Source of the DNA: Myxococcaceae bacterium
GTDB taxonomy: Bacteria > Myxococcota > Myxococcia > Myxococcales > Myxococcaceae
Length of the DNA stretch: 39,331 nucleotides
Assembly: GCA_016793095.1 (NCBI GenBank)
Contig: JAEUJQ010000075.1
Location: forward strand, 1 to 39,331
Direction: 5' to 3'
Shown: positions 1 to 39,331 of the stretch, in pieces
Position numbering within the stretch: position 1 is the first letter of the stretch
Layout: every line of letters begins with the position of its first letter
Notes under the pieces: generated by a model
Told to the model about the DNA's origin: nothing
Seen by the model: only the letters and a program-made list of their open reading frames with translations
The model's database searches: none
Made by a program: the position numbers and the translations under genes

Positions 1-384
1 GGCGCCCTTGGTGACGTCGACGTTGATGGCGCCCGAGCCGTCGTCGAGGCCGAACACCGCGCCGCCCTTCAGGGTGTCGAGCGTGTCCGAGCCCTTCACC
101 GTCTTGGTGCCGTCCTGGGTGGTCTCGACCTTCTCCCACAGCCGCTCGACCTTCACCTCGTAGGCGAGGCACGGCTGCTTCGTGCAGGGCGAGAGCAGCT
201 GCTGCACGGGCGCGACGACCTTGCCCTCCGACGACATGGCGCCCTTCGGGTCGCTCGAGGTGGGGTTGGCCTTCAGCTCGCCGGTCTTCTTGAAGGGCGC
301 GGCGAGAATGCGCTTGCCCTTCAGGTGCTGGAAGAGGCCGAACGCGAGGATCGCGACGCCGACGAGAAGCAAGAGAACGCCCAT
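1..384 (-). CDS. GIDE-like membrane protein (partial, 3' end outside window)
   Basis: Read on the minus strand from ATG at 384, with GGAG about 7 bases upstream. The 128 codons present run off the window edge. The protein opens with a hydrophobic segment (residues 2-18, GVLLLLVGVAILAFGLF) followed by a basic stretch, so it is probably membrane anchored. Around residues 65-128 comes a soluble part in which a CLAYEVKVERLWEK segment leads into a beta-rich stretch. This pattern resembles the GIDE domain, known from mitochondrial MUL1-type proteins and from bacterial membrane proteins of unknown function. The residues before that match family members that begin 'EGKV..P...L.SPC...PCL.YE'. Function in bacteria is not established. 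It is transcribed away from the SRPBCC gene at 575. The family call is by eye and moderate. Confidence 0.6.
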   Translation of the reverse strand, partial: MGVLLLLVGVAILAFGLFQHLKGKRILAAPFKKTGELKANPTSSDPKGAMSSEGKVVAPVQQLLSPCTKQPCLAYEVKVERLWEKVETTQDGTKTVKGSDTLDTLKGGAVFGLDDGSGAINVDVTKGA

Positions 385-574
385 CTGGAAGCTCCAGGTG
401 ATGCCGCGCGTGGCGGCGAAGTCGATGTGGTGGAGAGGTGAACCGCCCTCAGGTGCGGGGAAGACCCCGCGCCCCCCACACGTGTGCACCGGATTTTCCG
501 GGGCGTGTTTTCGGGGTTGACGAAATCGGGCGAAACCAGCGTCATTCCAATCGGTTGTCAGCGAAGGAGGGCGG

Positions 575-1120
575 ATGCCGAAGTGGCTCAAGGTGGTCGC
601 CGCGGTGATTGGCGGCCTGCTGCTCGCGGCGGGAGGACTCGGAGCGCTCCTGGCGTCGCAGCCGTCGAGCTATCGACTGAGCCGCGTTCGCACGATTCCG
701 GTGTCGAGCGAGGTCATTCGTCCGCTCATCACCGACCTTCGCGCGCACGACCGGTGGATGAAGCACTTCGCCGATCCGCACGACCCGCCAGCCACCACCT
801 TCTCGGCGAACACGACGGAGCCCGGCGCCTGGGTCGAGCGGAAGGACTCGGTGAGCGCTTCGCGGATGACGCTCGACGAGGTGAGCGCGTCGGGTGTGCG
901 CTTCACCAACGAGAACCGCGGCCGCTTCGGCACCGGGCGGGCGACCGTGGAGCTGCTGCTCAGGCAGAAGGGCCCATCGTCGACCGAGGTCGAGTACGTG
1001 CTGTCGGGCGAGCTGAGCGGGGTGCGGCGGTTGCTCTGGTCCGCGGTCGACCTCGAAGAGCGCGTGGGTCCCGACCTCGAGCGATCGCTCGATCAGCTCG
1101 AGCACGCCTGCGCGAGGTGA
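575..1120 (+). CDS. Membrane-anchored SRPBCC (polyketide cyclase-like) protein
   Basis: 181 residues. ATG at 575 is preceded by AAGGAGGGCGG, a strong ribosome-binding site. One N-terminal membrane segment (about residues 5-27) is followed by a domain whose order (SSEVIRPLITDLRAHDRWMK, then GAWVERKDS, then VELLLRQKGPSSTEVEYVL) is the usual SRPBCC/polyketide-cyclase fold pattern. Such domains bind hydrophobic ligands; no ligand or catalytic residue can be named here. The anchor suggests the domain sits at the membrane face, probably in the periplasm. It ends 59 bases before the lptM-lysA-dapA-dapB cluster, so it may be its first gene or a separate unit. Function unknown. Confidence 0.75.
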   Translation: MPKWLKVVAAVIGGLLLAAGGLGALLASQPSSYRLSRVRTIPVSSEVIRPLITDLRAHDRWMKHFADPHDPPATTFSANTTEPGAWVERKDSVSASRMTLDEVSASGVRFTNENRGRFGTGRATVELLLRQKGPSSTEVEYVLSGELSGVRRLLWSAVDLEERVGPDLERSLDQLEHACAR

Positions 1121-1179
1121 GGTGGCGCGAACGGTTCGGCTTGCTGCGCCGGTCGCTTCCCGGCAACTTGCGCGGCGCC

Positions 1180-1320
1180 GTGCGCTTTCTCTTCCTCACG
1201 CTCCTCGCCGCTGCCTGCGGCATCAAGGGCCCGCCGAAGCCTCCGCTCGAGGCCACCGCGCCGGAGCCGCCCCCCGCCGCCTCATCCGCCGACGCGGGCT
1301 GCTGCCAGGAGCCCCGGTGA
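1180..1320 (+). CDS. lptM: LptM-like small lipoprotein
   Basis: 46 residues from GTG at 1180, too short for most gene callers. It has a hydrophobic signal (VRFLFLTLLAAAC) ending in a lipobox-type cysteine at residue 13, directly followed by GIKGPPKPP. This matches the CGxKGPLxxP start of mature LptM (formerly YifL), which in E. coli assists maturation of the LPS translocon LptD/LptE. The rest is Pro/Ala-rich and ends with a CC pair. Its stop TGA overlaps the GTG of lysA by the GTGA arrangement. The order lptM-lysA is common in proteobacteria, which supports the call. The LPS role is carried over from E. coli and is not shown here. Confidence 0.7.
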   Translation: MRFLFLTLLAAACGIKGPPKPPLEATAPEPPPAASSADAGCCQEPR

Positions 1321-2558
1321 ACCACTTCTCGCTCGTCGGCGGCGCGCTGCACTGCGAGGGCGTCGCGCTCAGCCGCATCGCCGAAGACGTCGGCACCCCG
1401 ACCTACGTCTACTCGACCGCCACGCTCACGCGGCACCTCGACGTGGTGCAGCACGCCTTCCACGCCCGGCCCACGCTCGTCTGCTACTCGGTGAAGGCCT
1501 GCTCGAACCTGGCCATCTTGAAGCTCTTCGCGAAGCAGGGCGCCGGCTTCGACATCGTGTCGGGCGGAGAGCTCGAGCGCGTTCGCCGCGTCGGCGGTGA
1601 CCTGCGCAAGGTCGTCTTCGCAGGCGTCGGCAAGACGGAAGCCGAGATGATCGCCGCGGTCCGCGCCGGCATCCTCATGTTCAACGTCGAGAGCGCCGAG
1701 GAGCTCGAGGCGCTCGATCGCGTCGGCCGCCGCCTCGGCATCCCCGCGCCGTTCGCGCTGCGCGTGAACCCCGACGTCGACGCGAAGACGCACCGCTACA
1801 TCGCCACCGGCCTCAAGACGTCGAAGTTCGGCGTGCCCGTCGAAGAGGCCGTCGCCCTGTACCGGAAGTCGAAGCGCATGAAGGGCCTCGTCGCGCGCGG
1901 CCTCGACTGTCACATCGGCAGCCAGCTCACCGACACCCGGCCCGTGCGCGAGGCGATGGCGCGGGTCGGAGACGTCTACCGCACGCTCAAGGCGCAGGGC
2001 TTCCCGCTCACGCACCTCGACGTCGGCGGAGGCCTCGGCGTCACCTACACCACCGAGACGCCGCCGGGCGTCGCCGACTACGCGAAGGCCGTCCTGCAGC
2101 CGCTCAGCGGCCTCGACGCCACCCTCGTGCTCGAGCCCGGACGCGTGCTCGTCGCCAACGCCGGCGTGCTGCTCACCCGGGTGCTGTACCGGAAGGTCAC
2201 GCCCGCGAAGCACTTCGTCATCGTCGACGCGGGCATGAACGATCTCATGCGCCCGGCGCTCTACGAGGCGCACCACGACATCCGCCCGGTCGTGCCCCGC
2301 AAGGGGAAGAAGCACACCGTCGACGTGGTTGGGCCTGTGTGTGAGTCCACCGACGTGCTGGGGCATCGCCGCGTGCTGCCGACGCTGAAGCAGGGCGACC
2401 TGCTCGCCGTGATGACCGCCGGCGCGTATGGCATGTCGATGTCGTCGTCGTACAACTCGCGGCCCCGCCCCGCCGAGGTCCTGGTGGACGGCGACCGCCC
2501 TCGCGTGGTGAGGACCCGCGAGACCCTGACCGACCTGATGCGAGGAGAGACCCCATGA
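1317..2558 (+). CDS. lysA: Diaminopimelate decarboxylase
   Basis: 413 residues. It decarboxylates meso-diaminopimelate to L-lysine using pyridoxal phosphate. GTG at 1317 overlaps the lptM stop and has AGGAG at 1307-1311. The PLP lysine is K60 in CYSVKA; next come FDIVSGGELERV, the HIGSQ motif, the glycine-rich LDVGGGLGVTY that holds the phosphate, LEPGR, and CESTDVL near the C-terminus with the catalytic cysteine. All are in the order expected for group IV PLP decarboxylases, and the length is normal (about 410-420). The last four bases overlap dapA (ATGA), so the two are translationally coupled. The cytoplasmic enzyme ends the pathway that dapA and dapB begin. Confidence 0.95.
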   Translation: MNHFSLVGGALHCEGVALSRIAEDVGTPTYVYSTATLTRHLDVVQHAFHARPTLVCYSVKACSNLAILKLFAKQGAGFDIVSGGELERVRRVGGDLRKVVFAGVGKTEAEMIAAVRAGILMFNVESAEELEALDRVGRRLGIPAPFALRVNPDVDAKTHRYIATGLKTSKFGVPVEEAVALYRKSKRMKGLVARGLDCHIGSQLTDTRPVREAMARVGDVYRTLKAQGFPLTHLDVGGGLGVTYTTETPPGVADYAKAVLQPLSGLDATLVLEPGRVLVANAGVLLTRVLYRKVTPAKHFVIVDAGMNDLMRPALYEAHHDIRPVVPRKGKKHTVDVVGPVCESTDVLGHRRVLPTLKQGDLLAVMTAGAYGMSMSSSYNSRPRPAEVLVDGDRPRVVRTRETLTDLMRGETP

Positions 2559-3439
2559 CGAAGCTTTCCGGCTCGATGACGGCGCTGGCCACGCCCTTCA
2601 AGAACGGCGCGCTCGACGAGGCCGCGTACGAGTGGCTGGTGAACGATCAGATCGCCAACGGCACCGCGGTGCTCATCCCCATGGGCACCACCGGCGAGGC
2701 CGTCACCATGTCGGCCGCCGAGCGCAAGCGGGCCATCGAGGTCTGCATCGCCGTCAACAAGGGCCGCGCGAAGGTGTTCGCCGGCGCCGGCAGCAACAAC
2801 ACCGCCGAGTGCATCGACTCCATGAAGGTGGCGCGCGACCTCGGCGCTGACGGCGTGCTGATCGTCACGCCGTACTACAACAAGCCCACCCAGGCCGGGC
2901 TCGTCGAGCACTACCGCCTGCTGGCGAAGGCGCACCCGGGCTTCCCGATCATGGCCTACAACGTGCCGGGCCGGACGGGCGTGGACATGCTGCCCGACGC
3001 CGTGAAGCGGCTCTGCGACATCCCCGAGGTGGTGGCGCTCAAGGAGGCCACCGGCAGCGTGCTGCGCACCCTCGACGTCTACGAGCTGTGCGGCGATCGC
3101 ATGACGCTCTTGTCGGGCGACGACTTCGTGGTGGCGCCCTTCATCGCGGCCGGCGGGCGGGGCGTGGTGAGCGTGTCGTCGAATGTCGTGCCCCGGCTGA
3201 TGGCCGACCTCGTCGCCGCCGCGCTCGAGCAGGACACGAAGACGGCGCTCGACGTGCAGCTCAAGCTCCAGCCGCTGCACCGGCTGCTCTTCTGCGAGTC
3301 GAACCCCATCCCCGTGAAGATGGCGCTGCACCTCATGGGCCGCTTCGGCCTCGACATTCGCCCGCCGCTGTTCCCGATGACCGAGGGCAACACGGCGAAG
3401 CTCAAGGCCGAGCTGCAGAAGCTCGGGGTGGTGAAGTGA
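2555..3439 (+). CDS. dapA: 4-hydroxy-tetrahydrodipicolinate synthase
   Basis: 294 residues. It condenses pyruvate with aspartate semialdehyde in the first committed step to diaminopimelate and lysine. ATG at 2555 has GAGGAG upstream and overlaps the lysA stop. Family motifs are complete: GTTGE with T45/T46, VTPYYNKPTQ, Y135 in AYNVPGRTG, and the Schiff-base lysine K163 in VALKEATG. Length matches the E. coli enzyme (292). Only one base separates it from dapB. Many DapA enzymes are inhibited by lysine, but that cannot be judged from this sequence. Confidence 0.96.
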   Translation: MTKLSGSMTALATPFKNGALDEAAYEWLVNDQIANGTAVLIPMGTTGEAVTMSAAERKRAIEVCIAVNKGRAKVFAGAGSNNTAECIDSMKVARDLGADGVLIVTPYYNKPTQAGLVEHYRLLAKAHPGFPIMAYNVPGRTGVDMLPDAVKRLCDIPEVVALKEATGSVLRTLDVYELCGDRMTLLSGDDFVVAPFIAAGGRGVVSVSSNVVPRLMADLVAAALEQDTKTALDVQLKLQPLHRLLFCESNPIPVKMALHLMGRFGLDIRPPLFPMTEGNTAKLKAELQKLGVVK

Positions 3440-3440
3440 C

Positions 3441-4247
3441 ATGCCGGCCGACGTGAAGACCGTCATCACCGGCGTCACCGGCCGCATGGGCCAGATGCTG
3501 GTGAAGCTCGTGCGTGACACGCCCGGCTTCGCGCTGTCGGGTGGCACCGAGAAGCGCGGCGCGCCGTCGGTGGGGCTCGACGTGGGGCTCGCGTGTCACC
3601 TCGGCATGCTCGAGGTGCCCTGCGTCGACTCGCTCGACCAGGCGATCGCCGGCGCCGACGTCGTCATCGACTTCACCACGCCCGAGGCGTCGGTCGGCCA
3701 CGCGAAGGAGTGCGCCGCGAAGAAGGTGCCGCTGGTGGTCGGCTCGACGGGCTTCTCGGCCGAGGCGAAGGCGGCCATCGGCGAGGCCGCGCGCGAGGTG
3801 CCCATCGTCATGTCACCGAACATGAGCATCGGCGTGAACCTGGTCATCGAGCTCGCCGCGCAGCTCGCGACCCGCCTCGGCCGCGACTTCGACATCGACG
3901 TGCTCGAGGCGCACCACCGCCACAAGAAGGACGCGCCCAGCGGCACCGCGCTGCGCCTCGCCGAGGAGATCGCGAAGGCCCTGCTGCGCCGGCCGGAGGA
4001 GATCCGCACCTCGCGCGTCGGCGCCATCGGCGAGCGGCGGCGCGAGGAGATCGGCGTGCAGACGCTGCGCGGCGGTGACGTCGTCGGCGAGCACACCGTG
4101 TACTTCTTCGGTGACGGCGAGCGCATCGAGCTGACCCACCGCGCGACGAGCCGGGAGCAGTTCGGCCGCGGAGCGCTGCGGGCCGCGCGGTGGATTCAGG
4201 GCAAGGCGCCGGGCCTCTATGGCATGAGCGACGTGCTCGGGAGCTGA
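3441..4247 (+). CDS. dapB: 4-hydroxy-tetrahydrodipicolinate reductase
   Basis: 268 residues. It reduces the DapA product with NAD(P)H to tetrahydrodipicolinate. The N-terminal nucleotide-binding motif is ITGVTGRMGQM. It is followed by VIDFTTPEA, VVGSTGF, and the family signature EAHHRHKKDAPSGTA, which carries the catalytic His and Lys. ATG at 3441 lies one base after the dapA stop, and the next gene follows with a one-base gap, so the whole set is probably one transcript. The length is normal for the family (about 270). Confidence 0.96.
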   Translation: MPADVKTVITGVTGRMGQMLVKLVRDTPGFALSGGTEKRGAPSVGLDVGLACHLGMLEVPCVDSLDQAIAGADVVIDFTTPEASVGHAKECAAKKVPLVVGSTGFSAEAKAAIGEAAREVPIVMSPNMSIGVNLVIELAAQLATRLGRDFDIDVLEAHHRHKKDAPSGTALRLAEEIAKALLRRPEEIRTSRVGAIGERRREEIGVQTLRGGDVVGEHTVYFFGDGERIELTHRATSREQFGRGALRAARWIQGKAPGLYGMSDVLGS

Positions 4248-4248
4248 C

Positions 4249-5010
4249 ATGGCGACACGCTTTGGACGCATCGCGACCCCGAGCGGGGCGAAGGACGTCG
4301 AGGTCGAGGAGCCGCGCGCGCACGTCCTCTCCGGCCCGCCGTGGACGACGCCGCACCGCACCGGTGAGGTGTTCGAGCTGGCCGACGTCACCTGGCTCGT
4401 GCCGAGCGCCGCCTCGAAGGTCATCGCCATCGGGCAGAACTACCGCAAGCACGCCGAGGAGATGGGCAAGGCCGTGCCGGTCGAGCCGCTCATCTTCATG
4501 AAGCCGATGACGGCGCTCAACGCCCACGGCGCGCCCATCGTGCTGCCGCCGGCGAGCAGCGAGGTGCACTACGAGGCCGAGCTCGCCCTCGTCATCGGGA
4601 AGAAGCTGACGCGCGCGACCGAGGCCGAGGCCGCCGAGGCCATCTTCGCCGTCACCTGCTTCAACGACGTCACGGCCCGCGACATCCAGAAGCGCGAGGT
4701 GCAGCACACCCGCGCGAAGTCGTACGACACGTTCGCGTGCTGTGGCCCGTGGATGGTGCGCGGCCTCGACTTCGCCGATCTCGCCGTGAAGTGCCGCGTG
4801 AACGGTGCCCTGAAGCAGGATGGGCGCACGAGCGACATGGTGCACTCGCCGGCGAAGCTGGTCGCCTTCATCTCGCACGTGATGACGCTGCTCCCGGGCG
4901 ACGTGGTGTCGACCGGCACGCCGTCGGGCGTGGGGGCGCTGAAGGAAGGCGACGTCGTCGAGGTGGAGATCGAGGGTGTGGGCGTGCTCCGCAACCCGGT
5001 GACGCGGTGA
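4249..5010 (+). CDS. Fumarylacetoacetate hydrolase family protein
   Basis: 253 residues with the C-terminal FAH-family fold. The start region IGQNYRKHAEEMGK, the FMKP loop, HYEAELALVIGKK with the metal-binding glutamates E109 and E111, CFNDVTARDIQ, GPWMV, and LLPGDVVSTGTPSGVG are all in place. The family includes hydrolases, decarboxylases and isomerases acting on 2-oxo or 2-hydroxy-dienoates, often with Mg2+. The exact substrate cannot be told. It sits between dapB and folK with a one-base gap and a GTGA overlap, so it is probably cotranscribed; no direct biochemical link to lysine or folate synthesis is evident. Confidence 0.88.
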   Translation: MATRFGRIATPSGAKDVEVEEPRAHVLSGPPWTTPHRTGEVFELADVTWLVPSAASKVIAIGQNYRKHAEEMGKAVPVEPLIFMKPMTALNAHGAPIVLPPASSEVHYEAELALVIGKKLTRATEAEAAEAIFAVTCFNDVTARDIQKREVQHTRAKSYDTFACCGPWMVRGLDFADLAVKCRVNGALKQDGRTSDMVHSPAKLVAFISHVMTLLPGDVVSTGTPSGVGALKEGDVVEVEIEGVGVLRNPVTR

Positions 5011-5471
5011 CCGACGAGCGCCTCTTCGTCGCGCTCGGCTCCAACCTCGGCGATCGCCACGCCCAGCTCGACGAGGCCGTGCGCCGCCTGAGGCAGCTCG
5101 AGGGCACGCAGGTGCTGGCGGTGGCGCCCGTGCTCGAGACCGAGGCGCTCTTGCCGCCTGACGATCCCACCCCGCAGCCGCGGTACCTCAACACCGTCGC
5201 CGAGCTGCGCTCATCGCTCGAGCCGGTGCCGTTGCTCCGCGCCCTCAAGGCCATCGAGCGGGACATGGGGCGCACCGTCACCACCCGCTGGGCGCCGCGG
5301 CTCATCGACCTCGATCTCGTGCTCTACGGCGCGCGCGTGCTGTCGAGCGACGAGCTCACCCTGCCGCACCCCGGGCTGCCGACCCGGCGCTTCGTGCTCG
5401 AGCCGCTGCTCGCGCTCTGGCCCGAGGCCGTTCATCCCGTCACCCGCCGGCGCCTCATGCTCGACAGCTGA
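5007..5471 (+). CDS. folK: 6-hydroxymethyl-7,8-dihydropterin pyrophosphokinase
   Basis: 154 residues from GTG at 5007, overlapping the upstream stop by GTGA. It transfers pyrophosphate from ATP to 6-hydroxymethyl-dihydropterin in folate synthesis. Visible motifs are the N-terminal ALGSNLGDR, ETEALLPP followed by a RYLNTV segment, ERDMGR, and the family signature RWAPRLIDLDLVL with the two Mg-binding aspartates, then LPHPGLPTRRFVLEPL. Length is close to that of E. coli HPPK (158). It is the last gene of the tight cluster that begins at lptM. Confidence 0.93.
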   Translation: MTDERLFVALGSNLGDRHAQLDEAVRRLRQLEGTQVLAVAPVLETEALLPPDDPTPQPRYLNTVAELRSSLEPVPLLRALKAIERDMGRTVTTRWAPRLIDLDLVLYGARVLSSDELTLPHPGLPTRRFVLEPLLALWPEAVHPVTRRRLMLDS

Positions 5472-5517
5472 CCGGCCTCCGGCGTACATGCGCCCCTCTT
5501 CTCTGGGGGACCTCGAC

Positions 5518-7062
5518 ATGCGTCTCGGACTGGTTGCTGGACTCGTCGTGCTCGCGGGCTGTGCGCAGACGCCTCCGTCGAAGGAGGCCGTGGCGAAGCT
5601 GATGACCCGGCTGAGCTACCTCACGACGGACGCGGCCACGCGCGCCATCACGCCGCTCGACTACGTCACCACGGTGCGCTGCGACAGCGGGTCGGCCGAC
5701 CTCGCGATCAGCACGAGCGGCACCAACCCGCTCATGGTGACGAGCCGCCAGACGTTCAACCGGTGCACGACGGACAGCGAGACCGTCAGCGGTCAGTTGA
5801 CCTCGACCTGGACGACCTCGACCGACGCGAACACCTCCGAGGTGACGGTGACCCTCAACGGCATGCTCGCCTACGAGGGGCCGACCTATGCCGGGAACTT
5901 CAGCTTCAACGCGTTCCGGATCACCACCCGTGTGAAGCGCGAGAGCGACCGGATCACCATCACCTCGGAGGTCTCGGGAACCGTCAGCATCGGCGGCACC
6001 ACCTACTCGTACATGAACGAGTCGTACGTCGTCCCCATCGTCGTCGCCTCCGATGGCGGCACGGGCGGCGGCTCGGCGGGCGGCAGCGGTGGTGGTTCGG
6101 CGATGGGCGGCGGCTCCGCGGGCACCGGCACGACGATTCAGGGCGCTCGCGCCATCACCGACCTCGCGGCCTCGGGTGAGACGGTCTTCTTCACCGGCGA
6201 GACGGTCGCCAATCAGCCCGCCATCTTCTCGGCGAACGCGACCGCCACGCTCGCCACCGTCATCTGCACCGGCGCGGCGAACACCCGGCTCAGCGGCGTC
6301 GTCGTCGACGGCACGACCGTCTACGCGCTCTCGGACACCTCGACGGGCAGCATGCGCAAGCTCGTCAGGAGCAGCACCATGGGCATCGGCGCGGCCTGCA
6401 CCGAGGTGGCCACCGTCGACGCCCGCGGCTTCTTCCTGCTGGGCACCGCTGCGCTCGCGAAGGTGGGCGACCTGCTCGTCTACAAGGCACCGGACGGCTC
6501 ACTGAAGGGGTACTCCCTCACCTCGAACATGGAGACCGTCGTCGTGCAGCCCGGTAACAGCTTCTACGACACCATCCTCTCTGCTGGCGGCACAGGTGTC
6601 GTCGCGCAGGCGCAGAGCGGCGCCAACCCGCCCGACCTCAAGACGTTCACCGCGGCGGGCCTCGGCGACACGGTGGCGAGCTTCAGCAAGCCCGACTTCA
6701 CCACCGTCGGCTCCAGCATTCTCTGGGCGGTCGACGGCTCGCCCGGCGTGGCGTTCCGGTACCGGCAGGCCGCGAGCGGCTCCACGGTGTCGATGGGGGC
6801 GACGGCGAACCTGGGCGTCCCGGGGCGCGCCACCACCGGCTTCTGCGAGACCAACGACGGCGTCTCGGCGGGCGTCTTCGTCACGAAGTCCGCCGACAGC
6901 TTCGCCGGCTACTACACGGTGGGCCTCGACGCGGCGACGCCGCGCAAGGTGACGAGCCAGGCGTACGACGCGCCGGTGCACTGCGCGGTGACGCCGACGC
7001 GCCTGTGGGCCGTCGAAGGCGACCTGGGCGCGAGCCGCAACCTCGTGCGCTTCGAGCGCTGA
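5518..7062 (+). CDS. Predicted lipoprotein with Gly/Ser linker and repeat-rich C-terminal part
   Basis: 514 residues from ATG at 5518, with GGGGA about 8 bases upstream. An earlier in-frame ATG at 5488 lacks such a site. The signal MRLGLVAGLVVLAGC ends in a clear LAGC lipobox with the lipid cysteine at residue 15. The N-terminal 165 or so residues are Thr/Ser-rich and beta-like. A Gly/Ser linker (about residues 179-206) leads to a C-terminal half with repeated small hydrophobic strands that could form a beta-propeller. No family recognised. Its stop TGA directly abuts the stop of the kinase on the other strand. Similar linkers are common in myxobacterial surface proteins. Confidence 0.75.
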   Translation: MRLGLVAGLVVLAGCAQTPPSKEAVAKLMTRLSYLTTDAATRAITPLDYVTTVRCDSGSADLAISTSGTNPLMVTSRQTFNRCTTDSETVSGQLTSTWTTSTDANTSEVTVTLNGMLAYEGPTYAGNFSFNAFRITTRVKRESDRITITSEVSGTVSIGGTTYSYMNESYVVPIVVASDGGTGGGSAGGSGGGSAMGGGSAGTGTTIQGARAITDLAASGETVFFTGETVANQPAIFSANATATLATVICTGAANTRLSGVVVDGTTVYALSDTSTGSMRKLVRSSTMGIGAACTEVATVDARGFFLLGTAALAKVGDLLVYKAPDGSLKGYSLTSNMETVVVQPGNSFYDTILSAGGTGVVAQAQSGANPPDLKTFTAAGLGDTVASFSKPDFTTVGSSILWAVDGSPGVAFRYRQAASGSTVSMGATANLGVPGRATTGFCETNDGVSAGVFVTKSADSFAGYYTVGLDAATPRKVTSQAYDAPVHCAVTPTRLWAVEGDLGASRNLVRFER

Positions 7063-8670
7063 TCAGCGGACGGGCGCGGGAGACGTCTTCGTCTCGGCCT
7101 CGCGATCGGGCAGCGCCGGGGCCAGCGCGTGCGTGCCCGTCTGCGCGAGCGGCACCACCTGCGCCCACTCCCGGCGGCCCAGCTCGAGGGCGTTCAGCTC
7201 GCGCACGAGCGGCGCGATGGCGTCGAGCAGCTCCCGCGGCGCCTTCGTGCGCAGGGCGCGGTCGCGCTCGGTCAGCCTGGCGATCGCCTCGTCGAGGGCC
7301 GGTGGCGCGTCGGGGCGCAGCGCCGCGAGCCGGGGAATCGGCTGCTGCAGCGCCGCGGTCGCGAGCTCGACGTCGTTCGCTCCCTGGATGACGCGGCGCC
7401 CGCTCGCCACCTCGAGCAGCGACAGCCCGAGCGCGTAGAGATCGGTCTGCACGTCGAGCGCCTCGCCCTGCAGCTGCTCCGGCGCCGCGTAGACGAGCTT
7501 GCCCCGCATGACGCCCGTCTCGGTGATGCCGGGCTGGTTGCCCACCCGCGCGATGCCGAAGTCGGCCACCTTCACCTCGCCCGCGCGCGACAGCAGCACG
7601 TTGGGCGGGTTGAGATCGCGGTGCACCAGCCCCAGCGGCTGGCCGTCGGCGGCGCGCAGGCCGGCCACGGAGTCGAGCGCCGAGGCGATCTCGTGCGTCA
7701 GGTACACGAGCGCAGGCACGCTCGGCAGGCGGCCCCCGGCCACCAGCACCTTGAGCGCCTTCGACAGCGGCGCGCCGTCGACGTACTCCATCGCGAGGAA
7801 GTAGCGCTGCTCGTGCACGCCGAAGTCGTAGACCTGCACGATGTTGGGGTGCGCCAGCCGCGCGCCCACGCTCGCCTCGCGGCGGAAGAGGGTGAGCAGC
7901 TCCTCGTTTTCGGAGAACGCCGGCAGCATGCGCTTGAGCGCCACCTTCCGCTCGAAGCCGCCCTCCGGTGAGTAGGTCGCGAGGAACACCTCGGCCATGC
8001 CGCCCGCGCCGAGCCGCTCGCCCAGCACGTACTTGCCGAGCAGATCGGCCTGCCGCGACAGCCGCACGAGCGCGCGCACCTGGCCCACGACGATCCACGC
8101 GAGCGTCAAGGCGCCGAGCGAGCCGACGGTGACGCCGACGCGGATCGGCACCGGCACCTTCGTCACGTGGAGGATCGCCCACAGGAAGGCGGTGGTGGGC
8201 AGCGCGGTGGCGATCACGACGGTGCGCGAGAGGGCCAGCACCGACAGCAACGACAGCGCCATGAGGTAGGCGACGCTCGCCTGCGTGCCGAGGCCCGGCG
8301 TCAACGCGAGCGTGGCCTGCAGCAGCTCGGTGGTGCCGACGAGCGGCACGTCGACGACGGCGGGCGCGAAGGAGGCGAAGCGGCGGGCGCCGGGCCAGCG
8401 CGACACCACCGCGAGCACCAGCGCCGACATCACGAAGTACGCCGCCGCCCCCACGAGGCTCGGCGTGACCGACGAGTAGCCCATCTGCTCGGGGCTCTGG
8501 CCCCAGTCGGGCACGATCAGCACGAGGTTGAGCGCCGCCAGCCCGAAGCGCGCGCGGCTCACCGTCAACGTGAGCCGGTCCCGCTCCTCGCCGATGACGC
8601 GGTCGAGCAGGACGCTCGCCGCCGTTCGGGCTTTCGGACTTCCCCAGGTCACGAGCGACATTGCCCGCAT
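7063..8670 (-). CDS. Membrane Ser/Thr protein kinase, N-terminal membrane domain and C-terminal kinase domain
   Basis: 535 residues from ATG at 8670; a second ATG at 8661 is possible. About six membrane segments fill residues 40-200. A Hanks-type kinase domain follows (about 213-490): Gly loop LGAGGMAEV 220-228, ATP lysine K246 in VALKRM, helix-C glutamate E265, HRD 350-352, N357, DFG 370-372, APE 396-398. The residue after HRDL, usually Lys in HRDLKPEN, is Asn354 here (HRDLNPPN); some related kinases carry other residues at this spot. The domain order is the reverse of the common bacterial layout (kinase first, then membrane segment and sensor). Substrate unknown. It is divergent from the Cys-rich lipoprotein pair. 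Confidence 0.9.
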   Translation of the reverse strand: MRAMSLVTWGSPKARTAASVLLDRVIGEERDRLTLTVSRARFGLAALNLVLIVPDWGQSPEQMGYSSVTPSLVGAAAYFVMSALVLAVVSRWPGARRFASFAPAVVDVPLVGTTELLQATLALTPGLGTQASVAYLMALSLLSVLALSRTVVIATALPTTAFLWAILHVTKVPVPIRVGVTVGSLGALTLAWIVVGQVRALVRLSRQADLLGKYVLGERLGAGGMAEVFLATYSPEGGFERKVALKRMLPAFSENEELLTLFRREASVGARLAHPNIVQVYDFGVHEQRYFLAMEYVDGAPLSKALKVLVAGGRLPSVPALVYLTHEIASALDSVAGLRAADGQPLGLVHRDLNPPNVLLSRAGEVKVADFGIARVGNQPGITETGVMRGKLVYAAPEQLQGEALDVQTDLYALGLSLLEVASGRRVIQGANDVELATAALQQPIPRLAALRPDAPPALDEAIARLTERDRALRTKAPRELLDAIAPLVRELNALELGRREWAQVVPLAQTGTHALAPALPDREAETKTSPAPVR

Positions 8671-8751
8671 CTTCCCCGACAGCCGTCGCGCCCCTCCTCA
8701 GTTTCCCGAGGGGGCCGCGACGCAACGTGCCGCAACCCCACGACCGAGGGG

Positions 8752-8763
8752 TGGCCCGGGCCA
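8752..8763. promoter_or_regulatory. 12-base perfect palindrome in a divergent intergenic gap
   Basis: TGGCCCGGGCCA reads the same on both strands and lies 16 bases before the first Cys-rich lipoprotein start, in the 109-base gap to the kinase gene. It could be an operator for either gene. In DNA this G+C-rich, such palindromes are less rare than usual, so the call is tentative. Confidence 0.3.
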
Positions 8764-8779
8764 TGCTGTCTGGGAAGAC

Positions 8780-9094
8780 ATGCGCTCCCTCCTCTCACTC
8801 CTCCTGCTGGCGTCAGCGTGCGGCACTCCCACACTGGTCGAGACGGACTATGCGAAGAACTGCTCCGTCGATGCCGACTGCGTCGCCGTCTACATCGGTC
8901 CGCTCTGCCAGGTCTGCGGCGGCTGCGCGAACACCGCCATCAACGTCGCCGACAAGGCGAAGCGCGACGCCGACGCCGCCAGCGCCGCCAGGAGCTGCCC
9001 GCCCCGCTTCGGCCCCCAGCCGGCCTGTGCGCCTTGTCGTCAACCTGCGGCCGCCTGTACCAGCGGCACCTGCGTGCTGAAGGAGCTTCCGTGA
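8780..9094 (+). CDS. Cys-rich lipoprotein, first of a tandem pair
   Basis: 104 residues from ATG at 8780 (GGGAAG just upstream). A signal with an LASAC lipobox is followed by a small domain with ten cysteines besides the lipid cysteine. It contains NCSVDADC and a segment NTAINVADKAKRDADA, both echoed in the next gene. Even cysteine number suggests disulphides outside the cytoplasm. No family recognised. Its stop overlaps the GTG of the next gene (GTGA), so the two are translationally coupled. It is divergent from the kinase gene, with a 12-base palindrome in the gap. Confidence 0.75.
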   Translation: MRSLLSLLLLASACGTPTLVETDYAKNCSVDADCVAVYIGPLCQVCGGCANTAINVADKAKRDADAASAARSCPPRFGPQPACAPCRQPAAACTSGTCVLKELP

Positions 9095-9399
9095 GCTGGC
9101 CGGTGCGCCTCGCGGTCGTCCTCGCGGCGAGCTGCGGCCCCGTCGGGCTCCAGGCGTCGAACTACTCGCAGCAGTGCTCCGTCTCGTCCGATTGCACCGC
9201 CATCTTCTCGGGAGATCCATGCGGCTGCGCTTGCCCGAACGAGGCGATCAACGTCGCTGACAAGGCTCGCTACGACGCCGACGCGCGCGCAGCGACCGCG
9301 CGCTGTTCGCCGTTCAGGGCCCAATGCCTGGCCGACTGCATCAACCAGACCCCCGTGTGCCAGGCCGGCCGGTGCGTGCTGCAGCGCGCTTCCCAGTGA
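9091..9399 (+). CDS. Cys-rich lipoprotein, second of a tandem pair
   Basis: 102 residues from GTG at 9091, with AAGGAG at 9080-9085 inside the end of the preceding gene. The signal ends in LAASC. The mature part again has ten cysteines and shares QCSVSSDC and NEAINVADKARYDADA with its neighbour, so the two are paralogues from a tandem duplication. They differ in the middle (GDPCGCACP here against LCQVCGGC there) and in the C-terminal spacing. Function unknown; extracytoplasmic and probably disulphide-bonded by inference. Confidence 0.75.
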   Translation: MSWPVRLAVVLAASCGPVGLQASNYSQQCSVSSDCTAIFSGDPCGCACPNEAINVADKARYDADARAATARCSPFRAQCLADCINQTPVCQAGRCVLQRASQ

Positions 9400-9444
9400 G
9401 AACGGGTTGATGGCACGGCCTCGTCTGGTGATAACAGGCCTCCC

Positions 9445-10599
9445 ATGACGGTCTGGTCCATCGCGCTGACCCTCTCCCTCGCGCAGGGCGCCCCTCCCGC
9501 GCCGAACGCCGACGAGCTCATCAAGAAGATCGACGCCACCGCCGGGCTCAAGGGCAGCGAGAAGCCCTTCGAGATCGCCGCGTCCCTGGTGCGCTTGTAC
9601 TTCAGCCAGGGCCGCACGAAGGACGCGCAGGTCTACGCCCGCGAAGCCCTCGCCGCGGCTCAGCCGGCGCTCACCTTCTACGTCGATCAGAAGAAGAAGC
9701 TCGGCGGGAAGAAGCCGGCGGCGGCCGACCAGGCGAAGTGCGACCCCGACAAGAAGGACGCGAACCTCGTGAACGTGCTCGAGGTGGCGAAGAGGCACGC
9801 GGCCCAGGGCAAGACCCCCGAGGCGGTCGCCTGCGCCCGGAAGGCCGTCACCGCGGTGCCCGACGTGATGATGATGGACGGCCACGCCAGCTTCCTCGCG
9901 CGCGACTACGCCGCCGCCCGGGCCTCGTACGAGCGCGTGCTGGCCACCTTCGACGACGTGCCCGACGCCCTCTACGCCCGCGGCGCGCTCACGGTGGACG
10001 AGAAGCCCGACGACGTGAAGGCCCTCGAGACCGCGAAGAAGGACCTCGAGCAGTTCCTCTCCGCGGCCCCCTCGTCCCGCCACGGTCGCGGCGCGAAGGC
10101 CCTGCTCGAGCGCACCACTGCGGGCATCCAGGCGGGCGGCCTGTCGAAGCTCGTCCCCAGCCCCGTGCAGGTCCCCCTGCCACCGATGATGCAGCAGCAG
10201 CCGTCAGGGCCGCCGCAGCTCGACCAGGCCACCATCGCCGCCTTCCAGAACGCCCCGCAGAACGCCGAGACCGACGCCCGCTTCGCGAAGCTCATCGAGG
10301 ACTCGGAGGACGCGCTCGCGAAAGGCCGCTACCAGGACGCCCTCGCCGGCTTCAAGCAGGTGATGCCGTACCAGCCCTCGAACCCGCGCCTGCGGGCCGG
10401 CATGGCGTGGACGCTCGTGCGCCTCGGCAAGCCCATGGCACAGCAGGTCTGGGGCGTCGCCATCGAGAACCCCGCTGCCGTCGATGCGCTGGGCGATCGC
10501 CTCAAGGCGCTCGGCGATGCCGAGGGCGCCAAAGCACTCTGGACCCGGCTGGCCGAGTCAGCGCCGGGCTATGCTCCGAAGCTGGAAGGAAAACGATGA
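9445..10599 (+). CDS. Secreted TPR-like helical repeat protein
   Basis: 384 residues. The short N-terminal hydrophobic stretch (MTVWSIALTLSLAQG) looks like a cleavable signal. Most of the rest is helical with TPR-like units, such as VRLYFSQGRTKDAQVYAREAL, FLARDYAAARASYERVL and ALAKGRYQDALAGFKQVMP. A Pro/Gln-rich spacer (around residues 237-255) separates the two helical parts. TPR proteins usually serve as protein-binding scaffolds; the partner here is not known. Its stop overlaps the ATG of the next gene, so it is coupled to the HYDIN-type lipoprotein. Confidence 0.78.
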   Translation: MTVWSIALTLSLAQGAPPAPNADELIKKIDATAGLKGSEKPFEIAASLVRLYFSQGRTKDAQVYAREALAAAQPALTFYVDQKKKLGGKKPAAADQAKCDPDKKDANLVNVLEVAKRHAAQGKTPEAVACARKAVTAVPDVMMMDGHASFLARDYAAARASYERVLATFDDVPDALYARGALTVDEKPDDVKALETAKKDLEQFLSAAPSSRHGRGAKALLERTTAGIQAGGLSKLVPSPVQVPLPPMMQQQPSGPPQLDQATIAAFQNAPQNAETDARFAKLIEDSEDALAKGRYQDALAGFKQVMPYQPSNPRLRAGMAWTLVRLGKPMAQQVWGVAIENPAAVDALGDRLKALGDAEGAKALWTRLAESAPGYAPKLEGKR

Positions 10600-11027
10600 A
10601 GCTCCTCACTCTCGTCATCACGTGCCTCACCGCGTTCGTCATCGGCTGCGAGCGTCCTGAACCCAACGTGCAGGGCACCAACCGCGGCGAGCTCAAGCTG
10701 TCGCTGCCTGACGCCGGCATGCCCTCGTTCGAGGCCGCCCACGGCTTCGGCGACGTGAAGGTGGGTGAGTCGAAGAAGCTCTCGTTCGAGGTCGTCAACA
10801 CCGGGCCGGACGCGCTCGACATCCGCGTGGTGAAGGTGATGACCGACGACCCGGGCGCCTTCTTCGTGCAGGGCGGTACGGGCTCCGTGGCCCCTGCCGC
10901 GCGCCGCGCCTTCAGCGTCACCTTCGCGCCCGCGCGCATGGGGGCGCACTCGGGCAACCTGGTGTTCGAGACGAACGCGAACTCCGAGACGGCGCGCATC
11001 GCGCTCACCGGCAACGCCGTGCCCTGA
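10596..11027 (+). CDS. Lipoprotein with ASPM/SPD-2/HYDIN-type Ig-like domain
   Basis: 143 residues from ATG at 10596 with GGAAGGAAA upstream. The signal ends in FVIGC (lipid cysteine 18). The mature part has the pattern of abnormal-spindle/HYDIN Ig-like domains: DVKVGESKKLSFEVVNTG, then DIRVVKV, then APAARRAFSVTFAPARMGAHSG and RIALTGNAVP. These domains are frequent in myxobacterial surface proteins and usually mediate protein contacts. It overlaps the gene before (ATGA) and the hydrolase after (TGATG). Confidence 0.8.
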   Translation: MKLLTLVITCLTAFVIGCERPEPNVQGTNRGELKLSLPDAGMPSFEAAHGFGDVKVGESKKLSFEVVNTGPDALDIRVVKVMTDDPGAFFVQGGTGSVAPAARRAFSVTFAPARMGAHSGNLVFETNANSETARIALTGNAVP

Positions 11028-11887
11028 TGCTCCTCGAGACGGCCAACCGCGCGATGCGCCGGGTGCTCGCCGCGCAGGGCGTGCGCAGCGCCACCCACCG
11101 GGTCCGCGGCCACGAGGTGCACGCCTACCAGCTGGAAGGGCAGGGCCTCGGTCCGCCGATCTTCCTGCTGCATGGGCTCGGCAGCTCGGCCAACGCGTAC
11201 TGGCGCGCCATCAAGCCGCTGTCGCACCACTTCCGTCGCGTGTGGGCCATCGACGTGCCCGGCAACGGCTTCTCCCCGACGCCCGCGGGTGGACCCCTGC
11301 CGTGGCGCGAGCAGATCGCCACCGTGCGAGCGTTCCTCGAGGAGATCGTCCACGAGCCTGTCTTCCTCATCGGCAACTCCCTCGGCGGCGCGATGAGCCT
11401 CTACCTCGCCCACGAGCTGCCGGCCCGGGTCCGGGCCCTCGGTCTCATCTCCCCCGCAGGCGCGAAGCTCGAGGAGCAGCGCTTCCGCGAGCTGGTCCGC
11501 TCCTTCGAGGTGAAGACGCGGGCCGACGCGCGGGCGATGACGCGCCGTCTCTTCGCCAGGCCTCCGCTGCCGCTCCTGCTCATGCCCGGGCAGCTGCAGC
11601 GGCTGTATGAGAACCCGACCGTGAAGAGCGTCATTCGCGAGGTGCAGCCCTCAGACGCCGTCACCGAGCCGATGCTCGCGGCGCTCTCCATGCCGACCCT
11701 CCTCATCTGGGGGACGGCAGAGAAGCTGCTGCCCCGCGAGGGCCTCGCGTACTTCCGCGCACACCTGCCGCCGCACGCCGAGGTCCATGAAGTCGAGGGC
11801 TTCGGCCACATGCCGCAGATGGAGAACCCCCGGCCCCTCGTGCGGCGCATCATCGACTTCGCACGGACCCACCAGCTGGCGGGCTGA
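11027..11887 (+). CDS. Alpha/beta hydrolase
   Basis: 286 residues. It has the oxyanion HG pair (49-50) in FLLHGLGSSANAYW, nucleophile S118 in GNSLGG, and catalytic His261 in GFGHMPQMENP. The position normally taken by the acid in WGxxDxxxP is E232 here (WGTAEKLLP), an unusual but possible Glu. No signal peptide, so cytoplasmic. The family includes esterases, lipases and C-C hydrolases; the substrate cannot be told. ATG at 11027 overlaps the preceding stop, so it is part of the same transcript. Confidence 0.9.
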   Translation: MLLETANRAMRRVLAAQGVRSATHRVRGHEVHAYQLEGQGLGPPIFLLHGLGSSANAYWRAIKPLSHHFRRVWAIDVPGNGFSPTPAGGPLPWREQIATVRAFLEEIVHEPVFLIGNSLGGAMSLYLAHELPARVRALGLISPAGAKLEEQRFRELVRSFEVKTRADARAMTRRLFARPPLPLLLMPGQLQRLYENPTVKSVIREVQPSDAVTEPMLAALSMPTLLIWGTAEKLLPREGLAYFRAHLPPHAEVHEVEGFGHMPQMENPRPLVRRIIDFARTHQLAG

Positions 11888-11920
11888 TCTGGCGGCGGCT
11901 CCCGACTACAGTTCCTTCCC

Positions 11921-13228
11921 ATGGGTCGTCTCGCAGTCGCGGCTTTCTTCGCGGTGGGCGCGATCGCGTACGCCGGGCCTCCGGTCTCGAAGTCGGAGGC
12001 GACGTACCGCCAGCTCGAGCTGTTCGCGCGAGTGCTCTCGTACGTGCAGAACAACTACGTCGAGACGGTGGACGAGCAGCAGCTCATGCAGGGCGCCATC
12101 AAGGGCATGCTCGAGACGCTCGATCCGCACACCGTCTACATGCCGCCCGACGTCTTCAAGGAGATGAAGATCGACACCTCAGGCGAGTTCGGCGGCCTGG
12201 GCATCGAGATCGCGCGGCGCAACGACGCCATCATCGTGGTGGCGCCCATCGACGACACCCCAGCGCAGCGCGCGGGCATCAAGTCGGGCGATCAGCTGCT
12301 GAAGATCGACGATGAGCCGACCCGCTCGATGGAGCTTGCGCGGGCCATTCAGAAGATGCGCGGGCCGGCCGGCAAGAAGGTGATGCTCACCATCATGCGC
12401 GAGGGCTTCGCCGCGCCGCGCGAGTTCGCGATCATCCGCGATCACATCCGCATCTCGTCGGTCGAGAGCGCCCTCTACGGCGGCATCGGCTACGTGAAGG
12501 TGAAGAACTTCCAGGACCGCACCGACGCGACCCTCTTCAAGGAGCTCGAGAAGCTGCGCACGCAGCAGGGCGGCAAAGAGCTGCGCGGCCTCGTCATCGA
12601 CCTGCGCAACAACCCCGGCGGGCTGCTCGATCAGGCCGTCGCCATCGCCGACCGCTTCCTGCCGGGCGGGCTGCCCATCGTCTCGACCCGCGGCCGCGAC
12701 GGCAGCCAGGCGACCGAGGAGCGCGCGAAGGATCGCGACACCGAGAAGCCGTACCCCATCGTGGTGCTGGTGAACGCGGGCTCGGCCTCGGCGAGCGAGA
12801 TCGTCGCCGGCGCCCTGCAGGATCACAAACGCGCCGTGCTCATGGGCGTGCCGACCTTCGGCAAGGGCAGCGTGCAGACCGTCATCGAGATGGAGGACGG
12901 CTCGGGCCTCAAGCTCACCATCGCGCGCTACTTCACGCCGTCGGGCCGGTCGATTCAGGAGCGCGGCATTCTGCCTGACTTCCTGGTGGGCGAGTCCGAG
13001 GGGGTGCTGACGAAGACGGAGTCGCTGCGTGAGAAGGACCTGAAGCGGCACTTCCGTGGAGAGGCCGACGCGCCCGAGCTCGCGGCGCTCAAGCCGTCGT
13101 TGCCCGAGAACCTGCGGCCCTGGGACGTGACCGAGAAGCTGGCTGACTACCAGCTCAAGGTCGCCCTCAACTACCTGAACGGCTCGACGGGCGGGCCGCC
13201 AGGCAAGAACACCGCCCGCGCCCCCTGA
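11921..13228 (+). CDS. Carboxyl-terminal processing protease, S41 family (CtpA-like)
   Basis: 435 residues with a probable signal sequence (1-18). An N-terminal helical part leads to a PDZ domain (about 85-170, GGLGIEIARRNDAIIV and RAGIKSGDQLLKID), then the S41 protease core. The catalytic dyad fits S290 in NAGSASASE and K315 in PTFGKGS, 25 residues apart as in Tsp/Prc-type proteases. LVIDLRNNPGG is also present. It cleaves periplasmic proteins from near their C-termini; the target here is unknown. No clear ribosome-binding site precedes ATG at 11921. The C-terminal 60 or so residues are an extension without a recognised domain. Confidence 0.93.
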   Translation: MGRLAVAAFFAVGAIAYAGPPVSKSEATYRQLELFARVLSYVQNNYVETVDEQQLMQGAIKGMLETLDPHTVYMPPDVFKEMKIDTSGEFGGLGIEIARRNDAIIVVAPIDDTPAQRAGIKSGDQLLKIDDEPTRSMELARAIQKMRGPAGKKVMLTIMREGFAAPREFAIIRDHIRISSVESALYGGIGYVKVKNFQDRTDATLFKELEKLRTQQGGKELRGLVIDLRNNPGGLLDQAVAIADRFLPGGLPIVSTRGRDGSQATEERAKDRDTEKPYPIVVLVNAGSASASEIVAGALQDHKRAVLMGVPTFGKGSVQTVIEMEDGSGLKLTIARYFTPSGRSIQERGILPDFLVGESEGVLTKTESLREKDLKRHFRGEADAPELAALKPSLPENLRPWDVTEKLADYQLKVALNYLNGSTGGPPGKNTARAP

Positions 13229-13294
13229 CGGACGCGCCCCCCGCATAGTGCCGGTGTGGTAGCGCGAGGTGGGCGGTGTGCTACGTCCCGGCCC

Positions 13295-14197
13295 GTGGCG
13301 GGAGACACCAAAGAGATCCTCAAGTCGCTGGCGGTGAACGTCACCATCGCCGTCTGCAAGGGCGTCGCGGCGTTCTTCACCGGCTCGGGAGCGATGCTCG
13401 CCGAGGCCATTCACTCAAGCGCTGACTGCATCAACCAGGTGCTGCTGCTGGTCGGCGTGTCGCTCGCGAAGAAGCCGCCCGACGAGAAGTACCCCCTCGG
13501 TTATGGGCGCTCGGTGTACTTCTGGAGCTTCATCGTCGCGCTGCTCCTCTTCTCGGGCGGCGGCGTGTTCTCGGTCTACGAGGGCGTGCACAAGCTCTCG
13601 CACCCCGAGCCGGTGGATCACGTCGGCTGGGGCTTCGGCATCCTCGGCTTCTCCATGCTGCTCGAAGGCTGGGCGACGTGGGGCAACCTGGTGGAGATGA
13701 AGAAGCGTCGCGGGGAGGTGGGGCTGCTCCAGTACCTGCGCGACACCAAGGACTCGGACCTCGTGGTGCTCTTCGGAGAGAACTCGGCGGCGGTGCTTGG
13801 CCTCGCGCTGGCGATCGCGTCGCTCGCGCTCGCGGTGGTGACCGGCGACCCGCGCTGGGACGGGGTGGGCTCGCTGCTCATCGGCCTGGTGCTGATCGCG
13901 GTGGCCATCTTCCTCGGCCGCGAGGTGATGTCGCTGCTCCTCGGCGAGCGCGCCGATCCGCAGATCGAGCGCACCGTCGAAGAGGTCGCGAAGACGCAGC
14001 CTCGCATCAAGCGCCTCATCCGGGTGCTCAGCATCCAGCAGGGGCCCGGCGAGGTGATGGTCGCCTGCAAGGTGCACCTCGTGGACGGCCTCGACACCGC
14101 GGGGGTCGTGGACGCGATCGACACCTTCGAGAAAGCGATCCACGAGCGCGTCGATGACATTCGCTGGCTCTTCGTCGAGCCTGACGACGACGATTGA
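13295..14197 (+). CDS. Cation diffusion facilitator transporter
   Basis: 300 residues from GTG at 13295; a GTG at 13256 would add 13 residues, and neither has a clear ribosome-binding site, so the start is uncertain. The membrane domain has the TM2 metal motif HxxxD (H40, D44 in AEAIHSSADCIN), TM5 GENSAAVLG, and about six membrane segments, then a cytoplasmic C-terminal domain (about 215-295). The family exports Zn2+, Mn2+, Fe2+ or Co2+ by proton antiport. The TM5 motif ENSAA instead of HxxxD places it near the ZnT9-like group, whose transported ion is less certain. Metal specificity unknown. Confidence 0.9.
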   Translation: MAGDTKEILKSLAVNVTIAVCKGVAAFFTGSGAMLAEAIHSSADCINQVLLLVGVSLAKKPPDEKYPLGYGRSVYFWSFIVALLLFSGGGVFSVYEGVHKLSHPEPVDHVGWGFGILGFSMLLEGWATWGNLVEMKKRRGEVGLLQYLRDTKDSDLVVLFGENSAAVLGLALAIASLALAVVTGDPRWDGVGSLLIGLVLIAVAIFLGREVMSLLLGERADPQIERTVEEVAKTQPRIKRLIRVLSIQQGPGEVMVACKVHLVDGLDTAGVVDAIDTFEKAIHERVDDIRWLFVEPDDDD

Positions 14198-14257
14198 CGG
14201 GCCGGCCGGCGCACTCGGTGCTAGCGGAAACCGCCGTCATGGGGAACCATACGGGCG

Positions 14258-16246
14258 ATGCGCAGGCCCGGAGCGTTCTCGAAAGCTTTGATTTCAACGC
14301 TCATCGCGTCGCTCGGCGCTGGTCCGGCCTCGGCGCGACCGCTGCTCCTGCCCGAGCAGGTCTCAGCTGCGTCCGCGGGGCCGCGCCTCGTCGTCGTCAT
14401 CGTTCCCCTCGACGCGCCCTCGAGGGCGACGCAGGGGCTCCTCGAGCTCGTCGCGGAAGACGTGGCCAGATCGAGCGCCCGCTTCGAGGTGGTGCCGGCG
14501 ATCGACGCGTTCGATTCGAAGGCGGCCGCCGAGCGGGTGACCAGGGCCGAGAGCGCCCGCGCGCGAATGGTGGAGGGACAGAAGGCCCTCGACGATCTCG
14601 ACACCGCGAAAGGCGTCGAGCTCTTCGGTGAGGCGACGCGGCTGTTCAAGGAGACCGACACCAGCCGCACCTTCAGCGAGCTCGTGAAGGCCTGGGGCAT
14701 GAAAGCCGCCAGCCACGCGCTGGGTGGAGAGAGCGCCCCGGCGAAGCAGGAGATCGAGCGCATCGTCGCGATGGAGCCGAAGGCCGAGTTCAACGCCCAG
14801 TTCTTCCCGCCCGAGCTGCTCAAGTTCGTCGAGCAACAGCGCAAGCTGGCCAACGCAGCCAAGGGAGAGCTCACCGTTCGCACCGAGCCGCCTGGCGCGA
14901 ACATCTGGGTGAACGGCCAGCCGCAGGGCCGGAGCCCGGTGACGGTGAAGGGGTTGCTCGGCAGCCGGCATCAGGTCGTCGCGGCGCTGGGCGGCTCGCA
15001 GCTCACCCTGGCCGAGCTGCCTCCGGGCGAGACCCTGCTCGAGCTGAAGCCGGCAGAGCATCAGGCAGCCCTCGCGAAGGCGATCGAGGCGGTGACGAAG
15101 GGCCCGAGGTCACCGGGCCGCGACAAGGCCCTGCTGGCGCTCGGGAAGACCCTCGAGGCCGAGCAGCTGCTGGCGATTCTGGTGAAGAAGAGCACCGCCG
15201 GCGAGCAGTCCGAGCTCACAGCGCTGCGCCTGGAGACCCGCGACGGCCACAACGCGGCGTACGGCACCACGACGCTGCCGCTGGGAGAGGTGTCGGACGG
15301 CCTCAAGAGCTTCCTCGACGGCCTGCTGACGAAGGACACGCCGCGCCAGGGCAAGGCCATCGTCACGCACTTCGACGGTGAGGGCGGGGGTGGCTCCGGG
15401 AAGCTGGTCGTAGGCATCGCGCTGCTCGGCGGGGCGGCGGCGCTGCTCGCCGGCGGCATCACCGCGGGCGCCATCGGTCAGGACCGCTACGCCCTGTTCC
15501 GCGCGACGCCGCAGGTGCAGACGACGATCTCCCAGGCCTACGCCAACGAGGCGCGCGCGCTCGGTGGCGCGTCGCTGGGCATGCTCATCGGCGCGGGGGT
15601 CGCAGCGGGAGTCGGCACCTTCCTCGTGGCCACCTCCGGCAGTGGTTCGGCTGACGCAGCCGAGGCGCCGGAGCCGAAGAAGCCCACGAAGAAGAAGGCC
15701 GAGCCGAAGCGCCTCGAACCGAAGAAGTCGGAGCCCGAGCCGAAGAAGACCGCGCCCGAGCCGAAGAAGGTGGAGCCGGAGCCCGAGCCGAAGAAGACCG
15801 AGCCCGAGCCGGCGAGGGTCGACCCGAAGGAGGAGAAGCGCCGGAAGGACGAGGAGGCGCGCCTCAAGAAGGAAGAGGAGGCCCGGCTCAAGAGAGAAGA
15901 GGAGCAGCGCGCCCGCGACGAGGCCGAAGCAAAGAAGAAGGCCGAGGCCGAGGAGAAGAAGCGCAAGGAGGAGGAGAAGCGCGCCGAGGAGGAGCGCAAG
16001 AAGCAGGAGGCGGCCGACAAGAAGGGCGGCAAGAAGGCCGAAGAGGCGCGGAAGAAGGAAGAAGAGGCGCGCAGGAAAGCCGAGGCCGAGGCCGCCTCGA
16101 AGGCCGAAGAGGAGCGCAAGAAGAAGGAGGCGGAGGAGCTGAAGAAGAAGGAAGACGAAGAGAAGAAGCGCCGCCTGGAGGAAGAGAAGAAGAAGGCGGA
16201 AGAGAAGAAGAAGGCCGAAGACCACGACGACCTGCGGAACTTCTGA
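14258..16246 (+). CDS. PEGA-domain protein with long charged C-terminal helix
   Basis: 662 residues. A signal sequence (1-26) precedes a helical region (90-200). A PEGA domain follows (about 204-240: ELTVRTEPPGANIWVNGQ, then SPVTVKGLLG), a fold linked to surface or S-layer-like proteins. Two hydrophobic segments (382-407 and 434-458) form a hairpin. The last 190 residues are of extreme composition: EPKK/EPEP repeats (470-520), then an almost unbroken Lys/Glu/Ala/Arg run (523-655), likely a single alpha helix. The gene is intact, with codon use similar to its neighbours. Function unknown; a structural role across the envelope is possible. Confidence 0.8.
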   Translation: MRRPGAFSKALISTLIASLGAGPASARPLLLPEQVSAASAGPRLVVVIVPLDAPSRATQGLLELVAEDVARSSARFEVVPAIDAFDSKAAAERVTRAESARARMVEGQKALDDLDTAKGVELFGEATRLFKETDTSRTFSELVKAWGMKAASHALGGESAPAKQEIERIVAMEPKAEFNAQFFPPELLKFVEQQRKLANAAKGELTVRTEPPGANIWVNGQPQGRSPVTVKGLLGSRHQVVAALGGSQLTLAELPPGETLLELKPAEHQAALAKAIEAVTKGPRSPGRDKALLALGKTLEAEQLLAILVKKSTAGEQSELTALRLETRDGHNAAYGTTTLPLGEVSDGLKSFLDGLLTKDTPRQGKAIVTHFDGEGGGGSGKLVVGIALLGGAAALLAGGITAGAIGQDRYALFRATPQVQTTISQAYANEARALGGASLGMLIGAGVAAGVGTFLVATSGSGSADAAEAPEPKKPTKKKAEPKRLEPKKSEPEPKKTAPEPKKVEPEPEPKKTEPEPARVDPKEEKRRKDEEARLKKEEEARLKREEEQRARDEAEAKKKAEAEEKKRKEEEKRAEEERKKQEAADKKGGKKAEEARKKEEEARRKAEAEAASKAEEERKKKEAEELKKKEDEEKKRRLEEEKKKAEEKKKAEDHDDLRNF

Positions 16247-16417
16247 CGCTCTCGAAGCAGCAGCGAGGCGGGCCAGCCGCGGCCGGTGGAAAAATCGACA
16301 TCCCGACACAGCCCTGTAGCGTGTCCGCCGCGCGATCCCCTCAGGGGTGCCGGTTGGCACTCCGGCTGCTCTCTCGAAGGGAGCGCCCACGCAGGCGCGG
16401 CACGGAGGCCACAGCAG

Positions 16418-17395
16418 ATGGACAAGCGAATCGGCGTACTGATGGGCGGGTGGGGTGAGGAGAAGGACGTCTCGATGCGGACCGGCGAGGCCATCGCCCA
16501 GGCCCTCGAGGCGAACGGCCACCAGGTGGCCCGCCTGTTCGCCAGCAACGGGCTCGACAGCACCGTGCGCGAGGCCGGCATCGACGTCGCCTTCCTCGCG
16601 CTCCACGGCCGCATGGGCGAAGACGGCCGGGTGCAGGGCCTGCTCGAGGTGATGGGCATTCCCTACACGGGCTCGGGCGTGCTCGGCTCGGCGCTGGCGA
16701 TGAACAAGGGCTTCGCGAAGAAGCTGTTCCGCCAGCACAACCTCGCGACGCCGACCGGCTACGTGGTGCCGGCCTCGCGCCTGCAGGACGTGCCCTCGCT
16801 GCACGCCGACCTCGGCTTTCCCTGCGTGGTGAAGCCCGCCAACAGCGGCTCCTCGGTGGGCCTCACCCTCGTGCACACCCGCGAGCAGCTCGAGCCCGCC
16901 ATCGCCCTGGCCTGCCGCTTCGGTGGTGAGGCCCTCGTCGAGCGCTACGTGAAGGGCAGGGAGCTCACCGTCGCGATCCTCGACGACGAGGTGCTGGGCT
17001 CGTGCGAGGTGAGCCACGACGGCTCGCTCTTCGACACCGGCACCAAGTACGAGGGCGGCGCGAAGTACCACCTGCCGCCGAGGCTGACGGCCACCCGGCT
17101 CGCGAACATCGAGCAGATGGCGCTCACGGCGGCGCGCTCGCTCGGCTGCCGCGGCGCGGTGCGGGTGGACTTCATCGTGCCTGAGGTGGGCAACGAGGTG
17201 GTGCTCGAGGTGAACACCCTGCCCGGCATGACGCGGGCCAGCCTGTTCCCGAAGATCGCGAAGGCCGCCGGGCTGTCGTTCGAGACCCTGGTCGAGCGCA
17301 TCCTCGAGGGCGCTACCCTCGACGGGGCGCAGCCGGTCGAGCCTCTCACGGATTCCCCGGAGATCGCGGCGGAGCCCATCGCCCACGCGAGCTGA
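16418..17395 (+). CDS. ddl: D-alanine--D-alanine ligase
   Basis: 325 residues. It joins two D-alanines with ATP for the peptidoglycan stem peptide. ATG at 16418 has GGAGG at 16404-16408. ATP-grasp features are in order: RIGVLMGGWGEEKDVSMRTG, LALHGRMGEDG, FPCVVKPANSGSSVGLT, ALVERYVKGRELTVAIL, and the metal-binding VDFI...EVNTLPGMT. Length is close to that of E. coli DdlB (306). It is cytoplasmic. The 171 bases before the start hold no other gene. Confidence 0.95.
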   Translation: MDKRIGVLMGGWGEEKDVSMRTGEAIAQALEANGHQVARLFASNGLDSTVREAGIDVAFLALHGRMGEDGRVQGLLEVMGIPYTGSGVLGSALAMNKGFAKKLFRQHNLATPTGYVVPASRLQDVPSLHADLGFPCVVKPANSGSSVGLTLVHTREQLEPAIALACRFGGEALVERYVKGRELTVAILDDEVLGSCEVSHDGSLFDTGTKYEGGAKYHLPPRLTATRLANIEQMALTAARSLGCRGAVRVDFIVPEVGNEVVLEVNTLPGMTRASLFPKIAKAAGLSFETLVERILEGATLDGAQPVEPLTDSPEIAAEPIAHAS

Positions 17396-17476
17396 GCCCC
17401 GGGCCGTGCACAGGCCGGAGGGGCCCTGCATCCCCTCTCTTGAAGTCCTACCGCCTTCACGGCCTACGATACGACC

Positions 17477-18091
17477 ATGCTCACGACCGCCTTCCTCTCC
17501 TTTGCCCTCGCCGCCGAGCCCATTCGCCTCTCGCCAGGGACGCAGCACATCTTGAAGGTGCCCGGCATCACGAAGGTCGCGGTCGGCCAGGAGTCCGTCG
17601 CCGACATCCGCCCCACCGGCAAGGGCGAGCTGCTGATCACCGCCAACCAGGTGGGCCGCACGTCTCTCACCATCTGGACCGGCTCGGGCATGCAGACGCG
17701 CATGATCGTGGTGGACGATGGCAGCACCAGCGAGATCGGCCGCATGGTGAAGACCCTGGTGAACCCCACCCTCAAGATCGAGAGCTACAACGGCGTCACC
17801 GTCATCGACGGGAAGCTCGACTCCATGGACGAGCTGCGGCGCCTCAACCAGCTCGTCGGCAACGACGCGAACGTGAAGATCCTCGCCACCGTGGACCCGC
17901 GGGTGATGCCGGCCGTCGCCGAGAACATCTCGGCGGCCTTCAAGAAGCAGGGCCTCGTGAACGCCCACGCGGTCTCCTACGGCGGGAAGATCGTGCTCGA
18001 GGGATCGGTGGCTGACGAGAAGGAGCTGCAGAAGGCGCTCATGATCGCGAACACGTACGCCGCTGCCGTCACCCCCGCCTTCGGGCGCTGA
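17477..18091 (+). CDS. Pilus/secretin N-terminal-type protein with BON-like units, no secretin domain
   Basis: 204 residues with a signal (1-13, FLSFALAAE). Residues 15-80 (PIRLSPGTQHILKVPG, VAVGQESVADIRPTG, ELLITANQVGRTSLTIW) match the N-terminal domain of CpaC/RcpA-type pilus secretins. Two BON-like units follow (NGVTVIDGKLDSMDEL and GGKIVLEGSVADEKEL). The protein stops there, without the secretin domain that would form the outer-membrane channel. No other pilus gene lies nearby. It may be a stand-alone accessory or a relic adopted for another role. Confidence 0.8.
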   Translation: MLTTAFLSFALAAEPIRLSPGTQHILKVPGITKVAVGQESVADIRPTGKGELLITANQVGRTSLTIWTGSGMQTRMIVVDDGSTSEIGRMVKTLVNPTLKIESYNGVTVIDGKLDSMDELRRLNQLVGNDANVKILATVDPRVMPAVAENISAAFKKQGLVNAHAVSYGGKIVLEGSVADEKELQKALMIANTYAAAVTPAFGR

Positions 18092-18102
18092 GCCTCTCCA
18101 CT

Positions 18103-19092
18103 TTGAGGAACACGCCGGCCCTCCGTCTGCTCGGGGTGCTCGTCGGCATCGGGCTGCTCTTCGTGCTGCTCCTGCCCCTGGCGGTGGGCCGGCCCGACCC
18201 CGACGCCGACGCGCCGCTGCCGAAGGACGTCGTCCGCAAGCCGCCCGAGTACGGGAAGGGCCGCGCGCACCGGGCGGAGCGCTTGTCGTGGCCGCTCGAG
18301 CTCGCCAAACAGCTCGCGCGTCCCAAGGCGGCCCCGAGGCCCGGCGAGTGGCTCTTCGAGCACCCGGAGGACGGCCAGCTCGTGCGAGACCTCATCCTCG
18401 AACGTCCCGGCGGTGGCTGGCCCCGCGGACGCGTGTTGTACCTCGTGGCGATCGGGGAGCTGTCCCCGCCGCAGACGGCCCTCGTGGAGCGCACCGCGGA
18501 GCTCCTCACCCACTTCTTTCAGATCCGGGTGACGGTGCTGCCCCCGCTCCCGTCCAGGCTCGTCCCGCCCGAGCGCCGGCGCGACCGCGACTTCGGCGAG
18601 CAGTGGCAGACCGAGCCGATCCTCGAGGCGCTCCCCGGCCTTCGCCCCGATGACGCCGCGGGCCTGATGGCCATCACGGCGGTCGATCTCTACCCCGGCC
18701 CCGAGTGGAACTTCGTCTTCGGCGAGGCGCGCTACGGCGAACGGGTGGGCGTGATGAGCCTGTGGCGCAACGGCGACCTCGAGAAGGAGCCGACCCTCGC
18801 GCTGTCCCGCACCGTCGCCACCGCGGCCCACGAGCTCGGCCACATGCTGGGCCTGCAGCACTGCGTCGCCTTCGAGTGCGTGATGAACGGCGCGAACTCG
18901 CAGGCCGAGTCCGACGCGATGCCGCTCGAGCCGTGCCCCGCGTGTCTCGAGAAGCTCAAGGTGCGCCTCGGCCTCGACCCCGTGCGACGCGCCCGTGACG
19001 TGGAGCTCGCCTCACGAGATGCCGGCCTCCCCACCGGCTCCTTCACGCCGCTGTTCGCCCTCTGGCGTGACGCAGGCGTTGCGATGCCCTGA
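18103..19092 (+). CDS. Archaemetzincin-family metalloprotease with N-terminal membrane anchor
   Basis: 329 residues from TTG at 18103; the ribosome-binding site is weak and a GTG at 18136 is an alternative, so the start is uncertain. A hydrophobic segment at about 8-28 is a signal anchor. The active site fits archaemetzincins exactly: HELGH (243-247), H253, then C254, C259, M261 and the CxxC pair C278/C281 that bind a second, structural zinc. Archaemetzincins are usually small soluble proteins, so the anchor and long N-terminal part (30-105) are unusual. Substrate unknown. The start lies 11 bases after the pilus-N/BON gene, so the two may be cotranscribed. Confidence 0.88.
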   Translation: MRNTPALRLLGVLVGIGLLFVLLLPLAVGRPDPDADAPLPKDVVRKPPEYGKGRAHRAERLSWPLELAKQLARPKAAPRPGEWLFEHPEDGQLVRDLILERPGGGWPRGRVLYLVAIGELSPPQTALVERTAELLTHFFQIRVTVLPPLPSRLVPPERRRDRDFGEQWQTEPILEALPGLRPDDAAGLMAITAVDLYPGPEWNFVFGEARYGERVGVMSLWRNGDLEKEPTLALSRTVATAAHELGHMLGLQHCVAFECVMNGANSQAESDAMPLEPCPACLEKLKVRLGLDPVRRARDVELASRDAGLPTGSFTPLFALWRDAGVAMP

Positions 19093-19097
19093 TCCCT

Positions 19098-19126
19098 TTG
19101 ACACGGCGAGCCAATGTCCTTAGAAC
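19098..19126 (+). promoter_or_regulatory. Sigma-70-like promoter for the glycosyltransferase gene
   Basis: TTGACA at 19098-19103 matches the -35 consensus exactly. After a 17-base spacer, TAGAAC at 19121-19126 matches the -10 at four of six positions. It lies directly after the archaemetzincin stop and would leave a leader of about 60 bases before ATG at 19192. This suggests the glycosyltransferase has its own start of transcription. Inferred from sequence only. Confidence 0.55.
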
Positions 19127-19191
19127 GGGGCGCCCTTGGACCCGGGAGGGGTTTCTCTGGAATTCCGGGTGGTTGCGAGGCCGTGAGCGCG

Positions 19192-20697
19192 ATGAGCATC
19201 GCCGAGATCGTCTTTATCTGCGTCTACTTCGGCGTGTTGGCCGTGCTGTCGACGTATGGCTCGCACCGGTACCGCATGGCGTACCTGTACTACCGGCACA
19301 AGTTTCAGCTGCCGACGCCGAAGGGCACGCTGCCCGAGTGGCCGCGCGTCACGGTGCAGCTGCCGATCTTCAACGAGATGTACGTGGTGCAGCGGCTCAT
19401 CGACTCGGTGTGCGCCATCGACTACCCGCGGGAGCGCTTCGAGGTCCAGGTGCTCGACGACTCCACTGACGAGACGTGCGCGATCGCGCGCGGCGTGGTG
19501 GAGAAGTGGAAGGAGCAGGGCGTCGACATCGTCTACATCCACCGCACCAACCGGCAGGGCTTCAAGGCAGGCGCGCTCGAGAACGGCCTGCACCTCGCGA
19601 AGGGTGACTTCGTGGCGGTGTTCGACGCCGACTTCGTGCCGGGCCAGGACTTCCTCAAGCGCACCGTGCCCTTCTTCGTGGATGACCAGGTGGGCATGGT
19701 GCAGGTGCGCTGGGGCCACCTGAACCGCGAGTTCTCGTTCCTCACCCAGGCGCAGAGCATCCTGCTCGACGGGCACTTCATCATCGAGCACACAGCGCGC
19801 AACCGCTCCGGCTGCTTCTTCAACTTCAACGGCACCGCGGGCGTGTGGCGGCGCTCCACCATCGTCGACGCCGGCGGCTGGCAGCACGACACGCTGACCG
19901 AAGATCTCGATCTCTCGTACCGCGCCCAGCTCAAGGGCTGGCAGTTCGTCTTCCTGCCCGACACCATCTCGCCGGCCGAGGTGCCGGTGGACATGAACGC
20001 CTTCAAGGGCCAGCAGCACCGGTGGGCGAAGGGCTCGATCCAGACGGCGCGCAAGCTGCTGCCCACCATCCTCCGCTCGAACCTGCCGTTCCACGTCAAG
20101 CGTGAGGCGTGGTTCCACCTGTCGAACAACATCGCCTACCCGCTCATGGTGCTGCTCGCGGTGATGATGCCGCTGTCGATGGTGGTGCGCTTCGAGCACG
20201 GCATGTACCAGACGCTCTTCCTCGATCTGCCGGTGTTCCTCGCGGCGACCGCGTCGGTCAGCTTCTTCTACATCGCGACGGTGCGAGAGCTCGGCCTCGG
20301 CTGGTGGGATCGCATCAAGTACCTCCCGTTCCTGATGAGCCTGGGCATCGGTCTGTCCATCAACCAGTCGCGCGCGGTCATCGAGGCGCTGCTGCACCAG
20401 GACAGCGAGTTCGCGCGCACGCCGAAGACCGGCTCTGAGGGCAGCAGGGTGCAGAAGGTGAAGAAGGCCTACAAGGGCCGGCGCACCTGGGTGCCGTACG
20501 TCGAGCTGGCCTTCGCGGCCTACTTCGCGGGCTCCATCTGGTACGCCTTCGACCACGACATCTACACCTCGATGCCGTACCTCTTCCTCTTCATGTTCGG
20601 GTACCTGTACGTCGGCGTGACGAGCCTCGTCGACTTCAACCGGCGCAGGCAGGACAACACGCAGGTTGGCCCAGAGGTCGCGCAGCCGACCACGTGA
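19192..20697 (+). CDS. Processive family 2 glycosyltransferase, CslA (mannan synthase)-like
   Basis: 501 residues from ATG at 19192 (GAGG 11 bases upstream; GTG at 19183 is an alternative). One N-terminal membrane helix (about 5-20), a GT2 catalytic domain, and about four membrane segments after residue 310. The processive motif set is complete: D89/D90 in LDDSTD, DAD 145-147, TED 236-238, QQHRW 274-278. Stretches such as LPIFNE, VLDDSTD, GYKAGAL-like GFKAGAL, FDADF and FNGTAGVWR resemble plant CslA glucomannan synthases more than BcsA. It probably builds a beta-linked polysaccharide and passes it across the membrane; sugar unknown. The next gene starts inside its end. Confidence 0.9.
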   Translation: MSIAEIVFICVYFGVLAVLSTYGSHRYRMAYLYYRHKFQLPTPKGTLPEWPRVTVQLPIFNEMYVVQRLIDSVCAIDYPRERFEVQVLDDSTDETCAIARGVVEKWKEQGVDIVYIHRTNRQGFKAGALENGLHLAKGDFVAVFDADFVPGQDFLKRTVPFFVDDQVGMVQVRWGHLNREFSFLTQAQSILLDGHFIIEHTARNRSGCFFNFNGTAGVWRRSTIVDAGGWQHDTLTEDLDLSYRAQLKGWQFVFLPDTISPAEVPVDMNAFKGQQHRWAKGSIQTARKLLPTILRSNLPFHVKREAWFHLSNNIAYPLMVLLAVMMPLSMVVRFEHGMYQTLFLDLPVFLAATASVSFFYIATVRELGLGWWDRIKYLPFLMSLGIGLSINQSRAVIEALLHQDSEFARTPKTGSEGSRVQKVKKAYKGRRTWVPYVELAFAAYFAGSIWYAFDHDIYTSMPYLFLFMFGYLYVGVTSLVDFNRRRQDNTQVGPEVAQPTT

Positions 20698-21142
20698 GCT
20701 TCCCCGGGGGCCCGTCCGCTATCCGACGACCTGTCCGTCGTGCGGCGCGCCCGCGGACGCCCAGGTGCGGCTGTTCCACTACCAGCCCTGGGACCCGCTC
20801 TACGTGCCCGTCTGTGCCGCGTGCGGACCGAAGCTGCTGAGCGGGCTGCTCCTGCGGCGCGGCGTCACCCTTGCGCTGGCCACCGCGGGCGCCATCGCGG
20901 CGCAGGCGCTCGGGCCGGCCTGGCTCGTGGAGACCTTCCCCGAAGCCGTGCAGGCGCGCTCGCTCTTTCAGTTCCTCTGGGTCGGCGGGGCGTCTCTCGG
21001 TGGGTTCCTGGCCGCGCTCGTCTTCCACGTGCTGTGGCCACCCAGGCTCGATCTCTCGATGACGCGAAGGACGGTGACGTTCGAGTGCGAGGACAGGGCC
21101 TGGGCCGCCGAGCTGGCGCGCCTCAACGCGCGGCCCGACTGA
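20666..21142 (+). CDS. Small membrane protein with two CxxC zinc-ribbon pairs
   Basis: 158 residues. The only in-frame start I see is TTG at 20666, overlapping the glycosyltransferase by 32 bases, so it may be translationally coupled; the start is uncertain. Cysteines C23/C26 (CPSC) and C50/C53 (CAAC) form a likely zinc ribbon near the N-terminus. Two membrane segments follow (about 66-85 and 103-122). The C-terminal 30 residues are soluble. Function unknown. The overlap suggests a link with the glycosyltransferase, which is inference. Confidence 0.65.
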   Translation: MAQRSRSRPRELPRGPVRYPTTCPSCGAPADAQVRLFHYQPWDPLYVPVCAACGPKLLSGLLLRRGVTLALATAGAIAAQALGPAWLVETFPEAVQARSLFQFLWVGGASLGGFLAALVFHVLWPPRLDLSMTRRTVTFECEDRAWAAELARLNARPD

Positions 21143-21263
21143 GCTCCCGGGACGGCGATCGCCCGCAGCGCTCCGAGCGCCCACGACGCCGCTCCGATCG
21201 ACGGGCCCGGGATCGGTCTCGCGGCGAACACGCGGACGTCGCCGGCGAGACTGTGCTCGTCCG

Positions 21264-21286
21264 CGAAGAAGAAGCGGCCGCGCCGC
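21264..21286 (-). terminator. Possible weak intrinsic terminator of the helicase gene
   Basis: On the minus strand, about 50 bases after the helicase stop at 21335, GCGGC-GCG-GCCGC (21286-21274) can form a five-pair G+C hairpin with a three-base loop, followed by TTCTTCTTC. The T-tract is interrupted, so the call is weak. The rest of the 192-base gap between the two convergent stops shows nothing I recognise. Confidence 0.3.
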
Positions 21287-21334
21287 GCGACCCTGTTGGA
21301 CGGCCTCCGCACCGGCCTGGCGTGCGCTGCGGCC

Positions 21335-23527
21335 TCACCGCTCGCGGGCGCGCTCGACCTTCAGGGCTTTCTCGCCGTTGTGCAGCTTGCCCATGAGCCC
21401 CTCGAACGTCGCGACGTCGCCGTCCGCGACGTGAATGTACGAGTAGCTGCCGCGCAGCTCGGTCTTCTGCACCTTGCCGGCTGGAGCCCCCAGCGCCTCG
21501 AGCGCCGCTGGCAGCCCCCCTTCGTCGATGCCGTCGAGCTTGCCCAGGTTGAGCCACAGCCGCGCGTGGCCAGCCTCGACTGGCGTCTGTTCCCTGGGCT
21601 CACGGCGTCGGCGCTCCCCGCGCTCCTCACGTTCTCCGCGCTCACGCCGCGGCCGCGCCTCACGGGCCACCTGGCTCGCGCCGCCGCTCGAGGCTGTCGG
21701 GTCGTCGATGGGAGGCAGGGGTTCCCCTCGCTGCAGCCGCTCGAACAGCTCTCGGTCGGACAGCTTCGGCCGGCTCGGCGCGACGGAAGCGACCTGTTGG
21801 GTCCCCGTGGTGCCGGCGGCGGGCGTCGGCGCTTCACTGGAGTGTGCGCGGCTCTGCTCGAAGAGCTCGCGATCGGACGTCCTCGACCCGCTCTCAGACC
21901 GCTCACGAGGTGGGCGGTCGCGACGTTCACGACGCGGGGCCGCTTCGGCCGAAGCCCCCTCGGCTCGTTCGACGGCGGGCGTTCCGGCGGGCGCCGTGCG
22001 CTGCTCGTCCCGGGGTGGGCGCTCCCGTCCTCCACGGCGCTCGTCACGGTCACGCCCGCCGCGCCGCTCTTCGCGGTCACGGCCGCGCCCGCCCTGGCGC
22101 TCTCCACGCCCCTCGCGGCGCTCCTCGCGAACGGGTGGCTCGATCGGAATACCGGCCAGCTGCGCGCGCTCCATGCGGCGGTGCGTGAAGAAGTACTTGA
22201 GCAGGTAGGCGATCAGCTCGTCCGCGTCGGGTCGCCCCTTCAGGGTGGAGGCGAGCGGCAGGTACGCTTCGTAGATCGACCCGGAGCCGGCCTCCTTCAG
22301 CTCACGCACGTGCCGCTCGGTGAAGAGCCGGTTCGCCTCCTCGGCGGTGGGCATGGTGCGCTGCTCGAAGGTGATGCCGTACTTCTTCTCGAGCGTCGTC
22401 AGGGTCGCCAGCTCGCGGCCCGAGGTGATGTTGAGGGCGACGCCCTTCTTGCCGATGCGTCCCGTACGGCCAACGCGGTGCAGGTACACGGCGGCGTCTT
22501 CGGGCAGCGAGTAGTTGATGACGTGGCCGAGGTCGGAGATGTCGATGCCGCGCGCCGCGAGATCCGTGGCCACCATGAAGGCCACCTCGCCGCGCTTGAT
22601 GCGGCCCATCACCCGCTCGCGCTCCTTCTGCGGCAGATCGCCGTTGAGCAGCTCGGCGTCGAAGCCGTTGCGGTTGAGCACCGCGGTGACGAGCTCGGTG
22701 TCGGTGCGCGTGTTGCAGAAGATGATCGCGTTCTCGGGATCTTCGAGCTCCAGCATGTAGAGCAGGTTGCGCGGCTTCGGGTACGCGTCGGACAGCTCGT
22801 AGCGCACGTGCTGGATGTGCTCGACCGTGTACACGTCACCCGACAGCAGCAGGGTCTCGGGGTCCTTCGTGTAGCGGGCGATGAGGCGCTGAATGTCTTC
22901 TGGCACGGTGGCCGAGAAGAGCAGCACCTGGCGCCCCTCCTTCGGGAGGTGGTCGAGGATGCGGGTGACCTCCTCGTAGAAGCCCTGGTTCAGCATCTCG
23001 TCTGCTTCGTCGAGCACCGCGTGGCGGCAGGTCTCGAGCTTCAGGTTGCCCCGGCGGATGTGATCGAACACGCGGCCGGGCGTGCCGACGATGATCGAGG
23101 CGCCCTCGCGCAGCGCGTCCTCCTGCTGCTTCATCGACGCGCCGCCGTAGATGCTCGTCACGCTCACGTCGCGGTACTTCGCGAGCGCGGTGAGCTCGTG
23201 CGTCACCTGCAGCGCGAGCTCACGCGTCGGACACATGATGAGCGCGCGCACCTCGCGGGTGCCCATGGGGATCTGATCAATGAGCGGGAGGCCGAAGGCG
23301 GCCGTCTTGCCGGTGCCCGTCTTGGAGCGGACGATCAGGTCCTTCCCCTGGCGGGCCGGGGCGTAGGCCTTCGCCTGCACGGGGGTGGGGTGGGTGTACC
23401 CGCGCTCGGCGATCGCGCGGCGCAGCTCAGGCGAGAGCCCGAGGTCGTCGAAGCTGACGTCCGCGACGTACTCCTGCGGGCGCTCGGACGAGCCGGTGGG
23501 CATCACTTCGGGGGTCGAGTCGGTCAT
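21335..23527 (-). CDS. DEAD-box RNA helicase with DbpA-type RNA-binding C-terminus
   Basis: 730 residues from ATG at 23527 (MTDSTPE); an ATG at 23566 would add 13 residues without family support. All helicase motifs are present: Q motif THPTPVQ, motif I KTGTGKT, PTRELALQ, TPGR, DEAD, SAT, IFCNTR, ATDLAARGID and HRVGRTGR. The long linker (about 455-655) is rich in Arg, Gly, Glu and Asp (RGG-like). It holds two copies of SDRELFE. The last 75 residues (from ARLWLNLGKLDGIDEGGL) resemble the DbpA RNA-binding domain. Related to DeaD/CsdA, which unwinds structured RNA in cold shock and ribosome assembly. The exact role is not shown. Confidence 0.93.
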   Translation of the reverse strand: MTDSTPEVMPTGSSERPQEYVADVSFDDLGLSPELRRAIAERGYTHPTPVQAKAYAPARQGKDLIVRSKTGTGKTAAFGLPLIDQIPMGTREVRALIMCPTRELALQVTHELTALAKYRDVSVTSIYGGASMKQQEDALREGASIIVGTPGRVFDHIRRGNLKLETCRHAVLDEADEMLNQGFYEEVTRILDHLPKEGRQVLLFSATVPEDIQRLIARYTKDPETLLLSGDVYTVEHIQHVRYELSDAYPKPRNLLYMLELEDPENAIIFCNTRTDTELVTAVLNRNGFDAELLNGDLPQKERERVMGRIKRGEVAFMVATDLAARGIDISDLGHVINYSLPEDAAVYLHRVGRTGRIGKKGVALNITSGRELATLTTLEKKYGITFEQRTMPTAEEANRLFTERHVRELKEAGSGSIYEAYLPLASTLKGRPDADELIAYLLKYFFTHRRMERAQLAGIPIEPPVREERREGRGERQGGRGRDREERRGGRDRDERRGGRERPPRDEQRTAPAGTPAVERAEGASAEAAPRRERRDRPPRERSESGSRTSDRELFEQSRAHSSEAPTPAAGTTGTQQVASVAPSRPKLSDRELFERLQRGEPLPPIDDPTASSGGASQVAREARPRRERGEREERGERRRREPREQTPVEAGHARLWLNLGKLDGIDEGGLPAALEALGAPAGKVQKTELRGSYSYIHVADGDVATFEGLMGKLHNGEKALKVERARER

Positions 23528-23579
23528 TTCGCGCCGGACGTGTAGCACCGCGCGGCAGATGAGCAACGACGGACCGCGT

Positions 23580-24134
23580 TCACCGGAAGAACAGGGACAC
23601 GAGCCCGGCCATCGGGAAGGGCAGCGTCACCAGGATCGTCGCGGCGGCCCAGAAGAACCCCGACTTGCGCCGCGCGAACCACTCACGCTCCTGCTGCGCG
23701 ACGGCGGCGGCGTGGGCGTCGAGGCCGCGGGTCTCGGTCCCCACCGGCGCCGGCCAGAGCGCGCTGATCGCCCCGCAACGAGGGCACTCCGGGTGTGCGA
23801 AGCCACGCACGGCCGACATCACGCTCACGGTCGCGCCGACGAAGCAGAAGAAGAAGGTGAGCACGAGCATGGCGTTGCGGTCGCTCCTGGTCGGTGGTCC
23901 GACCCGCTCGAAGCGCGGGCCCAGGTAGTCGCACGACTCGCAGACCATCCACGACGCGCGGTTCAGCGCGTTGGCGCGTCGCTCCTCGCGCTCCTCCGCC
24001 GTGCGCCGGGGCCGGCAGGCAAGGCAGCGGTCCTCCGTCCCATGCAACGTGCAGGCGTCGCACATGAAGACGCCGCAGCGCTTGCAGGTGCCGACGGCGG
24101 CGACGCCTTCGTGCGTGGCGCAGGTCGCGGTCAC
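23580..24134 (-). CDS. B-box-like zinc-finger membrane protein
   Basis: 184 residues from GTG at 24134, with GGAG 7 bases upstream. An earlier upstream extension lacks a ribosome-binding site. The N-terminus has a B-box-type pattern (C5, H8, C17, C20, C25, C28, H31, C37, C40). Two more CxxC pairs follow (C65/C68 and C117/C120), with two membrane segments at about 88-108 and 158-182. Proteins of this kind are common in myxobacteria and their function is not known. It is divergent from the sigma factor gene. Confidence 0.78.
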   Translation of the reverse strand: MTATCATHEGVAAVGTCKRCGVFMCDACTLHGTEDRCLACRPRRTAEEREERRANALNRASWMVCESCDYLGPRFERVGPPTRSDRNAMLVLTFFFCFVGATVSVMSAVRGFAHPECPRCGAISALWPAPVGTETRGLDAHAAAVAQQEREWFARRKSGFFWAAATILVTLPFPMAGLVSLFFR

Positions 24135-24250
24135 CGCGCGACTCCAGCGAGGCTGTGGAGGGTGGTCAAGCCCGTCCGAACGAGCGAGCCGCCGGCCTCG
24201 GCCGTCACCCACCATGGCGAAAACCGGCCGATGCGCTATTTGACGGAGCC

Positions 24251-25390
24251 ATGGCGGCGCGGCGCAAGAAGACGGAGAAGCCCGGTGCGAAGCCGGTGGA
24301 GGTCGTCGACGCCGAGCTCGTCGAAGACGCTCCGAAGCCTGCGCCGAAGCGCACCCGCACCGCCGAGATCGTGGTCGACGCGAAGCCGGTGAAGGAGGGC
24401 GAGGTCGAAGACACCGACGCCGCCGCCGAGCCGGCCGAGCCCGAGCTGGGCGAGCCCGACGTGAAGGAGCTCGAGGCCGAGGTCGTCGATGAGACCGCGC
24501 TGGCGCCGACCGTCTCGCGCACGCGGCTGGCGAAGGGCGACCCGCTCTCGGCGTACATGGCCGAGGTGACGCGGCACCCGCTGCTCACCCGCGAGCAGGA
24601 GGTCGAGCTCTCGCGGCGCTACCGCGACACCGGCGACGTGCGCGCGGCGTACACGCTGGTGGCCTCCAACCTGCGCCTCGTCGTGAAGCTCGCGCACGAG
24701 TACCACCGCAACCCGCTCTCGCTGCTCGATCTCATCCAGGAGGGGAACATCGGCCTCATGCAGGCCGTGAAGAAGTTCGACCCGGAGCGCGGCGTGAAGC
24801 TCGCGAGCTACGCCGCCTGGTGGATCCGCGCGTACATCCTTCGCTACATCATGGACAACTGGAAGATGGTGAAGCTGGGCACGACGGAGGCCCAGCGGAA
24901 GCTCTTCTTCAAGCTGCGCCAGGAGCAGGAGCGCCTCGCCAAGCAGGGCGTCGAGGTGACGCCGAAGCTGCTCGCCGAGCGCCTCAACGTCACCGAGCAG
25001 GACGTGGTGGAGATGGACCAGCGCCTCGGCAACGACGAGGTCAGCATCGACGCGCCGCTGAACGTGGACGACGATCGCGAGAGCCGCGCCGAGCGCCTGC
25101 TGCCCGCCACCGCCGCGTCGGCCGACGAGTCGCTCGCGAACGCCGAGCTGCGCGCGATGTTCAAGGAGAAGCTCGGCGACTTCGCGAAGAACCTGAACGA
25201 GAAGGAGCGCTTCATCTTCGAGAAGCGCCTCATCGCCGACGAGCCGATGACGCTCCAGGACATCGGCACGCAGTACGGGGTGTCACGTGAGCGGGCCAGG
25301 CAGATCGAGGCCGCGCTGATCACCCGCATGCGCAAGTACATGCAGGAGCACATCCCCGACTTCAACCTGCTCGAGAGCGAGGGCGAGTAG
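24251..25390 (+). CDS. RNA polymerase sigma factor, RpoH (sigma-32) family
   Basis: 379 residues from ATG at 24251, with GGAG only two bases upstream. Residues 1-95 form an acidic, Lys/Pro/Glu-rich extension with three VVD-type repeats. Then come region 2 (about 98-205: LVASNLRLVVKLAHEY, LDLIQEGNIGLMQAV, FDPERGVKLASYAAWWIRAYI), the RpoH box QRKLFFKLR (215-223) and region 4 with the helix-turn-helix at about 334-353 (TLQDIGTQYGVSRERARQIE). Myxobacteria use several RpoH-like factors (for example SigB and SigC in Myxococcus xanthus, linked to development); which one this corresponds to is not certain. The typical RpoH lacks the N-terminal extension. Confidence 0.93.
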   Translation: MAARRKKTEKPGAKPVEVVDAELVEDAPKPAPKRTRTAEIVVDAKPVKEGEVEDTDAAAEPAEPELGEPDVKELEAEVVDETALAPTVSRTRLAKGDPLSAYMAEVTRHPLLTREQEVELSRRYRDTGDVRAAYTLVASNLRLVVKLAHEYHRNPLSLLDLIQEGNIGLMQAVKKFDPERGVKLASYAAWWIRAYILRYIMDNWKMVKLGTTEAQRKLFFKLRQEQERLAKQGVEVTPKLLAERLNVTEQDVVEMDQRLGNDEVSIDAPLNVDDDRESRAERLLPATAASADESLANAELRAMFKEKLGDFAKNLNEKERFIFEKRLIADEPMTLQDIGTQYGVSRERARQIEAALITRMRKYMQEHIPDFNLLESEGE

Positions 25391-25690
25391 GTTAAGCGTG
25401 TACTGCGCGCTACAACGACGTTGATGCGCGTTGCTCGAAAGGAACACCCGCTGTCGATGCGCCTGCTGGCGAGTGACGTCCGCTCGGCAGGGTCAGAGCC
25501 CTGGAATTCTGGCGGCTTCTCGTCGGTGATGAAGCTGTAGAGGCTCCCGTCACCCGCAGATGGAACGAGAAGGGCGTCGAGGCCGGCGCACCGGGTCACC
25601 ATGATCGGGTGCGAGTCGACGCGCCCGCCGAGAACTCAGCTCAGCAGGCAGCGACCAGCAGCACCAGCCAGAGGTGACGCGGCACGCCCA
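25391..25690 (-). pseudogene. Possible decayed lipoprotein gene
   Basis: This 330-base gap between the sigma factor and the M50 gene has no intact gene. On the minus strand, ATG at 25690 opens a lipoprotein-type signal (MGVPRHLWLVLLVAAC) that hits a TGA directly after the cysteine. In another frame, from about 25650 to 25470, there is a protein-like stretch (SHPIMVTRCAG, LDALLVPSAGDGSLYSF, ITDEKPPEF). A frameshift joining the two would restore a small lipoprotein. This is a reading by eye and could be chance. Confidence 0.35.
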
Positions 25691-25720
25691 TGGGCCGGGA
25701 AGTCTACTCGCAGCTGGCGC

Positions 25721-26368
25721 TCAGCGCCCGACGATGGCGCGCACCAGGTCGATCAGCAGCCCGCGCACGAACGCCTGTGGCCCGGCGAGCAGTCCGCCGC
25801 CCAGCACGAGCACGCCCATGAGCACGAGGGGCGAGAAGCGCTTGAACGTCTCCCACTGATCCCGCAGCCGGTACGGCACGAAGCGCTCCACCACGCGTGA
25901 GCCGTCGAGCGGGTAGATGGGCAGCAGGTTGAAGAGCGCGAGCGCCACGTTGAGCTGCAGCCCCGACAGCAGGAGCAGGAAGAAGGGCGAGCTCGACGAC
26001 GCCTGGCCCTCGGCCCGGATCAGGACGCCCAGCCCGACCGCGCAGAGGATCGCCAGCACCAGGTTCGACAGCGGGCCCGCGAACGCCGTGATCGCCATGC
26101 CGGTGCTCATGTTCACGTCACGGCGGAACCGCGCCGGGTTGACTGGCACCGGCTTCGCCCACCCGAACGGCACGCCGAGCAGCGGCAGCAACAGCGTACC
26201 CACCGGGTCGATGTGCACGAGGGGGTTGAGCGTCAGCCGGCCTTCGCGCAGCGCCGTGTCGTCGCCCAGCTTCCAGGCGCTGAACGCGTGCGCCCACTCG
26301 TGCACGGTGAGCGAGAGGATCATCGGCACGAGGAACAGGATTCTCTGGACGAAGTCGATGTTCCCCAC
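25721..26368 (-). CDS. Site-2-type zinc metalloprotease (M50 family)
   Basis: 215 residues, mostly hydrophobic, from GTG at 26368 with GGAG 8 bases upstream. The zinc motif HEWAH (H23, E24, H27) lies in the first membrane segment. The conserved GPLSNL and the second motif NLLPIYPLDGS, which supplies the third zinc ligand, are present. It is the short form without a PDZ domain, typical of the rhomboid-free YdbA-like S2P-type group. It cuts membrane proteins within the bilayer; substrate unknown. It is divergent from the lipase gene. Confidence 0.9.
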   Translation of the reverse strand: MGNIDFVQRILFLVPMILSLTVHEWAHAFSAWKLGDDTALREGRLTLNPLVHIDPVGTLLLPLLGVPFGWAKPVPVNPARFRRDVNMSTGMAITAFAGPLSNLVLAILCAVGLGVLIRAEGQASSSSPFFLLLLSGLQLNVALALFNLLPIYPLDGSRVVERFVPYRLRDQWETFKRFSPLVLMGVLVLGGGLLAGPQAFVRGLLIDLVRAIVGR

Positions 26369-26406
26369 GCGAGCTCTCCACCGGCGAGCGCCTGCATGAC
26401 GCCGCC

Positions 26407-26416
26407 TGACGCGTCA
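26407..26416. promoter_or_regulatory. 10-base perfect palindrome between the divergent M50 and lipase genes
   Basis: TGACGCGTCA lies 73 bases before the lipase start and 39 bases before the M50 start. Such an element is a plausible operator for a dimeric regulator of one or both genes. The following ATCACTTTTTCC is the most A+T-rich stretch in this gap. No clear -35/-10 pair was found. Confidence 0.3.
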
Positions 26417-26488
26417 CGTAATCACTTTTTCCGGCGTGGCCAACGAAGACGTGGCGTACACCTCGCTCGTTCGTCCAGGGGGTCCACC

Positions 26489-29400
26489 GTGAGAAGCCGC
26501 ATCGTGCTGGTCGCTGCGCTCGCCGTCGCCTGCGCGCCCGAGCTTCCGAACACGCCGCCTGGCGAGTTCGTGGTCGCGCGGTTCGACCCGTCCGCCGCCA
26601 TTCCCGTCGTCCCCACGCCGAACGACCTCGTCACCAACCCGGCGACGGGTCTGCTCTCGGTGCCCGTGCCCGCCGAGGCGAGCGCGCCCGATCGCTGGTT
26701 CTACGACTGGCTCAACACGCTCAACGGCTTCCCGGCCGCGGCGACCGCGTCGGTCACCTTCACCCACGCCCTCGACCCTGCGACCGTCACCGCGTCCACC
26801 GTGCGCGTCATCGACCTCGACGGCACCAACGCCCCGGTCGACGTGACGCGTGTGTACTCCGACACGACGAGCCAGGCCGCGCCAGGGCTGGTCGTCGTCA
26901 GCCCACCCACCGGCGGTTGGACGCCTGGCCATCGCTACGCGATCGCGATCGTCGGCGGCGTCAACGGCGTGCGGGGAAAGACGGGGCTGGCGTGCGTCGG
27001 GAGCGCCACCTGGGCGTTCCTCCGCAACGAGCGCGAGCTGATCGACTGCCCGAACGACGATCTCTCCTCGAGCGCCTGCCGGCTCGTCACCGAGGCCATT
27101 CCTTCGTCGCTCACTGAAGACCCCGCCCGTCGCGTGGCCGATCAGCTCGCCACCGCGAAGCGGCTCGAGCCGCTGCGGCGCAAGTACAAGCCCGTCGTCG
27201 ACTTCTTCGCGGCCAACGGGGTGCCGCGGTCAGACCTCGCGCTCGTGTGGACGTTCCGCATCGACGACTCGGCCTCGTTCGTCTTCGACCCGACGGCCGG
27301 GAAGATCCCCACGCCCAACAACCTCATCATCAAGCAGGGCCTCGTCGCCTCGCCGGTGAGCCCCGGGAGCTCGGCCGCGGCGCAGGAGTGGACCCGCTCG
27401 TGGCTCAACACGCTCAACGGCTTTCCCCCATCGACGGCCGCCGGCGGGGACATCGCCCAGCAGAGCCTCGATCCGTCCACGCTCACCGAGCGAACGGTGC
27501 GCGTGTCGGTGCTCTCCGGTGCGCCGCTCGTCGGCCCGCCCGCCATCGCCTGGAACCCCCAGCTCCGTCGCCTGGTCGTGACGCCCGCGGGTGGCTCCTG
27601 GGGCGGCGCGCGCACCATCTCCATCGCCGTCATCGGCGGCGCGTCGGGGGCGCGCGGTGAGAACGGCAAGCGCCTCGCCGCCAGTCAGGTCTGGGCGCTG
27701 GTCCGCAGCGCCGCGCCGCTGGTCGACTGTGAGGTCCTCTCGCCGAGCTGCCGCTCGTTGGTGAAGGCCGCGCCCATCTCCAACGAGCAGGCCATCGCGC
27801 TCGAGAGCCTGCGGCGCACCTACAAGCCCTTGCTGGACGGGCTGGAGAGAACCGGCATCGAGCGGCGCGACGTGGCCGGCGCGTGGATCTTCTCGACCCT
27901 CGATCAGCCCGAGCTGGTGTTCGATCCCGCCGCGGCGCCGCCGCGCGTCCCCACACCGACCGACCTCGTCGTGAACCCCACCACCGGGCTCGTCGCCGCG
28001 CCGGTGCCACCAGGCGCCTCGCCCGCCTGGGCGGAGTTCATCACCGGCTACCTCAACACGCTCAGCGGGTTCCCCGTGTCGTCCACGGCGACGGCCGACT
28101 TCGCCGGAGACCTCGAGCCGTCGAGCGTGAACGCGAACACCGTGCGCGTCGAGGTGCTCTCGGGCGGCCCCCTCGGCGGCGCCCCGGCCATCGCCTTCGA
28201 CGCCGCGGCCGGGCGCGTCACCGTCTCGCCGCCGAACGGCTCCTGGGGCAAGGGCCGGTCCATCGCCGTGGCGGTGCTGGGCGGCGCCGCGGGCATCCGC
28301 TCGCGAACGGGCAAGCCGCTGGTGGCCTCGCAGGCGTTCTCGTTCGCGCGGCTGTCGAACTCCCTCGTCGACGCGGCCTGCACTACGGTCGGCCCGTCGT
28401 GCCGCTCGGTGACCGCGCTCTCCGACGCTCAGGCGATCGGGCTCGAGCCGGTGCGCCGGTCGTTGTCTCCGGTGCTCGACCAGCTCGAGGCAAACGGGCT
28501 GCCCCGGCCCGACATCGCGGGCCTCTGGGTGTTCCGGACGGTGGACCAGCCGGAGCTCTCGTTCGATCTCGCGCAGGGCGTCGTGCCGTTCCCCAACAAC
28601 CAGCTGCTGCGTGGCAACACCCTGCCTGACGGCGGGACGGCGAGCGGCTTCGTCGTGGTGCTGCCCGATGGGGGCGCGCCCGGTGACGATGCGACGCCGG
28701 GCGTTCGCCTGTCGCTGCCGATCGCCGCCGGCACCCCCGCGAGCCAGGCGCAACTGCTGGCGGGCCTCAACACGCTCGACGGCTTCTCGACGACCGCGCC
28801 GATCGTGAGCGAGAACTCGACGACGCTCGCGGCGCTCGACGTGGGCGGCCTGGACGCCGGTTCTCTCGCCGCGGCCTCCGGCCTGCTGAAGCTCGACGGT
28901 CCGCCGGCGCTCCTGCCTGATGGCGGCGTGCGGCTCCCGGACGTGCGCGTCTGCCTCAACTGCGCCTCGTCGTTGAACGACGCCGGCGTGTTGGCGCAGC
29001 CGGAGCAGCTCCAGTGGGTGCCCCAGACGCCGCTCGACGAGGCCTCGCGGTACGCCGCCTTCGTGACGACGGCCGCGCGGGACACGCAGGGCAGGGCGGT
29101 GATGGCGGCGCCCACGTTCGCGCTCGTGCGCCTGGCGAACCCGCTGGTGAACGCGGCCGGCGCGAGCACCATTCCGGTCGTGTCCGACGCGCAGGCCCAG
29201 CAGCTCGAGCCGGTGCGGCAGCGCTTCAAGGGCTGTCTCGATCGCCTCGAGGCCGCAGGCCGGGCGCGCCGTTCCCTCGCGCTCGCGTTCTGCGTCACCA
29301 CCCAGAGCGTGACCGCGCCGGTTCGCGCCCTCACCGCGGGGGTCGTGGCCTCGCCGCTCCCCACCACGGTGCGGTGGATGTCCGACGTCACGGTCGCGAC

Positions 29401-30772
29401 GAAGGTCTCGCTGACGGCAGCCGGTGTCCCGAACGCGCAGGTCGGCGCGATCCTCGAGGGAGATCTCACGCTGCCGTTCGCCCTCACAGGACCCTCGGGT
29501 GTGTTCAACCCGAACCCCGCCCAGTGGGAGGCCCGCCCCGCGCGCTTCACGCTGACGCTCCCGCTGACGGCCGCGCCGACTGGTGGTTACCCGGTGGTGC
29601 TCTTCGGCCACGGGTTGACGCGCAGCCGCGCCGACCTGCTGAGCGTCGCCAACGCGTTCGCGACCGCCGGGCTCGCCACCCTGGGCATCGACACGCCGTT
29701 CCATGGAGACCGCGCCGACTGCCGCGGCCTCATGACCCCCGACCAGGCCTGCGCTGACCCGGTGAACCAGCAGTGCAGCGGCACCAGTGGACGCTGCGTC
29801 GTCCGGGGACCGGCGACGGCGGCGCCGTGCGACCCGATGAGCAACGGCGATCTCACCTGCTTCGCAGCCAGCCAGGGACGGTGCCTGCCGACGGGCGCCT
29901 GCGAGGGCGGCGCTTTCGCGGTGAGCAGCACGGGAAACGTCTCGATCAGCGGCCACCGCTTCCTCGATCTCGTGAACCTGTTCGCGACGCGGGATCACTT
30001 CCGCCACGCGGGCGCGGCGGACTTCGCCCAGGTCGCGCGGGTGCTCTCGGCTACCGGCGCGGGCTCGCTCAACGCCCGGCTGGGCGCACTCACCCTCGGC
30101 GCCCTCGACGCGGCGCAGGTCCACTACGCCGGCCAGAGCCTCGGCAGCTTCAACGGCGCGGTCTTCGCCGCCGCGAACCCGGTCGCCTCCCGCGTGGCGC
30201 TCAACGTCGCCGGCGCCGACCAGGTCGACGTGCTGCTGACGGCGCCCGGCTTCGCCGCCGAGCGCGCGGCGTTTCTGGGCACCCTCGCCGCGAGCGGCCT
30301 CACGCCGGGCACCCCCGGCTTCGACAACTTCGTCGTGCTCGCGCGCACGATCCTCGATCCGGCCGATCCGCAGAACCTCGCCCGCGCCGCTGTCGACTCG
30401 AGCAACGGCGCTCGCCGCGTGTTCGTGCCCTTCGTCGAGGGAGACACGGTGCTGCCGAACGCAGGCACCACGAAGCTGCTGCGGGCTGGCGTCGGAGCGG
30501 CGAACGCGGGGCGGCTCTCGTGGCTCCAGTACGTCGCGCACTCGGGCATGCCGAGCGCGGGCCGGTTCCCGGCGTCGTGGCCGGCGGCGGCGCGGCACGG
30601 CTTCCTCCTCAACCCGGGCGGCGCGCCCGGCTCCGCCACCATCAACCCCGAGTGTGACTCCACCAGCATGAGCTTCAACGCGTCGACGTGCGCCACCGCC
30701 GTCGTGCAGGCGCAGGTCGCCCAGTTCCTCTCCACCGGCGCGACGCCGGCCAACGTCCCGGTGACGCCATGA
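26489..30772 (+). CDS. Large surface lipoprotein lipase, VolA-like, with four N-terminal repeats
   Basis: 1427 residues from GTG at 26489, with AGGGGG about 6 bases upstream. The signal ends in AVAC (lipid Cys15). Four repeats start at about residues 32, 266, 478 and 692, each opening with a FDP..(I/V)P.PN(D/N)L element, the signature of the bacterial virulence-factor lipase N-terminal domain, and with LNTLNGF inside. The C-terminal hydrolase has the oxyanion GHGLTRS (about 1040) and nucleophile Ser1217 in GQSLGS. The known relatives usually carry one such N-domain. The family includes VolA of Vibrio cholerae, a surface lysophospholipase. Its stop overlaps the ATG of the FadL-type gene. Confidence 0.88.
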   Translation: MRSRIVLVAALAVACAPELPNTPPGEFVVARFDPSAAIPVVPTPNDLVTNPATGLLSVPVPAEASAPDRWFYDWLNTLNGFPAAATASVTFTHALDPATVTASTVRVIDLDGTNAPVDVTRVYSDTTSQAAPGLVVVSPPTGGWTPGHRYAIAIVGGVNGVRGKTGLACVGSATWAFLRNERELIDCPNDDLSSSACRLVTEAIPSSLTEDPARRVADQLATAKRLEPLRRKYKPVVDFFAANGVPRSDLALVWTFRIDDSASFVFDPTAGKIPTPNNLIIKQGLVASPVSPGSSAAAQEWTRSWLNTLNGFPPSTAAGGDIAQQSLDPSTLTERTVRVSVLSGAPLVGPPAIAWNPQLRRLVVTPAGGSWGGARTISIAVIGGASGARGENGKRLAASQVWALVRSAAPLVDCEVLSPSCRSLVKAAPISNEQAIALESLRRTYKPLLDGLERTGIERRDVAGAWIFSTLDQPELVFDPAAAPPRVPTPTDLVVNPTTGLVAAPVPPGASPAWAEFITGYLNTLSGFPVSSTATADFAGDLEPSSVNANTVRVEVLSGGPLGGAPAIAFDAAAGRVTVSPPNGSWGKGRSIAVAVLGGAAGIRSRTGKPLVASQAFSFARLSNSLVDAACTTVGPSCRSVTALSDAQAIGLEPVRRSLSPVLDQLEANGLPRPDIAGLWVFRTVDQPELSFDLAQGVVPFPNNQLLRGNTLPDGGTASGFVVVLPDGGAPGDDATPGVRLSLPIAAGTPASQAQLLAGLNTLDGFSTTAPIVSENSTTLAALDVGGLDAGSLAAASGLLKLDGPPALLPDGGVRLPDVRVCLNCASSLNDAGVLAQPEQLQWVPQTPLDEASRYAAFVTTAARDTQGRAVMAAPTFALVRLANPLVNAAGASTIPVVSDAQAQQLEPVRQRFKGCLDRLEAAGRARRSLALAFCVTTQSVTAPVRALTAGVVASPLPTTVRWMSDVTVATKVSLTAAGVPNAQVGAILEGDLTLPFALTGPSGVFNPNPAQWEARPARFTLTLPLTAAPTGGYPVVLFGHGLTRSRADLLSVANAFATAGLATLGIDTPFHGDRADCRGLMTPDQACADPVNQQCSGTSGRCVVRGPATAAPCDPMSNGDLTCFAASQGRCLPTGACEGGAFAVSSTGNVSISGHRFLDLVNLFATRDHFRHAGAADFAQVARVLSATGAGSLNARLGALTLGALDAAQVHYAGQSLGSFNGAVFAAANPVASRVALNVAGADQVDVLLTAPGFAAERAAFLGTLAASGLTPGTPGFDNFVVLARTILDPADPQNLARAAVDSSNGARRVFVPFVEGDTVLPNAGTTKLLRAGVGAANAGRLSWLQYVAHSGMPSAGRFPASWPAAARHGFLLNPGGAPGSATINPECDSTSMSFNASTCATAVVQAQVAQFLSTGATPANVPVTP
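26582..29260 (+). repeat. Four protein-level repeats of about 212-234 codons
   Basis: Repeat starts lie at about 26582, 27284, 27920 and 28562, giving spacings of 702, 636 and 642 bases. Shared elements are FDP...PTPN(D/N)L, an (L/Y)LNTL(N/S)GFP core, V(R/S)V(L/I).LSG-type strands, a SW(G)(K/G)(G)R..IAV(I/L)GG strand, and an end with (E)LRR.Y(K)P..D.L. The fourth unit is longer and more diverged, with a Gly/Asp-rich insert. The repeats are clear in protein but not close at DNA level, so they are old duplications. Confidence 0.75.
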
Positions 30773-31962
30773 CGCGCCCGCTCCTCGCCCTCACGCTGCT
30801 CGCCGCCCCGGCGCTCGCCAGCGGCTTCCGCCTCGAGACGCACCACGCGCGCGCCGCGGGCATGGGCATCGCCGTCACCGCCCTCACCGACGACGCCTCG
30901 GCCATCGTCTACAACCCTGCGGGGCTCGCTGGCCGCAAGGGCCTCGACGTGCAGGCCGGCCTGTCGCTGGTGGTGCCGTCGATCGTCTTCACGTCGGACG
31001 CGACCGGCGCGAGCACCCAGACGCTCACGCGGGTCTCCACGCCCCTCAACGTCAACGCCTCGTTCGGCATCACCGAAGACCTCGCGGTGGGGCTCGGCGT
31101 CTTCAACCCGTTCGGCGCTGGCGCGACGTGGCCGTCGACGTGGGAAGGGCGGGGCCGCGCGCTCGCCTCGAACGTGCAGACGTTCGCGTTCAACCCCACG
31201 GTGGCGTACCGCATTCACCCGCGCTTCCGCGTCGGCGCGGGCGTGCAGGTGCTCCGCGGCACCGTCGGCATCGAGCGCGGCGTCTCCTTCGTCGACTCGG
31301 AAGGCAAGGTGTCGCTGGGCGGCGACGCGTGGGGCCTCGGGTGGAACGCGGGCGTGCAGGGCACGCTGGTCGACGATCGGCTGAGCTACGGCTTCACCTG
31401 GCGCTCGAGCGTGCCGCTCACGTTCTCGGGTCGCGCGCACTTCGACGGCGTGCCGCCCGAGTTCCAGGGCCGCCTCACCGACCAGCCCATCACCGCCAGC
31501 GTCACCATGCCCGACGTGGCGACGGTGGGGCTCGGCTTCATCGCGACGCCTCGCCTCAAGGTGGGGCTCGACGTGAACTTCGTGACGTGGAGCTCGTTCC
31601 GCCAGCTCTTCATCGACTTCGCCAGCGCCGATCTCGACAACCCGCTGCCGAAGCGCTGGCGTGACACCCTCTCGGTGCACCTGGGCGCGGAGTACGACGT
31701 CACCTCGCGGCTTCAGGCGCGGCTGGGCTTCGTCTACGACCAGACCGCGACGCCGACTGACACGCTGACGCCCGATCTGCCAGACGCCCAACGCGTGCGG
31801 TTCTGCGCCGGGGCCGGCTATCGCTTCGCCTTCGGGCTGTCGCTCGACGCGGGCTACCAGTTCGTGTTGCTGCTGCCTCAGGCAAGCACCGCGCCGGGCT
31901 TCAGCGGCACCTACTCCGGCGGGGCCCAGGTGGTGGGGCTGAACGCCGGCTACCGGTGGTAG
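30769..31962 (+). CDS. FadL/OmpP1-type outer-membrane channel
   Basis: 397 residues with a signal (1-17, [10 protein letters not shown]). The mature start [36 protein letters not shown] carries the FadL family elements, notably GMG and NPAG. The remainder is a beta-barrel with alternating strands and a terminal aromatic (YRW). The family moves long-chain fatty acids and other hydrophobic compounds across the outer membrane. ATG at 30769 overlaps the lipase stop (ATGA), so the two are made together; the pair fits cleavage of lipid at the surface followed by uptake of the fatty acid. Confidence 0.92.
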
Positions 31963-32017
31963 GGCCAGGCTCCGCCGACGGCTCCGAACCAGGTGGGACG
32001 AGCAGGGCTCCCGGTGG

Positions 32018-32256
32018 CCGACGAGGGGGCTCAGCGGCGCCCGCGCGCTGTCGGTCTTCCTCGGCGACTCCGTCGACGCGGCCGTCATCGGCGCTGTCGT
32101 GGTGATGAACGGCCTCATCGGCTTCGTCCAGGAGCGCCGCGCCGAGCAGGCCATGGCGCGTCGTCGTGCCGTGATCCGGCGCCTGCCGGCCGTGGAGACG
32201 GTCGGGAGCACCACCGTCATCTGCTCGGACAAGACGGGCACGCTTGCCGAGCGCCG
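32018..32256 (+). pseudogene. Remnant of a P-type cation-transporting ATPase, internally deleted
   Basis: In one plus-strand frame from about 32018: TRGLSGARA, then [20 protein letters not shown] and [18 protein letters not shown], then directly [20 protein letters not shown] and ICSDKTGTL, ending at about 32250. The first parts match the N-terminal and TM1-TM2 region of P2-type ATPases, the last the conserved stretch before and including the phosphorylation motif DKTGTL. The actuator domain and TM3-TM4 between them are missing, as is everything after DKTGTL. It cannot be functional. It lies in the 348-base gap between FadL and the next gene, with nothing else recognisable. Confidence 0.7.
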
Positions 32257-32310
32257 GGGAACCAGCGCGCCTCGCTGGCAGGTGGCCCACGAGAGAGCGC
32301 GCTCCGCAAG

Positions 32311-32688
32311 TCAGCTCTCGGGCTTGAGGTCGCCCAGCAGTTCGGCGGTCTGCGCGGTCAGCTGCCCGGTTCGCTCGAGCAGGGTGTCGAGCTCGTTGAA
32401 GACCGCTTCGACCTCCTTCGCCGACTTCGGCGCGGGCACGTCACCCTCGTGGCCGAGGCGGTCGAGCAGCGTCACCACGCGCAGCAGGTGCTCGTGGGCC
32501 GTCAGCAGATCGCGGCCAGCGCGCGCGCCCACCTTCGTGAAGAGCGAGCCCGAGGTGTACAGCTTGCCGATGGCCCGCTTGTTCGAGCGGATCACCCGGT
32601 CGAGTCGATCGCGGTAGGTCTCGAGCCGGCGGGTGAGGCGCGCCTCGGCGAGGGAGAAGATCTGCGCCTGGCGGGGACGGCGACCCAT
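32311..32688 (-). CDS. Small helical protein of unknown function
   Basis: 125 residues from ATG at 32688 with AGGG upstream; an ATG at 32700 would add four residues. The sequence is rich in Arg, Leu, Glu and Ala and likely all helical, with heptad-like stretches ([26 protein letters not shown] and [24 protein letters not shown]) that suggest a coiled coil. No cysteine, no signal, no membrane segment. It is divergent from the biotin carboxylase gene. Family not recognised. Confidence 0.65.
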
Positions 32689-32820
32689 CGCGGCCCTCAT
32701 AGCCCGCGCGGCGCGGGGCGATCCACATTCGCTGCCGACCGGGAACAGGGAAACCGGTTGTCTCGCGAGGGGCGCGTGGGTATTCGCTCCCTCGACTCCG
32801 CCACCGGGAACCCGCCGCCC

Positions 32821-34170
32821 ATGTTCAAGAAGATCCTCGTCGCCAACCGTGGAGAGATCGCCCGCCGCATCATCACCGTCGCCCGCGGCATGGGCATGCA
32901 GACCGTCGCCGTCTACTCCGACGCCGACGCCGACCTGCCCTTCGTGAAGGAGGCCGACGAGGCGGTGCGCCTGGGCCCCGCGCCCGCGAAGGACAGCTAC
33001 CTGAACGTCGCCGCGCTGCTCGAGGCCGCGAAGAAGACGAAGGCCGAGGCCATTCACCCGGGCTACGGCTTCATCTCGGAGAACGCCGGGTTCGCGAAGA
33101 CGGTCGCCGACGAGGGCATCGTCTTCGTGGGCCCGCCGCCCGAGGCCATGCTGCGCATGAAGGACAAGAGCGAGGCGCGCAAGCTCGTCTCCGCGGCCGG
33201 CGTGCCCATCGTCCCCGGCACGAAAGACACCATTCCTGACGTGGGCACCGCGCTGGGCGAGGCCGAGCGCATCGGGTACCCCGTGCTGGTGAAGGCGGCC
33301 GGCGGCGGCGGCGGCATCGGCATGGCGGTCGCGAACACCCCGGCTGAGCTCGAGAAGGCCTTCCGGGCCTGCGTCGACCGCGCCCGCGCCGCCTTCGGGC
33401 GTGAGACCGTCTACCTCGAGAAGTACTTCCCCGCGCCGCGGCACCTCGAGGTGCAGATCCTCGGCGATCTGAAGGGCCACACGCTCCATATCCTCGAGCG
33501 CGAGTGCTCGATTCAGCGCCGCCACCAGAAGGTGGTGGAGGAGGCCGGCAGCCCGCTCTTCCTCGACGGCCAGAACGCCGCGGTGCGCGCGCAGCTCTTC
33601 GACGCGGGCATCAAGGCCGCGAAGGCCTTCGGCTACGCGAACGCCGGCACCGTCGAGTTCCTGTACTCGGACGGGCAGGTCTACTTCATCGAGATGAACG
33701 CCCGCCTGCAGGTCGAGCACCCGGTCACCGAGCTCACCACCGGCGTCGATCTCATCGGCTGGCAGTTCCGCATCGCCGCAGGCGAGGCCCTGACGCTCAG
33801 GCAGGACGAGGTGAGGCGCTGCGGCCACGCGCTCGAGTTCCGCATCTACGCCGAGGACCCGGTGAAGTTCTTCCCGTCGCCGGGCCCGCTCAAGGTCTTC
33901 CAGCCACCCACGGGCGCGGGCGTGCGCCTCGACGCCGGCTACGCCGAGGGCAACGTGGTGACGCCCAACTACGACCCGATGATCGCCAAGCTGATCGTCT
34001 CAGGCGATGACCGCGCCGACGCCATTCGCCGCTCGAAGGCCGCGCTCGCCGCGTTCCGCATCGAGGGCATCAAGCACAACGTGCCGCTGCACCAGCGCAT
34101 CCTCGAGGCCGAGGCCTTCGTGGCTGGCCGCATCGACACGAAGTTCCTCGAGCACCACGCGAAGCCCTGA
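32821..34170 (+). CDS. Biotin carboxylase subunit (AccC-like acyl-CoA carboxylase)
   Basis: 449 residues, equal in length to E. coli AccC. It carboxylates the biotin on a carrier protein, using ATP and bicarbonate. Motifs: ILVANRGEIARRI at the N-terminus, HPGYGFISEN, the ATP-grasp loop KAAGGGGGIGM (K158), ERECSIQRRHQK, EMNARLQVEHPVTE (291-304) and YDPMIAKL. ATG at 32821 has no clear ribosome-binding site. A free biotin carrier and a crotonase follow, so it probably serves an acyl-CoA carboxylase other than the acetyl-CoA one. The carboxyltransferase gene is not in this window. Propionyl- or methylcrotonyl-CoA is possible. Confidence 0.93.
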   Translation: MFKKILVANRGEIARRIITVARGMGMQTVAVYSDADADLPFVKEADEAVRLGPAPAKDSYLNVAALLEAAKKTKAEAIHPGYGFISENAGFAKTVADEGIVFVGPPPEAMLRMKDKSEARKLVSAAGVPIVPGTKDTIPDVGTALGEAERIGYPVLVKAAGGGGGIGMAVANTPAELEKAFRACVDRARAAFGRETVYLEKYFPAPRHLEVQILGDLKGHTLHILERECSIQRRHQKVVEEAGSPLFLDGQNAAVRAQLFDAGIKAAKAFGYANAGTVEFLYSDGQVYFIEMNARLQVEHPVTELTTGVDLIGWQFRIAAGEALTLRQDEVRRCGHALEFRIYAEDPVKFFPSPGPLKVFQPPTGAGVRLDAGYAEGNVVTPNYDPMIAKLIVSGDDRADAIRRSKAALAAFRIEGIKHNVPLHQRILEAEAFVAGRIDTKFLEHHAKP

Positions 34171-34205
34171 CGAAGCACCCTCTTCACCCCTGGAGCGAAC
34201 GACCG

Positions 34206-34418
34206 ATGGCTGACGTGACCGCACACATCACCGGAACGGTGTGGAAGATCGAGTGCAAGGTGGGGCAGACGGTGAACGCGGGCGACACGCTCGTGATCCT
34301 CGAGTCGATGAAGATGGAGATGCCGATCGAGGCGACCGACGGCGGCACCGTCATCGAGATCCGCATCACCGAGGCGCAGCCCGTCAACGAAGGCGACGTG
34401 CTGATCGTCCTGCGCTGA
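34206..34418 (+). CDS. Biotin/lipoyl attachment domain carrier protein
   Basis: 70 residues consisting of just the biotin-carrier fold. The biotinylated lysine is K36 in ESMKMEMP. The flanking VGQTVNAGDTLVILE and GTVIEIRITEAQPVNEGDVLIVL are typical. It should carry the biotin between the adjacent biotin carboxylase and a carboxyltransferase encoded elsewhere. GGAGCGAACGACC precedes ATG. Its stop TGA overlaps the crotonase ATG (TGATG), so the three genes form one operon. Confidence 0.93.
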   Translation: MADVTAHITGTVWKIECKVGQTVNAGDTLVILESMKMEMPIEATDGGTVIEIRITEAQPVNEGDVLIVLR

Positions 34419-35185
34419 TGCCGGCGAGCCTGCGCGTCGAGGATCGGCCGGGCGGCGTGCGCGCGCTCACGCTGTCGAACCCCGGGCGGAAGAACGCCAT
34501 CGACTCGGGGCTGCTCGAGCAGCTCGACGAGGTGCTCGCGCACTCGGAGCCGGTGCGCGCCTTCCTCGTGCTGGGAGACGGCGACGGCGTGTTCAGCGCC
34601 GGGTGGGATCTGAACGACCTGTCCACCTACGAAGAGGGCGAGCGGCTGCCCGACGAGCATCTGGGCGAGGTCCTCGATCGGCTCATGCGTCACCCCGCGC
34701 CCTCGGTGGCCGTCATCGACGGGCCGTGCTTCGGCGCGGCCTGCGAGCTCGCGCTCTCGTGCGACTTCCGCGTGGCCGGGCCTCGCGCGCTGCTCTCGAT
34801 GCCGCCCGCCCGCCTCGGCGTCGTCTACTCGCTCGGCGGGCTCGACCGCTTCCGCGAGAAGGTGGGCGACGCCACCACGCGCTACCTCTTCCTCACCGGC
34901 CGGCGGCTCGACGCCGACGAGTCGCTGCGCCGCGGCCTCGTCGACGTGCTCTCCACCGAGCCGCTCGGGGACGCGACGACGCTGTGCGCCGAGCTCGCCG
35001 GGAACGCGCCGCTCGCCATCGCCGGGCTGAAGCAGGGGCTCTCGCTGCTCGCGACGGGCGGGGGGACGAAGGCGGAGCGCGACGAGTACCAGGCCCTCCG
35101 CCGTCGCTCCTTCAACAGCGCTGACGCTGCCGAGGGCCGGCTCGCGATCCTCGAGAAGCGCGCCCCCGCGTTCCGCGGTGCGTAG
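34418..35185 (+). CDS. Crotonase (enoyl-CoA hydratase/isomerase) family protein
   Basis: 255 residues. The oxyanion-hole elements are FSAGWDL (59-65) and GPCFGAACELALSCD (102-116), with E110 at the position of the first catalytic Glu of enoyl-CoA hydratase. The second catalytic Glu, normally in PExxLG, is missing: the matching segment is PPARLG (129-134). The enzyme is thus probably not a classic hydratase and may be an isomerase, hydrolase or decarboxylase of an acyl-CoA. Context (biotin carboxylase and carrier upstream) suggests fatty- or branched-chain acyl-CoA metabolism. It is cytoplasmic. Confidence 0.88.
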   Translation: MPASLRVEDRPGGVRALTLSNPGRKNAIDSGLLEQLDEVLAHSEPVRAFLVLGDGDGVFSAGWDLNDLSTYEEGERLPDEHLGEVLDRLMRHPAPSVAVIDGPCFGAACELALSCDFRVAGPRALLSMPPARLGVVYSLGGLDRFREKVGDATTRYLFLTGRRLDADESLRRGLVDVLSTEPLGDATTLCAELAGNAPLAIAGLKQGLSLLATGGGTKAERDEYQALRRRSFNSADAAEGRLAILEKRAPAFRGA

Positions 35186-35232
35186 AGCGTCCGGCTGACC
35201 GTGACCACCCACTCCCGCTGGCCGGCGGCCGC

Positions 35233-35296
35233 CCTCGCGCCGAGGCCTGTGCCGCCTGAGTGACGCTCAACGCCGTCGTCCTCGCGCCAGGGCCTG
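35233..35296. repeat. Imperfect direct repeat in a convergent gap
   Basis: CCTCGCGCCGAGGCCTG (35233-35249) and CCTCGCGCCAGGGCCTG (35280-35296) agree at 15 of 17 bases, 47 bases apart (start to start). The 162-base gap between the crotonase and the REC-XRE gene has no coding sequence I recognise. May be chance in such G+C-rich DNA. Confidence 0.3.
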
Positions 35297-35347
35297 GGAG
35301 ACTGAGACACCTGCGCGAGCGCAGATACGTTACTCGGTCCGCACACC

Positions 35348-35953
35348 TCAGACGTCTGCGAAGAGCTCGCTCATGCGAACCCGCAGCGCCGACGCGATCC
35401 GGTACAGCGACGCGATCGAGGCGGACGACTCCGCGCGCTCGATCTGCGAGAGCAGCGAAACGGACAACCCCGTGCGCCGCGCGAGCTGCTTGAGGGTCAG
35501 GTTCTGCCGCGTGCGCCCTTCACGAATGAAGCGCCCGATGCCGCGGTGCAGCTCTGCCTCGGGGTCGCGCGTGATGCCCTTCTTGTCGAGCACGCGCTTG
35601 ACGGTCTCGACGAAGGCAACGGGCTCCACTGGCTTGCGCACGTAGTCGCTGGCCGCGTTCTTCAGGCTCGCGACCGCGGACTCGACCGTGGGAAAGCCGG
35701 TCGCGATGATGACCGCGATGTCGTCATCGAAGGTGCGGATCTTCTCGAGCACCTCGGTGCCGCTCATCTTCGGCATCATGACGTCCAGGATCACCAGGTG
35801 GTAGTCGTGCTCCTTCAGCGTGCCCAACACCTTCGTGGGATCAGCCAACGTCGTCACCCCGTAGCCCTCCCGGGTGAGCAGCGCCTCGAAGAGCTGCGCG
35901 TTGTCTGGTTCGTCGTCGACGACGAGGATCTTGATCTGGGGTGAGCCGCGCAC
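35348..35953 (-). CDS. Response regulator with receiver domain and XRE-type DNA-binding domain
   Basis: 201 residues from GTG at 35953 with GAGG about 5 bases upstream. The receiver domain (about 7-124) is complete: acid pair D13/D14, phosphoacceptor D57 in ILDVMMP, T85 and K107 in the expected places. The output domain (about 140-199) is an XRE-type helix-turn-helix (LKQLARRTGLSVSLLSQIERAES, SIASLYRIASALRV), unlike the usual OmpR, NarL or NtrC outputs. No histidine kinase is adjacent. It is probably a transcription factor controlled by phosphorylation. It is cytoplasmic and convergent with the crotonase. Confidence 0.9.
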   Translation of the reverse strand: MRGSPQIKILVVDDEPDNAQLFEALLTREGYGVTTLADPTKVLGTLKEHDYHLVILDVMMPKMSGTEVLEKIRTFDDDIAVIIATGFPTVESAVASLKNAASDYVRKPVEPVAFVETVKRVLDKKGITRDPEAELHRGIGRFIREGRTRQNLTLKQLARRTGLSVSLLSQIERAESSASIASLYRIASALRVRMSELFADV

Positions 35954-35983
35954 GGTGGCCTCGTTGTCGGGCTTGGGGGCGAG

Positions 35984-37792
35984 CTACGGGGGCGTCGGGG
36001 GCGTCCCCGCGAGGATTTCCCTCACCCGCGGGATCCGCTTGTCATCCGAAGGGCAGATCTTCAGGAACTGCTGATAGAGCTGCCGCGCCTTCTCGTTGTC
36101 GGCGGCGTTCTGCTCTTCGCCACCCTTCTGAGCGTGAACTGACGCGAGCCCGACGGTGCAGTCCGCGTTGTTCTTTTCGAGCTCGAGGCACCGCTTGTAC
36201 TTCTGAATCGCGGTGCCGTACCGCTTCTCCTTCTTCGCTTGCTTCCCCTCATCGAGCAGCTTCGCGATCTCCTCTGCCCGCTTCTCCGCGTTCGCGGCTG
36301 GCGGCGGGACGACGGGCTCGACCGGCTTCACCACCGGCGGCCGGTTGGCGTTCGCGGCGATGATGGCCTGGACGGCGGCCTGCCGCGCCTGATCGAGCTC
36401 GCGGTAGCGGGCCTGCAGCAGCTTCGTCTGAGCGGCTGAGGCGAGCAGCGTGCCGGCCTTGTCCACGTCGCCCTTGTCGAGGGCCTTCTGCGCCTCGTCC
36501 AGCACCTTCACCAGCGGCTTCTCGTTGGCCATCTGCGTCAGCAGCTGGCTCGCGCGCGGGCACGGCGAGTTGCCGACCCTGCACTGCCGCAAGCTCGCCT
36601 CTGCCGCGACGAAGTCGCCCTGGGCGATGGCCGCCTCGGCGTCGGCGATGAGCTTGTCGTTGGTCTGCTCCACGTCCACCTGGTTGGGCTTCGGGGGCTC
36701 GACGGGCTCGGTCGGCTCCTTTGGCTCCTTCGGCTCGTCGGGCACCGCCGCCTTGACGGGATCCTGCTGGTTCGCGACGGGGGGCTTCGTCGGCTTGACG
36801 GGCTCGGTGGTCGAGCTCTTGTAGATGGCGTAGCCGCCCCCGCCGGCGACGACGACGAGCAGGGCGATCACCACGGCGATCAGCGGGCCCTTCGACGAGG
36901 AGCCCTGGCTGCTCTCGGCGGTGGGGACGTTCGAGGTGCCGGAGTTGAGCGTGACCGACTCACCGGGCGCGGCGAACTTCAGCTTCACGTGGCCCAGCTC
37001 GAGCACGTCGCCGAAGCGCAGCGTCACCTGCGCATACGGCTCGCCGTTCACCATGAGCCCGTTGGCCGACTGCAGGTCGATCACCTTCCACTCGCCCGAG
37101 TCCTCGCGCACGACCTTGCAGTGCGTCCGAGAGAGCGACCGGTGATCGAGGGCGATGTCGTTGTCGTCGGTGCGCCCGATGCGCAGCTCGGTGCTGGTGC
37201 ACGGGAACTCGCGACCGGCGAAGTCGGTGTTCAACACGACCAGGCGTGGCGCCTCCTCGGCGCCCAGGCTCTGCACGCTGCGCTGGGGACGGCTCGTCGC
37301 GATCTGATCGATGCGGATGACGGCGGTCGACTGGTGACGCGGCGGCTCGTCCCCGAGCGGCGCCTCGTGAATGTCCTCTTCGGCGGCCTCTGGCACCACG
37401 GGGAGCGCGGGCATCGTCACGCCGGGGTCCGGCAGCTTCATCGTCGGCGCCGCCGACCCTCTCGGTGGGTCGAGCGGTACGGTGGCGGCCGCCCGGGCCT
37501 CTTCTTCGCGCTGAATCGCGAGATCGTAGTCACCGATCTGGATCAGGTCGCCGTCCTGGACCTGCACCTGCCCGGTGATGCGATCGCCGTTGACCCTGAT
37601 GCCGTTGTAGCTGCCCAGATCCTCGATGAGGACGTTGGCGCTCTGCTTGAGCAGGCGGGCATGCCGTCGCGACACGTTCCGCTCGGTCAGGCGGATGGTG
37701 TTGCCCTCCTGCCGACCGATCGTGATCTCGTCCCTGACGAAAGGAACGACGGTCTTCCGGCCTTCGTCGTCTTCGATGATCAGCTTCAGCAC
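35984..37792 (-). CDS. Double-FHA membrane protein with TPR-like C-terminal part
   Basis: 602 residues from GTG at 37792. FHA1 (about 1-95) has GR 26-27, S41 with RRH, and N63. FHA2 (about 183-275) has GR 206-207, SRTH 221-224 and N244; both keep the phosphothreonine-binding residues. A linker leads to one membrane helix (303-324), a Pro/Lys/Glu-rich stretch (330-372), then helical TPR-like units to about 595, probably in the periplasm. FHA domains bind phosphothreonine made by Hanks-type kinases, so the cytoplasmic half may read kinase signals. Partner unknown. It is divergent from the rhomboid gene. Confidence 0.9.
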   Translation of the reverse strand: MLKLIIEDDEGRKTVVPFVRDEITIGRQEGNTIRLTERNVSRRHARLLKQSANVLIEDLGSYNGIRVNGDRITGQVQVQDGDLIQIGDYDLAIQREEEARAAATVPLDPPRGSAAPTMKLPDPGVTMPALPVVPEAAEEDIHEAPLGDEPPRHQSTAVIRIDQIATSRPQRSVQSLGAEEAPRLVVLNTDFAGREFPCTSTELRIGRTDDNDIALDHRSLSRTHCKVVREDSGEWKVIDLQSANGLMVNGEPYAQVTLRFGDVLELGHVKLKFAAPGESVTLNSGTSNVPTAESSQGSSSKGPLIAVVIALLVVVAGGGGYAIYKSSTTEPVKPTKPPVANQQDPVKAAVPDEPKEPKEPTEPVEPPKPNQVDVEQTNDKLIADAEAAIAQGDFVAAEASLRQCRVGNSPCPRASQLLTQMANEKPLVKVLDEAQKALDKGDVDKAGTLLASAAQTKLLQARYRELDQARQAAVQAIIAANANRPPVVKPVEPVVPPPAANAEKRAEEIAKLLDEGKQAKKEKRYGTAIQKYKRCLELEKNNADCTVGLASVHAQKGGEEQNAADNEKARQLYQQFLKICPSDDKRIPRVREILAGTPPTPP

Positions 37793-37903
37793 GCGGACTG
37801 AACTTCTAGCACCACTGTACGGTTCCGCGCATCAAGACAGATGACCAATTCACACCCTGCCGAACCGGCCAGTGTCGCGAGGGCTCATGTAGTGGGTGGT
37901 ACG

Positions 37904-39325
37904 ATGCCGGCCTGCATGGCCGCCCCTGTCACCCTGCGCACCGAGGTCGGTGATGAGGAGCTCGACCTCGGAGAGTTCGAGAGCCGCATCACGCGAGGCG
38001 AGGTGTCGCCGCAGAGCCTCGTGTGCATGCCCGCGGTGACGGGTGAGCGGTTCGTGCCGGCGTGCGAGCTCGAGCTCTGGCAGCGCCTGCAGGACGGCCG
38101 GAAGGCGTACTTCGCGCGGGCCTTCTCGTTGGCGCGGTTCCCCTTCTTCACCTCCGCCGTCATCCTGGTGAACCTCGCCGCGTTCCTCGCCACCGCGGAG
38201 GGCGGGGTGATGGAGCTCGACGACATGGTGCGCTGGGGAGGCAAGGTCGGCCCGCTCGTCTTCGATCTCGGCGAGGTGTGGCGGCTGTTCACCGCGAACC
38301 TGCTGCACCGCGACGCCCTGCACCTGGGCCTCAACATGTTCGTGCTCTTCAACGTCGGCGGCATGATGGAGAACACCTACCGGGCGCTCGACTACCTCTG
38401 GCTGCTCGTCTTCTCGGGCGTGGCGACGATGACGGCCTCGCTCTTCCTCAACGAGGCGGTGACGATCGGCGCGTCGGGCATGGTGTTCGGCTGCCTCGGC
38501 GGCGTCGTCGCCTTCGGCATCAAGTACCGCAGCTCGTTGTCGGCCTTTCACCGCAGCGTGATGGGCGACGCCGCGATCCCCACCGCGCTGGGCCTGCTCC
38601 TCATCGGCATCACCTCTCAGGGCGTCGACAACTGGGCGCACGGTGGCGGGCTGGTCGCGGGCCTGCTGACCGGCTCGTTCATGCGGCCGCGGCTGCTCGT
38701 CGATCACCGGCGCTGGTGGTGGGAGCCCGCGCTGCGGGCGCTGCCCTCGTTCGCGATCATCTCGGTCGTGGTCTTCGGGCAGCTCCTCTTCGCTGACGTG
38801 CTCCCGCCGACGAAGCTGGAGCGCGACGACGTCTACGGCTTCTCGATCCACGTGCCATCGACCTGGGGGCGGGGCGCGACGCCGTTGGGGCGCGTCGCCT
38901 GGTACAACGGCTTGCCGGGGCTGGGCCGCGCGAGCTTCGCCGCCGAGGCGCTGCAGATGAACGAGGGCGCCGACGCGATGGGGGCCGCGCACCGCTTCGT
39001 CGACGATCGCCTCACCCCGCGCGCGCTGGGGGGCGAGGTGACGCGGGTGAGGGCCGAGAGCGCCGAGCCGGTGCGCATCGGAGATCGCGACGGGGTTCGC
39101 GTGCGCGCCGTGGTGGACGAGACCTCGGGCGCGACCCGCCTCGCCGCCTACTTCGTGCCGCGCGGCCGCGTGGTGTACCAGCTCGTGTTCCAGTGGCCGG
39201 CCGCGTACCCCGGCTACGGCCACGTGGTGGAGCAGATGCTCGCGGGGGTGCGCTTCGAAGAGGGGCAGGTGCTGCGGCTGGCGCGCGCGGAAGCCCTGCT
39301 GATACCGAACTCGGGCCCGGTGTAG
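37904..39325 (+). CDS. Rhomboid-family intramembrane serine protease with extra C-terminal domain
   Basis: 473 residues from ATG at 37904 (GGTGG upstream). ATGs at 37841 and 37916 are alternatives. Residues 1-70 are a soluble N-terminal part. The rhomboid core (about 80-295) has HLGLN (H140, N144), catalytic S191 in IGASGMVFG, and H246 in AHGGG, forming the Ser-His dyad. After the last membrane helix comes a soluble C-terminal domain (about 305-455), beginning YGFSIHVPSTWGRG, which resembles small beta-rich domains and is not usual in rhomboids. Rhomboids cut proteins within the membrane; substrate unknown. The gene ends six bases before the window edge. Confidence 0.9.
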   Translation: MPACMAAPVTLRTEVGDEELDLGEFESRITRGEVSPQSLVCMPAVTGERFVPACELELWQRLQDGRKAYFARAFSLARFPFFTSAVILVNLAAFLATAEGGVMELDDMVRWGGKVGPLVFDLGEVWRLFTANLLHRDALHLGLNMFVLFNVGGMMENTYRALDYLWLLVFSGVATMTASLFLNEAVTIGASGMVFGCLGGVVAFGIKYRSSLSAFHRSVMGDAAIPTALGLLLIGITSQGVDNWAHGGGLVAGLLTGSFMRPRLLVDHRRWWWEPALRALPSFAIISVVVFGQLLFADVLPPTKLERDDVYGFSIHVPSTWGRGATPLGRVAWYNGLPGLGRASFAAEALQMNEGADAMGAAHRFVDDRLTPRALGGEVTRVRAESAEPVRIGDRDGVRVRAVVDETSGATRLAAYFVPRGRVVYQLVFQWPAAYPGYGHVVEQMLAGVRFEEGQVLRLARAEALLIPNSGPV

Positions 39326-39331
39326 ACCCGC

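Follow-up and report, generated by a model that had tools for sequence, protein, structure and literature searches.

The window analysed here, a stretch of 39,331 nucleotides from a Myxococcaceae bacterium, carries two short genes, A and B, arranged head to tail on the + strand with a 4-base overlap that reads GTGA (Table 1). Each product consists of a lipid-cysteine signal peptide followed by a domain of ~75-80 residues that contains ten cysteines. An earlier note on this DNA had described an overlapping pair of short lipoproteins with ten cysteines beyond the lipid cysteine, and the open reading frames and their translations bear this out. Both products contain the CSVxxDC and (E/T)AINVADKA(K/R)xDADA elements named in that note, and as it said they differ in the middle cysteine cluster, which reads CQVCGGC in A compared to CGCAC in B. 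The two proteins are homologous, with 46% identity and an E-value of 6.6e-14 in a search of their own genome.

Table 1. Features of the A/B locus, with positions counted from the first nucleotide of the window.
Feature	Position	Strand	Basis or remark
Inferred variable island, from the dapA-dapB-folK-like block to the TPR gene	5488..9399	.	content varies among relatives
Membrane Ser/Thr kinase	7063..8670	-	neighbour not conserved in the genus
Upstream conserved promoter block CTCAGTTTCCCG, possible activator site	8697..8708	+	upstream alignment of 10 genus family genes; composite pattern
Second conserved promoter block CAA....CGCAAC	8723..8736	+	upstream alignment
Sigma-54-like -24/-12 element TGGCCCG-N4-ATGCT (GG-N10-GC), 12 nt 5' of the gene A ATG	8752..8767	+	
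Gene A: predicted outer-membrane lipoprotein, 104 aa, ATG start	8780..9094	+	lipid Cys14 plus ten cysteines
Gene B Shine-Dalgarno AAGGAG, within gene A, 5 nt 5' of the GTG	9080..9085	+	sequence
Gene B: predicted lipoprotein, 102 aa, GTG start	9091..9399	+	lipid Cys15 plus ten cysteines
Weak sigma-70-like element TTGATG-N17-GATAAC before the TPR gene	9407..9435	+	3' edge of the variable stretch
TPR-repeat protein, conserved neighbour	9445..10599	+	signal peptide by eye; matched in 89/96 genomes of the bacterial family

Random draws with the codon-position composition of gene A gave a mean of 3.0 cysteines per 104 codons, and a count of 11 was reached in 1 of 2000 draws. The third-position GC content of the A and B frames was 0.86-0.87. 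Values of dN/dS among orthologues of A and B ranged from ~0.2 to 0.6, indicating that both are real, constrained genes. The signal peptide of gene B is short: it failed a strict lipobox pattern of the PROSITE PS51257 type and passed the relaxed form. The strict pattern was passed by 17 of 21 signal peptides of the family.

The A/B family is uncatalogued in Pfam-A and NCBIfam. Profile scans at the curated cut-offs returned no match for A or B in either collection, and none of the other members scanned (some against Pfam only) reached a cut-off; the best stray matches of single members had E-values of 0.024 (Pfam) and 0.035 (NCBIfam). Yet the domain recurs across genomes: a single-sequence search with B gave relatives in 11 of 60, counting the genome of the window itself. 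With a family profile, at least 25 of the 96 genomes searched in the bacterial family gave a match, and with a wider core profile at least 39 of 145 in the order and at least 45 of 195 in the phylum Myxococcota did so. The genome sets of these searches overlap, and all the numbers are minima because only part of the first-look candidates is scored. An iterated search of fetched loci (E 0.001) yielded 84 distinct domain sequences in Myxococcota, drawn from those loci and not from every genome, and including a few fragments or doubtful rows (L049, L051, L088, L149). Excerpts of the literature on cysteine-rich myxobacterial lipoproteins, conserved-cysteine families of Myxococcota, exchange lipoproteins and sigma-54 promoters contained no description of the family. 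The view that the pair belongs to an undescribed small disulphide-rich family is thus upheld as to size, cysteine content and absence from Pfam-A and NCBIfam, but with 84 sequences the family is wider than two lipoproteins.

The domain also occurs in tandem within single proteins, as in L136, which has two scored copies and a third recognised by eye. In the window's own genome, a - strand open reading frame on contig C14 (L139) likewise has two scored tandem copies, plus a degenerate third by eye. At L143 (1415-3316), the fusion partner of one distant relative is a long C-terminal region, by eye C39-type peptidase-like, for which Pfam gave no match at E 0.5; none of four multi-domain relatives, this one among them, yielded a Pfam domain. 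Phage and plasmid collections searched with A, and the plasmid collection searched with one distant member, returned no matches, and another member gave two weak RepB/ParB matches (E 0.1). A genome-contig scan with a single family protein found at least one locus, from a MAG titled Archangium.

Alignment of the regions upstream of ten family genes of the genus revealed three conserved blocks, CTCAG.TTcC.G, CAA....CG..A and gCTGGCCCG-N4-rTGCT, the last mostly 12 nt before the ATG. Mean pairwise identity (seven genes) was ~0.60 around the second block compared to 0.28 further upstream. The third block was exact in 6 of the 10 aligned genes, and one letter off in 2 (G001 and the first copy of G006); G002_C396 has it in weaker form, and in G004_C533 none was seen. 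Beyond the alignment, it precedes a B-type gene of G002, again one letter off, and it was absent upstream of G006_C181, G004_C15 and G000_C51. The second genes of the window (B) and of G006 directly follow their first gene.

Taken alone, the -24/-12 block was found at 45 sites in seven genomes, 6 of them at family starts, compared to 53 sites for the reversed control; the element by itself is therefore no commoner than expected from the control. The composite pattern gave 11 sites in the seven genus genomes, compared to 2 for its control, and 8 of the 11 precede family genes; among these are genes at other loci, namely a paralogue and the B-type gene. This count is partly circular, since 7 of the 8 family sites came from the alignment that suggested the pattern; the eighth, before the B-type gene of G002, lay outside the alignment, but its upstream stretch had already been printed. 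In 12 genomes of other genera the composite pattern gave 9 sites (control 2), none of them at a family gene, and within the genus it gave no site at five family genes that are more distantly related (G005:C25, G003:C291, G006:C290, G001:C416 and G004:C587).

The gene A element has the GG-N10-GC core of the M. xanthus sigma-54 consensus, TGGCACG-N4-TTGC(T/A), with two mismatches (consensus as given in excerpts of PMC9765219). Like M. xanthus sigma-54 promoters in excerpts of PMC9765219 and PMC7910581, it combines GG-N10-GC with TGGC and TGCT cores and conserved upstream blocks; unlike them, its predicted leader is very short and the composite pattern stands mostly before this one family. An Nla28-type repeat was not recognised by eye. 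The two further conserved blocks, and the two positions at which the window's element leaves the consensus, might instead belong to an ECF- or activator-type promoter whose blocks merely resemble GG-N10-GC. We regard this as unlikely, albeit worth serious consideration: 8 of the 10 aligned genes keep both invariant dinucleotides at their exact distance, G002_C396 comes in addition with a weaker form, and promoters among those listed for M. xanthus in PMC9765219 deviate from the consensus equally, for example mrpB with TGGCCCA-N4-CTGCT. Judged from these sequence comparisons, sigma-54 control would be the better account of A.

In each of the 7 genomes of the window's genus, the same TPR gene has a family gene immediately on its 5' side, and a DUF1573/ASH-domain gene comes after it. 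This constant order, along with the export or lipoprotein signals that the products carry by eye, could mean that A and B are small structural subunits of an envelope complex formed with the TPR and DUF1573/ASH-domain proteins. We find this distinctly unlikely. The TPR gene has a match in 89 of the 96 bacterial-family genomes, yet in G007, G021, G023, G066 and G068 the best family gene is on a different contig from it, and the stretches examined around those five genes contain no TPR match (for G068, this covers ~0.2 kb on the 3' side only). Moreover, a promoter-like element separates B from the TPR start, and the same element weakens the idea of an operon that includes the TPR gene. Identity between two close genomes resumes just 5' of this sigma-70-like element, and similar letters are found in G006; a scan with a stricter sigma-70 consensus found no site. 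In those genomes where the match to the TPR protein fell into two pieces, identity was 49-56% in the C-terminal part (~residues 250-379) and 32-40% in the N-terminal part.

The pair had also been described as lying next to a membrane kinase on the other strand. The kinase is real, but the neighbourhood is not conserved: a kinase match occurs within ~6 kb of a family gene in 2 of 7 genus genomes (the window and G003), and G005 has a gene that by eye is transporter-like in its place. Of 8 stretches from outside the genus, 3 contained a kinase match: G008 and G023, both from other genera, with 37-38% identity at a distance of ~1.4 kb, and G113 (~3 kb). These matches speak for a tie, but kinases are abundant and could yield such neighbours by chance. 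With the kinase a neighbour in just 2 of 7 genus genomes, a functional tie to it is weak. Its PADLOC PD-T4-6 matches were set aside; they fall on the kinase domain. The protein has several hydrophobic segments followed by a C-terminal kinase domain, an order that is the reverse of the usual PknB layout.

A second family copy follows the first in 3 of 7 genus genomes (the window, G005 and G006). In the tree, the first-slot genes, those immediately 5' of the TPR gene, form no single supported clade. Window B groups with the second copy of G006 and with a G002 gene on another contig (support 99/99), apart from A; this G002 gene sits away from any TPR match, and the second copy of G005 falls outside the B clade on a long branch. 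Since B clusters with B-type genes of two other species and not with A, the duplication is not recent. Where the earlier note had left a choice between a recent and a maintained duplication, the first half must be given up, while the retention of a second copy in some relatives agrees with the other. Copies of the family gene may decay too: in the second copy of G005 the signal-peptide stretch is not preceded by an ATG, GTG or TTG, and the first copy of G006 has CTG where others have ATG. The last cysteine spacing is also altered in the G005 copy.

We compared silent divergence of A with that of its surroundings in the close pair G003/G005. The dS of A was 0.77, compared to 0.16-0.23 in eight nearby genes, and 4-fold sites differed at 18 of 46 positions in A compared to 245 of 1398 across those eight (p 6.6e-4). 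Between two close genomes, DNA similarity ends near the end of the folK-like gene, is 79% over the A promoter and gene, and is restored just ahead of the TPR gene. The names dapA/dapB/folK for the block that borders the variable island are presumed, being based on gene order rather than on a family scan. The excess silent divergence of A in the closest genome pair suggests that alleles have been exchanged or paralogues swapped; allele replacement by recombination and the loss of alternate tandem copies would both fit. The dN/dS of A between G003 and G005 was 0.20, and thus gives no sign of diversifying selection on residues.

Cysteine co-variation was assessed in 80 of the 84 rows, the other 4 being left out for a missing end cysteine. 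C1, C2, C9 and C10 are universal in these rows by selection of intact ends, while C4 was present in 52, C5 in 70 and C8 in 74. C5 and C8 were both lost in 5 rows and both kept in 69, with C5 alone lost in 5 and C8 alone in 1 (p 6e-5). This was the strongest joint loss among the cysteine pairs tested, and under a 50% identity ceiling it gave p 0.0014 (43 rows). Some points speak against a C5-C8 pair: C5-C7, C6-C7, C3-C7 and C5-C6 likewise reached p <0.02, one of the five double losses is L051, a poor row without five cysteines, and five rows lost C5 only, although three of these have, by eye, an adjacent double cysteine that might substitute. All 28 rows without C4 carry a cysteine 8-28 residues ahead of C1. 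The first filter for such a cysteine also flagged 17 of the 52 C4-bearing rows, by eye mostly through signal-peptide cysteines; a stricter filter against these found the upstream cysteine in 27 of 28 C4-less rows compared to 4 of 52 C4-bearing rows (p 5e-16), and at the 50% identity ceiling in 13 of 14 compared to 4 of 29 (p 8e-7).

That a cysteine shifts position while the total is kept even points to disulphides, and the co-variation as a whole favours disulphides over a metal site. It would pair the cysteines of the A/B domain and gives a disulphide map that can be tested. The CxxC and CxC spacings of the middle cluster could be read as the site of a metallothionein- or copper-chaperone-like metal-binding lipoprotein, with CQVCGGC or CGCAC as the ligand cluster, but we hold this to be very improbable: variation is greatest at the middle cysteines (C4 in 52 of 80 rows, C5 in 70 of 80), loss of C4 is paired with an upstream cysteine as for a shifted disulphide partner, and His/Met richness was not seen by eye. 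Metallothionein-like proteins hold metal in a reduced-cysteine metal-thiolate cluster; in the A/B family the co-variation, at the level of sequence, speaks for disulphides.

For mature B together with three relatives, the best of five structure models had a mean pLDDT of 74.1 and a pTM of 0.61, built on four sequences, with the remaining four models scoring 38-60. This model predicts strands at 16-20 and 31-35, a helix at 36-50, a short helix and a terminal hairpin at 67-80. The fold is tentative, because the run with A as query reached a pLDDT of only 52.8 and in Foldseek comparison of the B model with PDB and viral models the 2 PDB and 17 viral matches had E-values of 3.5 at best. VIA-align of the B model with 12 chains gave no Z >=2, and two family profiles searched against PDB sequences found no solved relative (best E 0.86 and 1.2).

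The mature A and B proteins have neither Lys at +2 nor Ala at +7, a combination that in M. xanthus is predictive of the outer membrane according to excerpts of PMC3222651; an outer-membrane site would follow for both. Some relatives in the family have Asp or Arg at +2.

Our preferred reading, to which we assign a probability of roughly 0.4, is that A and B are outer-membrane lipoproteins with a five-disulphide binding domain, expressed from a sigma-54-like promoter, at a locus that diversifies by whole copies. The composite sigma-54-like promoter would drive A, and translation of B would be coupled to that of A. Each would display one compact domain comprising two strands, a helix and a two-stranded hairpin, held by five disulphides. 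At the cell surface or within the matrix, the domain would act in binding, as a receptor, an inhibitor or an adhesin-like module; both this role and a binding partner are what we infer. The locus would diversify by exchange or birth/death of whole copies, not by rapid point change. This analysis adds the evidence for disulphides, an age for the duplication, the variability of the locus and the promoter that family genes share. That promoter and the exchanged alleles make the unnamed lipoprotein a candidate system for surface recognition or inhibition in bacteria that are predatory and social.

A bolder version of this preferred reading seems to us rather improbable. It supposes a private, genus-specific regulon of exchangeable surface lipoproteins, in which all promoter-gene cassettes share one sigma-54-like switch, the position beside the TPR gene is a fixed dock where cassettes replace one another, cassettes are also placed elsewhere in the genome, and the five-disulphide domain constitutes the strain's recognition or protection type.

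Very doubtful, too, is that A and B are kin-discrimination cargo, polymorphic lipoproteins transferred by outer-membrane exchange as toxin-like or recognition factors with a SitA-like logic: a predicted outer-membrane lipoprotein, a variable locus and swapped alleles would suit it, and SitA toxins are described in excerpts of PMC5562445 as outer-membrane lipoproteins of myxobacteria, but Pfam and NCBIfam scans recognised no toxin domain and what follows A is its homologue B rather than a recognised immunity gene. Like the SitA proteins of those excerpts, A and B are predicted outer-membrane lipoproteins of a myxobacterium and are polymorphic among relatives (PMC5562445). A type II signal with predicted outer-membrane sorting, as in SitA, is present in A, and in B by the relaxed lipobox only. 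Unlike SitA, they have a cysteine-packed mature domain of ~90 aa with no C-terminal toxin domain in the Pfam and NCBIfam scans, and A is followed by B and then by the TPR gene.

The Kazal, WAP and TIL inhibitors are small, secreted, disulphide-rich domains that occur singly or as tandem repeats. In general terms, the A/B family resembles them in being short, rich in cysteines, and single or tandem; unlike them, it matched nothing in Pfam or NCBIfam, and no PDB sequence was related to it at a useful E-value.

Two further observations concern gene surroundings and base composition. In another genus, g16 (L106, L108 and L109), the family gene is not near the TPR gene but in the vicinity of long genes that the loci share: a 500-aa one at all three and a 547-aa one at two. 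Across the window, AT skew ranges from ~-0.21 to 0.35, with peaks of 0.35 at 14001-18000 and 0.22 at 24001-26000.
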